From assembly GCA_017612555.1 (NCBI GenBank), contig JAGAFR010000080.1, positions 1 to 60,357 on the forward strand: 60,357 nucleotides of DNA, in the 5' to 3' direction. A program made the position numbers and the translations under genes. The stretch is from Lachnospiraceae bacterium (GTDB lineage Bacteria; Bacillota; Clostridia; Lachnospirales; Lachnospiraceae). This document shows positions 1 through 60,357 of this stretch, in pieces (positions within the stretch are counted from its first letter, which is position 1; each line of letters opens with the position of its first letter). The notes under the pieces were generated by a model. The model had not been told where the DNA came from and made no database searches. It was given only the letters and a program-made list of their open reading frames with translations.

Positions 1-1
1 G

Positions 2-457
2 TTCCCGACTATCGTTACATCCGGCCCTATGCTGGCGCTTGCCGGGATAACGATAGGCCGTCTTACATCCGATGCCGCGATCTACAACATCGGACAGTGT
101 CTCGGTGTCGGAACCATCATATCGATATTTATCACACTCTTTGTCCTGCCGCAGATACTGCTCGTGGGTGATACGGTCATCTCCAAGACCGCATTTGTCA
201 TGAACATGCCGCTTAAGAACCTTGGAGCAACCGGTCTGGTCCGCATCGACGGTGCGATAAGAGGTCATATCAACGGTACTGTCACCGGTACGATGTCGGC
301 ACTTGTAAGAGGTGAAGTATCGGCATTTATCGAGGCCGGTAACATGCATGTCATCGAAGAGGATGAGCAGGCAGATACCAAACCGCAGGTTGAGACGGAA
401 GATATTAAAAATACGGATGAGAAAAAGGAGGGGGATAAAGATGATAAAGAAGAATAA
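2..457 (+). CDS. MMPL/RND-family transporter, C-terminal fragment
   Basis: The reading frame is open to the left edge, so this is the 3' end of a larger gene. The visible part has glycine-rich and hydrophobic segments ending in a last membrane span (around IFITLFVLPQILL), then about 90 soluble residues ending in an acidic, charged tail. This end is typical of MMPL/RND-type proton-driven exporters, which move lipids or other hydrophobic molecules across the membrane; the diagnostic core lies outside the window, so the substrate is unknown. Its last 17 bases overlap the start of the GLUG-repeat protein, so the two are almost certainly co-transcribed and translationally coupled. The family call rests on the tail alone and is moderate. 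Confidence 0.6.
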   Translation, partial: FPTIVTSGPMLALAGITIGRLTSDAAIYNIGQCLGVGTIISIFITLFVLPQILLVGDTVISKTAFVMNMPLKNLGATGLVRIDGAIRGHINGTVTGTMSALVRGEVSAFIEAGNMHVIEEDEQADTKPQVETEDIKNTDEKKEGDKDDKEE

Positions 458-3400
458 GATACTCCCTTCGATATTGCTTATACTCGCGCTTGTCATCCCG
501 AATCCGGCATGTATCATGGCTGAGACCGACACCGCACAGACCGCATCGAAGACTGTCAGGATCAGTACGGGGGAAGAGGCCGAAGAGGAAAAGGCTGAAG
601 AAACAGAAGCAGGGAGAGAAGAAAAAAAGGCAGACAAGGAAAATACGGAAGATGCAGAAGACGCCGGCACGCCCGTGATACAGCGCATGGATGTGACCGA
701 GATGACGGAGATCACCATCGCCGATTATGACCAGTGGTGTGATTTTGCACGTAAGTGCTCATATGACACATGGTCGGAGGATAAATATGTCAGGCTTACC
801 GACAATATAGATTTCAACATGAAGGATTTCATGCCGGTACCGTATTTTGCGGGCGTGTTTGACGGAGAAGGGCATACGCTCAACCGCGCGGCATTCACCG
901 ATGAAGAGAATTACACCGGGGTATTTTCCAAGACGGCTCCCACAGCCGTGATCAGGAGCGTAAACGTCATCGGAGTGATGAAGCCTGCCGGAAAATCAAA
1001 CGATGTAGGCGGTATCGTCGGTGATAACTACGGAATGATCGCCGACTGTAAATATGACGGATACGTCGAAGGAAACGAATACGTCGGCGGGATCGCAGGG
1101 TATAACGAGGGATACGGAGTTATATCAGGGTGTTTTGTTAAAGGTAAGATCACGGGACTGCATCATGTGGGCGGCATATGCGGCGCCAACGAAGGTCTTG
1201 TTACCGGCTGCGAAACCCTGGCGGACATCAATACCGTAACGGTCGATACACAGACAGGCCTGGCTGATATCAAGGTTGAAGAAGTCTTCACTTCACTGCT
1301 CAACAAGGGCAAGGAAGAGGGGAACAAGATGTCGATACAGTCGTCCAACAATCCGGTCGATATAGGAGGAATTGCAGGACACAATATAGGAGAGATCAGT
1401 TCGTGTATGAACGGATCGACTGTAGGATACGAGCATGTGGGCTATAACATCGGAGGTATAGCGGGCAGACAGTCGGGTTATATCCATGACTGTACCAACA
1501 CGGGACGCCTTCACGGACGTAAGGATGTGGGCGGCATCGTCGGACAAGCAGAACCGTATGTAAGGCTGGATCTTAGTTCCGACGTGATCACACAGATCAG
1601 TACGGCGATCGGTAAGCTCCATGATTCGGTGGATAAGACGATAAGGGATACCGATGCTTCTTCAGGTGTTGTTTCAGCAAGGCTGAATGTCATAAGGGAT
1701 TTTGCAAACAGGGCACTTTCAGATACGGGGTATCTTGCAAACAGTACCCAGGACTATGTCAATCAGGTTGTGGGAACAACGAATGAAGTCGCAAACAGGA
1801 TACAGTACGTGCTTGAAGAGTCATCAAAAAGCGGCGGTCCCATGGATGATGTGGCATCTGCCGGTGATGATCTTAAAAAAGCCGCACAGGATGTTTCCGA
1901 ACTTGCTGAAGATCTTGATATATACAATTACCTCGATGAAGGAGAAACGGTAAAATATGATAATGCCAAGAAGGCGATAAAGGATGCCACGGATGAGTTC
2001 GAAGGCTATTATGACAAGTACTCCGATTCAGAAGAAGAGGAGATAAGGAAAAAGCGTGAAGATGTTTACAACACGACATATTATGCCACAAGACAATTGT
2101 ATATCGAAAAAAAATATAAATCCGGAGAGTGGTCGACGGATAAGTATGATGATCTGACAGACGCCCAGAAGGCTGAGGCGGATTCGGTCGCTGACGGGGA
2201 TGCAAAGGATGCCGTAAATCTGTGGGCGCTTGAAGAGGCCGGATCGGAGTACGAGAGTAAGCATCCGGGAGAGCCGTACGCGGAGACACTTGCCAAGAAC
2301 ACGAAGATCATCGCGGATATAATCTATGCCCATGCAGGTGAGATGGAAGAAGATGCTAAGGATGACGGCAAGGATGCGGCGAAGAATCTGAAAAGGATGG
2401 CAGGGGATCTTAAGGATGCCGGAAGTTCCATGAAGAGCATTATAAAGACGGTTGCCGATAAAGGAAGCGTAAATTTCCCGCAGCTGTCGGATGAATACAG
2501 GCTTCATACGAACAGTCTCGTCATGAACATACAGGGAATGAGTGACAATATGGGACTTCTCAATTCCGAGATGAAGGGTTCCACTGACGCGGTTTGCGCG
2601 GACCTTGAAGGTGTCAATGATGAGTTCTCGTCTCTTATGCTTCTGTTCACCGATGCGATGGACGGTGCTCTTGATATGGACTATTCGCAAGTTTTTGAGG
2701 ATGAGAGCAATGATGTATGTGAAGACAGTGTTGATGCCACGATAGCAAACTGTGAGAACCGCGGCAGGATATATGCCGACATCAATACAGGCGGTATAGC
2801 GGGTACGATGGCACAGGAATATGATTTTGACCTTGAAGGTGATATCACGGGAGTCAAAAATGCGGCCAAGAAGTCAACATACAGGACCAAGTGTGTTTTA
2901 AGAGACAATAAGAACTACGGAGAAGTAAGGGGCAAGAAGAGTTATGTCGGTGGGGCATGCGGACTTCATGAGATCGGAACGATACTGAGAAATTCCAATT
3001 TTGCCAAAGCCAGCTCGGAGTCTTCCGATTATGTCGGAGGTATAGCGGGAAGGTCATATTCCACGATCAGGAACTGCTATGAGAAAGGTGTTCTTGCGGG
3101 AGATTCCTATGTAGGAGGCATTGCCGGAGAATGTGTGGACATATTCGACTGTGTCGCGATGCCTGCCATAACAAAACAGGAGAAGTTCTCAGGTGCCGTA
3201 ACGGGATTTGCCGACAGCGACGGAAAGCTTAAGAGAAATGTATTTGTAAGCGACAGCCTTGCGGGGATAGACAGGATAAGCAAGGAGGGGCAGGCTGAAC
3301 CGATATCATACGGACAGCTCCTTGCCATGGAGAACATACCCGGCGAGTATTCGCAGATGAAAGTAAGCTTTGTCGTTGACGGCAAGGAAGTGGCAAGTAT

Positions 3401-4091
3401 AAACAAGAAGATCGGAGAGGTCGTCATGCCTGATGAGACGCCGATCGAGACCGAGATAAAGGCAGCAGGCGCCGACGACAAGCAGGATGACGATAAAGTA
3501 AAGCTTGAGGATGATCAGTATATCGAGTGGGAATGCAGTGAAGAGATCCCCGTATATGAAGATATGGAGATAGAAGGCGAGATCGCAAGATATGCGTCGG
3601 TTCTTGCAGGTGAATCGGTGAGGGATAACAAACAGTCCATATTCCTCGTGGAAGGAAGGTTTACCGAGAATGATAAACTGTCTGTTACACGCGAACCCGC
3701 GGCCGGAGAAGATGAAGAATGTTATCTTCTGTCGTTTACCGGCGGCGGTGAGAGTATACATTATATCAGGTATCAGATGCCGGCCGAGGCCGAAAAGGTA
3801 AGGATATTTGTAAGCACCGAAGATTCGCCCGCTTACGAGGAAGCAGAGTGTGATACATTCGGAAGGTATATCAGGTTCCCGGTACAGAGCGACCATTTCA
3901 AGGTAAAGATCACTATGGAGTCTGAAGATAACGGCAAAAGGTTCATGATAATCTGTGCCTCTTTTGCGTTCATTCTGGTCGCTGTCGTGGTCATGACGGT
4001 TGTTCTCATAAAAAAGAGAAAGCGCAGGAGGGCGGAAAAGAGAGCAGAGAACAAAGAGGAGAATAAACCGGAAAATAAACCGGAAAAATAA
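441..4091 (+). CDS. GLUG-repeat surface protein with helical insertion and C-terminal anchor
   Basis: This is a 1216-residue exported protein. The start at 441 follows a strong AAGGAGGGGG site; the upstream in-frame codons lack one and would disrupt the signal peptide. An N-terminal signal peptide is followed by an acidic low-complexity stretch. Then come GLUG-type repeats with recurring GGIVG/GGIAG cores (roughly nt 1000-1560), a long charged helical region of about 380 residues (nt 1560-2700), and a second GLUG block (nt 2760-3170). The C-terminus carries one membrane span followed by a Lys/Arg-rich tail, which would hold it in the membrane with the bulk outside. GLUG repeats occur in surface adhesins and related proteins. 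The split of the repeat domain by the helical block is unusual. Coupling to the MMPL gene suggests an accessory to that transporter, which is inference. Confidence 0.8.
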   Translation: MIKKNKILPSILLILALVIPNPACIMAETDTAQTASKTVRISTGEEAEEEKAEETEAGREEKKADKENTEDAEDAGTPVIQRMDVTEMTEITIADYDQWCDFARKCSYDTWSEDKYVRLTDNIDFNMKDFMPVPYFAGVFDGEGHTLNRAAFTDEENYTGVFSKTAPTAVIRSVNVIGVMKPAGKSNDVGGIVGDNYGMIADCKYDGYVEGNEYVGGIAGYNEGYGVISGCFVKGKITGLHHVGGICGANEGLVTGCETLADINTVTVDTQTGLADIKVEEVFTSLLNKGKEEGNKMSIQSSNNPVDIGGIAGHNIGEISSCMNGSTVGYEHVGYNIGGIAGRQSGYIHDCTNTGRLHGRKDVGGIVGQAEPYVRLDLSSDVITQISTAIGKLHDSVDKTIRDTDASSGVVSARLNVIRDFANRALSDTGYLANSTQDYVNQVVGTTNEVANRIQYVLEESSKSGGPMDDVASAGDDLKKAAQDVSELAEDLDIYNYLDEGETVKYDNAKKAIKDATDEFEGYYDKYSDSEEEEIRKKREDVYNTTYYATRQLYIEKKYKSGEWSTDKYDDLTDAQKAEADSVADGDAKDAVNLWALEEAGSEYESKHPGEPYAETLAKNTKIIADIIYAHAGEMEEDAKDDGKDAAKNLKRMAGDLKDAGSSMKSIIKTVADKGSVNFPQLSDEYRLHTNSLVMNIQGMSDNMGLLNSEMKGSTDAVCADLEGVNDEFSSLMLLFTDAMDGALDMDYSQVFEDESNDVCEDSVDATIANCENRGRIYADINTGGIAGTMAQEYDFDLEGDITGVKNAAKKSTYRTKCVLRDNKNYGEVRGKKSYVGGACGLHEIGTILRNSNFAKASSESSDYVGGIAGRSYSTIRNCYEKGVLAGDSYVGGIAGECVDIFDCVAMPAITKQEKFSGAVTGFADSDGKLKRNVFVSDSLAGIDRISKEGQAEPISYGQLLAMENIPGEYSQMKVSFVVDGKEVASINKKIGEVVMPDETPIETEIKAAGADDKQDDDKVKLEDDQYIEWECSEEIPVYEDMEIEGEIARYASVLAGESVRDNKQSIFLVEGRFTENDKLSVTREPAAGEDEECYLLSFTGGGESIHYIRYQMPAEAEKVRIFVSTEDSPAYEEAECDTFGRYIRFPVQSDHFKVKITMESEDNGKRFMIICASFAFILVAVVVMTVVLIKKRKRRRAEKRAENKEENKPENKPEK

Positions 4092-4122
4092 ATTGACTGT
4101 TTACATAACTTGTGTTAACATT

Positions 4123-4154
4123 GGTTTGACTGAAGAAGTCAAACCATTTTTTTT
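4123..4154 (+). terminator. Rho-independent terminator
   Basis: A perfect 9-bp stem, GGTTTGACT (4123-4131) with AGTCAAACC (4137-4145) and a GAAGA loop, is followed by a run of eight T. It lies 32 bp past the GLUG gene stop and separates the transporter unit from the TetR gene. Confidence 0.88.
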
Positions 4155-4186
4155 ATGTATTGCAGGGTTTTTCAGGGAGAGTATAT

Positions 4187-5056
4187 ATGAATTCCAAGTT
4201 TTTCGATGTCAGGAAAGATAAACAGGACGCCATAATCAATGCGGCGCTTCGTACTTTTGCAGTCAAAGGCTATAAAGATGCGAGCACGGATGTGATAGTC
4301 AGAGAAGCGGGTATATCCAAGGGGCTGCTGTTCCACTATTTTACGAGTAAACAGGGGCTGTATGATTTTATATGCGATTACAGTACCAAGTATATGATAC
4401 TGGAATTGACCCGTGCGGTAAAAAAGAGTGAAAAGGATTGCTTCGAGATAATGTCAGCGATCACTTCGGCACGTGTCAGCGTCATGAAAAACTATCCGTT
4501 CATGCATCAGTTCCTTAGAAGCATCAGGAATGAAGAGGATCCGGAGGCGCTTGAAGTGATCGGATCCGCGATCAGCGAACTTGACAGAACATATAAGAAC
4601 ATATATGACAAGATCGACAGCAAGAAGCTTATCGTACCCGATCAGCTTCCCCGCATCCTCAATATCATTGACTGGGTATGTGACGGGTTCTTAAATGAGA
4701 GGTTTGGAAGCCGGGAACAGGATCCGGATGAGTTCTATGAGGAGTATTCGGAGTATCTTACGCTTCTTCGCAACCATTTCTATGCAAGCGATATTGATGA
4801 AAAGGTTTCCGTTGCAAGAGATGAGCTCAATGAGAGAAACGAGACCGTTATGAAGGAGATGCGTATGGACATGACCTTTGAGGAAAGGCTCATGGCCGGC
4901 AAGAAGCCCCTCGTGGAATCCGAGGAGACCGAGGAAGAGGAAACCGAAGAGAAGGCGGATGAGGATACCAACGAAGACGTATCGGAGCCCGTCGACAAAG
5001 AAAACGAATCCATAGACGACATCATCAGGGAGGCTGAAAAGAACATATCCGGATGA
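4187..5056 (+). CDS. TetR/AcrR family transcriptional regulator
   Basis: This 289-residue protein has an N-terminal TetR helix-turn-helix (about residues 15-60: a first helix rich in Ala, then DVIVREAGISKGLLFHYF, the family's recognition-helix pattern). A helical ligand-binding region follows, then an unusually acidic Glu-rich tail of about 50 residues. The ATG at 4187 has a GGGAGA site; an upstream in-frame TTG at 4160 has none. The stop overlaps the next gene's start (ATGA), so it is coupled to the DUF6062 gene. It may control its own unit or the adjacent transporter, but no operator was identified. The ligand is unknown. Confidence 0.88.
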   Translation: MNSKFFDVRKDKQDAIINAALRTFAVKGYKDASTDVIVREAGISKGLLFHYFTSKQGLYDFICDYSTKYMILELTRAVKKSEKDCFEIMSAITSARVSVMKNYPFMHQFLRSIRNEEDPEALEVIGSAISELDRTYKNIYDKIDSKKLIVPDQLPRILNIIDWVCDGFLNERFGSREQDPDEFYEEYSEYLTLLRNHFYASDIDEKVSVARDELNERNETVMKEMRMDMTFEERLMAGKKPLVESEETEEEETEEKADEDTNEDVSEPVDKENESIDDIIREAEKNISG

Positions 5057-5793
5057 AAGAGAAGCTATACACGATCCCGGTAAATGACGCAATTTCCGCA
5101 AATGACGAGTGCATGATCTGCAACGCAAGAAGGTCCCTTGAGCAGGATGCGATCGACTATGCCATAGGTCCCGGGGCATCTTATATGGAAGCGGATATCA
5201 GGGAAAAGACGGACGCGAAGGGATTTTGCGCCCGTCATTTTCAGATGATGTTCGAATACGGTAATTCCCTCGGAAACGCTCTGATCCTTTCAACTCACGT
5301 GCATAAGGTAAGCGCGGAGCTCAAAAAGGAAATGCTGTCATATAAGGGTGTAAAGAGCGGTCTTTTTTCAAAGAGTACGGAGTCGAATGTTGAAAGATAC
5401 ATAAGCGGCCTCGAAGAAAAGTGTTTTGTATGCGATTACTATCGCGAAACCTATGACAGGTATATTGCGACTTTTTTTTACCTGTATGAAAACGATGAGA
5501 ATTTCAGGAGCAGAGTCAGGGAGGGAAAAGGATTCTGTATCCCTCACATGAAGGAACTGCTAAAAGCCGCTTCGGACGAACTGAAAGGTGATATGCTGGA
5601 AGATTTTACGAAGACCCTGTTCGATCTCGAGTCGCGAAACCTTGACAGGATCGAAGAGGACATCACCTGGTTTGTTGAGAAGTTCAAGTATGAAAACAGG
5701 GACGCAGACTGGAAAGAGTCGAAGGATGCGATCCCCAGAACGATACAGAAGCTTGTCGGAGGATATCCCGCAGATCCTCCGTATAAACCTTAA
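5053..5793 (+). CDS. DUF6062 family protein
   Basis: This 246-residue soluble protein matches my memory of DUF6062. It has an N-terminal ECMICN Cys-X2-Cys pair, a KGFCARH motif near residue 57, and a second copy of the pattern later (EKCFVCDY, then GKGFCIPHM). The two Cys/His blocks look like a duplicated metal-binding unit, possibly zinc, but this is inference from the spacing. The function is unknown. It overlaps the TetR gene by four bases and converges on rsmF with a 4-bp overlap, so it ends its unit. Families of this kind often sit beside TetR regulators in Lachnospiraceae. Confidence 0.75.
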   Translation: MKEKLYTIPVNDAISANDECMICNARRSLEQDAIDYAIGPGASYMEADIREKTDAKGFCARHFQMMFEYGNSLGNALILSTHVHKVSAELKKEMLSYKGVKSGLFSKSTESNVERYISGLEEKCFVCDYYRETYDRYIATFFYLYENDENFRSRVREGKGFCIPHMKELLKAASDELKGDMLEDFTKTLFDLESRNLDRIEEDITWFVEKFKYENRDADWKESKDAIPRTIQKLVGGYPADPPYKP

Positions 5794-7148
5794 GGGTTTC
5801 TAAGCCCGCGGGGATAATGGTTTTTTATCATCCCGCGATCGGCTTTTCCCCATCCAAGCCCCAGACCGCATACAGTTATCAGACACCATCCTTTTATCCC
5901 GGGATCGCACGCTAAGGTCATACCTGAAGTGAACTGTTTTGCGCACATATCTTCGGGATCGAGATCGATATGATTGATCACATCATCTTTAGTAAGGGCA
6001 TGCGACAGAGCATGATCGGGCTCAAACCTGTTCTTAAGAAAAGTCCCTAACTTAAGGCCGGCACGATGCACCTTAAGCCCGCCGGTATCCGGCATCATTT
6101 CCGGAGCATAATAAATGCTGTCACCGAATCTTACGATCCTTCCGGGATCGTCTTTTATTGCCCGTTTAACGGTACATTCATCGGTAAGGAAACCATCCAA
6201 AAACTCGCACAGGAGTGCAAATTCGACACGAGACAGAACAGAAGAACCATCCCTCTGTCTGCCAGTCTTTCCGCCTTCACGCATGTCCCCCATTTTGCAG
6301 AAAGATACCGCAAAATGGCCTTCACACCTGTGCATATGCGGGTACAATCTTACCGGTTCATCGCATATCGAAAACTCAGGATGGGACGCTGAAAATGCCT
6401 CAACAACACCCTCGTCCTCTTCCGGAGAAAAAGTACAGGTACTGTATACTATTTTTCCTCCGGGGGAAAGCATTCGTGCCGCACAGTCAAGTATGGACTT
6501 CTGGCGGTCGGCACACATTATGACGTTTTCCGGGCTCCATTCGCTGACGGCTTCGGGATTTTTGCGGAACATCCCTTCGCCGGAGCACGGCGCATCGACC
6601 AGTATCCTGTCGAAAAATGCAGGGAACCTGTCGGCGAGCACAGATGGATCGGCACTTACGACAAGAGCATTTTCAATCCCCATGCGTTCAACATTCTCCG
6701 ACAGTATCTTTGCTCTTTTGATTATGGGTTCGTTGGATACAAGAAGGCCGGCACCTTCCATAAGATCGGCTATCTGTGTCGTTTTACCTCCCGGAGCAGC
6801 ACACAGGTCGAGAACTTTCTGACCGCCGGCGTTGACATCGAGAAGAGTGACCGGTACCATGGCCGACGGTTCCTGGATATAGTAAGCCCCTGCATCATGA
6901 AGAACTTTAGATCCCGGCTTTGCATCTTCGTAATAGTATGCACCGGCCCAAAACGGTACTTCCGCCGGGGGGTCTTCACAGGTTGCAATACTACTCATGC
7001 GTGCGAAATCGACTGGTTTTATCCTGCGGCGGTTAAGACGAAGAGCCTTAGCGGCAGGCTCATCGTAGCTGTTTATGAAGGCGTCATATCCGTCGCCGAG
7101 CTGACGGCGCATACGCTCTTTGAATTCAATGGGAAGGTCTGCTTTCAT
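5790..7148 (-). CDS. rsmF: 16S rRNA (cytosine-C5)-methyltransferase, RsmF type
   Basis: This 452-residue enzyme belongs to the NOL1/NOP2/Sun family and transfers a methyl group from S-adenosylmethionine to carbon 5 of a cytosine in rRNA. The SAM-binding loop DLCAAPGGKTTQ is at about residues 114-125. The two family cysteines are present: C188 in DAPCSG and C238 in YSTCTF. The C-terminal 170 residues form the substrate-binding extension of the RsmF/YebU group, which sets it apart from shorter RsmB. The start has no ribosome binding site, but a -10 box lies close upstream, so the message may be leaderless. RNA specificity is inferred from length and domain layout only. Confidence 0.9.
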   Translation of the reverse strand: MKADLPIEFKERMRRQLGDGYDAFINSYDEPAAKALRLNRRRIKPVDFARMSSIATCEDPPAEVPFWAGAYYYEDAKPGSKVLHDAGAYYIQEPSAMVPVTLLDVNAGGQKVLDLCAAPGGKTTQIADLMEGAGLLVSNEPIIKRAKILSENVERMGIENALVVSADPSVLADRFPAFFDRILVDAPCSGEGMFRKNPEAVSEWSPENVIMCADRQKSILDCAARMLSPGGKIVYSTCTFSPEEDEGVVEAFSASHPEFSICDEPVRLYPHMHRCEGHFAVSFCKMGDMREGGKTGRQRDGSSVLSRVEFALLCEFLDGFLTDECTVKRAIKDDPGRIVRFGDSIYYAPEMMPDTGGLKVHRAGLKLGTFLKNRFEPDHALSHALTKDDVINHIDLDPEDMCAKQFTSGMTLACDPGIKGWCLITVCGLGLGWGKADRGMIKNHYPRGLRNP

Positions 7149-7155
7149 GAGAAGA

Positions 7156-7183
7156 ATTATATCATTGAAGCATTATTTGTAAA
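7156..7183 (-). promoter_or_regulatory. rsmF promoter, predicted leaderless
   Basis: Read on the minus strand: TTTACA (7183-7178), 16 bp, TATAAT (7161-7156). A start seven bases past the -10 box falls at 7149, one base before the rsmF ATG. The sequence between (TCTTCTC) has no Shine-Dalgarno character. Confidence 0.6.
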
Positions 7184-7199
7184 ATATTTTAAATAACAG

Positions 7200-7228
7200 T
7201 TTACACATATCACCCTCTATGATATTAT
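7200..7228 (+). promoter_or_regulatory. uracil permease promoter
   Basis: TTTACA (7200-7205), a 17-bp spacer, then TATTAT (7223-7228), giving a predicted start near 7235 and a leader of about 72 bases. It stands back to back with the rsmF promoter. Confidence 0.65.
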
Positions 7229-7238
7229 CAATCAAGAA

Positions 7239-7271
7239 CTTGGGGTAGAAGGCTTATTTTTTCCGCCCAAG
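7239..7271 (+). promoter_or_regulatory. permease leader hairpin of unknown type
   Basis: CTTGGG (7239-7244) pairs with CCCAAG (7266-7271) around a 21-base interior that includes a T-rich run. It begins only a few bases after the predicted transcription start. It does not match the purine, preQ1 or PyrR-binding consensus I know, and it lacks a 3' T run. It could be a small regulatory leader or just a stable 5' end. Confidence 0.35.
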
Positions 7272-7306
7272 ACACAATATCTAGTGAACATCTTAAGGAG
7301 GGTATT

Positions 7307-8674
7307 ATGAAACTGATCTATCAGGTTGATGACAAGGTCAAGGGCGGGCCGCTTCTTGTATTTGCGCTTCAGCAGCTCCTGGCCATTATGACGGCAACAC
7401 TCGTTGTTCCCATCATCGTAGGAAATGATATGAGTCCTGCCGCTGCGCTTTTCGGTGCGGGGTGCGGTACACTCATTTATGTGCTGTTCACACAGAAGAA
7501 AAGTCCGGTGTTCCTCGGATCATCATTTGCGTTCATCGGCAGTATGTGTGCGGCTTTTGCCGGCGGAGTATCAATGTCGCTGGGATATCTGGGAATGATC
7601 ATCGGTGCGATCTTCGCAGGTCTTGTATATGTGATCATAGCGATCATCGTTAGGGCGGTCGGAGTAGAATGGATCAACAAGCTCATGCCCGCTGTAGTCA
7701 TAGGTCCTACTGTTGCGATAATAGGACTTTCCCTTGCAGGCAACGCTGTGGGAGATATAACAAGCGGCGGAGTCAAGGTCGACGGAGTCAGCATAGCAAG
7801 CCCTCTTGCAGCGCTTCTCGGCGGACTTGTCACACTCGGTGTTACGATGATATGCAGTGCCTACGGCAAAAAGAGCGGAAGACTCATTCCTTTTATATAC
7901 GGTATACTTGCCGGATATGCTTTCTGCCTTGTACTTACTCTGATAGGAAACGCAACGGGAAATGATTCGATAAAGCTCTTAAGCTTTGAACCCTTTGCGG
8001 CACTTACCGAAAACGGTGTAGGCCTCGGCACGTTCATTGCAGTACCCTCATTTACATTCGTTACCGCTTGCGGTGGATTCTCGGAGCTTAGCGGAACATA
8101 TGTGGGAACCATATTTGCCGCGTATGTACCGGTTGCTTTTGTCGTATTTGCCGAGCATATCGCAGACCACAAGAATATTTCTTCGATAATCGAAAAGGAC
8201 CTTCTTAAGACACCCGGACTTCACAGAACTCTCCTTGGAGACGGAGTCGGATCCATGGTCGGAGCTTTCTTCGGTGGATGTCCCAACACTACATACGGTG
8301 AGTCCATCGGCTGCGTTGCGATCACGAAGAATGCTTCCGTATATACGATAATAGCCGCGGCATTCGGCGCTATCATCATTTCGTTCATCTCGCCTTTTAT
8401 CGCTTTTGTCAATTCAATACCTTCATGCGTTATGGGCGGTGTCTGCATGGCGCTTTACGGCTTCATCGCAGTATCGGGTCTCAAGATGGTTCAGGCTGTT
8501 GACCTTAATAAGAACAAAAATCTGTTCGTTGTATCCGTGATACTCATCGCAGGTATCGGCGGCCTGACACTTAACTTCGGTGCCGTTACCATCACCAGTG
8601 TTGCATGTGCCCTTATCCTTGGTATACTGGCCAATCTCATTCTTAAAAATGCTCCGGAAAAAGACGGAGAATAG
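7307..8674 (+). CDS. uraA: uracil permease (NCS2 family)
   Basis: This 455-residue polytopic protein is a proton-coupled nucleobase transporter of the NCS2/UraA family. The family signatures are present: FAEHIADH in the middle, corresponding to the substrate-binding Glu and the nearby His of UraA, followed by the closely matching KDLLKTPGLHR stretch, and then PNTTYGESIG with the second binding Glu. The likely substrate is uracil; a related pyrimidine or xanthine cannot be excluded by eye. The start follows AAGGAGGG. It is a single-gene unit between its own promoter and a stem-loop. Confidence 0.87.
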   Translation: MKLIYQVDDKVKGGPLLVFALQQLLAIMTATLVVPIIVGNDMSPAAALFGAGCGTLIYVLFTQKKSPVFLGSSFAFIGSMCAAFAGGVSMSLGYLGMIIGAIFAGLVYVIIAIIVRAVGVEWINKLMPAVVIGPTVAIIGLSLAGNAVGDITSGGVKVDGVSIASPLAALLGGLVTLGVTMICSAYGKKSGRLIPFIYGILAGYAFCLVLTLIGNATGNDSIKLLSFEPFAALTENGVGLGTFIAVPSFTFVTACGGFSELSGTYVGTIFAAYVPVAFVVFAEHIADHKNISSIIEKDLLKTPGLHRTLLGDGVGSMVGAFFGGCPNTTYGESIGCVAITKNASVYTIIAAAFGAIIISFISPFIAFVNSIPSCVMGGVCMALYGFIAVSGLKMVQAVDLNKNKNLFVVSVILIAGIGGLTLNFGAVTITSVACALILGILANLILKNAPEKDGE

Positions 8675-8709
8675 TGAGAACTCAGGCCTGTACCCGGGTT
8701 GACTGACAA

Positions 8710-8741
8710 ATGGCTTCCGTTTCAATTGAGACGGAAGCCAT
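8710..8741 (+). terminator. probable terminator stem-loop
   Basis: A 14-bp stem (8710-8723 with 8728-8741, one G-T pair) and an AATT loop lie 35 bp past the permease stop. The T run that should follow is poor (ACTGTTAT), so termination may be partial. Confidence 0.55.
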
Positions 8742-8768
8742 ACTGTTATAAAAAACTCATTTCATTAA

Positions 8769-8797
8769 TTGACATTTTTGAAACGTTTATATATAAT
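8769..8797 (+). promoter_or_regulatory. beta-mannosidase promoter with central palindrome
   Basis: TTGACA (8769-8774), exactly 17 bp, TATAAT (8792-8797): a full consensus housekeeping promoter. The spacer holds the perfect palindrome AAACGTTT (8781-8788). A CG-centred palindrome between -35 and -10 is typical of LacI-family operators and suggests repression in the absence of a sugar. It does not fit the CcpA cre spacing exactly. Confidence 0.8.
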
Positions 8798-8875
8798 CTA
8801 TGCGAATGATCAAGTAGCATATGCGTTTTCTACAGTTCATTTCTTTGTTTAGATTCCCCTTTTGAGGTAATTTGG

Positions 8876-11371
8876 ATGATATTTCAAACACTAAACGGTA
8901 AGTGGGTAATGAACGAGAGAGGTTCGGAAGCTTTTGCACAGGCACAGGTTCCCGGATCGGTGTTGTCGTCTCTTCTTGTCGGACATAGGATAAGTGATCC
9001 GTTCTTCGGAACAAACGAAGATGAAACAAGAGAGCTGTTCAGAAGGGATTATTTCTTCTCTACGGAGTTTGAGCTGATGCCCGAGCTGTACGAACAGGAA
9101 AAGATCGTGCTCTGCTGCAAGGGCATAGACACACTTTCGCGTGTATATGTCAATAATTCCCTTGTTGGAACCACATCCAACATGCACAGGACGTACAACT
9201 TTGATGTTAAACGCTATTTGAATCCCGGGATCAACATGGTGATGGTCGAACTCATGTCACCGCTGAATTATATAGAAAACAGGCAGCCGACGAGCGGAAA
9301 AGTGATAGATTATTCACCGGCAGGCTGCGCAAAGGGCAATCAGTACTTAAGAAAAGCCCATTGCATGTTCGGATGGGATTGGGGTGCCAATATCCCGGAC
9401 TGTGGTATATGGAGGAGCATCGATCTGATCGGATACAGCCTTATCAGGATCGAAGATGTTCAGATTTTCCAAAAGCATGAAAAGAAGAAAGTCACGCTCG
9501 ATATCAATGTCAAGGCCGAACTTATCAGAAAAGATCACTATATAATCCAGGCTGAGCTTGTTACTCCGGATGGAAAGGTATCGGCGATAACAGAGACTCT
9601 TACGGGGGATGAAGTATCCCTGTCAATGGAGATAGATAACCCGAAGCTCTGGTGGCCGTGTGGATTCGGAGATCAGCCGCTGTATACCGTCAGCGTGTTT
9701 GCGCTTGATATGAACGGTAACCAGTGGGATTCCAAGTCGTACAGGATAGGCCTTCGAACCATGACGGTCAGTCAGGAGAAGGACGAGTTCGGCAGGGAAT
9801 TCTGCTTTATGGTAAATGGTATTCGCGTATTTGCGATGGGTGCGAATTATGTACCCGAGGATACGATATATTCTTTTATCACCAAGGAAAAGATAGAATA
9901 TCTGCTCCGCTCGGCGGTCAACTGTAATTTCAATACGATAAGGGTATGGGGAGGCGGATACTATCCGTCGGATACATTCTACGATCTGTGCGATGAATAT
10001 GGACTGATCGTATGGCAGGATCTGATGTTTGCCTGCAATATTTACGATCTGACGGATGATTTTGCCGCTGATATATCCGCTGAAGTAGAAGACAATGTGA
10101 GGCGTATGCGCCATCATGCATGCCTGGGTCTTATATGCGGAAACAATGAGATCGAGCAGGCGTGGGTAGACTGGCCTGAGTTTCGGCAGCATTCCGATGA
10201 GCTTCGTAAGGATTATATCAGGATGTTCGAAGATATCATTCCGGGGATCGTAAAGAACTGTGCTCCCCAGACGTTCTTCTGGCCCTCATCACCTTCATCG
10301 GGAGGAAGGTTCGACAAACCGTCCGACGAGACAAGAGGTGACGCGCATTGCTGGGATGTGTGGCATGATCTTGAGGATTTTGAAAAATACGACGAGCATG
10401 GCATGCGTTTTGTATCAGAGTTCGGTTTCCAGTCGTTCCCGTCGATCAAGACAGTCAAGACTTTTACCAATGAAGAGGACAGAAATGTGTTCTCCCGCGT
10501 CATGGAGAGCCATCAGAAGAACAAGGATGCAAACGGTAAGCTGATCTTTTACCTGTCGCACAATTTCCTGTTCCCCAAGGATTTTGAAAGCCTTCTGTAT
10601 CTTACTCAGATACTTCAGGCGATCGCGGTAAAGCGTGGGGTCGAGCACTGGAGAAGGATCAGAGGATGCACGATGGGAACGCTTTATTGGCAGCTTAATG
10701 ACAGCTGGCCCGTAAGCTCATGGTCGAGTATAGATTACTTCGGAAGGTGGAAGCCGCTTCAGTATTTTTCCAAATACTTCTATGCGCAGATCGCGGGATC
10801 GATAGAAAGAAGCGGAAGTATCGTAAGACCTTACATAGTCAACGAGACCCGCGATTTTGAGACATGGCGCGTCAGGATATCGCTGCAGACGATGGATTTC
10901 AGGCTCCTTCATGAGGAAGAGCATGAAGTTGACATAGCACCTTTTTCAGCCATGCAGGTGTGTGAGATTGATTATTCCGCACTCATAAACGGGATAGAAA
11001 ACAGCGTGTTCGTCGAAGCGGAGTTTTTTGATGAGGACGGAAACATCCGGTCGACGGAGATCGATGTTTTTGTTAAATACAAGTACCTGGATCTGCAGGG
11101 GTCATCCATATCCTATTCCGTAATAGAACTGGCCGATGAGTATGTGATCCGTATGATGGCGGGAGGGTTTGCGGCATTTGTCGAACTTGATCTTCTTCAG
11201 GCGGATGCGATATTCTCGGATAACTACTTCCATCTGACCAGTAAGAGAGAAAAGACGATCAGGCTGAAAAAGAGCGACATACGCTATCTTGATCCGACCG
11301 TATCGGAGATCCAGAACAGGTATGAGCTGGAACAGCAGCTTGTGATCAGAAGCCTGAAGGATACATACTAA
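8876..11371 (+). CDS. beta-mannosidase, glycoside hydrolase family 2
   Basis: This 831-residue cytoplasmic enzyme without a signal peptide fits the GH2 beta-mannosidase layout: N-terminal sugar-binding sandwich, Ig-like domain, TIM barrel, C-terminal domains. The acid/base is E425 in CGNNEIEQAW and the nucleophile is E515 in SEFGFQSFPS. It releases terminal beta-mannose from mannan-derived oligosaccharides or N-glycan cores, which implies imported manno-oligosaccharides, though no transporter for them is in the window. It has its own strong, probably repressed promoter, and is followed immediately by the DUF4250 gene. Confidence 0.93.
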   Translation: MIFQTLNGKWVMNERGSEAFAQAQVPGSVLSSLLVGHRISDPFFGTNEDETRELFRRDYFFSTEFELMPELYEQEKIVLCCKGIDTLSRVYVNNSLVGTTSNMHRTYNFDVKRYLNPGINMVMVELMSPLNYIENRQPTSGKVIDYSPAGCAKGNQYLRKAHCMFGWDWGANIPDCGIWRSIDLIGYSLIRIEDVQIFQKHEKKKVTLDINVKAELIRKDHYIIQAELVTPDGKVSAITETLTGDEVSLSMEIDNPKLWWPCGFGDQPLYTVSVFALDMNGNQWDSKSYRIGLRTMTVSQEKDEFGREFCFMVNGIRVFAMGANYVPEDTIYSFITKEKIEYLLRSAVNCNFNTIRVWGGGYYPSDTFYDLCDEYGLIVWQDLMFACNIYDLTDDFAADISAEVEDNVRRMRHHACLGLICGNNEIEQAWVDWPEFRQHSDELRKDYIRMFEDIIPGIVKNCAPQTFFWPSSPSSGGRFDKPSDETRGDAHCWDVWHDLEDFEKYDEHGMRFVSEFGFQSFPSIKTVKTFTNEEDRNVFSRVMESHQKNKDANGKLIFYLSHNFLFPKDFESLLYLTQILQAIAVKRGVEHWRRIRGCTMGTLYWQLNDSWPVSSWSSIDYFGRWKPLQYFSKYFYAQIAGSIERSGSIVRPYIVNETRDFETWRVRISLQTMDFRLLHEEEHEVDIAPFSAMQVCEIDYSALINGIENSVFVEAEFFDEDGNIRSTEIDVFVKYKYLDLQGSSISYSVIELADEYVIRMMAGGFAAFVELDLLQADAIFSDNYFHLTSKREKTIRLKKSDIRYLDPTVSEIQNRYELEQQLVIRSLKDTY

Positions 11372-11551
11372 ATGGAAAAGATACCGGAAGATGCGATGAT
11401 GCTGCTTAGTTTCGTTAATCTGAAACTGAGAGATTACTATAAAGACATAGACGAGATGTGTGAGGATCTGGGTGTTTGTAAGGACAAGATAATCGAAAAG
11501 CTCTCATCCATTGATTATGAATATGATGAGGGACTCAACAGATTTGTGTGA
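11372..11551 (+). CDS. DUF4250 domain protein
   Basis: This small 59-residue protein begins one base after the mannosidase stop. Its sequence (LLSFVNLKLRDYY near the start, then IIEKLSSIDYEYDE) agrees with the short DUF4250 family of Clostridia, whose function is unknown. A helix-turn-helix-like pattern is possible (CEDLGVCKDKIIEKL). An AAGGA site lies about ten bases upstream. It converges with the DUF4364 gene, with one base between the two stop codons. Confidence 0.8.
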   Translation: MEKIPEDAMMLLSFVNLKLRDYYKDIDEMCEDLGVCKDKIIEKLSSIDYEYDEGLNRFV

Positions 11552-11552
11552 A

Positions 11553-12065
11553 CTACAGCAGCTTTTCCAGAAGGATCGAATAGATGTCGGAAGACTGATC
11601 CCGCCAGTGTTCACATACGTTGCGGGCACTTTCTTCGGTGGGAAGATTGAGCTTGATGTCCACAAGATCCGATGCTTTATCACGAGCCAGAAGGTCTGCA
11701 ACATAATCGCCTGACGAAGTGCGATAGTAATTGGTTATAACGGAGACTTCGTTCGTTATCTCCATTCGGTGTTCTTCGAAATATGTATTGATATCTTTTT
11801 TGATACCATCGGAGATGCGGTTCTGGAAGAATGCAAGAGTATCACGTCCCTTGTCCGTAAGAGACAGGAACGTTGAACTGTGGGTTGAGCTTGATTCGAT
11901 AAAGCCGTCGTCGGCAAGTTCAAACGTTGCCTGAGTGAGCGTGAAATAGTTTGAGTATTCCTTTTCAAGGATAAAATCGTATATTTGCGCTTTGGTTATG
12001 GGAAAATCAACCTTATCGAGCATATACAGTACTATCAGTTTTGTTAGTGTCTGTGGTTCGGTCAT
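11553..12065 (-). CDS. DUF4364 family protein
   Basis: This 170-residue protein starts at MTEPQTLTKLIVLYML, the usual DUF4364 beginning, which fixes the start even though upstream in-frame codons exist. The N-terminal 75 residues look like a winged helix (PITKAQIYDFILEKEYSNYF, then a DDGFIESSS wing region), so a transcription regulator related to PadR is likely. The gene is divergent from rho with 46 bp between. There is no ribosome binding site, and the -10 box places transcription at the A of the ATG. Confidence 0.85.
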   Translation of the reverse strand: MTEPQTLTKLIVLYMLDKVDFPITKAQIYDFILEKEYSNYFTLTQATFELADDGFIESSSTHSSTFLSLTDKGRDTLAFFQNRISDGIKKDINTYFEEHRMEITNEVSVITNYYRTSSGDYVADLLARDKASDLVDIKLNLPTEESARNVCEHWRDQSSDIYSILLEKLL

Positions 12066-12071
12066 GGCTAT

Positions 12072-12100
12072 ATAATAATGATTAAGATTGAAAAAGTCAA
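12072..12100 (-). promoter_or_regulatory. DUF4364 promoter, predicted leaderless
   Basis: Minus strand: TTGACT (12100-12095), 17 bp, TATTAT (12077-12072). Counting seven bases from the -10 box puts +1 at 12065, the first base of the ATG. An overlapping plus-strand TATAAT (12071-12076) could serve rho, although I see no good -35 for it. Confidence 0.72.
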
Positions 12101-12111
12101 AAGGAGGCTGT

Positions 12112-13503
12112 ATGACACGGGAAAAATATGAATCATTATCACTTACCGCTTTGAAGGATATTGCCAAGGCTCGCAATATCAAGGGTATCTCTCTGATGAA
12201 GAAGAGTGAACTTGTAGATGCGATGCTCTCACTTGATGAAAAAGAGGCAAATTCCGCAGCAGCGAAGAGCGAAAAATCCGGCAAAGGGGAGGAAAAACCC
12301 CAAAAGCCCCTTTCGGATGAGGACAGGAGAACTGCCGTCGGAGAAGAATCCGAACTGTCGGAAGAAAAGAAGATGCTTGACTCCGGAGAGGAAGCGAGAG
12401 GAATACTGGAGGTAATGTCTGACGGATACGGCTTCATCAGGAGCGAGAATTATCTTCCGGGTGATGATGACGTATATGTTGCACCCAGCCAGATCAGGAG
12501 ATTCGGACTCAAGACCGGAGATATCATCGTAGGTAACATGAGGGTCAAGAATCCCAGCGATAAGTTCGGAGCGCTTCTGTTTGTCAAGTCGATCAACGGG
12601 CTGGCTCCGTCGGATGCTACGAAACGCAAGAACTTCGAAGATCTTACGCCCATATTCCCGGATGAAAAACTTGTGCTCGAGACACCGGGAGGCAGCATAG
12701 CGATGCGTATCATGGATATGATGTGTCCTGTCGGAAAAGGTCAGAGAGGTATGATAGTATCACCGCCCAAGGCCGGAAAGACAACACTTCTTAAAGATGT
12801 TGCCAAGTCGATAACGAAGAACAATCCGGAGATGCATCTGCTCATACTCCTTATAGACGAGCGTCCCGAGGAAGTTACCGATATCAAAGAGTCCATTGAG
12901 GGAGAGCAGGTTGAGGTAATATACTCCACATTCGACGAGCTTCCCGAACATCATAAGAGAGTATCGGAAATGGTCATCGAGCGTGCAAAGAGACTCGTTG
13001 AGCATGGCGAGGACGTTACGATACTTCTGGATTCCATAACAAGACTTACAAGAGCTTATAACCTTACGGTTCAGCCCAGCGGCCGTACTCTTTCCGGCGG
13101 TCTTGATCCGGCAGCTCTTCATATGCCGAAGAGGTTCTTCGGAGCAGCCAGGAACATGCGCGAAGGCGGAAGTCTTACGATACTTGCCACGGCCCTTATA
13201 GATACGGGATCCAAGATGGATGATGTCGTATACGAGGAGTTTAAGGGAACCGGTAATATGGAAATGGTCCTTGACAGGAAGCTTTCGGAGAAAAGAGTAT
13301 TCCCTGCGATAGACATACCCAAGTCGGGAACAAGAAGAGATGACCTGCTTCTCGAGCCCTATGAGCTTGAAGCCATCAATGTACTGCGTAAAGCGTTTAA
13401 CGGTCTCAAGCCCGAGGAAGCTGTTGAGAAGTGTCTCGATATATTCGTTCACACAAGGAACAACGTTGAGTTCGTCGAGATGATTAAGAAAATAAGGATT
13501 TAA
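12112..13503 (+). CDS. rho: transcription termination factor Rho
   Basis: This 463-residue hexameric RNA helicase ends untranslated transcripts. It has a short N-terminal Rho domain (residues 1-40), a Glu/Lys-rich linker, the RNA-binding cold-shock-like domain ([19 protein letters not shown]), and the ATPase core. Walker A is SPPKAGKTT with K223, followed by [10 protein letters not shown] and the R-finger region. The ATG at 12112 follows AAGGAGG; an upstream in-frame ATG lacks a site. The charged linker is common in Gram-positive Rho. Confidence 0.97.
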
Positions 13504-13521
13504 GGGCGAGTCACCTTAGAA

Positions 13522-15330
13522 TTACCTGAAGAAAATATACCCTTCGATCGATACCGAGACGGGTTTTCCGTCTTCAAGGGAAATGTCCGCGTCTGTTATG
13601 TAGAGGCGGGCATTTTCGTCCAGATCGATACATCCGAGCGGAGTTACGGTCTCGAGGTATTCTTCCCATGTGATGATATTTTTATCATACTGTGAAAAAG
13701 GCTCGATAAGAGACATACAGTATTCGCTAAGATTGACGGTATTGTAGCGGCCCTTTGCAGGTCCCCCTATCGGATCAAGCGTATCCGGTTCAAGAACATG
13801 AAGAGCCGTAAGATCGTTGTCCGGATCCTGTATCATGACATGCTGCATTGTGCTGTAATCACTTATATCCAGGTAATCTTTTCCTGTGATGTCGGAAAAT
13901 GAGCAGGAGTACCAGATGTTACGGGTATCCGGTTCGTCATTCGATGCCATAGCGGCTTTTCCTGCTTTTTCACGAAGTGTCGCCACCGCATCTTCCCCCA
14001 GATCCTTAAAGTACGTATCGGTTTTGCTGTTGGCAAAATATCTGTCACTTAGAAAATCATATGCCGAATAGGCACGTGAGTATTCACGATCCGACATCGC
14101 GATCCCTGCTCCGGTCTTATCCACATAAGATGAAAGGGTGCGCTTTGCAATTGCCGCAGACAGTGCCCGTGCATTGATCCCGGGTAAGAATACGCTGACA
14201 AGGATGAACACACACATGATCAGAAGAAGATTCCTTCCTATTATCTCATGTTCTCTTTTTTGCATGATCGTATAGACAACGATATAGACCGCCTCAAACA
14301 ATATGAAGATAAGACCAAAGTATCTCTTGGGTGTGATACCGTATTGACCGATACGGACAATGACCGTATATACCTGCATGATGATAAAAGGAGCAAATAT
14401 AAGGGGCATGTTTATCGCGATCTTCTGAAGGAACCCGCTTGGCTCAAAAGTTGTACACATATATGCCACGCACATTGAGAAGACAAACAGCGCGGTCAAT
14501 ATCTCAAATACCGAATTGGACGGTACCGAAAGCGTGAACACGAGCTTGAACATATAGATATAGATGATGACGTAGGCAAGCAATACAAGTATCAGGAGTA
14601 TGTATCTTACGAGTATCTGTACGAACATGCTCGCCCGCTCATTTACCTTTATGAGCGCCATGATGACTGCAGGGACATAGAAAAGCCCGTTTATCAGAAC
14701 TATGACAGGAAGTATGTAATTGAAGGCATCGCTGTATAACAGGACCGAAACTATTCCGGTCAGAAGAAGGACTCCGATCTGGATCACACCGTAAATGATC
14801 GATGTAAAGAATATGTTTGAGCAGGCATTGAGTATATGCTCGTTGAACTTCTGATCTATGTCATGACTGTATGAAAAATAGAGCGCCATAAGAAGCGCAA
14901 TTCCCACAAGGCCGGCCGTAAAGGCTGTTACCGTGTATTTTCCCATGTATGCCTCGATGCTTCGGAGCATATCAAAGAACCATGAAAAGGAATGGCCGCT
15001 TTCGAACTTTCCGATGAATCCCATGATGACGGAAAGTATACCGAAAACAGCAAAGACAGCCGATCTTACAACTGTTGACCAATTGGGTCGGATACTCTCG
15101 ATGCATAATGAGAATATGGAAAAATAGACGAGTGACATTCCGAGACAGAATATCACGTTCATGTAAAACTCATCAGGGTTCACGGTATAGTCAAGTATCC
15201 CTTCGATAAGGGAGTGTATGGCGAATAATATCGTTGCGGCTATGATCGATATCGCAGTGACGGGATGGGTCTTACGAAGCATTGCAGGATAAGAAAATGC
15301 TTTTTTGATAAGTTGTTTCAGTTTTTCCAT
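13522..15330 (-). CDS. DUF4153 family membrane protein
   Basis: This 602-residue protein has about ten hydrophobic spans in its first 400 residues, then a soluble C-terminal part of about 190 residues. The pattern (ITAISIIAATILFAI early, YILLILVLLAYVIIYIYMF mid-protein) agrees with the DUF4153 family of integral membrane proteins of unknown function. The start at 15330 is preceded by AAGGAG; an in-frame ATG 24 bases upstream has no site. It converges on rho with 18 bp between stops and no clear terminator. Confidence 0.78.
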   Translation of the reverse strand: MEKLKQLIKKAFSYPAMLRKTHPVTAISIIAATILFAIHSLIEGILDYTVNPDEFYMNVIFCLGMSLVYFSIFSLCIESIRPNWSTVVRSAVFAVFGILSVIMGFIGKFESGHSFSWFFDMLRSIEAYMGKYTVTAFTAGLVGIALLMALYFSYSHDIDQKFNEHILNACSNIFFTSIIYGVIQIGVLLLTGIVSVLLYSDAFNYILPVIVLINGLFYVPAVIMALIKVNERASMFVQILVRYILLILVLLAYVIIYIYMFKLVFTLSVPSNSVFEILTALFVFSMCVAYMCTTFEPSGFLQKIAINMPLIFAPFIIMQVYTVIVRIGQYGITPKRYFGLIFILFEAVYIVVYTIMQKREHEIIGRNLLLIMCVFILVSVFLPGINARALSAAIAKRTLSSYVDKTGAGIAMSDREYSRAYSAYDFLSDRYFANSKTDTYFKDLGEDAVATLREKAGKAAMASNDEPDTRNIWYSCSFSDITGKDYLDISDYSTMQHVMIQDPDNDLTALHVLEPDTLDPIGGPAKGRYNTVNLSEYCMSLIEPFSQYDKNIITWEEYLETVTPLGCIDLDENARLYITDADISLEDGKPVSVSIEGYIFFR

Positions 15331-15388
15331 TATTATACTCCTTCTTGCTGCCATACCGGCGGCACGTAAGATTATACAATATTTGATA

Positions 15389-15418
15389 TTGATTTTGTAG
15401 TGTCAATGCCGATATAAT
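15389..15418 (+). promoter_or_regulatory. promoter of the HD-GYP gene
   Basis: TTGATT (15389-15394), 18 bp, TATAAT (15413-15418). The predicted start is about 36 bases upstream of the ATG at 15461. Confidence 0.6.
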
Positions 15419-15460
15419 GTAAAGACAGTCGCATTGTGACATATGCATGTTGAGGTATTT

Positions 15461-16732
15461 ATGAGCAAGTGGCATAAGAAACGAAGAATAGGAATAATCA
15501 TACTGATCATATCCTTTGTATTTCTGATGGCAGGGCTGGGTGGCCTTGGAATGAAGGTCAGACATGATCTGAACACCCCGTTCCAGTACCATCTTCAGGC
15601 CAGACAGCCGGCGGATGATGACAGCAAAGACAGTTCAGCGGCAGTATCGGACGGTTCTGTAGGCCCGGAAGAAGATTATATCTATTCGGTCGATATATCA
15701 AAGCACTGGGTCAATGATCCTGGAGTTCCGCTTCAGACATACGGAGCACAGTATGACAATACCGTTACCAATAAGTCTTCATATGAGATAGTAGACTGGA
15801 GTCTTGTTATCGCGGTGCCGGAGAGGAACATCACCATTGACAGTTATTGGAACGGCGAGTGGCAGTACGACAAGAAGAGCGATGTGATCTTCTTTACCCC
15901 GGATGAGCGGATCGAAAGGATCCTCGCGGACAGCTCGGCTACCTTTGGTGCGGTCATGATATCCGAAGAACTGATGGATTTTACCGATGTTGTATTTACC
16001 GGCTGCAGATACAAGCCGATCACCAAGTATCTGCTGTTCTGGATAATCATGGTGCTCGTTGTGGCATGGGCGACATCGGTCATAGCCTTCATCATATACT
16101 CCGTTCGGGAAGAAAACTACAGAAGGAACGAAGAAAGGATGGATAATGTCATATCCCAGACGATGAGTACCTTTGCCAACTTCATTGATACGAAGGACAG
16201 GTATACAAAGGGACACAGCGCCAGAGTATCATATTATTCACAGAAGATCGCCGAAAAGCTCGGAATGAGTGAGGAAGAGATAAGAGATATCGGATACATA
16301 GGATTGATGCATGATTGCGGTAAGCTTGCGACACCCGGAGAGATACTCAACAAGCCGGGAAAGCTTACGATCGATGAATTCAAGATCATGCAGAGTCATA
16401 CGACCAACGGAGGAGCTATACTCAAGGATTTCACCGCGATAGACGGCATTAAGGACGGTGTACTATATCATCATGAAAGATATGACGGATGCGGGTACAT
16501 GAAGGGCCTTGCCGGCGAAGATATCCCGCTCGTTGCCAGGATCATCGGAGTTGCCGATGCAATGGATGCCATGAATTCCGACAGATGTTACAGAAATCAC
16601 CTTTCAAAGGAAGTCATCCTGTCGGAGCTTGAGAAGAACAAGGGGACCCAGTTTGATCCGAAGATAGCCCAGATCATGATCGATATGATCAACAGCGGAG
16701 AGGTCTTTATAGAAAATGACCAGGTGCGCTAA
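15461..16732 (+). CDS. membrane HD-GYP phosphodiesterase with CBM-like sensor domain
   Basis: This 423-residue protein has two membrane spans (near the N-terminus and about residues 190-215), an outer domain of about 150 residues and a cytoplasmic HD-GYP domain. The HD pair is H284-D285 in MHDCGK, followed by HHERYDGCGY, the extended HD-GYP signature of enzymes that cleave cyclic di-GMP. The outer domain contains NTVTNKSSYEIVDWSLVI and a YWNGEW motif, resembling beta-sandwich carbohydrate-binding modules of the CBM2/CBM3 type, so it may sense a polysaccharide; this is inference. The start at 15461 has GAGG at good spacing. Confidence 0.85.
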   Translation: MSKWHKKRRIGIIILIISFVFLMAGLGGLGMKVRHDLNTPFQYHLQARQPADDDSKDSSAAVSDGSVGPEEDYIYSVDISKHWVNDPGVPLQTYGAQYDNTVTNKSSYEIVDWSLVIAVPERNITIDSYWNGEWQYDKKSDVIFFTPDERIERILADSSATFGAVMISEELMDFTDVVFTGCRYKPITKYLLFWIIMVLVVAWATSVIAFIIYSVREENYRRNEERMDNVISQTMSTFANFIDTKDRYTKGHSARVSYYSQKIAEKLGMSEEEIRDIGYIGLMHDCGKLATPGEILNKPGKLTIDEFKIMQSHTTNGGAILKDFTAIDGIKDGVLYHHERYDGCGYMKGLAGEDIPLVARIIGVADAMDAMNSDRCYRNHLSKEVILSELEKNKGTQFDPKIAQIMIDMINSGEVFIENDQVR

Positions 16733-16740
16733 AAAAATAC

Positions 16741-16769
16741 TTGCGTACCCATCATGGTTGAGTTATAAT
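16741..16769 (+). promoter_or_regulatory. rpmE promoter
   Basis: TTGCGT (16741-16746), 17 bp, TATAAT (16764-16769), about 40 bases upstream of rpmE. Confidence 0.75.
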
Positions 16770-16814
16770 CTTCATACTGTTTGTAATTCGTAATACTAGT
16801 GAGGTGAATTAATT

Positions 16815-17015
16815 ATGAAGGAAGGAATACATCCCGCATATCATCAGGCAACCGTAACCTGTAACTGCGGTAATACATTCGTGACAGGTTCTACCAAGGA
16901 AGATATTCACGTTGAGATCTGTTCCAAGTGCCACAGCTTCTACACAGGACAGCAGAAGGGCGCAAGAACCGACGGACGTATCGATAAGTTCAATAAGAAG
17001 TACGGCGTTAAATAA
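16815..17015 (+). CDS. rpmE: 50S ribosomal protein L31
   Basis: This 66-residue L31 is of the zinc-binding type: C16 and C18 (TCNCGN) and C37 and C40 ([10 protein letters not shown]) give the four ligands. It has a GAGGTG site eight bases upstream. It heads a unit that continues through DUF1385, prmC and prfA, an order common in Clostridia. The zinc-free paralogue is not in the window. Confidence 0.97.
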
Positions 17016-17022
17016 GAAAAAG

Positions 17023-17048
17023 ATGATGAGTGCTTCGGCACTCATTAT
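17023..17048 (+). terminator. terminator-like stem-loop after rpmE
   Basis: ATGAGTGC (17026-17033) pairs with GCACTCAT (17038-17045) around a TTCG tetraloop, and outer bases extend the stem to 11 bp. Only a weak T tract (TATTTGTAT) follows, so it may attenuate rather than stop transcription into DUF1385. Confidence 0.5.
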
Positions 17049-17049
17049 T

Positions 17050-17104
17050 TGTATCAAGGAGGATTCCTTGATACACCGCGAGCCTCATCCGACGAAGTCG
17101 GATT
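17050..17104 (+). promoter_or_regulatory. hairpin pair, the first holding a Shine-Dalgarno sequence
   Basis: TGTATCAAGGA (17050-17060) pairs perfectly with TCCTTGATACA (17065-17075) around GGAT. The AAGGAGG inside it sits five bases before an in-frame TTG (17068) that could start DUF1385. A second perfect hairpin, ATCCGAC-GAA-GTCGGAT (about 17087-17103), follows. The arrangement could mask or tune translation. Confidence 0.5.
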
Positions 17105-17136
17105 CAGTTGCGAGCGACCTACAGTATTTTAGAGAT

Positions 17137-18087
17137 ATGAAGAAGAGAATAAAAAAAACGTGTTATTCCGGAATAGGCGGCCAGGCTGTACTTGAAGGGA
17201 TAATGATGAAGAACAAGGATATGTATTCGGTCGCGGTCAGAACTCCTGACGGTGACATTGACGTATCTGTTGAGGAGTATGAATCTTTTGCGCCGTCAAA
17301 GGCGCTGACCCGCATACCCTTTATCAGAGGCGTTTTTAATTTTATCGATTCACTTATCCTTGGTATCAGAACGCTCAATTATTCCGCTTCTTTTTATGAG
17401 GAAGAGCAGGATACGCATAAGAAAGACAAGATACTCGACAGGATATTCAAGGATCATACCGAGAAGGTGCTTTCCGTTGTTACGGTCATATTTTCCATGG
17501 CCATTGCCATAGGACTTTTTGTGCTTGCACCTTATTATCTGTCAAGGCTTTTGTCCAGCGTCATCGTAAGTGATACTGCGATAGCGATCGCTGAAGGGAT
17601 ATTGCGTGTGATCATCTTTGTGGGATACATAGTCCTCATATCATGTATGAAGGATATCCGTCGCGTGTTCATGTACCATGGGGCGGAACATAAATGCATC
17701 AACTGTATCGAATCGGGGCATGAACTAAGTGTTGAGAACGTCAGAAAAGCATCGCGTGAGCATAAGAGATGCGGAACGAGTTTTCTGTTCTTCGTCGTGT
17801 TTATCAGCGTGATACTGTTCATATTCATAAGGGTTGACGAACCGGTTGCGAGAGTGGCCGTAAGAATACTGCTGATCCCTGTTATCGCTTCGATCTCATA
17901 TGAGATAATAAGGATGGCGGGAAGGTCTGATAACATCATCATTAAGATACTTTCCGCACCGGGGATGTGGCTCCAGCGCCTTACTACCCGCGAACCCGAT
18001 GATTCGATGATAGAGGTTGGTATTGCTGCGGTTGAAGCGGTATTTGACTGGAGGCAGTTTTTGGGAAACAATACCGATGAATTATAG
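17137..18087 (+). CDS. DUF1385 family membrane protein
   Basis: This 316-residue protein carries the family opening YSGIGGQAVLEGIMMKN, then several membrane spans (RVIIFVGYIVLISC and similar), and the conserved HGAEHKCINCIE and RCGTSFLF motifs in the middle. The His/Glu/Cys clusters suggest a metal or active site in the membrane, but the function is unknown. The ATG at 17137 fits the family start but has only a weak AGAGA site. A TTG at 17068 has a full AAGGAGG site buried in a hairpin. It overlaps prmC by 11 bases, in the usual rpmE-DUF1385-prmC-prfA order. Confidence 0.87.
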   Translation: MKKRIKKTCYSGIGGQAVLEGIMMKNKDMYSVAVRTPDGDIDVSVEEYESFAPSKALTRIPFIRGVFNFIDSLILGIRTLNYSASFYEEEQDTHKKDKILDRIFKDHTEKVLSVVTVIFSMAIAIGLFVLAPYYLSRLLSSVIVSDTAIAIAEGILRVIIFVGYIVLISCMKDIRRVFMYHGAEHKCINCIESGHELSVENVRKASREHKRCGTSFLFFVVFISVILFIFIRVDEPVARVAVRILLIPVIASISYEIIRMAGRSDNIIIKILSAPGMWLQRLTTREPDDSMIEVGIAAVEAVFDWRQFLGNNTDEL

Positions 18088-18946
18088 GGATACGATAAGA
18101 ACCGGCGAGGACAGGTTGTCATCTGCCGGAATAACGGAAGCAGCCTTGGATGCAAGGCTGCTTTTGGAATTTATTACGGGACATGACAGGAACACGCTCT
18201 TCGTATATCCCGATACCCCCGTAAGCGACGTTGACGCGGAAAAATATGAAGAGCTGATCGAAAAGAGATCAAAGCATATCCCGCTCCAGCAACTGACCGG
18301 ATCGTGTGAATTCATGGGTATGGATTTCTTTGTGAATGATAAAGTGCTCATACCGCGGCAGGACAGCGAATGCCTTGTGGAGGAAGCGATGCGGTATGTA
18401 TCGGACGGATCGGACATACTTGACCTTTGTACCGGCAGCGGATGCCTTCTGTTATCGCTGATGCACTACAAGAACGGATGCCGAGGGATCGGCATTGATA
18501 TATCTGCGGATGCTGTGGATGTAGCAAATATAAACCGTGACAGGCTCGAAGAGACAGGGGGTCTTAACGGAGGGCGTGCAGATTTTATCGTCGGAGACCT
18601 TTACGATGGGATCGCACCTGACCGGAAGTTTGATGTGATAATATCAAATCCGCCGTACATAAGGAGCGCGGATATCGCAGAACTCATGCCCGAGGTCCGG
18701 GATCATGAACCGCTCCTTGCACTTGACGGCGGTGATGACGGGCTGATCTTCTACAGAAGGATAGCAGTTTCGGCGCCGGATCATCTTGTTCGCGGCGGGC
18801 GGATCTTCCTTGAGATCGGGTACGACCAGGCGGAGGATGTGACGCGCATTCTCGCTGAGGCGGGCTTCTACGATATTAACGTAATTAAGGATTTTGGGAG
18901 AAACGATAGAGTGATCTTGGCAAGATGCGCACCTCGAAGGGTTTGA
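18077..18946 (+). CDS. prmC: release factor glutamine N5-methyltransferase PrmC
   Basis: This 289-residue enzyme methylates the glutamine of the GGQ motif in RF1 and RF2 and partners directly with prfA downstream. The SAM-binding motif is DLCTGSGCLLL, and the catalytic NPPY motif appears in IISNPPYIRS. The start at 18077 lies inside the end of DUF1385, implying translational coupling. It is separated from prfA by 283 bp holding structured element A. Confidence 0.95.
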   Translation: MNYRDTIRTGEDRLSSAGITEAALDARLLLEFITGHDRNTLFVYPDTPVSDVDAEKYEELIEKRSKHIPLQQLTGSCEFMGMDFFVNDKVLIPRQDSECLVEEAMRYVSDGSDILDLCTGSGCLLLSLMHYKNGCRGIGIDISADAVDVANINRDRLEETGGLNGGRADFIVGDLYDGIAPDRKFDVIISNPPYIRSADIAELMPEVRDHEPLLALDGGDDGLIFYRRIAVSAPDHLVRGGRIFLEIGYDQAEDVTRILAEAGFYDINVIKDFGRNDRVILARCAPRRV

Positions 18947-18993
18947 TTATTTGGGCAAACAACAAACCTTCATCGGTGCTTAGTAGAATTAAG

Positions 18994-19210
18994 CCATACA
19001 CATACACAGCCTTTATCAAAACCTTTGGAGGGCGTCTGCGCTTGACGAGGACATGTCACGATCTTTGATCGTGACAGCCTGAGCGGCGCTTGAGCGGACC
19101 CAACATCGACTTCGTCGATGTCGCCGTGACTCGATTGCTACGCAATCAAGTCATACTACGCCCGGAAAAGAGCGAGAGCGCGTTTTGAGAAAGACTGTGT
19201 ATGGGGATGG
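18994..19210 (+). repeat. structured intergenic element, copy A (candidate RNA)
   Basis: This 217-bp element lies between prmC and prfA. Its ends, 18994-19022 and 19182-19210, are inverted repeats that match at 25 of 29 positions. The core shares blocks with copy B: CAAAACCTTTGGA (19017-19029), GCGCTTGACGAGG (19038-19050) and GAGCGAGAGCGCGTTTTG (19170-19187). Predicted helices inside are CGCT/AGCG plus AGG/CCT (19039-19085) and GCGCT/AGCGC (19086-19090 with 19177-19181). Unlike copy B it also holds three extra hairpins: 19054-19076 (10 bp perfect), 19103-19121 (8 bp perfect) and 19127-19153 (12 bp, one mismatch). No family I know fits. It could be an RNA processed from the operon message or a mobile palindromic repeat. 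Confidence 0.7.
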
Positions 19211-19229
19211 CGTATAGAGAGGATTATAT

Positions 19230-20306
19230 ATGTTCGACAGATTAGAAGACTTACTCATCAGGTACGAAGAGATAATGAGCGAGCTCGGCGAACCGGGCTG
19301 CGCCGATGACCAGGTGCGCTTCAAACGCCTTATGAAGGAACAGAGCGATCTGGCTCCAATCGTTGAGGCATACGGACAGTACAAGAAGAGCAAACAGGAT
19401 GTGGACGACAGCCTGGAGATGCTCGACGCGGAATCCGATGACGATATGCGCGAGATGCTCAAGGAAGAACTTGCCGATGCAAAGGACAGGGTAGAGAAGC
19501 TTGAGGAAAAACTCAAGATCCTCCTGCTTCCGAAGGATCCGAATGATGACAAGAACGTTATCGTGGAGATCAGAGCCGGCGCGGGCGGAGACGAAGCAGC
19601 TCTTTTTGCCGCAGAGATCTACCGTATGTACGTTCACTATGCGGAAGGCCGCGGATGGAAAGTTGAAACGATGGAGACAGACGAGATCGGTATCGGCGGA
19701 ATGAAGTCGGTCACTTTCATGATCACCGGTCAAGGCGCTTATTCAGTGATGAAGTACGAGAGCGGAGTTCACCGTGTCCAGAGAGTTCCCGAGACCGAGA
19801 GCGGCGGCAGGATACACACGTCCACAATTTCCGTGGCCGTGATGCCGGAAGCTGAAGAGGTTGACATAACTATTGACGAAAAAGATATCAGGATCGATGT
19901 CATGCGTGCATCGGGAAACGGTGGACAGTGCGTAAATACAACGGATTCTGCTGTCAGACTGACCCATTTTCCGACAGGTATCGTGATCTATTCCCAGACG
20001 GAAAAATCGCAGCTCCAGAACAAGGCCAAGGCTTTTGCGCTGCTTCGTGCCAAACTTTATGATATGGAGCAGCAGAAAGCTCACGATGCCGAAGCTGAAC
20101 TGCGCAAGAGCCAGATCGGAACCGGAGACCGGTCCGAGAAGATCAGAACATACAACTTCCCGCAGGGAAGAGTGACCGATCACCGCATCGGGCTTACTCT
20201 TTACAAGCTTGATAAAGTGATGAACGGAGACATACAGGAGATAATAGATGCGTGTATAGCTGCCGATCAGGCGGCAAAGCTTGTCAGGATGAATGACAAT
20301 GCATAG
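19230..20306 (+). CDS. prfA: peptide chain release factor 1
   Basis: This 358-residue factor reads UAA and UAG stop codons. The codon-recognition stretch is RVPETES, the Gram-positive form of the PxT tripeptide, followed by GGRIHTS. The GGQ loop ([12 protein letters not shown]) triggers peptide release and is the PrmC substrate. The length is normal. A GAGAGG site precedes the start. The close ABC transporter gene downstream (10 bp) suggests one message. Confidence 0.97.
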
Positions 20307-20316
20307 GAGATAGAAA

Positions 20317-22068
20317 ATGATCAGGAAACTTGCTTCAACGATCAGACAATACAGGACCAGTACGATAGCCACGCCTCTGCTTGTAATGTGCGAAGTCATT
20401 CTTGAATGTACGATCCCGTTTTATATGGCAGAGCTGATAAACCGAATCAGTGCCGGTGATGAAGTATCGGATATAGCGCGATTTGGCGGGATACTTGTTG
20501 TTATGGCCCTGGGAAGCCTGGCGTTCGGAATGATAGCCGGATTTACAAGCGCCACGGCAAGCTGCGGATTCGGCAGGAACCTTCGTTCCGATATGTATGC
20601 CGCTGTCAATGATTTTTCATTTGATAACATCGACAGGTTCTCAACGAGTTCTCTTGTCACGAGGATGACGACCGATATCACCAATGTCCAGAATGCGTTC
20701 ATGATGCTGACCAGGATAGCGGTCCGTGCACCGTTCATGATGATATTTGCGTTCATCATGGCATTTCGTCTCGGAGGAAGGATGGCATGGATCTTTGTCG
20801 TTGTTGTCCCGATACTCGGTGGCACTCTCGTAAGGGTGGCGTATATTGCAATGCCGCTGTTTCGCCGGATATTCAAAAAATACGACCGTATGAACGAGTC
20901 GATCGAGGAGAACATCGTCGGGATGCGGGTGGTCAAGTCTTTTGTCAGGGAAGACTTCGAGGAGCACAAGTTCGATGTTGCATCGGAAGATGTAAGAAAG
21001 GATTTTACGAAGGCCGAAAAGATCCTTGCGTGGAACCAGCCCGTCATGCAGTTCTGTCTGTATGCGGTAATGGTATTCGTTCTCAGCTTCGGATCCTATG
21101 TCGTGATCACGACGAGAGGTATCGAAGCCAACATAGGCCAGATATCCGCGATGCTCACATACAGCTTTATGATACTATCGTCTCTTATGATGACGTCTAT
21201 GATATTTGTTATGGTCACCCTCGCGTCGGAGAGTGCGAACAGGATAGTTGAAGTACTTGATGCCAAGTCAGACATCACAAGCCCCGATCCCGAGAATGCA
21301 TGCGAGTCCGTTGCCGACGGATCGATAGAATTCGATCATGTTGATTTTGCTTATCAGGGTAATCCCGATAACAAAGTGCTTACGGATGTGACGCTTAAGA
21401 TCGAGTCGGGAAAGACGGTCGGTATAATCGGTTCCACCGGAAGCGGAAAATCATCCCTCGTACAGCTCATTCCCAGGCTCTATGATCCTGTGGCCGGCTC
21501 AGTCAAGGTGGGCGGTGTAAATGTTAAGGAATATGACCTTGATGTACTTCGTAAAAATGTTGCGATGGTGCTTCAAAAGAATGTTCTGTTTGAAGGAACG
21601 ATAGCGGAAAACCTGCGCTGGGGAAATCCCGATGCCACCCTTGATGAGATGAAGGAAGCGTGTCATCTTGCATGTGCGGATGAGTTCATAGAGTCCAAAG
21701 AAGGCGGATACGAATACCGGATCGACCACGGCGGAGTCAATATATCGGGCGGACAAAAGCAGCGACTGTGTATCGCCCGTGCCCTTCTTGCAAAACCCAA
21801 GATCATCATATTTGATGATTCCACAAGCGCGGTTGATACAAGGACCGATGCGATGATCAGAAAGGGAATGCGCGAGTACATCCCCGAAACGACCAAGCTG
21901 ATAATCGCACAAAGAACCGCATCTGTTGAGGATGCCGATATGATCATCGTCATTGATGAAGGCAGGATCAATGCTATAGGCACTCACAAGGAACTCCTTA
22001 AGAATAACGATATATATCGTGAGATATATGAATCCCAGAACAAGGGAGGTGATGACGATGGCAGGTAA
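20317..22068 (+). CDS. ABC exporter half-transporter, degenerate-site subunit
   Basis: This 583-residue protein has six membrane spans then a nucleotide-binding domain. Walker A is GSTGSGKSS with K378 and the signature is ISGGQKQ. In Walker B the catalytic Glu is replaced by Asp (FDDSTS, D501). That substitution marks the inactive-site subunit of heterodimeric exporters such as TM287/288 and BmrCD. The gene overlaps the partner by 11 bases. The substrate is unknown; the group exports drugs, lipids or peptides. Confidence 0.92.
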   Translation: MIRKLASTIRQYRTSTIATPLLVMCEVILECTIPFYMAELINRISAGDEVSDIARFGGILVVMALGSLAFGMIAGFTSATASCGFGRNLRSDMYAAVNDFSFDNIDRFSTSSLVTRMTTDITNVQNAFMMLTRIAVRAPFMMIFAFIMAFRLGGRMAWIFVVVVPILGGTLVRVAYIAMPLFRRIFKKYDRMNESIEENIVGMRVVKSFVREDFEEHKFDVASEDVRKDFTKAEKILAWNQPVMQFCLYAVMVFVLSFGSYVVITTRGIEANIGQISAMLTYSFMILSSLMMTSMIFVMVTLASESANRIVEVLDAKSDITSPDPENACESVADGSIEFDHVDFAYQGNPDNKVLTDVTLKIESGKTVGIIGSTGSGKSSLVQLIPRLYDPVAGSVKVGGVNVKEYDLDVLRKNVAMVLQKNVLFEGTIAENLRWGNPDATLDEMKEACHLACADEFIESKEGGYEYRIDHGGVNISGGQKQRLCIARALLAKPKIIIFDDSTSAVDTRTDAMIRKGMREYIPETTKLIIAQRTASVEDADMIIVIDEGRINAIGTHKELLKNNDIYREIYESQNKGGDDDGR

Positions 22069-23995
22069 TCACGGCCCCAGAGGAAGGCGCGGACCCGGTC
22101 TTGCGCCAGGAGAAAAACTTCAGAAAGGGATAGTAAAGAGAGTCGTAAAAGACGTGTTTTCTTTCTTCCCGGTAAGACTTCCCATAGTCCTTGCCTGCAT
22201 ACTGCTGTCGGCACTCATTTCATCAATGCCGTCCATATTCCAGCAGAAAGTCATCGCTGTGATAGAGACCGCATATAAGAGCGGTGACTGGGTGGGGGTA
22301 AAAGCGGATATCTTCGGATATGTCCGGATACTTGTGATTCTCTATTCGATCGCTCTTGTATGTAATGTCATTTTCAATCAGATGATGGCAACGATCACGC
22401 AGGGAACTCTCAAGAAGATGAGAGGCAAGCTGTTTGAACGTATGGAAAGACTTCCTATCAAATTCTTTGACAGAAGACCGGTCGGAGATACGATGAGCCT
22501 GTATACGAATGATATCGATGCGCTCAGACAGATGATCTCACAGAGCTTCCCGCAGATGCTTACTACCGCGGTAATGATAACAACGGTCATATGTATCATG
22601 CTGTACTACAGTATCTTCATGACAGCGGTTGTGCTTTCCGGCGTGGCGCTCATGTTTGTGATCACGAAGTTCATAGGCGGAGGAAGTGCCAGATTTTTCT
22701 TCAAGCAGCAGCAGGCGATAGGAAAGACGGAAGGCTATATCCAGGAAACGATAAGCGGTGCCAAGGTCGTAAAAGTATTCTGCCACGAGACACAGTGCCG
22801 CGAAGAGTTCGAGAAGATCAACGAGGAACTCTTTACCGTTGCATCTACCGCAAATAAGTACGCAAACGTTCTGGGCCCGATACTCAACAATATGGGTAAC
22901 ATCCTCTATGTCATAGTCGGTATCGCGGGAGGTCTGTTCATATCAACGGGTGTCAGGAATTTCGGTCTTGGCGGGATGGATTTTTCGATCAGTCTCGTTG
23001 TACCGTTCCTTGGAATGACCAGGATGTTCTGCGGTCAGATAGGCCAGATATCGATGCAGATAAACGCAGTCGTTGCGGGACTTGCCGGGTGCGAGAGGAT
23101 ATACAGGGTAATGGATGAGCAGCCCGAATCCGACGACGGATACGTACATCTCGTAAATGTATACGAAAAGGACGGAGAACTTACAGAGACAGATGAAAAA
23201 ACGGGACATTGGGCATGGAAGCATCCCCACAGGATGGAAGGAACCGTAACATACACGCCCCTTCGCGGAGACATTGTACTCGATGGAGTTGATTTTTCAT
23301 ATAACGAAGAAAAGCAGGTACTGTTCGACGTGTCGCTCTTTGCCAAGCCCGGACAGAAGGTGGCTTTTGTCGGAGCAACGGGTGCAGGCAAGACAACGAT
23401 CACGAATCTTCTTAACAGGTTTTATGATATCGCCGACGGTAAGATAAGGTATGACGGTATCAACATCAACAAGATATGCAAGGTGGACTTACGGCATGCT
23501 GTCGGAGTGGTTCTTCAGGATACGAATCTGTTTACCGGAAGCGTGATGGAAAACATCAGATACGGAAGACTGGATGCCTCCGATGAGGATTGTATCGCTG
23601 CGGCAAAGAGAGTCGGCGCACATGATTTTATCTCTCATCTGCCTGCAGGATACGATACGATAGTATCCGGAAATGCCGCCAATCTCTCCCAGGGCCAGAG
23701 GCAGCTCCTGTCCATAGCAAGAGCGGCAGTTGCCGACCCGCCCGTTATGATACTCGATGAGGCGACATCATCCATCGATACGAGAACGGAGCAAACTGTT
23801 CAGCGCGGTATGGATGCGCTCATGAAGGGCAGGACGACGTTTGTTATCGCACACAGATTGTCGACGGTTAAGAATTCTGATGTTATAATCGTACTTGATC
23901 ATGGCCGCATAATCGAGCGCGGAAGTCATGACGACCTGTTAGCGGCAAAGGGACAGTATTACAGATTGTACACGGGAGCATTTGAGCTTGAGTGA
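22058..23995 (+). CDS. ABC exporter half-transporter, catalytic subunit
   Basis: This 645-residue partner of the preceding gene has an Arg/Gly-rich N-terminus, six spans, and a nucleotide-binding domain with ATGAGKTT, LSQGQRQ and the canonical ILDEATSS, where E568 is the catalytic Glu. An extra loop of about 50 residues before the ATPase domain (around nt 23110-23270) is uncommon. The ATG at 22058 has AGGGAGGT at seven bases; an ATG six bases earlier is too close to the site. The next gene overlaps its stop, continuing the unit. Confidence 0.93.
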   Translation: MAGNHGPRGRRGPGLAPGEKLQKGIVKRVVKDVFSFFPVRLPIVLACILLSALISSMPSIFQQKVIAVIETAYKSGDWVGVKADIFGYVRILVILYSIALVCNVIFNQMMATITQGTLKKMRGKLFERMERLPIKFFDRRPVGDTMSLYTNDIDALRQMISQSFPQMLTTAVMITTVICIMLYYSIFMTAVVLSGVALMFVITKFIGGGSARFFFKQQQAIGKTEGYIQETISGAKVVKVFCHETQCREEFEKINEELFTVASTANKYANVLGPILNNMGNILYVIVGIAGGLFISTGVRNFGLGGMDFSISLVVPFLGMTRMFCGQIGQISMQINAVVAGLAGCERIYRVMDEQPESDDGYVHLVNVYEKDGELTETDEKTGHWAWKHPHRMEGTVTYTPLRGDIVLDGVDFSYNEEKQVLFDVSLFAKPGQKVAFVGATGAGKTTITNLLNRFYDIADGKIRYDGININKICKVDLRHAVGVVLQDTNLFTGSVMENIRYGRLDASDEDCIAAAKRVGAHDFISHLPAGYDTIVSGNAANLSQGQRQLLSIARAAVADPPVMILDEATSSIDTRTEQTVQRGMDALMKGRTTFVIAHRLSTVKNSDVIIVLDHGRIIERGSHDDLLAAKGQYYRLYTGAFELE

Positions 23996-25214
23996 TCGCG
24001 CGAATGGCAGATCCTCCGTAAGAGAGGAGATATACAGGATCATCAGGATCGGATATGTGGGTGATGTACCCAGCAGGATATTCGACGTGGTGATCGCTGT
24101 TTCCATTTTACTCAATCTGTTCATAATCTTTTTCGAGACATTTGATGTATCGGCCCGTTACATCGGGGTTCTCAGCAAAATAGAACTGGTCACGGTCCTG
24201 ATCTTTACCGTGGAGTATGTCTTGAGGCTCATCACGGCTGATCTTGAATATCCGGACAGAAAGACATATGCTGCCGCACTTTTTGCTTTTATCTTTTCGC
24301 TTTACGGGATCGTGGATCTTGTATCATTTCTTCCTTACTGGATAATGAAAGTATTTCCGGCGGCCTCCATCCCTGCCGGTGTAGTTGCGTTTCGCATGCT
24401 CAGAGTCGTCAGGATACTGCGGCTCTTTCGTATCAACAGGTATTACGATGCCTTCAATGTCATAACCGATGTTCTCAAAGAAAGAAAAAATCAGATCGCG
24501 TCTGCGATCTTCATAATACTGATGCTCGTTATCGCAGCATCGATCCTGATGTATGATCTTGAACATGAGGCTCAGCCGGAGAGCTTTAAAAATGCATTCT
24601 CCGGAGTTTGGTGGGCTGTTTCGACACTTCTTACGGTGGGGTACGGTGACATCTATCCGGTAACGCCCGCGGGACGCTTTGTCGGGATCATACTCGCTTT
24701 TCTCGGAGTCGGTATCGTAGCCATACCTACCGGAATACTAAGCGCCGGATTCGTTCAACAGTACACCAGGATCAGGGACATAGAAGGAACCATCGAGGAA
24801 TCGCCGATCGATCATATCATGCTTACGATGGGAAAGGGCCATAAGTGGATCGGATGCATGATAGGAGATATAAGATTTCCCGACGGAATGATCCCGATAG
24901 CGTTGTTTCGCGCGGATGAAGTGATAAAGAGCCGCAATGAAATAACGATAATAGAAGGTGACAGACTGCTCATAGGGTCGCTTTCCGGAAGTTCCGAAGG
25001 CATGGCTGTAGGAGAGATCACAATAAGAGAAAAGAGTGAATGGGTAAATGCGAGTGTGCATCATCTGGAAAACACTCTGCCCGTTACGTGTACGCAGATC
25101 CTAAGAGGGGATGATATCATCGTTCCCGATAAAGATACTGTCGTCAAAAAGGGAGATGTACTTATCGTGCTCGGAAGAAGATCAGGAGGATATAATAATG
25201 AGATCGTGGGTTGA
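23988..25214 (+). CDS. voltage-gated type potassium channel with TrkA-C domain
   Basis: This is a protein of about 408 residues with six spans, an Arg-rich S4 segment (RMLRVVRILRLFR), the pore filter TVGYGD (T216-D221), and a cytoplasmic C-terminus containing a TrkA-C-like ligand-binding domain. It passes K+ according to voltage and possibly a bound ligand. No ATG fits; the start is a TTG at 23988, nine bases after GGGAG, or less likely a TTG at 23982. It overlaps the ABC gene by eight bases and the histidine kinase gene by 17. Confidence 0.9.
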   Translation: MSDRANGRSSVREEIYRIIRIGYVGDVPSRIFDVVIAVSILLNLFIIFFETFDVSARYIGVLSKIELVTVLIFTVEYVLRLITADLEYPDRKTYAAALFAFIFSLYGIVDLVSFLPYWIMKVFPAASIPAGVVAFRMLRVVRILRLFRINRYYDAFNVITDVLKERKNQIASAIFIILMLVIAASILMYDLEHEAQPESFKNAFSGVWWAVSTLLTVGYGDIYPVTPAGRFVGIILAFLGVGIVAIPTGILSAGFVQQYTRIRDIEGTIEESPIDHIMLTMGKGHKWIGCMIGDIRFPDGMIPIALFRADEVIKSRNEITIIEGDRLLIGSLSGSSEGMAVGEITIREKSEWVNASVHHLENTLPVTCTQILRGDDIIVPDKDTVVKKGDVLIVLGRRSGGYNNEIVG

Positions 25215-27963
25215 TCGTGCTGAAAAGATCCTGTATGCGACCGTGTTTATTGTTTACCTCCTGTCCATGTTATATATGGGATGGTTCATTGTCGGGCAAA
25301 AAGCCGTGCTTATCCCCCATCAGGATGTGATCGATATGGAAGACTGGGTATACGTTGATCAGATGAGCGGGCCGCGAAATATCCTTGCCCCTGTCAAAGT
25401 TGAAAGGGGCGGAAGGGATGAATTCATATTTAAAGCCGATCTGCCCGATGAACTTCCCGAGGGATCGGTGATCGCTTTTCTCAACAAGTCGGATATAAAA
25501 GTCGAGATAGGCGACAGACTCGCAAAGCAGTGGAAGAGATCGGATGCCCCGCTTTTCGGAGGTCCGGCGAAGAATTCGTATTTTATAATCCCTCTCGAGC
25601 AGGATGACGCCGGTGCCGAAGTTAAGATAACCATTGATAAGGTATTCTTCAGCGGTAAGTTCTTCGGTGCATATGTAGGTAATGAATATGAAGTGGTAAG
25701 GTATCTCGAGATCGAGAGCGGAACATTCCAGTTTGCGATGTCGATCTCGCTGCTCGTGATCTCTCTTGCGATAATGATTGCCGGTATCGCTTTGAAGATA
25801 CTGTATAAGTACACAGTTAATCTGATCCTCATGGCGATGGGCATATTTGTCACTTCGTCGTGGATGGTTGTCGATTCGTTTGTATTCCAGTTCCTGTTCA
25901 GGACGCAGTTCATAGACGGACTCATGTCATATATGACGACGCTTTGCATCACGTTTCCCTTTCTGGCATATCTTGACAATACACAGAAACGCAGATACAG
26001 AAAATGGTATTTTGCTATACTGATCACGGAGTTCGCAGGTCTTATCTTATTTACCGGACTGCACTTTATGCGCATACTCAATTTTACCATAGCACTTCCG
26101 TATCTTGACGGGGTGGTGGCCATCGCCGCTGTCGCAGCACTTGTCATAACCATCATAGATATAAAAAGAGGTAATTCCCAAAGCTACAGATTCGTGGCAT
26201 ATGGGTTCCTTGCATTCATGGTGCTGTGTATTGTCGAGATAATCCTGATCAATACTGTTGTTGAACGTACCGAAGGCGGTGTGGTGATAGCCGGATTATA
26301 CATTCTGTTTGCCTTTGCCATTGTCCAGCAGATCTCTGAGATAAAAGAGATGCAGCTCGAGAGGGACCGCGCTGCACGGGAGGGTGAAGCAAAGACGAAG
26401 TTTTTGGCCAGCATGTCTCATGAGATAAGGACACCGATCAACTCAATCCTCGGAATGAATGAGATGATCCTAAAAGAGAGCAAGGATCCGGATGTTCTCG
26501 GGTATGCCAGGATAATAAATGACTCGGGAACGATGCTCCTGTCACTTATCAATGACGTTCTTGACATATCCAAGATCGGCAGTGATATGGAAGAGATCGT
26601 CTGCGATAACTATGACCCCGAAAAGCTCTTCGACAATGCCGCAAATATCCTTAAGACCCAGGCTGAAAAGAAGGGGATCGCATTCAAGGTGGGCAAGCCG
26701 CGCAACCTTCCGAAGATGCTCTGTGGCGACGAAAAGAGGATCACACAGATAATCGTCAACCTCATCACAAATGCAGTCAAGTACACTCAGGAAGGGCAGG
26801 TCACCTTTACCGGAGAGTGTTTTGAAAATGAGAATAAATATGTCCTCTGCTTTTATGTCAGCGATACGGGAATAGGTATAAAGGAAGAAGACATTGACAG
26901 TATATTTGACGTCTTCCACAGACTGGATCTTAAGAAGAACCAGAACATCCAGGGCACGGGACTTGGCTTGTCGATAGTAAAAAATCTCATTGAGAAGATG
27001 AACGGCCAGATACATGTTGACAGCGTATATGGCAAGGGAAGCACGTTTTCGGTCAGGATCCCCCAGGATCCCATGGATGAGCATTCATATGAAAAGTATA
27101 ATTCCGGTAACTCCATAGAAGATGATGATCTGGATGATATCGATGAGAACTATATCGCGCCTGAGGCGTTTGTACTGGAGGTTGATGACAATTCGGCGAA
27201 CCAGGTCGTTGTAAGGCAGTTCCTTAAAGGTACCGGATTAAAGCTGGATGTTGCCTCGGGCGGACGCGAAGCCGTCAGGCTGTGTAAACTCAATAAATAT
27301 GACCTGATCCTTATGGACCACATGATGCCGGCTCCCGACGGAATAGAGACGATGCACATGATCAGATCTGAAGAGGGGAGTCTAAATGCCGATACTCCCG
27401 AGATCATTCTGACGGCCAATGCGCTTATGGGAAGCAAGGCAGCATATGAGGCTGAGGGCTTTGATAATTATCTCAGTAAACCTGTTGAATCAACCAGACT
27501 CCTTAAGATGGTCAGAAAGTATCTGCCGCCCGAAAAGGTTTTGTACAAGCCTAAGAAGAGATCCCACGATGCAAATGAGTCGAGTGAACAGGCAGACAGC
27601 ATCAAAGCGGATAACAGTCCGATAGATATGCAGGAGCTGTTGGCGAGATTTGATAATAACGAAGAGACCGTGGATGTTATATTGCTGGAAGTTGTTAAAG
27701 AAGGGCAGCGCAAAATACCGCTTCTTAGGCAGCTCGCGGAGGAGGAAGACATAAGGCGGTATGCCGTGGAAGCCCACGGGGTAAAGGGTGTGATGGCAAG
27801 CACATGTATCCCCAAGTTATCTGCAACCGCCAAGCAGCATGAGCTTGCCGCTAAATCGGACGATCTGGAGTTCGTTAAGGAGAATGTGGAAGCGTTCTTA
27901 AAGGAATACTCGGAAGTGATCGATTATATCAGAGAGTATCTTGAAAAAAAAGGAATATCATAG
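25198..27963 (+). CDS. hybrid sensor histidine kinase with receiver and Hpt domains
   Basis: In this 921-residue phosphorelay protein, an N-terminal span and an outer domain of about 150 residues are followed by about seven spans (a 7TM-DISM-like layout). Then come the HisKA domain with H408 (SMSHEIRTP), the HATPase domain (GTGLGLSIVKN), a receiver with D707 (LILMDHMMP), and a C-terminal Hpt domain with H860 (EAHGVKG). All relay residues are present, so phosphate can pass internally and out to an unknown response regulator. The start has AGGAGG. It overlaps the K+ channel gene and ends the long unit at a strong terminator. Confidence 0.93.
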   Translation: MRSWVDRAEKILYATVFIVYLLSMLYMGWFIVGQKAVLIPHQDVIDMEDWVYVDQMSGPRNILAPVKVERGGRDEFIFKADLPDELPEGSVIAFLNKSDIKVEIGDRLAKQWKRSDAPLFGGPAKNSYFIIPLEQDDAGAEVKITIDKVFFSGKFFGAYVGNEYEVVRYLEIESGTFQFAMSISLLVISLAIMIAGIALKILYKYTVNLILMAMGIFVTSSWMVVDSFVFQFLFRTQFIDGLMSYMTTLCITFPFLAYLDNTQKRRYRKWYFAILITEFAGLILFTGLHFMRILNFTIALPYLDGVVAIAAVAALVITIIDIKRGNSQSYRFVAYGFLAFMVLCIVEIILINTVVERTEGGVVIAGLYILFAFAIVQQISEIKEMQLERDRAAREGEAKTKFLASMSHEIRTPINSILGMNEMILKESKDPDVLGYARIINDSGTMLLSLINDVLDISKIGSDMEEIVCDNYDPEKLFDNAANILKTQAEKKGIAFKVGKPRNLPKMLCGDEKRITQIIVNLITNAVKYTQEGQVTFTGECFENENKYVLCFYVSDTGIGIKEEDIDSIFDVFHRLDLKKNQNIQGTGLGLSIVKNLIEKMNGQIHVDSVYGKGSTFSVRIPQDPMDEHSYEKYNSGNSIEDDDLDDIDENYIAPEAFVLEVDDNSANQVVVRQFLKGTGLKLDVASGGREAVRLCKLNKYDLILMDHMMPAPDGIETMHMIRSEEGSLNADTPEIILTANALMGSKAAYEAEGFDNYLSKPVESTRLLKMVRKYLPPEKVLYKPKKRSHDANESSEQADSIKADNSPIDMQELLARFDNNEETVDVILLEVVKEGQRKIPLLRQLAEEEDIRRYAVEAHGVKGVMASTCIPKLSATAKQHELAAKSDDLEFVKENVEAFLKEYSEVIDYIREYLEKKGIS

Positions 27964-27987
27964 AGGATTCAGGGTTGTAAAAGGATT

Positions 27988-28015
27988 AAAAGCGCCTCAG
28001 CGAGGCGCTTTTTTG
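27988..28015 (+). terminator. strong Rho-independent terminator
   Basis: AGCGCCTC (27991-27998) pairs with GAGGCGCT (28002-28009) around AGC, extended by AAA/TTT and followed by a T run. It ends the rpmE-to-histidine-kinase unit. Confidence 0.93.
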
Positions 28016-28050
28016 TTTCGAAAAAATATGAAAAAAGGATAAATAATATG

Positions 28051-28079
28051 TTGACATAATCTTGGACGTGAGGTAAAAT
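28051..28079 (+). promoter_or_regulatory. promoter of the second TetR gene
   Basis: TTGACA (28051-28056), 17 bp, TAAAAT (28074-28079). The predicted start, about 28086, coincides with the first base of the 13-bp tandem repeat. Confidence 0.72.
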
Positions 28080-28085
28080 AACCAT

Positions 28086-28176
28086 GTTATGTAACAAAGA
28101 TACGTAACAACGATGTGTAACAATGATACATAACAATAAAATATAACAACGATACATAACAATGATATTTAACGGG
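28086..28176 (+). repeat. seven-unit 13-bp tandem repeat in the TetR leader
   Basis: Seven consecutive 13-bp units approximate GATACRTAACAAY: 28086-28098, 28099-28111, 28112-28124, 28125-28137, 28138-28150, 28151-28163, 28164-28176. The TAAC core is kept in all seven. Units 4 and 6 are identical, and unit 5 and the two end units are the most diverged. There is no unique spacer between units, so this is not CRISPR. It occupies most of the 117-base predicted leader. Confidence 0.88.
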
Positions 28177-28202
28177 GACGTTCATAGCGGAAGGGTTGCA
28201 AA

Positions 28203-28757
28203 ATGCCTCCAAAGGAGAAGGTTTCAAAGGCAAAGGTAAGCACGACCGCCTTTGAAATGACAAGAGAATACGGGTTTTCCGCCGTTACGGCAAGGAAGCT
28301 GGCGGACAGGCTTGGATGTTCCACGCAGCCGATCTTCAGAGCATATGAGAATATGGATGAACTTCGAGCGGACCTGTTTTATATGAGCACCGACCATCTG
28401 ATCGAGCGGATGCTCGCCAAAAAGGGGAAAACACCTTCTTATATGACGATAGCCCTGGAGTATATAGATTTTGCCAGGAACGAAAAGAATCTGTTTGAAC
28501 TGATTGCATCCGTGGATGATTTCGGAACACAGACGATAAGTGAATTCCTGAAGACCGACGAGGGGTCACGGATACTTGGGAAGATCGCGGGGAATACGGA
28601 AGGTTCGCAGGCCAAAAAGCTTGAACTGTTCACGATGTTCTGGATGTTTGTTCATGGTATGGCGGCACTGATAACGGGAAACAGAGTGGAGTTTTCCGAC
28701 AGGGAGATCAGATCATATATCACTAAAGCATACGAGGGGTTTATTAAGACGATTTAG
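28203..28757 (+). CDS. TetR family transcriptional regulator
   Basis: This 184-residue protein has an N-terminal helix-turn-helix (residues about 10-55, TARKLADRLGCSTQPIFRAY) ending in an aromatic-rich recognition helix typical of TetR. The C-terminal effector domain is short and helical. A tandem repeat array precedes it. The gene is ten bases from the small membrane protein gene it probably shares a message with. Autoregulation through the repeat array is possible but not shown. Confidence 0.82.
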   Translation: MPPKEKVSKAKVSTTAFEMTREYGFSAVTARKLADRLGCSTQPIFRAYENMDELRADLFYMSTDHLIERMLAKKGKTPSYMTIALEYIDFARNEKNLFELIASVDDFGTQTISEFLKTDEGSRILGKIAGNTEGSQAKKLELFTMFWMFVHGMAALITGNRVEFSDREIRSYITKAYEGFIKTI

Positions 28758-28767
28758 GGGGAACAAA

Positions 28768-29091
28768 ATGAGCGAAGGTCAGAGAAGAAGGGCAAGACGT
28801 CGCAGGAAGATTTCGAGGGGATTTCGTAAGACATTCATCAACCTTGTGTTTGCACCGGCAAGGATACCGAAGATCAAACAGGATACGGTGGATATACTGA
28901 TGAAGGCATGTGAGATTGCAGCACTTACATTTGTGAGCATGCTGGTTCTTCACATAACGGTTCCGGATGTGGTAAAGAGCGGTGTCGTTATCATATGCGG
29001 AGCGATTTTCGCAACACTTTTATTTACGATCAAACTGTCGGATTATCAGGAAAAGATCGAACAGTACAGATATTACGGATTCCGTATTTAG
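28768..29091 (+). CDS. small two-span membrane protein
   Basis: This 107-residue protein has a very basic N-terminus (RRRARRRRK) and two hydrophobic segments (AALTFVSMLVLHITV and VVIICGAIFATLLF). An AGGGGGAA site lies upstream. I do not recognise a family. Co-transcription with the TetR gene suggests it is the regulator's target or a partner. Confidence 0.65.
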   Translation: MSEGQRRRARRRRKISRGFRKTFINLVFAPARIPKIKQDTVDILMKACEIAALTFVSMLVLHITVPDVVKSGVVIICGAIFATLLFTIKLSDYQEKIEQYRYYGFRI

Positions 29092-29151
29092 AAATACAAA
29101 GAGCCGAGGAAAAGGGGCCAAGGCTCTTGTAAATAGAGGGTTTATATAAAT

Positions 29152-29175
29152 GAGGGGGCACAGGCCCTCTTTTTT
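29152..29175 (+). terminator. terminator between convergent genes
   Basis: GAGGGGGC (29152-29159) pairs with GCCCTC (29164-29169), with two bulged G, around ACAG and followed by six T. A weaker stem, AAGAGCC/GGCTCTT (29099-29128), lies just upstream without a T run. Confidence 0.65.
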
Positions 29176-29184
29176 ATATGTCCT

Positions 29185-30144
29185 TTACAGTTCTATTGCG
29201 ATATCATACACCGCCGGGTTGAGCTCTTTGATGCAGTCCATGTGCTCGTTGAGAAGATCGATGTTCGTATCGTAATCTTTGTGGAAATACTTGATCAGAT
29301 TAAAATACGCCCACGCACTGTTCACATCGGGGTATACTATGGCTTTCTGGAAGTATTTTTTTGCGAAACGTGTATTGATGTATTCATGCAGGTAAACCGT
29401 ATCACCGGTGCTTGAACGGACTTCTCCGATCATATAGAACAACCCGAGTCTGTTGGCAGCGTAAGGTTCATATCTGTCGGCTGAGATGGTCAGATAATGG
29501 ACATAATCATTTACATGGGTCGCAAGGTCTCCGATCTCGCCTACTATCATATCTGCTTCTTTTGCGGCAAGGTTGTTACATGCAAACACGTATCCTTCTT
29601 CGGCGGCATCTTCAAAGTACTGTTCGGCCGTTGTATCGCCGTCGAGTTTTTTCGCCAGATCCGGAGATTCCTTCAGTATCCTTCCTATAAGGTTAAGAGC
29701 AGCCGGAGATCTCGTGGAGGAAAGAGTTGCCATAGCAAGATCGAGCGCCGCATCAAGCCGCTCATCTCTTGACATTCTTTCGATCTCGTCGATCGTCTCA
29801 CATTTTTTCAGAACGGATTCGCATTTGTAGTTAACAAGATAATAACCGAGAACGTAAAAGGCAAGAGGCGTTCCGTTGCCGCTGCACGTTATACCGTCTT
29901 CGGAAAATGTAAGACCTGCCGCCTCGCAGTATAAAGGAAAAGCTTTGCTGTAGTTGTTCTTGCAGTTTATCTTGCGATAAAAGAGAAGATCGGCGTACGA
30001 TTTCAGAGCAGCTTTATTTCCGGTAAGAGCCAGACATATTATCTCGCGTTCTGCGGAAGGAGAACTGTAACCGTATTTCTCAAATACAGTCTCATTAAGT
30101 ATCAGCTCATCGTTTTTGTATGTGTTGTTACACGTTATCTTCAT
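29185..30144 (-). CDS. SEL1/TPR-like repeat protein
   Basis: This 319-residue soluble protein is rich in helix-pair repeats with SEL1-like patterns (YFEDAAEEGYVFACNNLA, then YAANRLGLFYMIGE). Such proteins scaffold other proteins; no enzyme motif is seen. The ATG at 30144 follows GGGAGGGG and lies inside the end of the upstream membrane gene (17-base overlap). An in-frame start 36 bases earlier lacks a site. It is the third gene of the minus-strand unit. Confidence 0.68.
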   Translation of the reverse strand: MKITCNNTYKNDELILNETVFEKYGYSSPSAEREIICLALTGNKAALKSYADLLFYRKINCKNNYSKAFPLYCEAAGLTFSEDGITCSGNGTPLAFYVLGYYLVNYKCESVLKKCETIDEIERMSRDERLDAALDLAMATLSSTRSPAALNLIGRILKESPDLAKKLDGDTTAEQYFEDAAEEGYVFACNNLAAKEADMIVGEIGDLATHVNDYVHYLTISADRYEPYAANRLGLFYMIGEVRSSTGDTVYLHEYINTRFAKKYFQKAIVYPDVNSAWAYFNLIKYFHKDYDTNIDLLNEHMDCIKELNPAVYDIAIEL

Positions 30145-31903
30145 CAGACCCCTCCCTATTTTTTGTTTCAAGGCTTCCAAGCGTTATCGCCATGATCATC
30201 GGAAGCGAACAAAACAATGCATACATATATCTGAACTCCGAAAAAACAGGAGATGATATGAGCAGGGAAAGAATTATCGCCAATATCGGTATGGTGGAGA
30301 GCGTCGCAGTCCTGTTACCGGTGAAGAGACTTACCGCCAAAAGAATAAGAAGTATCCATACGGCAAGTCCTATGGATGTGAGCAACTGAAGAACGGTGTT
30401 GTTATAGTAAAGCCACAGATACTCATCCATAGCATGAAGAACGCCTTCAGACCTGATCGTTCTTGTTATACCGTAAGGATTTTCCTGTACATCCCAGTAC
30501 CAGACCCAGTAGTCATATCCGCTGTTCCAGTATCCGCACGTACTGTCGACCCAGGCGATCACATATGTCATCGGATTATGCGAAAGAGTCCGGAGATACA
30601 CACCTGCATAGGCGCTCATGTTCTGTGACAGATGATCCTGGTTCCCGAAGTCCCTTATCAGGTTCTTGATCGGATCCGATATGGTGGGGTCATAAGATTC
30701 TTTTGCCGAGTCGATATCGATTATCTGAGAAATGAGCGCTCTGTCACCGTCCTCTATAAACCCGTCTTCCGCTATGACACGCGCTACCTGCTGAAGCGGA
30801 ATGGAAAGAGATTCCACGGTATCCGGCGGTGTGACGCTAAACAGCTTTAACACGCCGTATTTTAATATAAGGCAGACGAGTATCGTCATACCCGTGATGA
30901 TCAAAAGCTTCTTCTGCTTTCTTGCAAGCAGGATAAGTGCCAGAAATACAAATACGTAAGCAAACATACCGTTACTTCTGAAAAGGCATATGAACGGTCC
31001 GCATACGGAAAATCCGATATAGTTAAGCCTCATGTTTCCTTTTCGTGTCATGATCCTTATGAAGAATGTGATAAGGCATGCAACAAATGCTCCGAAGGGA
31101 ACGTCCTTCCAAAGAGTAAAAGAATACATGAAATGAAAAGGCATAACGCAGTACCAGATCGAGGTCGCAACAAGCACCCACCGCGGCAGTCCAAGCACTG
31201 CCATATTATAAATGACGAAAGAAAAAACAGTGACCATAAAAATGATCTGGACAATTATAAAACCGGCAACTGCCGAATTGATATTTCCAAAGACAGCAAG
31301 CCCTGCGCGAAGGAAAAGACCGATCACGACAGAGTGATAGAAAGGATGATGATTCGAATACTGTCCGGTAAAGAACTGGCCTATCTGATCGATGGAATCG
31401 ACGGAGAGGATACCGGGATAATAGCAGCACAGATATATTGTCATATAAATGATCAGCATTGCGGTAAACGGAATACAGAAGAAGAAAAGTTTACTCTTAC
31501 TGCTTTCTTCCGAAGGTGTGAACATGATCTTTTCCGGATCGTGCCGGATAAAAACAAGAATGTTTAATACGATCACATATACGCCCGACATGAGGATGAG
31601 TACCAGAAGGAGCTTACAGATCCGAACGAACATTGCACTTCTTATATCCGGCATTACGGGATGGAGCCAGATCTTATGATTGGCAAGTGTTATGAACACG
31701 GCAGCTATGAACGATACTATAATGATGGAGCGGGGTGTCCGGTATTTCCTGTCGGTACCATCGGTGCGGTTTTTAAGAAGACAGTAGAACGCAGCGAGGC
31801 CTGCTATCAGATAGGGCGCAAAATATGAGCCGGAATCAAGAAGTGTCAGTAGGCATAATACCATGCATAAAAGACTCACCCAAAATGATCTTTTACTCAT
31901 CAA
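30128..31903 (-). CDS. DUF6020-like polytopic membrane protein
   Basis: This 591-residue protein has about a dozen hydrophobic spans. The stretch YYPGILSVDSIDQIGQ and the following SNHHPFYHSV resemble DUF6020 proteins, which look like membrane glycosyltransferases of the GT-C fold; the Asp and His residues in those loops would be candidate active-site positions. This is inferred from pattern and memory. It overlaps the genes on both sides (4 and 17 bases), so it is tightly coupled to them. Confidence 0.65.
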   Translation of the reverse strand: MMSKRSFWVSLLCMVLCLLTLLDSGSYFAPYLIAGLAAFYCLLKNRTDGTDRKYRTPRSIIIVSFIAAVFITLANHKIWLHPVMPDIRSAMFVRICKLLLVLILMSGVYVIVLNILVFIRHDPEKIMFTPSEESSKSKLFFFCIPFTAMLIIYMTIYLCCYYPGILSVDSIDQIGQFFTGQYSNHHPFYHSVVIGLFLRAGLAVFGNINSAVAGFIIVQIIFMVTVFSFVIYNMAVLGLPRWVLVATSIWYCVMPFHFMYSFTLWKDVPFGAFVACLITFFIRIMTRKGNMRLNYIGFSVCGPFICLFRSNGMFAYVFVFLALILLARKQKKLLIITGMTILVCLILKYGVLKLFSVTPPDTVESLSIPLQQVARVIAEDGFIEDGDRALISQIIDIDSAKESYDPTISDPIKNLIRDFGNQDHLSQNMSAYAGVYLRTLSHNPMTYVIAWVDSTCGYWNSGYDYWVWYWDVQENPYGITRTIRSEGVLHAMDEYLWLYYNNTVLQLLTSIGLAVWILLILLAVSLFTGNRTATLSTIPILAIILSLLISSPVFSEFRYMYALFCSLPMIMAITLGSLETKNREGSDEDNV

Positions 31904-33528
31904 TAATCACCTTTCGTGTCATACGGATACGGATCCGAGAATACCGGCTCAAAGTTGTCGAAAACATTCCTGTCGAATACGAGAATGTACAGGTTGTCTT
32001 CATATTTGATCTGTTCGATACTGTTTTTTACAAGTGTATCTTTTGTATATTCAAGTTCTTCGTTATCGACCGCGACAAAGTACCTGTCGCACCCTTTTAC
32101 ATCCTCGTAATCGGATGGCTGTGACTGATAATGCCTTACCCCGTAACGGCCGTCGGGCCAAAATACGATAGGGCTTACATGGATACTGTCATCACTGAGG
32201 ACCGTAACGGCATTTGCGGAATTCCAAAACGAAGAATATCCCCGGGTAAGTCCGTGCTCCTTATACAGCTCGATAAGGTTATCGTTCCTGTTGGCGTTAA
32301 GAGCAGAAGGAATGCGCTTTACGGTCAGCATCGCAAGAAATGTGCAGACACAGATGATGGGAACGACGAGTACAAACCAGCGGACAAGCTTTTTGTTCTT
32401 CAACATATACACAGTGTATGTGATCGTCAGCATAATGGCGGTACATACAAGACCGGAAAGGCGCCAGTTGGATACAAGTGCGTAACTGACGGAGTATGTC
32501 AGCATCGTCATTCCGAACATTATCCAGTAATAGATGATGAACAGGCGGATCATGCGGTTTTCGATCTTTTTGTAGGAAAATGCCGCAAACACCGGAACGA
32601 TAAGTATCAAAAGGGCCAGAACATACATGCACAATATCCTGATCCCGTCAAATGACATCATCATGACATCGGAATGGGAGCTTTCCGTAAGGACTTTGAT
32701 CCATTCAAGAAGAAAAGGACTCTGCTTCCATACCCAGCCGTCCGAGGGAAGAAGAGCGGTGATCGAATCCTCGTAGTTGTTGCTGCCAAAGAAAAGACAC
32801 TTGATCAAAAACCCTGCAAGACCGCCTGCGATGATATACGCCATGCTTTTGATGAACGGTCTGTCGCCTTCATAAGAGATGGGCTTCGGGTCGAAGTAAC
32901 GCTCCAGGACAAGACAGCCTGCAAGCGGTATGAAGAACAGAACGATGGTAGCCATGCCGTTTGTGCAGCAGAGCATGCACCATATCGCAAGAGCAATGGT
33001 AACGATCGTTGAGCGCTTTCCTTCAGGCGTAAAGAAGCTCGAATGTTTCAGCATAAGGAATCCGATGCACATGAACACCACAGCCAGACTGTAGTGGATT
33101 ATATGTCCGTAGAATATCATCCTTGTGATCTGCGAACTGCACATCAGTATCATGGTGATACCGGACAGGACAGACGCTTCACCGACGGAAAAGTCAAGTG
33201 CCTTGAAGAATACAAAGAGTGATGCGGCAAATATGATCAAAAAGACCGTCATGCCGAGCTGGTGAGAAAAATAAGTAAGACCGAAAACGGAGACGATGGG
33301 TATCATCAGAGGTATTCCCGAAAACGGTATAAAATACGCGTACCAGTAATCCGGATCATAGAAGTGGCCGCTCTTTACAGCCGCATTGGCCCACAGGAGC
33401 GTATCCGTGTAGTCGCCGTTATACTCCGCACGGCATCTCTTCCATATAAAAAATACAACAACAAAAAGACTCAGAACAAAAACGCCGAGTCCGAACAGAT
33501 CCGAAATCAATTTTCTGTGTTTCTTCAT
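31900..33528 (-). CDS. polytopic membrane protein, GT-C glycosyltransferase-like
   Basis: This 542-residue protein has 11 to 13 hydrophobic spans and a C-terminal extracellular-looking domain of about 120 residues. The early loop EYNGDYTDTLLWANA and the FYDPDYW motif recall Asp-containing first loops of GT-C glycosyltransferases; the family assignment is tentative. The promoter puts transcription near 33545, so the first in-frame ATG (33546) would not be transcribed whole. The ATG at 33528, with a weak GGAT, is the best of the remaining starts (33543, 33537, 33528). Confidence 0.58.
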   Translation of the reverse strand: MKKHRKLISDLFGLGVFVLSLFVVVFFIWKRCRAEYNGDYTDTLLWANAAVKSGHFYDPDYWYAYFIPFSGIPLMIPIVSVFGLTYFSHQLGMTVFLIIFAASLFVFFKALDFSVGEASVLSGITMILMCSSQITRMIFYGHIIHYSLAVVFMCIGFLMLKHSSFFTPEGKRSTIVTIALAIWCMLCCTNGMATIVLFFIPLAGCLVLERYFDPKPISYEGDRPFIKSMAYIIAGGLAGFLIKCLFFGSNNYEDSITALLPSDGWVWKQSPFLLEWIKVLTESSHSDVMMMSFDGIRILCMYVLALLILIVPVFAAFSYKKIENRMIRLFIIYYWIMFGMTMLTYSVSYALVSNWRLSGLVCTAIMLTITYTVYMLKNKKLVRWFVLVVPIICVCTFLAMLTVKRIPSALNANRNDNLIELYKEHGLTRGYSSFWNSANAVTVLSDDSIHVSPIVFWPDGRYGVRHYQSQPSDYEDVKGCDRYFVAVDNEELEYTKDTLVKNSIEQIKYEDNLYILVFDRNVFDNFEPVFSDPYPYDTKGDY

Positions 33529-33551
33529 TAGATCCATAAACATCACATAAG

Positions 33552-33581
33552 ATTATATACCGAGAAAGGCGCTCATTTCAA
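33552..33581 (-). promoter_or_regulatory. promoter of the minus-strand membrane unit
   Basis: Minus strand: TTGAAA (33581-33576), 18 bp, TATAAT (33557-33552), predicted start near 33545. The leader is therefore at most 17 bases. Confidence 0.62.
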
Positions 33582-33599
33582 TTACAATATCTGCATCCG

Positions 33600-33628
33600 T
33601 TGACAAGGGATATATCCGGGTACATACT
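33600..33628 (+). promoter_or_regulatory. ybaK promoter
   Basis: TTGACA (33600-33605), 17 bp, CATACT (33623-33628). The spacer contains the palindrome GATATATC. The -10 box is weak. Confidence 0.5.
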
Positions 33629-33657
33629 TATACGGAAGAAATCAAGGCGGTTTATCA

Positions 33658-34134
33658 ATGAAAAAAGAAGAAAAGACGAACGTCATGAGGGTTCTCGACG
33701 GGAAGAAGATATCCTACGAGAGCCATTTATATGAGCCGGATCCAACACTTACGGGAGAAGAGATAGCACGGATCCTGGGTGAAGAAGCCGATCGTGTGTT
33801 CAAGACACTTGTAACGGTGGGAAAATCCGGAGAGCACTTCGTGTTCGTTGTTCCGGTAAAATGCGGGCTTGATCTTAAGAAGGCGGCCAAGGTATGCGGT
33901 CAGAAGTCCGTAGAGATGATAAAGCAGAAAGAGCTCCTCCCACTTACCGGATACGTACACGGCGGATGCTCACCGATCGGGATGAAGAAACCCTTCAAAA
34001 CATTCATTCATGAAACTGCGACAACATTTGACAGGATATTTGTAAGTGCCGGCAAAGTGGGTTTTCAGATAGAGATCGCTCCCGATGATCTTATCGCGGC
34101 AGTCGGATGCATTGTGGCTGATATTGCCGAGTGA
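33658..34134 (+). CDS. ybaK: Cys-tRNA(Pro) deacylase, YbaK/EbsC family
   Basis: This 158-residue protein removes cysteine wrongly loaded on tRNA-Pro. The family pattern is clear: ADRVFKTLVTVG, then VVPVKCGLDLKKAAK with the key Lys residues, and GYVHGGCSPIGMKK, the conserved GxxSPxG-type loop. The length is typical. It has its own promoter and AAGGCGG site, and is followed after 58 bp by metF. Confidence 0.92.
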   Translation: MKKEEKTNVMRVLDGKKISYESHLYEPDPTLTGEEIARILGEEADRVFKTLVTVGKSGEHFVFVVPVKCGLDLKKAAKVCGQKSVEMIKQKELLPLTGYVHGGCSPIGMKKPFKTFIHETATTFDRIFVSAGKVGFQIEIAPDDLIAAVGCIVADIAE

Positions 34135-34155
34135 GGATTTGATTAATTCTGTTTA

Positions 34156-34184
34156 TTGTCGCTTTTCGTGATATGAGATATAAT
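34156..34184 (+). promoter_or_regulatory. metF promoter, predicted leaderless
   Basis: TTGTCG (34156-34161), 17 bp, TATAAT (34179-34184). The predicted start at 34191 is two bases before the metF ATG. There is no Shine-Dalgarno sequence and no room for a SAM riboswitch or T-box. Confidence 0.6.
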
Positions 34185-34192
34185 ATGACATT

Positions 34193-35068
34193 ATGAAGAT
34201 CACGGAATTATTGGGGTCGGATAAGAACCGGATGTCATTTGAGGTCTTTCCGCCTAAGACAAGCGACAAATTTGATACTGTTCAGGCTGCGGCAAACGCC
34301 ATTGCGGCGCTGGGGCCTTCATTCATGTCGGTCACATACGGCGCGGGTGGAGGAACGAGCAAATATACCCTTGATATCGCAAGGAGCATCGAGAAAGATC
34401 ATGGCGTGCCCTGTCTTGCACATTTAACGTGCGTTAATTCCACGAAGGAGACAGTCCGCGAACGTATACGCGATATGAAGGAAGCCGGCATAGAGAATGC
34501 CATGGCGCTTCGCGGTGACCTTACTCCCGAGATGGAAGGTAAGGACCGGAGTGAGTGGGAATATCATCATGCGATAGAGCTTATCCGTGATATAAAGGAG
34601 CAGGGCGATTTCTGTATAGGAGCCGCATGTTATCCCGAAGTGCATCCTGAGAGCAGTAATCAGAAGGAAGACATCGCACATCTTAAAGAAAAGGTTGATG
34701 CCGGAGCAGCGTTTCTTACAACGCAGATGTTCTTCGACAACAATCTGTTCTATAATTTCCTGTACAAAATACGGGAAGCAGGGATAAACTGCCCTGTCAT
34801 ACCCGGTATAATGCCTATAACAAATGCCAATCAGGTTGACCGCGCGATCAAGCTGTCGGGCTCCTTTATGCCTCAGCGGTTCAAGAGCCTTGTTGATGCA
34901 TTTGGACATGAACCGAAGGCAATGTGTCAGGCGGGCATAGCTTATGCAACGGATCAGGTGATAGATCTGTATGCGAACGGTATCAAAAATGTTCATATCT
35001 ATTCGATGAATAAACCGGATGTTGCCAAGGCGATACTTGATAATCTTTCGGAAATACTGTCAAAATGA
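34193..35068 (+). CDS. metF: methylenetetrahydrofolate reductase
   Basis: This 291-residue enzyme reduces 5,10-methylene- to 5,10-methyl-level folate (5-methyl-THF), the methyl donor for MetH. The TIM-barrel signatures are present: MSFEVFPPK at the start, FMSVTYGAGG, and MALRGD with the Asp near the flavin. The C-terminus keeps IPGIMPITN. It overlaps the activation-protein gene by four bases, so the methionine genes form one unit. It has no ribosome binding site. Confidence 0.96.
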   Translation: MKITELLGSDKNRMSFEVFPPKTSDKFDTVQAAANAIAALGPSFMSVTYGAGGGTSKYTLDIARSIEKDHGVPCLAHLTCVNSTKETVRERIRDMKEAGIENAMALRGDLTPEMEGKDRSEWEYHHAIELIRDIKEQGDFCIGAACYPEVHPESSNQKEDIAHLKEKVDAGAAFLTTQMFFDNNLFYNFLYKIREAGINCPVIPGIMPITNANQVDRAIKLSGSFMPQRFKSLVDAFGHEPKAMCQAGIAYATDQVIDLYANGIKNVHIYSMNKPDVAKAILDNLSEILSK

Positions 35069-35661
35069 GCGCGCAGGGGATAAGATCATTTGACAGGCCT
35101 GAGTACAACAGGCGGGAGATACTCAGGTATGCCCAGTGCGGCGGCTGTGATGATCCTGCGATGACGGATATGATGGAAAGTTGCATAAAAGAGTGTGACG
35201 ATCATGCATCATTTTCCTATAGGGTCTCCTACATAGTTCTTCCGATCTGTTCGCTTGATACGGATACCGGCGATATGGATATGGAGCATCTTCATATCAC
35301 GAGCCGTTCTCTTGCGAAAAACCTTGAAGGGTGCGCCGAGGTGGTTGTATTTGCCGCAACGGTAGGCCCCGGAATAGACAGACTCATAAAGAAATACACC
35401 AAAAACGATCCGGTCAGGGCACTGTTTATGCAGGCCATCGGAGCGGAAAGGGTAGAGACGCTGTGTAACCTTTTTTGCGAAACATATCCTTCAAAGCTTC
35501 GTCCGAGGTTTTCACCGGGATTCGGTGATCTGCCCCTTACGATACAGCCGGAGATACTTGCCGTGACAAATGCGAGAAAGAACCTTGCGATCACGCTTGA
35601 CAGCGGGTGCCTTATGTCGCCCAGCAAGTCTGTCACGGCTTTTGTCGGCATAGAGAACTAG
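35065..35661 (+). CDS. cobalamin-dependent methionine synthase activation protein
   Basis: This 198-residue protein corresponds to the C-terminal activation domain that longer MetH proteins carry. It helps reductive re-methylation of oxidised cob(II)alamin using SAM. Visible features are VVFAATVGPGIDRLI, the GAERVETLCN helix and the RFSPGFGDLPL loop near the SAM site. Its placement between metF and an 826-residue MetH that lacks this domain supports a split enzyme. The start overlaps metF (ATGA). Confidence 0.85.
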   Translation: MSAQGIRSFDRPEYNRREILRYAQCGGCDDPAMTDMMESCIKECDDHASFSYRVSYIVLPICSLDTDTGDMDMEHLHITSRSLAKNLEGCAEVVVFAATVGPGIDRLIKKYTKNDPVRALFMQAIGAERVETLCNLFCETYPSKLRPRFSPGFGDLPLTIQPEILAVTNARKNLAITLDSGCLMSPSKSVTAFVGIEN

Positions 35662-35687
35662 ATTTGGTATTTGAAACCACCAAAGGA

Positions 35688-35818
35688 GAGACGGAAGCAA
35701 TATTCTCGCCAAAACCTTTGGAAAGGGCCGGCGCTTGGCGAGGTTCTTTCGAGCCTAGCGTCCGTTGCGCTTGGAAATGAGCGAAAGCGCGTTTTGGAGA
35801 GAATGTTGCTTACGGCTC
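35688..35818 (+). repeat. structured intergenic element, copy B (candidate RNA)
   Basis: This is the compact 131-bp relative of copy A, between the activation gene and metH. The inner arms 35695-35715 and 35791-35811 pair at 19 of 21 positions plus one G-T, and extend weakly to 35688 and 35818. Conserved blocks are CAAAACCTTTGGA (35710-35722), GCGCTTGGCGAGG (35731-35743) and GAGCGAAAGCGCGTTTTG (35779-35796). Helices as in copy A: CGCT (35732-35735) with AGCG (35757-35760), AGG with CCT, and GCGCTT (35767-35772) with AAGCGC (35785-35790). The outer arm sequences bear no resemblance to those of copy A, yet are complementary here. Confidence 0.7.
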
Positions 35819-35831
35819 GACGAGAGAGCAT

Positions 35832-38312
35832 ATGAACTTCAGAGATTTCTTACGCGACAATTTTGTGATACTCGACGGTGGAATGGGTTCGCTCCTGCAG
35901 CAGCGGGGACTTCTCCCGGGACAGAAGCCGGAGTCTTTTAACACGCTCCACCCCGAAGTGGTCATTGACATACAGAAGGCATATTTTGATGCGGGATCCA
36001 ATGTCGTAAATGCCAACACATTCGGAGCCAATCCGTTCAACTATCCCGACGGGAACGAGATGCGCGAAGCCATAGAGGCTGCCGTCAAATGCACAAGGGA
36101 AGCTGCGCGCCTGTCAAATGAAGGATCGGAAGACAGCAGAAAGAGACCGAAGTTCGTCTCACTTGACATAGGTTCGACCGGTCAGCTCTTAAAGCCATAC
36201 GGTCAGCTTGATTTTGAGGATGCGGTGGAGGCGTTTGCAAAGATCATAAGGATCGGTGCACCGCTTGTGGATCTTGTTTCGATAGAGACGATGAACGACT
36301 GTCTTGAGACTAAGGCAGCACTTCTTGCGGTAAAAGAGAACTGCGATCTTCCGGTCATAGTTACGGATGCGTATGATGCTACCGGAAGACTCATGACCGG
36401 TGCAAGTCCTGCTGCAATGACTGCGATGCTCGAGGGTATGGGTGCGGACGCGATCGGAACGAACTGTTCGCTGGGACCTAAACAGCTGCGCGGCGTGATG
36501 GAAGAATTCCTTTCATGTGCATCCGTTCCGGTAGTCTTTAAGCCTAATGCCGGGCTTCCGAGAGTGGAAAACGGGCAGACCGTATTTGATGTAACGGTCG
36601 ATGAATTTGCCGAAGAAGTAATAATGCAGATGAAGGCCGGCGTACGTGTCGTCGGAGGATGTTGCGGAACGACGCCCGAATATATACAAAAGATCACTCA
36701 GCTTGTAAAAAAAGAAAAGCTTGAACCGGTTCCGCTGTCCGACAAAGGTCTTTCTGTAGTGAGCTCATATACCCATGCCGTATATTTTGACAGGGACCCG
36801 ATACTTATCGGAGAGCGCATCAATCCTACGGGAAAGAAGAAGCTTAAGCAGGCGTTGATCGATCATGATATGGATCATGTATTAAATGAGGGGCTTCGTC
36901 AGGCAGATGAGAAGGTGCATATACTCGATGTCAATGTCGGTATCCCCGATATTGATGAGCCGGCACTTTTGACCGAGACGGTAAGAGAACTTCAGGCGGT
37001 GACCGATCTTCCGCTTCAGATAGATACAGCCGATCCCGAGGCGATGGCAAGAGCACTTCGCGCGTACAACGGAAAAGCTATGATCAATTCCGTGAACGGA
37101 AAGCAGGAAGTCATGGATGCGATCTTCCCGCTCGTAAAGAAATACGGCGGGTTTGTGGTCGCTCTTACGATAGATGAACAGGGAATTCCGGAGACGGTAG
37201 AGGGAAGGCTTGCGGTAGCCGATAAGATCATAAGCACCGCGGAAAGATACGGTATCAGTCGTAAAGACCTGATCTTCGATCCGCTCTGTATGACGATAAG
37301 TGCCGACACGGGTGCTGCACTTACAACGCTTGAGTGTGTCAGGATACTTCGAAATGAGTACGGCGTACATACGTCTCTTGGTATAAGCAACGTATCGTTC
37401 GGATTGCCGAACCGCAACATGATCACGGCGGGGATGTTTGCCGCGGCGCTTGAGCGCGGACTCTCGGCTGCTATTATGAATCCGTTCGCACCTGAGATGA
37501 TGGCGACGTATTACAGTTACCGCGCGCTTCATGATCTTGATGATAACTGTATCGAGTTCATGGAATTTGCGGATAATTATGAAACCAAGTATGCAAAGCA
37601 GACGGTTTCTGCGATTTCTTCCTCGGTACCGACCGAAAAAAAAGATGACGGATCGAACCTCACGCCGCTTATGGAAGCGATAGTAAAAGGCCTCAAAGAA
37701 ATGTCCGGAAAGATCACGGACAGGATGATCAATGAGGAAGGTCGCGATCCCCTCGAGATCGTTTCCGAAGAAGTGATCCCGGCTCTTAATGAAGTCGGAC
37801 AGGGCTTCGAAGAAAAGAGAATGTATCTGCCCCAGCTCCTTATGAGTGCCGAGGCAGCCAAGGAAGCCTTTGTGATCATAAAGGCGCAGATAGAAAAAAC
37901 AAGGGATAAAGAGGGCGATGACAAGCGCGGGAAAAAAGCGTGCAAGATAGTCATCGCGACCGTCAAGGGCGATGTTCATGACATCGGAAAGAACATTGTA
38001 AAACTGCTCTTGGAAAACTACGGATTTGATGTAACGGACCTCGGGAAGGATGTCGATCCCGAAGAGGTTCTGAAGGCGGTGACCGACATTCACGCCGATG
38101 TTTGCGGACTGTCAGCACTTATGACGACCACCGTTCCCGCCATGGAAGAAACGATAAAACTGATACATGAGCGTGCAACATGGTGTAAAGTCATGGTCGG
38201 AGGCGCGGTCCTTACACAGGAATACGCCGATAAGATCGGCGCGGACGCTTACTCAAAGGATGCCATGGGTTCCGTCAGATATGTCGAGGGACTGATGGCT
38301 TTGCGGAAATGA
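35832..38312 (+). CDS. metH: cobalamin-dependent methionine synthase, without activation domain
   Basis: This 826-residue enzyme has the homocysteine-binding barrel (LDGGMGSLLQ at the start, zinc cysteines in IGTNCSLGP and GGCCGTTP), the pterin/methyl-folate barrel (ERINPTGKKK), the cap helices, and the B12-binding domain with VHDIGKN, whose His is the lower cobalt ligand. The fourth, activation, domain is missing and supplied by the gene upstream. It moves the methyl group from methyl-THF to homocysteine. A GAGAGAG stretch precedes the start. Confidence 0.95.
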   Translation: MNFRDFLRDNFVILDGGMGSLLQQRGLLPGQKPESFNTLHPEVVIDIQKAYFDAGSNVVNANTFGANPFNYPDGNEMREAIEAAVKCTREAARLSNEGSEDSRKRPKFVSLDIGSTGQLLKPYGQLDFEDAVEAFAKIIRIGAPLVDLVSIETMNDCLETKAALLAVKENCDLPVIVTDAYDATGRLMTGASPAAMTAMLEGMGADAIGTNCSLGPKQLRGVMEEFLSCASVPVVFKPNAGLPRVENGQTVFDVTVDEFAEEVIMQMKAGVRVVGGCCGTTPEYIQKITQLVKKEKLEPVPLSDKGLSVVSSYTHAVYFDRDPILIGERINPTGKKKLKQALIDHDMDHVLNEGLRQADEKVHILDVNVGIPDIDEPALLTETVRELQAVTDLPLQIDTADPEAMARALRAYNGKAMINSVNGKQEVMDAIFPLVKKYGGFVVALTIDEQGIPETVEGRLAVADKIISTAERYGISRKDLIFDPLCMTISADTGAALTTLECVRILRNEYGVHTSLGISNVSFGLPNRNMITAGMFAAALERGLSAAIMNPFAPEMMATYYSYRALHDLDDNCIEFMEFADNYETKYAKQTVSAISSSVPTEKKDDGSNLTPLMEAIVKGLKEMSGKITDRMINEEGRDPLEIVSEEVIPALNEVGQGFEEKRMYLPQLLMSAEAAKEAFVIIKAQIEKTRDKEGDDKRGKKACKIVIATVKGDVHDIGKNIVKLLLENYGFDVTDLGKDVDPEEVLKAVTDIHADVCGLSALMTTTVPAMEETIKLIHERATWCKVMVGGAVLTQEYADKIGADAYSKDAMGSVRYVEGLMALRK

Positions 38313-38335
38313 TTTTTGACCGAAAGAGGTAATTT

Positions 38336-39736
38336 ATGACAGAGAAAAAAGTGATCGGCCTGCTCATAGTGATCGTCGGAGCGTTGGTAGCGCTCATCCT
38401 GACGGGGATCGTTTATAAAAGGGTCGTTAAGAAGAACAACAATCTTCATACGAGATTCCTTGTTCAGATGCTCCGGTTCATCATAGTAGTCGGTGCCATT
38501 ATCAACGGCGTTGGTGTTGTATCGGATACGATGAGTCTTGGAACACTGTTCTTCAGAAGTTCCGCTCTTGTCGTTGCGATACTCGGTTTTGCGGCGCAGC
38601 CGGTCATAGCTGACCTTATAAGCGGATATCTGATCAGTCTTAACAAGCCGTTTGAGATAGGAGACAGGGTAGAGGTCGAGGGTCAGGATACGGGAACTGT
38701 GGAAGATATAACTCTTCGACACACGGTACTGCACACATACGATGGGATCAGGCTTATTATTCCCAACAGCCTGATGAATTCAAAGGTAATAAAGAATTTA
38801 AGTTACAGGCTGGACCGTAGATGCATTCCTCTCGAGTATTCCGTAAGCTATGATACCGATGTCCCGAAGGCGATGGACCTGATAAGGGATTGTGTTGTGG
38901 CGTGCCCGTATACGCTTGATGTTGAAAGGAATGGGATCAAGGAAGATTCCGGTCCGGTGTATTTTACCAAATTCGGAGAAAGCGCCCTGATACTTCAGAC
39001 TACGGTCTACATCAATAAAGTGACCGATGCGATGATAGTCAAGACAGACATGAACGTCAGAGTTCTTAAGGCTTTTGCAGCTCACGGAATAGAAATACCT
39101 TATAACTTCATAAATGTTGTCAACAGGGAATATGTTGAGAAAGAGATCGTCGAGGATAAGGGAAAGGAAGGAACGGCCAAAAATGAGCCGATCAAGCGAA
39201 GTTACAGGACTGACACATACAGGCTTTACGATACAAAGGAACCCATAGCCCGTGTGGTCGCGGCAACAGAAAGGTTTGGATCAAGGCTCAAGCTTTCTCC
39301 CAAGAATATCATGCAGCTTCAGCTCATATCAGAGGAGCTTATAGGGATAGTCAGGAATATCATAGAGGATGCCAAGGCAACCTTCTGGATAGAAGGGACC
39401 GGGTTGATGTGCAGGATACACCTGCATATGCCTGTCAGCGTTGAAAGCGCCGAGTACCAGAAGCTTATCGCTCTGTCTACGTCCGGCAGGAATGAGGCCG
39501 TTCAGAATCTTTCCGGTAAGATATGGCAGATGACGATGAACGGGATACTGCAGAAGAAAGATAATGAGGAAAAGAAAGGAAGATCATTTACATGGTCTCT
39601 TCGCGAATATGAGAGTACGGGTGATACGTCCCTTCTTGGCGAATCCATCCTTTCTTCCGTGGCCAACGATGTACAGGTCAAGGTGACCAGGAAGTCGGTA
39701 GAGCTTATCGTCCTTAAAAAGATGGAAGCAAAATGA
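38336..39736 (+). CDS. MscS-family channel with C-terminal RsbW-like domain
   Basis: This 466-residue protein has three N-terminal spans, the MscS pore-lining helix and signature (VVAILGFAAQPVIADLISG, then PFEIGDRVEV), and the beta-rich middle domain. Residues about 295-466 are an addition not found in plain MscS. The helix QLISEELIGIVRNII resembles the N-box helix of RsbW-type ATPases, and the final strands (DVQVKVTRKSVELIVLKK) resemble the end of the ATPase domain two genes downstream. The DxG and GxG nucleotide motifs are missing, so it may bind a partner rather than ATP. An AAAGAGGT site precedes it; the stop overlaps the PHP gene. Confidence 0.85.
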   Translation: MTEKKVIGLLIVIVGALVALILTGIVYKRVVKKNNNLHTRFLVQMLRFIIVVGAIINGVGVVSDTMSLGTLFFRSSALVVAILGFAAQPVIADLISGYLISLNKPFEIGDRVEVEGQDTGTVEDITLRHTVLHTYDGIRLIIPNSLMNSKVIKNLSYRLDRRCIPLEYSVSYDTDVPKAMDLIRDCVVACPYTLDVERNGIKEDSGPVYFTKFGESALILQTTVYINKVTDAMIVKTDMNVRVLKAFAAHGIEIPYNFINVVNREYVEKEIVEDKGKEGTAKNEPIKRSYRTDTYRLYDTKEPIARVVAATERFGSRLKLSPKNIMQLQLISEELIGIVRNIIEDAKATFWIEGTGLMCRIHLHMPVSVESAEYQKLIALSTSGRNEAVQNLSGKIWQMTMNGILQKKDNEEKKGRSFTWSLREYESTGDTSLLGESILSSVANDVQVKVTRKSVELIVLKKMEAK

Positions 39737-40599
39737 TGACAGGAAAGATAGATCTTCATATGCATACAAATGTTTCGGACGGAACGGATACTCCCGAGGA
39801 ACTTCTTGAGAATGTAAAAAAAGCAGGGATAGGACTGTTTGCCGTAACGGATCATGATGATATAAAGGGAAATCTTGCCGTAAAAAAGGTGATCACGGAT
39901 TCCGATCCGAAGTTCATCCCGGGTGCGGAGTTCTCCTGCAAGGACAGCGAGGGTAAGTATCATATACTCGGGTACGGGTTTGATTTGTCAAGTCCCGCCA
40001 TACATGATGTGGTACAGACGGGACATGAATTCAGGATGGGAAAGGTGCGCGCAAGGCTTGATTTTCTGAAGAGTGAATTCGGATTTGATTTTCCCAAGGA
40101 GGAGCTTGATGCGCTCCTGTCCATGGATAATCCGGGCAAGCCCCATATCGGAAATCTCATGGTCAAGTACGGATATGCACCGAGCAAAGAGATCGCCATA
40201 CACGATTATATCGACAAGATCCATTTTAAGAGTGCATATGTCAAGCCTGAGTTTGCCATAAGCGGCATACTTGCGGCAGGCGGTATTCCGATCCTTGCAC
40301 ACCCTTCATACGGGAGCGGGGATCAGCTGATCATCGGGCAGGATATGGAAAACAGGGTACGTCGTCTTATGGAGTTCGGAATAGCCGGGCTTGAAGGTTT
40401 TTATTCGGGATTTACGGAAAAGCTTCGCAACGAGATATTGTCGCTTGCACAAAAGTATGACCTGTACGTTACCGCGGGAAGCGATTATCACGGATACAAT
40501 AAAATGGTCGTTCTCGGGGATACGGGTATGGGAGATACTTCCAACTTTCCGCAAGGTATGGTAAAATTTCTTAAGAAAATGAAGATGTATGAGGATTGA
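39733..40599 (+). CDS. PHP domain phosphoesterase
   Basis: This 288-residue metal-dependent hydrolase has DLHMHTNVSDG (motif I), TDHDD (II), the His and Glu of FIPGAEFSC, GIPILAHPSY (III) and GSDYHG (IV). The layout matches the YciV/RNase AM group, which acts on 3',5'-nucleoside bisphosphates or the 5' ends of RNA; the precise substrate cannot be told. Two adjacent ATG codons (39733, 39736) are possible starts. It ends four bases before the STAS fusion gene. Confidence 0.87.
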   Translation: MMTGKIDLHMHTNVSDGTDTPEELLENVKKAGIGLFAVTDHDDIKGNLAVKKVITDSDPKFIPGAEFSCKDSEGKYHILGYGFDLSSPAIHDVVQTGHEFRMGKVRARLDFLKSEFGFDFPKEELDALLSMDNPGKPHIGNLMVKYGYAPSKEIAIHDYIDKIHFKSAYVKPEFAISGILAAGGIPILAHPSYGSGDQLIIGQDMENRVRRLMEFGIAGLEGFYSGFTEKLRNEILSLAQKYDLYVTAGSDYHGYNKMVVLGDTGMGDTSNFPQGMVKFLKKMKMYED

Positions 40600-40603
40600 T
40601 CCT

Positions 40604-42166
40604 ATGGAAAACGAGAAGATTATCATCAAACTTGAAGGACGTGTTGATTCAAATAATGCAGCCCAGACTGAACAGGACATCACGAGCCGGATAACGGGTG
40701 ATGTTCCGGTAGAGATCGATGCGTCAAAGCTCGAATATATTTCAAGCGCCGGTCTCAGGGTGCTGCTTCATATCAAAAAAGACCACCCGGATTTTTCGAT
40801 AAGAGGTGTCAGCTCGGAAGTATATGAGATATTTGAGATGACCGGATTCACTCAGATAATAAGCGTGGAGAAGGCATACAAGGAGATCTCGATCGAAGGC
40901 TGTGAGCCTATAGCACAGGGAGCCAACGGAATACTGTACCGTATAGACCAGGACAATCTTGTCAAAGTATACAAGAATGCGAACGCGCTCGAAGAGATAA
41001 GAAATGAACGTGAAGTCGCAAAGCTTGCGCTTGTACTTGGCATTCCAACGGCTATATCGTATGATGTTGTTAAAGTCGGAGACAGTTACGGTTCAGTCTT
41101 TGAACTGTTGAACGCTCAGTCTCTGTCGAGCATCATGGCAAGTTCTCCCGATAAGTTCGACTGGTGCGTTGACGAATTTGTTAAGATGCTAAGGAAGATA
41201 CACAGTACTGAGGTTCCCGCGGGCAAGCTTCCGGACATGAAGGAGACGGCTTTAAAATGGGCTGATTTTCTGAAGGACTATTTACCTGAAGATGCGTTTT
41301 CCAGACTGAAGAAGCTTATAGAAGACATTCCTCATGATGACCACATGATCCACGGTGATTATCATACGAACAACCTTGAATACCAGGACGGAGAAGTACT
41401 TCTGATCGATATGGATACACTTGCCATAGGACATCCCGTATTTGAACTGGCATCCATGTTCAATGCATATGTGGGTTTTGGTGAGTTGGATCATTCTATC
41501 CCGAAAGAGTTCCTCGGGTTAGACAAGGATGTGGCGAACGATTTCTGGCACAAGACTCTTGCTAAGTATCTTGAGACGGATAACGAGGCCAAGATACGTG
41601 AGGTTGAGGACAAGGCAAGGATACTCGGATATGTCAGACTCATAAGACGTTCCATCAGGAGAAAAGGACTGGAGAGCGAAAAAGGAAGAGCAGAGATCGA
41701 ACATTGGAAGAGCGAACTTCTGGATCTTCTTGATAAGGCCGATTCACTTACATTCAGTGACGATGAGCTTGAAACGGATGCCCTGACGGAAAATCTTGAA
41801 TATGTTCAGGATTTTGTGGGACAGCGGCTTGATAAGATCGGTTGTGACGCTAAGACAAGGAGCCAGGTTGATATCGCTGTTGAAGAGATATTTGTAAACA
41901 TCGCTCACTATGCATATAAGACCGGGATCGGCAAGGCGGTCGTAAGAGTAGAGATAACGAAGGATCCTGCAACCGTTACCATCACATTTATGGATCACGG
42001 AGTTGAGTACAATCCCCTCGAACGCAAGGATCCCGACATCACATTGTCAGCCGAAGAGCGCGACATAGGCGGCCTTGGAATATTCATGACCAAGAATCTC
42101 ATGGATGATGTGACTTATGAACACAACGAAGGAAAAAATATACTGAAACTGAAAAAAAGTCTCTAG
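40604..42166 (+). CDS. STAS - APH-like kinase - RsbW-type ATPase fusion
   Basis: This 520-residue protein has three domains. Residues 1-95 are a STAS domain with YISSAGLRVLL, S47/S48 being the usual phosphorylation site. Residues about 100-375 are an aminoglycoside-phosphotransferase-like kinase with HGDYHTNN (H250, D252, N257) and IDMD (D269/D271). Residues about 395-520 are an RsbW-type ATPase with the N-box EEIFVNIAHYAY, DHG (D464) and GGLGIFM. An anti-anti-sigma-like domain, a small-molecule-type kinase and an anti-sigma-like kinase are thus joined in one chain. The start at 40604 has GAGGA at eight bases. Confidence 0.88.
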   Translation: MENEKIIIKLEGRVDSNNAAQTEQDITSRITGDVPVEIDASKLEYISSAGLRVLLHIKKDHPDFSIRGVSSEVYEIFEMTGFTQIISVEKAYKEISIEGCEPIAQGANGILYRIDQDNLVKVYKNANALEEIRNEREVAKLALVLGIPTAISYDVVKVGDSYGSVFELLNAQSLSSIMASSPDKFDWCVDEFVKMLRKIHSTEVPAGKLPDMKETALKWADFLKDYLPEDAFSRLKKLIEDIPHDDHMIHGDYHTNNLEYQDGEVLLIDMDTLAIGHPVFELASMFNAYVGFGELDHSIPKEFLGLDKDVANDFWHKTLAKYLETDNEAKIREVEDKARILGYVRLIRRSIRRKGLESEKGRAEIEHWKSELLDLLDKADSLTFSDDELETDALTENLEYVQDFVGQRLDKIGCDAKTRSQVDIAVEEIFVNIAHYAYKTGIGKAVVRVEITKDPATVTITFMDHGVEYNPLERKDPDITLSAEERDIGGLGIFMTKNLMDDVTYEHNEGKNILKLKKSL

Positions 42167-42177
42167 GAGGAATTAAA

Positions 42178-42474
42178 ATGACTATCAACGAAACAAAAAA
42201 CGGCAGCGAACTTGTCATCACACCTGAAGGACGTCTTGACACGACAACGGCACCCGAGCTTGAACAGAAGGTTAAGGAGCTGATCACGGGAGTAACTGAT
42301 CTTGTATTTGACCTGTCAAAGCTTGAGTATATCTCATCCGCGGGACTGCGTGTCCTTCTGTCGACCCAGAAGATCATGGAAAAGCAGGGGAAAATGAAGT
42401 TCATCAATGTCAGTGACATTATAATGGAGATCTTTGACGTAACCGGATTTTCCGAGATTCTTACCATAGAATGA
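42178..42474 (+). CDS. STAS-domain protein, anti-anti-sigma factor type
   Basis: This 98-residue stand-alone STAS domain has LEYISSAGLRVLL with a candidate phosphorylated Ser, almost identical in this stretch to the STAS domain of the preceding fusion (local duplication is likely). In SpoIIAA/RsbV systems such proteins bind the kinase when unphosphorylated and free its target. AGGAGG precedes the start, 11 bases after the fusion gene. The likely partner is the ATPase domain of the fusion. Confidence 0.93.
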   Translation: MTINETKNGSELVITPEGRLDTTTAPELEQKVKELITGVTDLVFDLSKLEYISSAGLRVLLSTQKIMEKQGKMKFINVSDIIMEIFDVTGFSEILTIE

Positions 42475-42484
42475 GAGGCAGAAG

Positions 42485-42820
42485 ATGACAGGATTTGATT
42501 TTCTCGATCAGGATGTGGCTCTTGAGTATTGCGCCGGTGATGAAGAGATATATCGCGAGATACTCGAAGGGTATCTTGAGGAAGACAGGCGTAAAGAGCT
42601 GGCTGATTATTTTGCAGCGGAAGATATAGCGAACTACAGAGTTGTGGCACATGCGATCAAGTCGACGAGCCGTACTATCGGAGCGATCGAATTATCCGAC
42701 CTTGCCAAGGAGCTGGAGTATGCCGCTGCTGACGGAAATATCGAATTCATCAAGGCGAACAATGATTCGTTGGCCGCTATGTATTCGGATATTCTGGAAA
42801 AGATAAAGGCAGCGTTATAA
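42485..42820 (+). CDS. Hpt phosphotransfer domain protein
   Basis: This 111-residue helical protein has VVAHAIKSTSRTIGA, in which H56 is the Hpt phospho-acceptor, and a C-terminal helix pair. It receives phosphate from a receiver or kinase, but no receiver gene is adjacent, so its partner is elsewhere (the hybrid kinase at 25198 has its own Hpt). It lies ten bases after the STAS gene and one base before the helicase gene. Confidence 0.87.
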   Translation: MTGFDFLDQDVALEYCAGDEEIYREILEGYLEEDRRKELADYFAAEDIANYRVVAHAIKSTSRTIGAIELSDLAKELEYAAADGNIEFIKANNDSLAAMYSDILEKIKAAL

Positions 42821-42821
42821 G

Positions 42822-45275
42822 ATGATCCCCGAGATCAGGATATCCGTACGGGGATTGGTTGAGTTCATCATGCGAAGCGGCGACATAGACAGACGCCGCA
42901 GCAGCACAGGCGGTCCCGAGGTAATGCTGGAGGGCGCCAATATCCATCGCATGATACAGCGCCGCATGGGGAAACTGTATCATCCCGAGGTATATCTAAA
43001 ATGCATCATCAAACGCGGTGATGCCGACATAATCATTGACGGAAGAGCGGACGGTATAATAATACCGTCCGATTTTGAAGATCAGGTAATACCGCTTCTA
43101 GAGAACGGAAGCAGCGACGCGGTCGGCGTACGCCTTCCTTCAGTCGAAAGCGACCAACATGTGGTGGTCGATGAGATCAAGACGACATATCGTGAACTTG
43201 AGCGGCTCAAAGAGCCGGACAGAGTCCATCTCGCCCAGGCTATGTGTTATGCATATATGGTAACAGCCATGACGGACCTTCCCGACATCGGAGTCCGCAT
43301 GACTTATTGCAATACCGAAACAAAAGAGATCAGGTATTTTGACAGTCTGTATACGAGAGAGGAGATTACGGACTGGTTCGATAAACTGATCAAAGAATAC
43401 GTTCGTTGGGCGGATTTTGAGACCGGGTGGCGCAAGATCCGGGATATGAGTATAGAGACACTTGATTTTCCGTATCAGTACCGGAGCGGGCAGAGGGAAC
43501 TCGTGGCGCAGGTATACAGCTCTATAGCAAGATCGGAGAGACTATTTGTCATGGCACCCACAGGAGTGGGGAAGACTCTGGCCAATGTATATCCGTCGCT
43601 GAAATCACTTGCGGAAGGTAAAGCCGATAAGATATTCTATCTGACAGCCAAGACTATCACAAGGACGGTTGCGTCTGACTGTCTGAAGGTGTTGTCCGGC
43701 GGTGGACTTAAGCTTAAATCGGTAGTGCTTACCGCAAAAGAAAAGATATGTCCGCAGGAGCGGTGCGAGTGTAATCCCGATGCGTGCCCATATGCAAAAG
43801 GGCATTTTGACAGGATAAATGACGCAATGTACGATCTTCTCGTAAATGAGGATGAGTTTTCGAGGGAGAAGATCCTGGAGTACTCGGATAAACACAAGGT
43901 ATGTCCGTTTGAATACTCTCTTGATATGTCGCTTTTTTCCGACATGATCATATGCGATTATAATTATGTGTTCGATCCGAATGCATATCTTAGAAGATTC
44001 TTTTCGGAGACAGGTTCCGGAGCTTATCTGTTCCTTATAGACGAGGCGCATAACCTTGCGGAAAGGGCGATGAAGATGTACTCGGCGGCGCTTGTCAAAG
44101 AGCATTTTCTTGATATAAAACGACTTGTAAAGGATACCGATCCGTATCTTACAAGATCTCTTGAAAGCTGTAACAGGCATTTGCTCACGCTTAAGAGAGA
44201 ATGCGAAAACAGTGTCAGGGTTGTTGAAGATTTTGACACGTTCGTAAACCTGCTTCTTCGCCTGAACGGCCGGCTTGAGCAGTTTTTTGACGATCACGAA
44301 CACTTTGAACATACGGATGAGGTGCTGGAATTCTATTTTGAACTTCGGCATTTTCTCAACATATATGAGAACATGAATGAGCGGGACTATGTCACGTATA
44401 CGAGGATCGAAGACGGCGGAGATTTTTCCGCGCATCTTATGTGTGCGAATCCCGCAAAGAGAGTAAGGGCATGTACCGACAAGGCAAAGGCAACGGTGTT
44501 CTTTTCCGCAACACTCATTCCCATCGGTTATTACCGTATGATGCTTGGCGCCGATGACACCGATCCCGCGGTATATGCAAGATCGGTGTTTGATCCGGCT
44601 AACAGAGCTCTTCTTGTTGCAAGAGATGTAACGAGCAAATATACAAGAAGAGGCGAGGGCGAGTATGATAAGATGGCAAGATATATCGCTGCGGTGTCAC
44701 ATGCAAAGCCCGGAAACTATATTGTCTTTTTTCCTTCATTTGCGATGCTCCAAAATGTGTATGATCTGTTCATGAGCAGGTATCATGATCCGGATGAACA
44801 GGAAGTCGTGGTGCAGTCGCCGGCGATGTCCGAGGGGGAAAGAGAAGGTTTTTTGTCAAGATTTTCCGAACCGTCGGAGAGTACTCTGCTGGGATTCTGT
44901 GTACTCGGCGGTATCTTCTCGGAAGGTATCGATCTTAAAAATGACGCACTCATCGGTGCAATGATCGTGGGAACCGGCCTTCCGATGGTGTGTATCGAGA
45001 GGGATCTGATGAAGCGCTGTTATGATGAAATGGGACTTGACGGATTTGCATATGCGTACAGATACCCGGGAATGAATAAGGTTCTTCAGGCTGCGGGGAG
45101 AGTTATCAGGACCGAGGAAGACAGGGGAGTCGTGGCCCTTCTTGATGAAAGGTTTTTGGAACGGGATTATATGAGATTGTTTCCGCGTGAGTGGGAGGAT
45201 TACGTTCTCTGCAGAGTGGATGATGTTGCGGAAAGCCTGGAACAGTTTTGGGGGACTGGATATGAGATCGGTTGA
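42822..45275 (+). CDS. DinG/XPD-type helicase with PD-(D/E)XK-like N-terminus
   Basis: This 817-residue protein has an N-terminal 200-residue region with a nuclease pattern of the RecB/Cas4 type (H42, D77, E118-I-K120, then Q139...Y143). The superfamily 2 helicase core follows, with GVGKT (K251) and DEAH (407-410). Cysteines in ICPQERCECNPDACPY and VCPFEY give the 4Fe-4S cluster of XPD/DinG helicases. The C-terminal helicase motif block is at about residues 700-800 (AAGRVIRTEEDRG). It probably unwinds 5' to 3' and acts in repair. The ribosome binding site is weak. It ends inside the HAD gene. Confidence 0.87.
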   Translation: MIPEIRISVRGLVEFIMRSGDIDRRRSSTGGPEVMLEGANIHRMIQRRMGKLYHPEVYLKCIIKRGDADIIIDGRADGIIIPSDFEDQVIPLLENGSSDAVGVRLPSVESDQHVVVDEIKTTYRELERLKEPDRVHLAQAMCYAYMVTAMTDLPDIGVRMTYCNTETKEIRYFDSLYTREEITDWFDKLIKEYVRWADFETGWRKIRDMSIETLDFPYQYRSGQRELVAQVYSSIARSERLFVMAPTGVGKTLANVYPSLKSLAEGKADKIFYLTAKTITRTVASDCLKVLSGGGLKLKSVVLTAKEKICPQERCECNPDACPYAKGHFDRINDAMYDLLVNEDEFSREKILEYSDKHKVCPFEYSLDMSLFSDMIICDYNYVFDPNAYLRRFFSETGSGAYLFLIDEAHNLAERAMKMYSAALVKEHFLDIKRLVKDTDPYLTRSLESCNRHLLTLKRECENSVRVVEDFDTFVNLLLRLNGRLEQFFDDHEHFEHTDEVLEFYFELRHFLNIYENMNERDYVTYTRIEDGGDFSAHLMCANPAKRVRACTDKAKATVFFSATLIPIGYYRMMLGADDTDPAVYARSVFDPANRALLVARDVTSKYTRRGEGEYDKMARYIAAVSHAKPGNYIVFFPSFAMLQNVYDLFMSRYHDPDEQEVVVQSPAMSEGEREGFLSRFSEPSESTLLGFCVLGGIFSEGIDLKNDALIGAMIVGTGLPMVCIERDLMKRCYDEMGLDGFAYAYRYPGMNKVLQAAGRVIRTEEDRGVVALLDERFLERDYMRLFPREWEDYVLCRVDDVAESLEQFWGTGYEIG

Positions 45276-45897
45276 CGGAATAATATTTGATGTGGACGGA
45301 ACGCTGTGGGATTCCACGAATGTTGTGGAAAGAGCGTGGAACAAGGCGATAGCAGATTCCGGTATCAGGAACGTATCGGTAACGGCAGCAGACCTTCGAT
45401 CGCTCTTCGGACTTCCCATGGATGATATCATCATGGCGATCATGCCTGATGAACCCGAGGATGTAAGACATCGTTTCAAGCCGCTGTGTTTTTCATACGA
45501 GCATGAATTTCTGGACCGCGAATCCGGTGATGTTTATCCGGGACTTGAGAACGCACTTAAGGCCCTGAGCCGGCATCACGAGCTTTTTATCGTCAGTAAT
45601 TGTCAGGCCGGATATATAGAACTGTTCTTTAAGAAAACAGGTTACGGAAAATACTTCAAGGATTATGTGTGCCCGGGAGATACGGGACTTTTGAAAGCCG
45701 ATAATATCAAATACATCACACAAAAGCACGGCCTTCAGGCACCTGTTTACGTAGGCGATACACATATGGATGAAGAGGCTTCAAGACAGGCAGGAGTGCG
45801 CTTTGTGTTTGCTGATTACGGTTTCGGACACAGCATTGATCCCGATTATACGATAGCTTCTCCGGAAGATCTTATAAGCGCGATCTCCTCTTTGTAA
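45262..45897 (+). CDS. HAD-family hydrolase, phosphoglycolate phosphatase-like
   Basis: This 211-residue protein has [10 protein letters not shown] (motif I with nucleophile Asp), [11 protein letters not shown] (motif II region), a downstream Lys, and [11 protein letters not shown] (motif IV). This is the layout of small phosphatases of the Gph/PgmB group; the substrate is unknown. The ATG at 45262 overlaps the helicase by 14 bases. Its 3' end overlaps nfo, on the other strand, by 52 bases. Confidence 0.85.
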
Positions 45898-46721
45898 GGC
45901 GGCTTGTCATCGCCGTTTTCATCAGTGATATACGGGGTCTCAAGTATCTTCGGAATACCGGCAAAATCAGGATGGAATACTATCTTTGCCAGCGCATCAA
46001 GTCCGATCATCCCTTCTCCGATGTTGGCATGTCTGTCCTTGTGGGAAGACAGACCGTTCTTCGAATCGTTGATATGAAAAACGCTGATCTTTTCTTTGCC
46101 GACTGTTTTGTCAAACCGTTCAAGAACGCCGTCAAGGTCATTTACTATATCGTAACCCGCATCAAATACGTGGCATGTATCAAAGCATACCGTGAGCTTG
46201 TCACGGCATTCGACTCCGTCGATTATCGCCGCTATCTCTTCGAACGTACAGCCGATCTCACTGCCTTTTCCGGCCATTGTTTCAAGAGCGATGCTGCATT
46301 TCATATCGGGAGTCAGTATCCCGTTCAGTCCCTCGATTATCTGCTTTATCGCATCGCCCCGGTCTGCACCGACAGCCGAGCCCGGATGGAGTATAAGAGT
46401 ATCGCTTCCCATGGCTATCGTCCGCTGCAATTCCACCGCAAGAAAATCCTTGGCAAGCTTATATATCTCGGGCTTTACAGTGTTGCCCAGATTGATTATA
46501 TACGGAGCATGGATCACGAACCTGTCGATGCCGTGCTCCTTCATGTATTCATGACCTTCTTCGATGCAAAGCTCCGAGATGTCCTTACGCTTTGTATTCT
46601 GAGGTGCGCCGGTATATACCATAAAGGTGTTTGCACCGTATGATACGGCCTCTTTAACGGAGCCGAGAAACATTTCCTTTCCGAACATTTTGCAGTGTGA
46701 GCCGAGCAGTATGTCTTGCAT
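45846..46721 (-). CDS. nfo: endonuclease IV
   Basis: This 291-residue AP endonuclease cuts DNA 5' of abasic sites. The metal-binding residues are in place: [49 protein letters not shown] and HANIGEG. The three-zinc TIM-barrel family and normal length make the call secure. A good AAAGGA site precedes the start. Its last 52 bases are antisense to the HAD gene, and no terminator is seen between the two. Confidence 0.97.
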
Positions 46722-46757
46722 AAAAAAATCCTTTCATTCTTGGGAATAAGTTCGCTA

Positions 46758-46828
46758 AGAATAGAAAACCGAATACACATTTGCGAAAAAGGCAGTCTTT
46801 TTCGCAAACGGTATCGGTTTTCTATTCT
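46758..46828. repeat. long imperfect palindrome between nfo and the chemoreceptor
   Basis: The outer stem is 15 bp perfect (46758-46772 with 46814-46828), the inner stem 12 bp perfect (46780-46791 with 46797-46808), and the loop GCAGT. Internal loops of seven and five bases separate the stems. It stands between divergently transcribed genes and is followed by no T run on either side, so it is not an ordinary terminator. Confidence 0.8.
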
Positions 46829-46954
46829 ATATGAAGTCTTCAATTTGCGCAAGTATTTGGGCTTAAGTATGTCTGCCTATACCATATGTAGTTTTTTGTT
46901 GTTTTGTGACCTTTCAAAAGCCTCCAAACCCGCATAAAATCAGCACGGAAACGG

Positions 46955-46983
46955 TTGTTTTTTTTCACTCGTTCATGTATAAT
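46955..46983 (+). promoter_or_regulatory. chemoreceptor promoter
   Basis: TTGTTT (46955-46960), 17 bp, TATAAT (46978-46983), giving a leader of about 80 bases that includes two direct copies of TGTACAGAT (46986-46994 and 47017-47025, 31 bp apart). Confidence 0.55.
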
Positions 46984-47071
46984 TTTGTACAGATTTTCCT
47001 TGCATTTTTTGCGTCCTGTACAGATCGTTCACAAGGCAGAAAAGCAGGGTAAAGGAGGAAGGTTAAGGGTT

Positions 47072-48787
47072 ATGGCTAATATTTCAAACAACAGGAAAAA
47101 GGACGAGGATAAGGTCCCTTTTATCAAATCGATAACTGCGAAGATCATGCTTCTCGTTCTCGTGTGTGTTACCATCACGGTTGCTGTATGTACGCTGATA
47201 CTTGTGAAGAACGCAAAGAGTGAGATCACCGATATCAGCATGGAGTATATCGAGTATACGATCAAAGCGGAGAGGGATCTTCTCAACCGTAAGGCTCCCA
47301 CTGCAGTGAACGCCGAGTTTTACAAGAATGCTCTTGAGAATATCACCATAGAAGGTATAGACGGATCTTATGCGTATCTCGTTTCTTCTGACGGTATAAT
47401 GCTCTATCATCCTACCGCAGACAAGATCGGATCTCCCGTTGAGAACGAAGTCGTAAAGGGGCTTGTATCACAGCTTCAGAGCGGATCGGTTCCCGAAGAC
47501 GGAGTTACAAGATATTACTATAAGGGCTCGTATAAGTATGCGGGCTACGCTATCACCAACAAAAACCAGATACTTGTTATCAGCGCTGATGAGGATGATG
47601 TTCTCGCGCCGATGAACAGGATCAGGAATATCGGTATCATCGTATCGATAGTTATGCTTATCGTTTCGCTTGCAGGCGCATATGCGATGTCTGTTCTTAT
47701 CGTAAGACCCATCAAGCAGATCACGGAGATACTTGATAAGACAAGTAAGTTTGATTTCAGACATAATCCGAATTCTGCAAAGCTTGTAAAACGTCATGAC
47801 GAAAACGGTGTTATGGCAAGAGCCGTTTCCGGTATGCGTGCAAGTCTTCGCCGCATGGTTGCCAGCATAGACGATGCATCAACAAAGATCAATGTTAACG
47901 TCGATCAGCTTGAAGATGTTACAAATGTTGTTAATTCAATGTGTACCGACAACTCGGCTACGACCGAAGAACTGGCGGCAGGAATGCAGGAGACCACGGC
48001 TACGACCGAGAGCATTTATGCGAACATCGGTTATATGAAGACCGGAGCGGAGGATATTCAGGCACTTTCGGAGGCCGGAGACACGATGTCCAAAGAGGTT
48101 ATGGAAAGAGCTGCCGATCTTCGCGATAAGACGATCACCGCAACAGAGAGGACGAGGGAGAAATACGAGTCGGTCAAGATCAGATCCGATAAGGCGATCG
48201 ATGATTCCAAGGCTGTTGAGAAGATCAATGCTCTTACCGAAGCTATCATGGCGATATCTTCACAGACTTCGCTTCTTGCACTTAATGCTTCGATCGAAGC
48301 AGCAAGAGCCGGTGAAGCCGGACGCGGATTTGCGGTTGTCGCAACGGAGATCGGAAACCTTGCAAACCAGACGTCGACTACCGTTGCAGATATCAACAAT
48401 ATCGTCAACGAAGTCAATAATGCGGTTTCCAACATGTCAGGATGTCTTGCCGAGACGGGAGAGTTCCTTGAAGAGACAGTACTTGCGGATTATGCGGAGT
48501 TTGCCCGTGTAAGTGAACAGTACAACGATGATGCAGTCAAGTTCAAGGAGAGCATGAACGATGTCCATGAGTCCATAGTCAACCTTACGGATATGATCGC
48601 GAAGATCAGTGATGCGATCTCAGGTATCACATCAACAGTCGGTGAGTCCACCGTCGGAGTTACGGAGATCGCCGAGAAGACGACCGACATGGTATCAAGA
48701 ACGAGCGAAACGAGCGGTCTTGTCGAAGAGAGCAAGAACTGCGTAGTCCAGCTCCAGGATATCGTGGGTGAGTTTCAGATGGATTAA
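47072..48787 (+). CDS. methyl-accepting chemotaxis protein
   Basis: This 571-residue receptor has span 1 ([15 protein letters not shown]), an outer Cache-type sensor ([14 protein letters not shown]), span 2 ([16 protein letters not shown]), HAMP, and the long cytoplasmic coiled coil. The hairpin tip [19 protein letters not shown] is the signature that contacts CheA/CheW. The start at 47072 follows AAAGGAGGAAGG. No other chemotaxis gene is in the window, so it feeds a distant array. Confidence 0.95.
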
Positions 48788-48857
48788 ATGCAGATGTTGG
48801 TTGTGAATGGGCGACACACCTTGTTTGTTTTCAGATGACTTTGAAAAGGAGGATAAT

Positions 48858-49361
48858 ATGTTCAGTGTAGGCGATACGGTTGTTTGCAGTAACGGTGTTT
48901 GTCGGGTTGAGAAGATCGGCCCTCTTGCCGGAATGGGCAAGTCTGTCGCCAACAAGAAATATTATACTCTGCGTCCCTGTTTTGATGCGGCGGCAACTAT
49001 CTATGTTCCAGTCGAAGGAGACGATGAGGCGCTCAGGTTTGCACTTGGCAAGGAAGAAGTCAGAAAGCTCATGAACGAGATAGAAGATCTTGATCAGATC
49101 AATATTTCGGATGAGAAAAAGCGTGAGCTTGAATACAAGAATGCGGTCAATTCCAAAGATCCGAGAAAGCTCATCCGCATAATCAAGACAATGTATTTCA
49201 GAAGAAAAGCCAGGATCGAGAGCGGTAAGAAATCCACCGCGATAGATGAACGGTACTTCAGGATAGCCGAGAACCGGTTGTATGAGGAGATGGCACTGGC
49301 GCTGGAGATAGACCGGGATGAAGTAAAAGACTATATACGAAGCTACATAGAGAAGAAATAA
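48858..49361 (+). CDS. CarD/CdnL family transcriptional regulator
   Basis: This 167-residue protein has an N-terminal RNA-polymerase-interaction Tudor-like domain (FSVGDTVVCSNGVCRVEKI, the usual opening) and a helical C-terminal DNA-contact domain with RLYEEMALAL near the end. CarD proteins stabilise open complexes at many promoters. The ATG at 48858 has AAAGGAGG; an upstream in-frame ATG does not. A terminator follows. Confidence 0.9.
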   Translation: MFSVGDTVVCSNGVCRVEKIGPLAGMGKSVANKKYYTLRPCFDAAATIYVPVEGDDEALRFALGKEEVRKLMNEIEDLDQINISDEKKRELEYKNAVNSKDPRKLIRIIKTMYFRRKARIESGKKSTAIDERYFRIAENRLYEEMALALEIDRDEVKDYIRSYIEKK

Positions 49362-49365
49362 CATC

Positions 49366-49395
49366 AAAGGAGATGTGTCAGCGCATCTCCTTTTT
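49366..49395 (+). terminator. Rho-independent terminator after carD-like gene
   Basis: AAAGGAGATG (49366-49375) pairs with CATCTCCTTT (49384-49393), with two more pairs inside and a TCAG loop, followed by T. It begins right after the CarD gene and overlaps the -35 region of the next gene. Confidence 0.85.
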
Positions 49396-49401
49396 ATATG
49401 T

Positions 49402-49407
49402 TATAAT
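49402..49407 (+). promoter_or_regulatory. -10 box of the SGNH gene, predicted near-leaderless
   Basis: TATAAT sits seven bases before a start at 49414-49415, two or three bases upstream of the ATG at 49417. No -35 box is clear, because that region is taken up by the terminator, and there is no Shine-Dalgarno sequence. Confidence 0.4.
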
Positions 49408-49416
49408 ATGTAGCAT

Positions 49417-50481
49417 ATGAAGAAGACTTTTATCACGTATTTAGCATTCATACTGGCCATGTCGGTTTTTATCACCTTAAGGGTGAAGGCTGGCAGGGTC
49501 CTTGCTGCGGATACAGACCCCAAACCGGTATCCGAAAACCTGACCGATACATTTGAGGTTAATGCACCGGAAGAAGAGGCCGAAGAAGAGCCGGAAGAGC
49601 CCGATGAAGACGATCATCTCTGGCATGGTGATACCGATCCCAAATCAGAGTTCAGCGGACTCATACCGAGGATAGTATGCTGGGGAGATTCGCTTACCGT
49701 ATCTCTTGATGAAAAGAGTGCCTTTCCCGATATACTTAGAAGTCTGTCGGGATGCGAGGTCATAAATTACGGCGTTGAAGCCGAGAATACATCCATGATC
49801 GCGATGCGCGAGGGCGGACTTCGCGTTAATGTCAAGGCTACGGTCATTCCTGCAGATGTAACTCTCATCCCGATCTTTCTTCGTACCGAGAACAACGGAC
49901 ATGTACATTTTCTCGACAACGGTGACGGAGGAGTGAATCCCTGCGAGATCGGTGGGATCGAAGGGGAGCTTGAGAAGCTTAACGGATCGTATTATTTCAA
50001 ACGATCAAGTAAAGGTGAGAGGACGGCGATCGAAGAAGGAACGCAGTTCATGACCCATGCCATGCTGGATGCCGATCCGGAAGATGTACTCGTTATCTTT
50101 GCCGGAACAAACGACCTTCCCACCGCATCGAGCGTGCGTAACATAATAGATCTTGAGCGGAGCATGCTGGAAGCTGCGGGGAGCAGTAAATACATAATCG
50201 TCGGACTTACATACGCGGGCGGTATCCCGGAGATAGATGAGGTCAATGCGGCCCTTGAAAAAGAATTCGGCGACCATTTTGTAGATATCAGAAAGTACAT
50301 GTTAAAGTACGGACTTAGTGACAGCGGCATCACTCCTACACAGGAAGATATTGCCGATATTGAAAAAGGAGAGATACCTTCTTCGCTTCGAATGGACTAT
50401 GTTCACGGCAACAAGCATTATCACAGGCTGCTTGGAGAACAGGTCTACAGAAGGATGAAGTATCTGGGGTATATTCCATGA
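49417..50481 (+). CDS. exported SGNH/GDSL hydrolase
   Basis: This 354-residue protein has a signal-anchor-like N-terminus and an acidic linker, then an SGNH hydrolase domain: WGDSLT with S92 (block I), FAGTND (block III) and DYVHGNKHYH (block V with the Asp-His pair). It is probably an esterase or deacylase of cell-surface glycans. There is no ribosome binding site. It overlaps the PfkB gene by four bases although their functions look unrelated. Confidence 0.82.
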   Translation: MKKTFITYLAFILAMSVFITLRVKAGRVLAADTDPKPVSENLTDTFEVNAPEEEAEEEPEEPDEDDHLWHGDTDPKSEFSGLIPRIVCWGDSLTVSLDEKSAFPDILRSLSGCEVINYGVEAENTSMIAMREGGLRVNVKATVIPADVTLIPIFLRTENNGHVHFLDNGDGGVNPCEIGGIEGELEKLNGSYYFKRSSKGERTAIEEGTQFMTHAMLDADPEDVLVIFAGTNDLPTASSVRNIIDLERSMLEAAGSSKYIIVGLTYAGGIPEIDEVNAALEKEFGDHFVDIRKYMLKYGLSDSGITPTQEDIADIEKGEIPSSLRMDYVHGNKHYHRLLGEQVYRRMKYLGYIP

Positions 50482-51389
50482 TCTATACACTTACTTACAA
50501 TCCATCGATCGATTATCTGGTCACTCTTGACCGCCTTGACATAGGCGGTCTTAACCGTATGCGAAAAGGTACATATCTGTACGGAGGAAAAGGCGTTAAT
50601 GTTTCTCAGGTCCTGAAGGAACTTGGGATAGACAATACGGCACTGGGATTTGTTGCGGGATTTACCGGCAGAGAGATTGAAGAAGGGCTGCAGAAGCTTG
50701 GGATCCGTACGGATTTTGTCCGGCTTCCGGAAGGACATTCAAGGATCAATATCAAGTTCCATGGGATAGAAGAGACGGAAGTCAACGCTCCGGGACCGTT
50801 TGTTGATGCGGTCAGCATGCGGGCGCTTCGGGATAAGATTTCGATGATAGGAAGCGATGATATACTGGTGCTCGCCGGGTCGGCTACATCCAATATGGAG
50901 AGCGATACCTTTTCCGGATTCATTTCCGAGCTTCCGAACAGAGATACGAAAGTGATACTTGATACAACGGGAGGAGAACTTATCGGTGCGCTCTGTTATC
51001 ATCCTTTTTTGATCAAGCCGAACATAAACGAACTGTCGGAACTGTTCCATGAACGGTTTGATCCGTCAGACATAAACGGTATAGTAAGAGCCGCCAATCA
51101 GTTGCAGGATAAAGGCGCCAGAAATGTTCTTACTTCAATGGGACAGGACGGTGCGGTACTCATTACCGAAGACGGTAAAGTATACAAAAGACCGGCGCCT
51201 TCGGGCGTGGTCGTAAATACTGTCGGTTCCGGAGATTCAATGGTTGCCGGTTTCCTTGCGGGCTACCTTGAAAACGGAGATATGGAAGATGCACTTTGTC
51301 TTGGAGTATGCGCGGGATCTGCCAGCGCATTTAACGAAGGATTTGCAAAAGGGGACGAGATAATGGCCTTATACAGGTTGACACGATAA
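50478..51389 (+). CDS. fruK: PfkB-family kinase, 1-phosphofructokinase-like
   Basis: This 303-residue sugar kinase of the ribokinase fold opens with TLTYNPSIDYLV and GGKGVNVSQVLKELG, the pattern of fructose-1-phosphate and tagatose-6-phosphate kinases. The catalytic base lies in NTVGSGDSMVAGFLAG. The usual fruR or fruA PTS neighbours are absent, so the substrate is inferred from sequence alone. It is coupled to the SGNH gene by the ATGA overlap and converges on lepB with two bases between. Confidence 0.8.
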   Translation: MIYTLTYNPSIDYLVTLDRLDIGGLNRMRKGTYLYGGKGVNVSQVLKELGIDNTALGFVAGFTGREIEEGLQKLGIRTDFVRLPEGHSRINIKFHGIEETEVNAPGPFVDAVSMRALRDKISMIGSDDILVLAGSATSNMESDTFSGFISELPNRDTKVILDTTGGELIGALCYHPFLIKPNINELSELFHERFDPSDINGIVRAANQLQDKGARNVLTSMGQDGAVLITEDGKVYKRPAPSGVVVNTVGSGDSMVAGFLAGYLENGDMEDALCLGVCAGSASAFNEGFAKGDEIMALYRLTR

Positions 51390-51391
51390 CT

Positions 51392-51922
51392 TCACTCCAC
51401 ACGTGAAAACTTCGGGAAATATCTTACCCATGCTTTTCCGAGGATCTTATCTTTATATACATAAGGCTGATTCCAGTATCTGGAATCCATCGAATTATTC
51501 CTGTTATCCCCCATCATGAAATACGCGCCTTCCGGAACTTTGTAAGGGCCAAAATCACCTAAAGGCGTAGTCGCTATATAGGCGGACTCATCAAGAGGGA
51601 CGGTGGAATCGTCTATATAAACTCGGCCGTCTTTTATTGTTACGGTCTCTCCGGGAAGTCCTATCACACGCTTGATAAAGTATTCATTCTCGTTATCCGG
51701 GTACATGAATATGACGATATCCCCACGAACGGGAGAATCGTTTATATATGCAAGACGGTTTCCGATAAGCCTGTCTCCGGTCATTATCGTCGGCTCCATT
51801 GAAGCAGACGGGATCTTGGCATTTACGATGATGAATTTGTCAAGACCGAGCGCGAGCAGCGCAGATATCGCGATGACGATTATCCATTCTATCAGTTCAC
51901 GTTTAACAGACGTTTGTTCCAT
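51392..51922 (-). CDS. lepB: signal peptidase I
   Basis: This 176-residue membrane protease has one N-terminal span and the catalytic pair S41 (IPSASMEPT) and K84 (YFIKRVIGLPGE). The GDNRNNSMDSR box follows. It removes signal peptides from exported proteins. The ATG at 51922 has a GAGAG stretch; an in-frame start 57 bases upstream would add a hydrophilic extension without a site. Confidence 0.95.
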   Translation of the reverse strand: MEQTSVKRELIEWIIVIAISALLALGLDKFIIVNAKIPSASMEPTIMTGDRLIGNRLAYINDSPVRGDIVIFMYPDNENEYFIKRVIGLPGETVTIKDGRVYIDDSTVPLDESAYIATTPLGDFGPYKVPEGAYFMMGDNRNNSMDSRYWNQPYVYKDKILGKAWVRYFPKFSRVE

Positions 51923-51971
51923 GTTTTCTCTCTTATCCCTGTCCGACGCCGGATGTCTCGGCGGTAATGAT

Positions 51972-52001
51972 TGCAACATCGTTAGTGATTATAATATAAT
52001 A
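51972..52001 (+). promoter_or_regulatory. MBOAT gene promoter
   Basis: TTGCAA (51972-51977), 18 bp, TATAAT (51996-52001). The upstream TATAAT copy (51991-51996) is too close to this -35. The leader is about 26 bases with AGGAAG. Confidence 0.5.
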
Positions 52002-52033
52002 GCTTATCCGATACAAGCAGGAAGTGTGTATAA

Positions 52034-53485
52034 ATGCAGTTTAACTCTATTCCTGTTATCATAATATTTCCGGTCGCCTTGATACTGTATTACCTGATCC
52101 CGAAAAGGTTCAGGTATATATGGCTTCTTGTATGCAGTTATTCTTTTTATTGGCTCAGCAGCGGATCGTTTGCGCTGCTTCTTGCTGCCACGACACTTGT
52201 AACATATGTTACGGGACTGGCGCTGGACTCTTTTGATGATCCCAAAGTGCGAAGAACCATCACAGCGGTATCGGTCGTCCTTCATTTTCTTCCGCTGTTC
52301 ATATTTAAATATCTTGACTTTACCCTGGATCTTTGCGGGAGCGGTCTTCGGTTCAACCTTATGATACCTCTCGGGATCTCTTTTTATACTTTTCAGGCGG
52401 TCTCTTATATCACAGACGTATACAGACATGATACGGAGTGTGAAAAGAACGTGTTAAAGCTGGCCCTGTATTTATCTTTCTTCCTAAGTATCGTTTCGGG
52501 ACCGATAAACAGAGCCGGCGATATGATCGGACAGTTTGCGGATACGCACCTTTCCTATGAGAATTTAAAGCGCGGCATGCAGAAGATGCTGTGGGGGTAT
52601 TTCCTTAAGCTCGCAATAGCGGGAAGACTTGCAATAATAGTCGATAATGTTTACGGTGATACCGGATCGTATTCCGGATTGGCGGTAGCGTTTACGGCAC
52701 TGGCATATATGTTCATGCTCTACTGTGACTTTGAAGGTTATTCACAGATAGCGATCGGAAGCGCCTGCATGCTCGGGATCACGATGAAGGAAAACTTCAG
52801 GCAGCCTTTTTATTCCGTCAGTATGTCGGAGATGTGGAGACGATGGCATGTATCGCTGTCCACCTGGTTTCGGGATTATCTTTACATACCTCTCGGCGGC
52901 AGCAGGCGCGGACTTGCAAGAAAGTATCTTAACCTGTTCATAGTTCTGTTCGTAAGCGGGATCTGGCACGGAGCAAACCTGACCTTCTTTATATGGGGAG
53001 CACTGAACGGTTTTTATATCATAGTCGGACAGCTTCTGATCCCGTACAGGGACAGGCTTGCACAGCATATGAAGGACGGTTTCTGTAAGACCGATAAAGA
53101 AAAGAATGTGTTTGATACGGTAAGGACAGTGCTTCAAAGGACAGGTGTGTACATTCTGTTTTCGTATGTTTTCATATTCTTTGCCAATGACAGCGTGACC
53201 TCTTCTTATCTTGCGATAAAGCGGATCCTTACCGACTTTTCGCTTTCGGATATACCGGATCTTGCCGGACTGGGGCTCGGAAAGATCAATCTGTTGTTTA
53301 CGCTTATCATGACCGTATTTGTATTTGTTGCCGATAAGGAAGCAAACAGAAGGTCATGCGATACTCCCGCGCTTATTAAGAACATACCGACACCCGTCAG
53401 GTGGGTGATATACTATGCACTGATTACGGCGATACTGTTTTCGGCAAACCTTACCGGTCAGGAGTTCATATACTCAAAAATGTAA
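52034..53485 (+). CDS. MBOAT-family membrane O-acyltransferase
   Basis: This 483-residue polytopic acyltransferase resembles DltB, AlgI and PatA. The SGIWHGANLTFFIWGALNG segment holds the family active-site His. It passes acyl groups through the membrane to an extracellular partner that attaches them to a surface polymer. The next gene, overlapping by one base, encodes an SGNH-type protein, the usual partner. The polymer modified is not known. Confidence 0.93.
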   Translation: MQFNSIPVIIIFPVALILYYLIPKRFRYIWLLVCSYSFYWLSSGSFALLLAATTLVTYVTGLALDSFDDPKVRRTITAVSVVLHFLPLFIFKYLDFTLDLCGSGLRFNLMIPLGISFYTFQAVSYITDVYRHDTECEKNVLKLALYLSFFLSIVSGPINRAGDMIGQFADTHLSYENLKRGMQKMLWGYFLKLAIAGRLAIIVDNVYGDTGSYSGLAVAFTALAYMFMLYCDFEGYSQIAIGSACMLGITMKENFRQPFYSVSMSEMWRRWHVSLSTWFRDYLYIPLGGSRRGLARKYLNLFIVLFVSGIWHGANLTFFIWGALNGFYIIVGQLLIPYRDRLAQHMKDGFCKTDKEKNVFDTVRTVLQRTGVYILFSYVFIFFANDSVTSSYLAIKRILTDFSLSDIPDLAGLGLGKINLLFTLIMTVFVFVADKEANRRSCDTPALIKNIPTPVRWVIYYALITAILFSANLTGQEFIYSKM

Positions 53486-54462
53486 TGAAAGTGAAAGCAT
53501 TGAAATTTGCTGCAAAATGCATACTTGCCACTGTCCCGGCAATAGCTCTTATTGCCTTTACTTTACTGTGCCCGTTTTGCTACATGGATGAGGAGTATCC
53601 TGCGTGGCGGCATGCGAAAGAGACGTCCCGGGGAGATCTGTATGACGGAGCGGATTTTGATACGGTGATACTCGGGGATTCGGGAGCAATGAGTTCGATA
53701 AAACCGGAACTTGTTGGTAAGGGATGTGTCAATCTGGCGATTGGCGGGGCTACATCCATTGAGATGTATTATCTTTTCTCCGAATACTTAAAATGTCATG
53801 ACAGGCCGGAAGCGGTCGTTATCATGTTTGCGCCTTTTCATTACTGGCACATAGATAATTACGAAAAAAGAACAGTATATTTCAAGGCGATACCTGTCGG
53901 TGATCTGCCGGAGCTTTATGAAAATGCAAAGCTGTGCGGTGCATCATCGGTAAGGTATGACGGATTTGTATCGGGAGAGATATCGGCAAGGATGGGGCTT
54001 CCCGGCAAGTACCTTCCTGCCATTACGGCTGCAAGGTTTACGGGCAGATACAACGATAATGTGAGATACTTTGAAGATATCGTAAGCTCGAGAGGATACG
54101 GCGGTTTCGGGAATCTTAAGGAGTGTCATGATCCGTCTTACGAGACGTCGTACGAAGACATGGTCATAGACGGGGATGCAAAGCTTATCGCATTATATCT
54201 GCAAAAGCTGTTGAAGCTGTGTGATGATAACGATATCCGCGTGCGGCTCATTCAGCCCGCGGTAAATACGGAAACGTACGAAGGCCTTAATGAACACTAT
54301 TATGCTGCGTATCGTAACTATATAAAACAGGCGGCATCCGTATGTGCGGATATCGAATATGAGGATAAGCTCCGTGTTTATGACGGGAAGTTCTTTGCCG
54401 ACCCGTCGCATCTTAACGAAGAAGGTGCGGATAAGTTCACAAAAGAGGTTTTCGGACCGTAA
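53485..54462 (+). CDS. SGNH-type partner of the MBOAT acyltransferase
   Basis: This 325-residue protein has one N-terminal span, then an outer domain with VILGDSGAMSS (S66, block I) and FADPSHLNEEGADKF (Asp-His pair near the end). The layout resembles DltD/AlgX/PatB-like transfer proteins. The ATG at 53485 overlaps the MBOAT stop (TAATG), showing direct coupling. The acceptor polymer is unknown. Confidence 0.85.
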   Translation: MKVKALKFAAKCILATVPAIALIAFTLLCPFCYMDEEYPAWRHAKETSRGDLYDGADFDTVILGDSGAMSSIKPELVGKGCVNLAIGGATSIEMYYLFSEYLKCHDRPEAVVIMFAPFHYWHIDNYEKRTVYFKAIPVGDLPELYENAKLCGASSVRYDGFVSGEISARMGLPGKYLPAITAARFTGRYNDNVRYFEDIVSSRGYGGFGNLKECHDPSYETSYEDMVIDGDAKLIALYLQKLLKLCDDNDIRVRLIQPAVNTETYEGLNEHYYAAYRNYIKQAASVCADIEYEDKLRVYDGKFFADPSHLNEEGADKFTKEVFGP

Positions 54463-54480
54463 ATTTTGTGCAAAAATACA

Positions 54481-54509
54481 ATGACAACCACATTATGTTG
54501 TGGTATAAT
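54481..54509 (+). promoter_or_regulatory. DUF3048 promoter with NrdR-like dyad in the spacer
   Basis: ATGACA (54481-54486), 17 bp, TATAAT (54504-54509). The spacer is almost entirely a dyad, ACCACA (54487-54492) with TGTGGT (54499-54504). The 14-mer CACATTATGTTGTG (54489-54502) differs at two positions from a NrdR box upstream of nrdD. A partial box lies exactly 32 bp upstream, at 54457-54470. Confidence 0.55.
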
Positions 54510-54587
54510 CTTTCGAGAATTGGTGATATAATGTCAAGGCTTATAAGAGAAATACTGAGAAGTCAGAAGTTTTAGGAGGTTTTTGGA

Positions 54588-55712
54588 ATGAATAAGAGAA
54601 GCATACTTCTTCTTGGACTTTGTTCAGCACTTGTATTTTCAGGCTGTAAGAAGGAGGAGGAAGCAGCAGCACCCGCAGCTCCGGCTCCGCAGATAGAGGT
54701 AGTCAACAGTACTCCTGCGATCAGCATTGAAGACAATTCCGAAGAAGAAGTTGTTGATGACGGTTCGCATGAGGGTATGTACAGAAGCGAACTTACGAAT
54801 GAATGGATATCGGAAGATCTCAAGGATCAGAGACCTATAGCGGCAATGGTGGACAATGAGAAGACAGCACTTCCTCATTACGGTCTGTCACATGCCGATG
54901 TTGTATATGAGATGACAAACTCACTTGCCAATGACGGGATCACACGTCTTATGGTCCTCGTTAAGGACTGGGGAAGCATAGAACAGCTCGGAAGTATCAG
55001 AAGTACGCGTCCGACCAACCTTATAATAGCACCCGAATGGAATGCCATCGTATGTCATGACGGCGGTCCGTTCTACATAGATGACTATCTGGCTAAGCCT
55101 TATGTCGATAACTTCTCGGGAACATTCTCGAGAGTAGATAACGGCAAGTCGAGAGAGTTTACCGAATATATATGCCCGGGAGATATGGAGAAGAACTTTG
55201 CCAGCAAGCCGAATGTTTCCCAGACATACAACGAGTATTATTCGGGAGGACCTCATTATCAGTTCGTATCCAAGGACGGCGAGATCAATGATCTGTCATC
55301 CGCACCTTCGGTTCAGGACTGCACCAAGATCGAGCTTCCTTTCAAGCATAACGGTTCAAAGCTTGAATACGATCCGGCGACCAAGCTGTATATGTATTCC
55401 GAATACGGCCAGAAGCATGTTGATGCGGGTAACAACAATGAACCTCTCGGATTTACCAATGTTCTTCTGCAGGATGCAAGATACGTTAAGTTTGATGATA
55501 ACGGATACATGATGTTCCATGCGATCGACTTCAAGCGTGACGGCTGGTTCATAACACAGGGTAAGGCTATTCCGGTGACGTGGTCCAAGGAAGACGAAGT
55601 AACGCCTACACATTACTTTGATATGGACGGCAACGAGATAGTCCTTAACACAGGTAAGACATATGTTGCGCTCATTCCCGATGACAAGTGGGGCGGACTC
55701 AACATGCAGTAG
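54588..55712 (+). CDS. yerB: DUF3048 domain lipoprotein
   Basis: This 374-residue protein has a lipoprotein signal (LVFSGC lipobox, C20), a low-complexity linker, and the DUF3048 region (AAMVDNEKTALPHYGLSHAD, then GSIRSTRP). YerB of Bacillus is the characterised-by-name relative; its exact function is not known. The start follows AGGAGG. lgt, which would lipidate it, lies next, separated by a strong terminator. Confidence 0.83.
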   Translation: MNKRSILLLGLCSALVFSGCKKEEEAAAPAAPAPQIEVVNSTPAISIEDNSEEEVVDDGSHEGMYRSELTNEWISEDLKDQRPIAAMVDNEKTALPHYGLSHADVVYEMTNSLANDGITRLMVLVKDWGSIEQLGSIRSTRPTNLIIAPEWNAIVCHDGGPFYIDDYLAKPYVDNFSGTFSRVDNGKSREFTEYICPGDMEKNFASKPNVSQTYNEYYSGGPHYQFVSKDGEINDLSSAPSVQDCTKIELPFKHNGSKLEYDPATKLYMYSEYGQKHVDAGNNNEPLGFTNVLLQDARYVKFDDNGYMMFHAIDFKRDGWFITQGKAIPVTWSKEDEVTPTHYFDMDGNEIVLNTGKTYVALIPDDKWGGLNMQ

Positions 55713-55728
55713 TTTGTACGATATGAGT

Positions 55729-55755
55729 GGCGCGGACATTGTCCGCGCCTTTTTT
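55729..55755 (+). terminator. strong Rho-independent terminator
   Basis: GGCGCGGAC (55729-55737) pairs perfectly with GTCCGCGCC (55741-55749) around ATT, followed by a T run. Confidence 0.93.
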
Positions 55756-55797
55756 ACCATTAAGGATCATGTGATCCGGACAAGATGAGGAGAAAAA

Positions 55798-56580
55798 GTG
55801 GCGATCGATCTGTTCAGTATAGGAAGATTTACGGTTCACGGATATGGGCTCATGATCGGCCTTGGTTTTCTGACGGCAGTATTTGTCGGCAGTTACCTTG
55901 CAAAGAAGAGCGGCCTGTCCGACAATGATTTTGTAAATATGGCAATGTTCGTGCTTATCATAGGGTTCCTGGGAGGGAAGCTCTTGCATGTCATCGTTGA
56001 GTTTCGTGCTTTTCTTTCGGACCCGTTATCGGTCCTTGGCTCGGAAGGATTTGTCGTATACGGCGGTATCATTACCGGGGTAGCGACCATTTTTGTATAT
56101 TGTAAAGCAAAAAAAATTGATTTTGCATCGTATATAGACCTGTTCGCAGCGTCGGTACCGATCAATCAGGCTCTTGGAAGGATAGGGTGTCTTCTTGCGG
56201 GATGCTGTTACGGAAAGGAAACGACATCGTCATTTTCTCTTGTATTTCCGGAAAAGTGCTGTGCCCCGGCAAATGTTCCGCTCCTTCCCACGCAACCTAT
56301 CATGGCGGCAGGCAACTTTGTGATCTTTGCGGTACTTGTCACTTTATGGCTTAAAGGGTACAACAAAAAGAAGGGACTGCTTACATCATTGTATCTTATC
56401 ATGTACAGCATCGGAAGATTTCTTATCGAGTTTTTGCGTGATGATGAGAGAGGGAGCGTCGGACCGTTATCGACCTCGCAGTTCATTTCTTTGTTCATCT
56501 TTGCGGCGGGCGCTGTTCTTCTGTACTTTGTCATATCAAGAGACAAGAGAGCAACGGCTGCGGAAAAGAGCGATAATTGA
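55798..56580 (+). CDS. lgt: prolipoprotein diacylglyceryl transferase
   Basis: This 260-residue membrane enzyme transfers diacylglycerol from phosphatidylglycerol to the lipobox Cys of prelipoproteins. The motifs are present: HGYGLMIGLGF, YGGIITG, and GRIGCLLAGCCYG, the most conserved stretch. The GTG start follows GAGGAG. The stop overlaps the next gene's TTG start. A small dyad (GGATCA-TG-TGATCC, 55764-55777) lies upstream. Confidence 0.95.
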   Translation: MAIDLFSIGRFTVHGYGLMIGLGFLTAVFVGSYLAKKSGLSDNDFVNMAMFVLIIGFLGGKLLHVIVEFRAFLSDPLSVLGSEGFVVYGGIITGVATIFVYCKAKKIDFASYIDLFAASVPINQALGRIGCLLAGCCYGKETTSSFSLVFPEKCCAPANVPLLPTQPIMAAGNFVIFAVLVTLWLKGYNKKKGLLTSLYLIMYSIGRFLIEFLRDDERGSVGPLSTSQFISLFIFAAGAVLLYFVISRDKRATAAEKSDN

Positions 56581-57677
56581 AGAACATAATAGATTACGTA
56601 GACAGATATAAGGATGTTACCTTTGAGGAAAAGGCATTTAACAAAGTTGATGCCCTTATTCTGTCGCAGTTTTCATATTTCAAACTGGACGGTATGGTAC
56701 CCGGAGTGGGACCTATATTACCGAATGTTTCCATCAGGAACATCGCGGAAAGAGATAACGTTGACGACCTGTTTTCCGATGAGAGATACGCCAGGGATAA
56801 CAGAGCTCTGTTCGACGCGATGGCTCATTCAAAACGGTTTGGCGATATTGAACTTAACCATTATATCGATCTTGTCAGTAACAGGTGGGAGATGCAGTTC
56901 TCCGCGGTAACGATGTATTTATCTCCCGGTGTTACCCATGTTGTTTTCCGGGGGACCGATGAGACGGTCATAGGCTGGAAGGAAGACTTCAATATGTCTT
57001 TCATGACTCCGATCCCCGCGCAGGTCAAAGCTGTTGATTACATCCACTATGCTGCCGAGCGGATAAAGGGAGATTTTTCCGTCGGCGGTCATTCCAAAGG
57101 AGGCAATCTGGCTGTGTACAGTGCGATGAAGTGCTCGAGAACAGTCAGGGACAGGATCAGTCTGATCTATTCCCAGGACGGACCGGGCTTTACGAGAGAG
57201 ACTCTTGAGGATGGGGATTTTGATGCTATCGCATCAAGGATTGAAAAGTATGTTCCGCATTCATCCATCATAGGTATGCTCCTTCAGACACAGGAACAGT
57301 ACAAAGTAATAGAGGCAAGGAGCATCGGGATACTTCAGCATGATCCGTTTAACTGGATAGTTGAGGATGATGATTTTGTTTACAGAGATGACATCGCGGG
57401 CAGGTACGGGATGTCGGATGCATCGGTCAACGAGTGGGCAAGACGTGCCGATCCCGAGGAGATGAAGGTGTTTGTGGACAAGGTCTATGAAGTGTTCACC
57501 GCATCGGGCGTGGATGACCTGAATGATATAAAGGGTAACGCGGCATCCATCATGCAGAATGCAAAAGCCGTTCTGGACAACATGGATGAAACGGAAAGAC
57601 AGCGTGTGAAAGCAGTCATCTCTGCGTTCGTTGACTGTGTAAAAGAGCAGGTTAAGGATAAGATCCCGTTCGTATAG
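56577..57677 (+). CDS. DUF2974 / lipase-like alpha-beta hydrolase
   Basis: This 366-residue protein has a serine-hydrolase elbow, GGHSKGGNLAVYSAM, and a TMYLSPGVTHVVFRGTDE strand typical of DUF2974 (Mbeg1-like) proteins, which are predicted lipases. There is no signal peptide, so it probably acts inside the cell. The start is a TTG overlapping the lgt stop, so expression is coupled. It converges on TraX with two bases between. Confidence 0.82.
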   Translation: MKNIIDYVDRYKDVTFEEKAFNKVDALILSQFSYFKLDGMVPGVGPILPNVSIRNIAERDNVDDLFSDERYARDNRALFDAMAHSKRFGDIELNHYIDLVSNRWEMQFSAVTMYLSPGVTHVVFRGTDETVIGWKEDFNMSFMTPIPAQVKAVDYIHYAAERIKGDFSVGGHSKGGNLAVYSAMKCSRTVRDRISLIYSQDGPGFTRETLEDGDFDAIASRIEKYVPHSSIIGMLLQTQEQYKVIEARSIGILQHDPFNWIVEDDDFVYRDDIAGRYGMSDASVNEWARRADPEEMKVFVDKVYEVFTASGVDDLNDIKGNAASIMQNAKAVLDNMDETERQRVKAVISAFVDCVKEQVKDKIPFV

Positions 57678-57679
57678 GA

Positions 57680-58426
57680 TCAGATGATGAATTTTGCCGC
57701 CAGGTAGATGATCAGAAGGTGGGCGGGATAGAATATATAAAATGCATATTTGAAGCGAGGCTTTTTATCGGGATCATAGAAGTACAAAAGGACAAACGAC
57801 AGCGGAGCGAATTTTTCCCAGCATGTCGAAGCGGCTCCAGCCAGCAGATGAAAAGCTCCGGAATCTTTTGTGAAGTACAGCACCGCTGCCAGCAGCATGC
57901 ATTTCCATGAATAATCGGCATGAACAAGATATGCCGCATCCGCAAAAGATATAACCGCACAGATCTGCGCAAGATATACGACGGGCCGGGACAGCCCCAG
58001 GGTGTTCTTCTCAAGAAACCGGATAAATGCAAGCATTAAAAGAGCCAAAAAGAAAGAGATCATTATATTCTGATGATCCCGGTAGAACGGTTTGCCGTAC
58101 AGCCCGAGATCAAACGGGACTTCGGATATTACGGCAAATACGGCAAGACGAAGGGCGTATTTTCGTATGTTTTTCGTTCTGAAAAATCCTTCGACCAGGA
58201 AGAAAGTAAATATCGGAAATGCCAGGCGTCCGATACCGCGCAGTACGGTGTATACTTTATTGATATTTGTATATACGTCCGGGGCGATGTCCATACCGTG
58301 CACCGCCATATAGTTGTGCAGTATACCGTAGCCGACATGGTCTATCAGCATCATCACACATGCGATGATCTTGAGAACGGTGCATGACAGCTTTATTCTG
58401 TTAAGGCATGATACGTTTTTTTTCAT
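57680..58426 (-). CDS. TraX family membrane protein
   Basis: This 248-residue polytopic protein has the family opening KIIACVMMLIDHVGYGI and the SEVPFDLGLY segment. TraX N-acetylates F-pilin in conjugative plasmids; chromosomal copies in Clostridia are common and of unknown target, and the fold looks like a membrane acyltransferase. The start has no ribosome binding site, and a -10 box lies close upstream. Confidence 0.87.
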   Translation of the reverse strand: MKKNVSCLNRIKLSCTVLKIIACVMMLIDHVGYGILHNYMAVHGMDIAPDVYTNINKVYTVLRGIGRLAFPIFTFFLVEGFFRTKNIRKYALRLAVFAVISEVPFDLGLYGKPFYRDHQNIMISFFLALLMLAFIRFLEKNTLGLSRPVVYLAQICAVISFADAAYLVHADYSWKCMLLAAVLYFTKDSGAFHLLAGAASTCWEKFAPLSFVLLYFYDPDKKPRFKYAFYIFYPAHLLIIYLAAKFII

Positions 58427-58436
58427 ATATCAATAG

Positions 58437-58442
58437 ATTTTA
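58437..58442 (-). promoter_or_regulatory. -10 box of traX-like gene, short leader
   Basis: TAAAAT on the minus strand (58442-58437) predicts +1 at 58430, four bases before the ATG at 58426. The -35 (TTCATA, 16 bp away) is weak. The region is shared with the divergent lipoprotein gene. Confidence 0.35.
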
Positions 58443-58459
58443 GCACAACGGAAGTGATT

Positions 58460-59503
58460 ATGAAACAACAAACATTATTAAAACTTACGGCGATCGGGTT
58501 TACGGCGATGGTACTTGCGGGATGCAAGGATACCGAGACTGCTTCGTACAAAGCGGAGCAGGCGCTTGGTGCCAAAGACTTTGAGAGCGCATATAACATT
58601 GCTTCGTCAGCCATAGAATCAGGCGCCGGCGACAAGGAAATGTTCAGATCAAAAGCAATAGCTCTTCTGGGACTCGGTGAATATGAACAGGCAGAGAGTA
58701 CGTTTCTCCAGGCGTTTGCATGCTCCAACGGGTTTGTGGACAGGACCGATATAGATAACTCCTACTATATGGCGGTGGCTCAGTTTAAAAAGGGTGACCA
58801 TGCCGCCGCAAGATCGACGCTTGATTCCATCATAGCGCTGCGTCCCAAGGATGACGGTGCTTACTATCTTCGCGGCAAGGTCGAACTTGCAATGGGGGAA
58901 AGGGAAAGTGCGTTAAGTGATTTTGACCAAACCGTCACTCTGGCACCCGATAACTATGACCGGTATGTAGGCATATATGAAGAACTTCATTCAAGAGGTT
59001 ATGATACCGAAGCATCTTCGTATCTTGAGAAGGCTATGTCGGCGGGAAGCAAACTGTCGGATTATAACAAAGGTGTGCTCGAGTACTATATGGGCTCGTA
59101 CACTGATGCCAGAAATGACCTGGAGAATGCGAGAAAGAAATCCGATAACGAAAATCTCACATTGTATCTCGGTAAGACGTATGAGGCGCTTGGGGATGAC
59201 GGATATGCGATGTCCATCTACGAAGAGTTCGTAAGGCTCAATCCGGGTTCCGGACGGATATACGATCAGCTGGCTTCGTGTCAGATCAAAAAGGGAGATC
59301 TTGAAGGAGCGCTCACAACCATAGAAGCTGGGCTGTCGCTCGGTAACGGAGACGGTATGCAGGGCCTTATGTTCAACAGGGTTGTGGCATATGAATTAAG
59401 CTATGATTTTAAGTCCGCAAAAAAAGCGATGGATGAATATCTGCAGCTTTACCCGGATGATGAAACGGCGATCAGGGAGAATGTTTTTTTGAGCAGCAGG
59501 TAA
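58460..59503 (+). CDS. TPR-repeat lipoprotein
   Basis: This 347-residue protein has a lipoprotein signal (AMVLAGC) followed by about eight tetratricopeptide helix pairs (DDGAYYLRGKVELAMGE, NENLTLYLGKTYEALGDD and similar). It is a membrane-anchored scaffold outside the cytoplasm; its partners are unknown. The ATG at 58460 follows GGAAG. Thirty-three bases separate it from divergent TraX. Confidence 0.87.
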   Translation: MKQQTLLKLTAIGFTAMVLAGCKDTETASYKAEQALGAKDFESAYNIASSAIESGAGDKEMFRSKAIALLGLGEYEQAESTFLQAFACSNGFVDRTDIDNSYYMAVAQFKKGDHAAARSTLDSIIALRPKDDGAYYLRGKVELAMGERESALSDFDQTVTLAPDNYDRYVGIYEELHSRGYDTEASSYLEKAMSAGSKLSDYNKGVLEYYMGSYTDARNDLENARKKSDNENLTLYLGKTYEALGDDGYAMSIYEEFVRLNPGSGRIYDQLASCQIKKGDLEGALTTIEAGLSLGNGDGMQGLMFNRVVAYELSYDFKSAKKAMDEYLQLYPDDETAIRENVFLSSR

Positions 59504-59532
59504 AAATTGCGAGCTCATTTTTGTATATGATG

Positions 59533-59578
59533 CACAAGATGTTGTGGTGTTAACAAAAAGTTAACATAAGATATTGTA
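59533..59578 (+). promoter_or_regulatory. pair of NrdR boxes
   Basis: CACAAGATGTTGTG (59533-59546) and CATAAGATATTGTA (59565-59578) start 32 bp apart, three helical turns. Both fit the NrdR consensus (acaCwAtATaTwGtgt) at about 12 to 13 of 16 positions, and they sit just upstream of the nrdD -35. NrdR represses ribonucleotide reductase genes when dATP is high. Two GTTAAC copies lie between the boxes. Confidence 0.82.
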
Positions 59579-59586
59579 TTTTCATA

Positions 59587-59615
59587 TTGACTTCTGATTT
59601 TTGCAATGCTATATT
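59587..59615 (+). promoter_or_regulatory. nrdD promoter
   Basis: TTGACT (59587-59592), 17 bp, TATATT (59610-59615), predicted start near 59622, about 77 bases upstream of nrdD. Confidence 0.68.
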
Positions 59616-59698
59616 AATAATCGTCTTCAGACAAATCTTTATCAATCGATGAGTGGGGTCTTATAAAGGGTCTTATTAGGAAGGGAGTAGTCAGTAGT

Positions 59699-60357
59699 AT
59701 GTTCAGCGTTGTAAAAAGAAACGGGGAGTCGGCCGACTTTAACATCACCAAGATAAGTGATGCTATAATGAAGGCTTTTAATGCATGTGAGAAGCAGTAC
59801 ACAAATGACATGATCGATATGTTATCACTTCGGGTTACTGCGGATTTCCAACACAAGATGAACGACAATAAGATAACGGTCGAAGATATTCAGGACAGTG
59901 TTGAAGTTGTACTGGAGCAGGCCGGTTATACGGAGGTTGCGAAGGCTTACATCCTTTATCGTAAGCAGCGCGAGAAGATCCGTAATATGAAGTCTACGAT
60001 CCTTGATTACAAGGATGTCGTAAACAGTTATGTTAAGGTTGAGGACTGGAGAGTCAAGGAGAACTCAACGGTCACATATTCGGTAGGCGGACTCATCCTT
60101 TCCAATTCAGGTGCCGTTACGGCCAATTACTGGCTTTCGGAGATATATGACGAGGAGATAGCGGAGGCACACAGGAATGCCGACATCCATATCCATGATC
60201 TGTCGATGCTGACAGGATACTGCGCAGGTTGGTCACTCAAGCAGCTTATTAAAGAGGGACTCGGCGGTATCACAGGTAAAATCACATCAGCACCTGCAAA
60301 GCACTTATCGGTTCTCTGCAACCAGATGGTAAACTTCCTCGGTATCATGCAGAACGA
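59699..60357 (+). CDS. nrdD: anaerobic ribonucleoside-triphosphate reductase, N-terminal part
   Basis: This is the first 219 codons; the frame runs off the right edge. Residues 1-90 form an ATP-cone regulatory domain (SVVKRNGESADFNITKISDA). The reductase follows, with NADIHIHDLSMLTGYCAGWS, a conserved class III stretch. It makes deoxynucleotides using a glycyl radical that NrdG installs, so oxygen must be absent. GGGAG precedes the ATG at 11 bases. The glycyl-radical C-terminus and nrdG are beyond the window. Confidence 0.95.
   Translation, partial: MFSVVKRNGESADFNITKISDAIMKAFNACEKQYTNDMIDMLSLRVTADFQHKMNDNKITVEDIQDSVEVVLEQAGYTEVAKAYILYRKQREKIRNMKSTILDYKDVVNSYVKVEDWRVKENSTVTYSVGGLILSNSGAVTANYWLSEIYDEEIAEAHRNADIHIHDLSMLTGYCAGWSLKQLIKEGLGGITGKITSAPAKHLSVLCNQMVNFLGIMQN

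What the first reader, a model, noticed from the sequence alone, without database searches (positions are those of the whole stretch)
18994..19210. Shared structured element between operon genes: copy A before prfA
Two intergenic elements 16.5 kb apart share three blocks of 13-18 bases (CAAAACCTTTGGA, GCGCTTGrCGAGG, GAGCGArAGCGCGTTTTG) in the same order, and both can fold into a long closing helix and two inner helices. The closing arms here are 29 bases matching at 25 positions. I do not recognise a described RNA or repeat family with these blocks. Sitting inside transcription units, it would be present in the mRNA, so it could be a processed RNA, a regulatory leader for prfA or a non-autonomous mobile palindrome.
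Basis: partly seen in the sequence, partly recalled or inferred. Interest (0 to 1): 0.85.

Follow-up and report, generated by a model that had tools for sequence, protein, structure and literature searches.

The report
Palindromic mobile element with hypervariable arms
Between two genes of this gut-type bacterium sits one copy of a small, apparently undescribed jumping DNA element that relatives carry in dozens of copies; its middle is conserved and folds like an RNA, while its two ends differ from copy to copy yet match each other.

Summary
Copies A and B belong to a high-copy mobile element: 24 strong short copies in the own genome, 46 in a congener, and no match in 247 sampled genomes of the order outside the window's family (Lachnospiraceae by record titles). 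Its ~87-nt core folds into a conserved structure (24 of 25 pairs with double changes; GNRA tetraloop in 50 of 51) without an Rfam match. Arms on both sides match each other but differ from copy to copy. Element-free sites in relatives lack core and arms, so the arms are part of the inserted unit. In two other genomes the unit looks like a MITE: terminal repeat GTAACAGTTCAG, about 196 or 220 nt, 8-bp target duplications. There, the middle of the arms diverges seven to ten times more than ends or core. Compensated arm changes are often shared between copies; one-sided changes are almost all private (Fisher 8e-6), which suggests that palindromy is restored or required at each transmission. Best reading: a non-autonomous foldback MITE whose arms are re-matched, probably by self-templated copying. 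A prfA leader is not supported. The mobilising enzyme and the core's role are unknown.

The parts
18990..19016 (+). left locus-specific arm of copy A (pairs with 19188-19214)
19017..19187 (+). conserved core of copy A, long form (171 nt), between prmC and prfA
   Evidence: long forms L002-L004 have matching ends (171, 172, 160 nt)
19017..19022 (+). core helix P1, 5' strand (pairs with 19182-19187)
   Evidence: sequence, by analogy to the pairs counted
19030..19035 (+). core helix P2, 5' strand GGGCGT (pairs with ACGCCC 19158-19163)
   Evidence: sequence, by analogy to the pairs counted
19051..19157 (+). extra hairpins that replace the apical part in the long form; similar modules occur alone elsewhere in the genome
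19170..19181 (+). hairpin GAGC-GAGA-GCGC with GNRA tetraloop (loop 19174-19177)
   Evidence: GNRA in 50 of 51 aligned cores
19188..19214 (+). right locus-specific arm of copy A
35695..35707 (+). left locus-specific arm of copy B, AAGCAATATTCTC
35710..35796 (+). conserved core of copy B, standard 87-nt form, upstream of a metH-like gene
35799..35811 (+). right locus-specific arm of copy B, GAGAATGTTGCTT (one G-T against the left arm)
18017..18946 (+). prmC (flanking gene, not part of the element)
   Evidence: NCBIfam TIGR03534
19230..20306 (+). prfA (flanking gene, not part of the element)
   Evidence: NCBIfam TIGR00019

Best explanation
Copy A is one insertion of a non-autonomous, palindromic ('foldback') miniature transposable element that is widespread in one bacterial family. 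The mobile unit is: end repeat, variable arm, ~87-nt conserved core at the hairpin tip, complementary arm, inverted end repeat. It is inferred to move by a transposase supplied in trans that makes 8-bp target duplications. Shown: many copies; presence or absence at orthologous spacers; terminal repeats and target duplications in two other genomes; a core conserved as a folded structure; arms that change in matched pairs. Inferred: the two arms are re-matched at DNA level, mainly because one arm templates the other (hairpin template switch or snap-back synthesis) during replication or transposition. Arm mutations are otherwise neutral, so copies end up with unique but self-complementary arms, while core and ends are held by selection for mobility. 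The core probably acts as a strand-specific fold (RNA or single-stranded DNA). The prmC-prfA spacer is then a tolerated landing site, not a regulated target.
For: Copies: 24 at E<1e-6 in the own genome, 46 in G029, matches (some partial) in 27 of 37 genomes of the genus and 0 of 24 outside it; 31 of 295 sampled genomes of the order, all 31 in the window's family. Inserted unit: for 9 of 10 loci searched, at least one of three relatives has aligned flanks but no core and no arms. MITE features, in G331 and G332 only: TIR GTAACAGTTCAG 305 and 151 times (reversed control 2 and 0); exact 8-bp duplications in 7 of 22 copies with both TIRs recognised, 7 of 8 positions in 5 more, and in 10 of the 17 G331 copies of the arm test. 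Core: 24 of 25 pairs with double changes, 291 double-changed cells against 83 shuffled; GNRA 50 of 51, G-U 37 against A-C 13. Arms: identity core 0.978, ends 0.970, middle arm 0.780 in 12 copies; 43 compensated cells against 12.5 permuted; in 17 copies compensated variants mostly shared (15 of 23), one-sided ones private (23 of 24), Fisher 8.5e-6, with 11 G-U and 11 A-C; 2.8e-5 without either of two copies that share a flank. One copy (L436) has its left core half replaced by an inverted copy of the right half. Template switching is known to homogenise inverted-repeat arms (start of abstract of PMC8604942 seen in the listing).
Against: No mobilising transposase was identified. Terminal repeats and target duplications were seen only in G331 and G332; in the window's own genome the ends were not resolved. 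Perfect arms could also be kept because only perfect palindromes transpose; the data do not separate that from copying. Split by gene orientation in the window's genus, the outer arms of antisense copies show 10 G-U and 26 A-C on the core strand, that is a G-U excess on the transcribed strand; sense copies show 8 and 13, the opposite. The record titles of L225 and L244 call them MAGs, and assemblers can falsely equalise palindrome arms, though that would not make compensated changes shared and one-sided ones private. At locus A the closest relative G021 holds a deletion remnant, not an empty site. Relatives are not always empty: G029 carries a copy at the L027 locus, G021 a decayed one at L024 and a different element at L040, G029 a remnant at L040.
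Confidence: 0.72

Rival explanations
1. The whole hairpin is a functional mRNA element (processing site, stabiliser or attenuator) kept by selection on RNA folding; arms drift with compensatory changes.
For: Strong core covariation, GNRA loop and G-U excess in the core; 20 of 24 own-genome copies lie between co-directional genes; antisense copies show a G-U excess on the transcribed strand of the outer arms, 26 against 10.
Against: No overall orientation preference (sense 25, antisense 32); sense copies show the opposite G-U trend, 8 against 13; outer arms overall show no G-U excess (G-U:A-C 12:22, 45:38, 18:23, and 48:50 in named genomes); occupancy of the same spacer varies between species.
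Confidence: 0.15
2. Palindromy is selected, not copied: only copies with near-perfect hairpins can transpose, so one-sided mutants leave no daughters.
For: Explains private one-sided and shared compensated changes, and strand symmetry, equally well.
Against: Needs two matching mutations before transmission for each of 23 compensated variants; L436 shows that inter-arm copying does occur.
Confidence: 0.3
3. The element inserts into the tip of pre-existing locus-specific hairpins, so the arms belong to the target.
For: One copy (L396) lies inside a longer palindrome; long forms show nested hairpins.
Against: For 9 of 10 loci at least one relative lacks core and both arms; TIRs and target duplications lie outside the arms in G331 and G332.
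Confidence: 0.04
4. Old elements with a core homogenised by gene conversion while arms diverge freely.
For: Identical cores with unrelated arms in one genome, L036 and L037.
Against: Many sites are empty in sister species; exact target duplications point to recent insertion in G331 and G332.
Confidence: 0.1

Closest known systems
REPINs / REP sequences (Bertels and Rainey 2011, PMC3116915; passages read)
   Same: Small extragenic palindromic mobile units with conserved ends; [quoted passage not shown]
   Different: Here a conserved structured core sits at the tip, the unit is about 160-220 nt with 8-bp target duplications in two genomes, and no Y1/RAYT gene was found in four of six carrier genomes searched.
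MITEs (miniature inverted-repeat transposable elements; definition recalled)
   Same: Short, non-coding, inverted ends, target duplications, high copy.
   Different: The interior is a conserved, covarying fold; the arms are hypervariable yet self-complementary.
ERIC / IRU and other intergenic palindromes (recalled, not compared)
   Same: Large imperfect palindromes in transcribed spacers.
   Different: No hypervariable matched arms are known to me for ERIC; no sequence comparison was made.
Quasipalindrome template switching (starts of abstracts of PMC8604942 and PMC7202029 seen)
   Same: Known process that makes inverted-repeat arms match.
   Different: A mutational mechanism, not a mobile element; here it would act on a dispersed family.

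Membership tests
MITE | terminal inverted repeats | tested here: met
   GTAACAGTTCAG in G331 and G332, 305 and 151 hits against 2 and 0 for the control; not resolved in the window's genome
MITE | target-site duplication | tested here: met
   8 bp exact in 7 of 22 copies with both TIRs, in G331 and G332; 10 of 17, a partly overlapping set; not shown in the window's genome
MITE | presence/absence at orthologous sites | tested here: met
MITE | related autonomous element with the same ends | tested here: inconclusive
   IS66 transposase (PF03050) in 1 of 4 genomes; GTAAGCGC, not GTAACAGTTCAG, lies upstream of it and its right end was not seen; TIR listing truncated
REPIN | RAYT (Y1) transposase in the genome | tested here: not met
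   PF01797 not found in G000, G029, G178, G332; found in G316 and as two fragments in G331; draft assemblies may miss genes
REPIN | palindromic unit with compensatory changes | tested here: met
Rfam RNA family | covariance-model match | tested here: not met
   0 at gathering score over the window; 0 at E<=1 for three loci, L025, L037, L053
structured RNA | covariation beyond shuffled and slid controls | tested here: met
   core only: 24 of 25 pairs, 0 of 500 shuffles
structured RNA | transcribed and stable as RNA | not testable with these tools
   no RNA data
prfA leader | conserved at prfA across relatives | tested here: not met
   locus A is short or holds other sequence in many relatives

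The most novel reading that the evidence does not exclude
An unrecognised class of bacterial mobile element in which a conserved folding core (RNA or single-stranded DNA) drives mobility and each transposition rewrites the hairpin by letting one arm template the other, so palindromy is rebuilt at every generation.
Probability: 0.25. Interest if true: 0.85.

Novelty: new variant of a known kind. Interest (0 to 1): 0.66.

Why it matters
It is a high-copy repeat of gut and rumen bacteria that Rfam 15 does not match and that my paper searches did not bring up. Its copies form a natural record of how the two arms of a palindrome evolve together, which makes self-templated repair during transposition directly testable. 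The core is a well-supported structure with no known role.

Tried and rejected
Tried without result: Rfam at gathering and relaxed thresholds; phage and plasmid collections (no match); viral contigs (one hit of the hairpin pattern); text searches for core and TIR motifs (listed titles irrelevant) and for described repeats (nothing on this element in the listings). One pattern search returned nothing because I set its gap too long. Rejected: arms copied from one flank, or pre-existing as hairpins, because element-free sites lack both arms; IS66 as the obvious mobiliser; RAYT dependence; prfA leader. The inverted repeat at 25962-26248 lies inside a long open reading frame and was taken as chance.

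Rows dropped: of 61 cluster representatives (from 125 candidate cores) I left 10 longer, shorter or divergent ones out of the 51-row alignment. The first shared-versus-private test included L382, which is shifted by an indel; it was dropped and the test repeated. L383, L384, L395, L396 and L430 are also outside that test, because one search did not place them in the 52- or 53-pair groups. L394 and L444 share their left flank; dropping either gives p 2.8e-5. G332 arms were not counted, because a one-base bulge broke the ungapped pairing.

Limits: one search scored at most 15 candidates per genome with stricter filters and at most 40, so copy numbers there are lower bounds; one search stopped at 120 stretches, 80 of them listed. 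Reading of the hairpins at loci A and B in relatives is partly by eye.

Full report
What is there. The own genome holds many more copies. A DNA search gave 22 full or partial matches, A itself included. A covariance model built from six short copies gave 24 matches at E<1e-6, plus weak matches in or near the long forms. The standard core is 86-90 nt. A and three others (L002-L004) are long forms in which the apical part is replaced by further hairpins.

The core is a real structure. On 51 diverse cores from the genus and from named genomes (10 divergent ones left out, see Tried and rejected), 24 of 25 pairs have changes on both sides and 95.9% of cells pair. No shuffle of 500 reached the observed covariation score, and sliding the partners destroys it. 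A GNRA tetraloop is present in 50 of 51, and G-U exceeds A-C 37 to 13 (27 to 13, p 0.04, without one pair), which points to folding of the plus strand. Rfam has no match.

Who has it. With the broader model 31 of 295 sampled genomes of the order match, in 14 of 130 genera; all 31 are in the window's family, of which 17 further listed genomes had none, and the other 247 had none. A pattern scan of named genomes stopped at 120 stretches. The 80 listed titles are mostly Lachnospiraceae, Butyrivibrio, Acetatifactor, Roseburia, Faecalicatena and the like, with a few such as 'Clostridiaceae bacterium' or 'Eubacteriales bacterium'. That pattern also catches a simpler two-hairpin repeat; 41 matches have the full architecture. 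Phages and plasmids had no match, viral contigs one.

The arms. In the copies laid out, the core is flanked by arms that largely complement each other. A few divergent or partial matches (L070, L071, L074) do not show this. Over 43 loci the own-arm score averages 16.0, against 6.7 (sd 1.9) for left arms paired with right arms of other copies; 36 of 43 exceed the 99th percentile of the cross pairs, and 14 of 43 do with the inner 10 nt removed. Identical cores can carry unrelated arms (L036 and L037). In named genomes arms reach 67 of 68 matched positions (L244) and 50 of 50 (L229).

Arms are part of what is inserted. At locus B, six relatives (G021, G016, G011, G001, G008, G019) have only a short spacer with neither arm, G006 has a different hairpin, G000, G004 and G029 carry the element, and G025 and G031 carry it in the opposite orientation. 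At locus A the closest relative, G021, holds a deletion remnant. G029 has another copy with different arms; by eye, G006, G025, G008 and G019 hold other hairpin elements; several others have a short spacer only. Flanks of 10 of the 24 own-genome loci were searched in G021, G004 and G029. For 9, at least one relative has aligned flanks without core or arms; L037 gave no usable pair of flanks. Some relatives are occupied: G029 at L027, decayed copies in G021 at L024 and G029 at L040, a different element in G021 at L040. So an inserted unit of roughly 160 nt includes both arms.

The cleanest view comes from two other genomes. In G331 (L244's genome) and G332 (L225's genome) 20 copies each were fetched first. 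Ends read GTAACAGTTCAG ... CTGAACTGTTAC. Of these 40 copies, 22 had both ends recognised: units of mostly 194-196 nt in G331 and 217-224 nt in G332. Seven of the 22 have an exact 8-bp duplication and 5 more match at 7 of 8. In the later set of 17 G331 copies, 10 have it exactly. The 12-mer occurs 305 and 151 times (reversed control 2 and 0), also on core-less relatives (L425-L429, L434).

How the arms evolve. In 12 G331 copies of equal arm length, mean identity is 0.978 in the core, 0.970 in the ends, 0.974 in the inner arm and 0.780 in the middle arm, with 43 compensated cells against 12.5 (max 21 of 2,000) after permutation. In 17 copies, 23 compensated variants occur in 1-8 copies (15 shared), whereas 23 of 24 one-sided variants are private (Fisher 8.5e-6; 9.1e-6 with four more copies; 2.8e-5 without either of two copies that share a flank). 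One-sided cells are 11 G-U, 11 A-C and 3 other. Two G332 copies with identical cores (L402, L404) differ in the arms by two compensated pairs, apart from the decayed left end of L404. Outer arms elsewhere show no overall G-U excess. The inner arm of G029 does, apparently through one fixed G-U position. Split by gene orientation the picture is mixed: antisense copies favour G-U on the transcribed strand (26 against 10), sense copies do not (8 against 13). Taken together, one-sided mismatches seem not to be passed on, and in G331 the rule is strand-symmetric. That fits self-templated copying, or a need for near-perfect palindromes in transposition, better than selection on RNA pairing. One copy of 188 (L436) shows the core itself made symmetric by an inverted copy of its right half.

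Mobiliser and role. IS66 (PF03050) is in 1 of 4 genomes, with GTAAGCGC rather than this terminal repeat upstream. Y1 transposases (PF01797) were not found in four of six carriers. Orientation to flanking genes: 11 sense and 12 antisense among 41 in named genomes, 5 and 15 among 24 in the own genome, 9 and 5 among 18 in the rest of the genus. The own genome leans antisense, but there is no consistent preference, which speaks against a leader function. Flanking genes at A are prmC and prfA; B precedes a metH-like gene.

Placement. It works like a MITE and meets the tested MITE features, in two relatives rather than in the window's genome. It resembles REPINs, for which compensatory spacer changes are reported (passages of PMC3116915), but shows no consistent RAYT gene and adds a conserved folded core. 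I therefore call it a new variant of a known kind.

Noticed in passing
window 28073-28173: Several head-to-tail 13-bp units (TAACAAYGATACG-like) inside an inverted repeat, between genes.
   Followed up: no
L011, L020, L022 (own genome): Hairpin modules like those in copy A's apical part occur alone next to or between tRNA-like sequences, with stems that change in step (by eye).
   Followed up: partly
L215, L223, L243, L246, L281: A simpler repeat of two adjacent CTTAGCGAGG...CGAGCTTAG hairpins, without the rest of the core, in several named genomes.
   Followed up: partly
L428, L429, L434: Core-less elements with the same GTAACAGTTCAG ends but other interiors.
   Followed up: partly
L396: A copy inserted in the middle of a longer palindrome.
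   Followed up: no
G025 and G031, locus B: Element in the opposite orientation with orthologous arms that differ by one compensated pair and one change to a wobble pair.
   Followed up: partly
window 46758-46828: Perfect 15-bp inverted repeat with a 41-nt loop.
   Followed up: no
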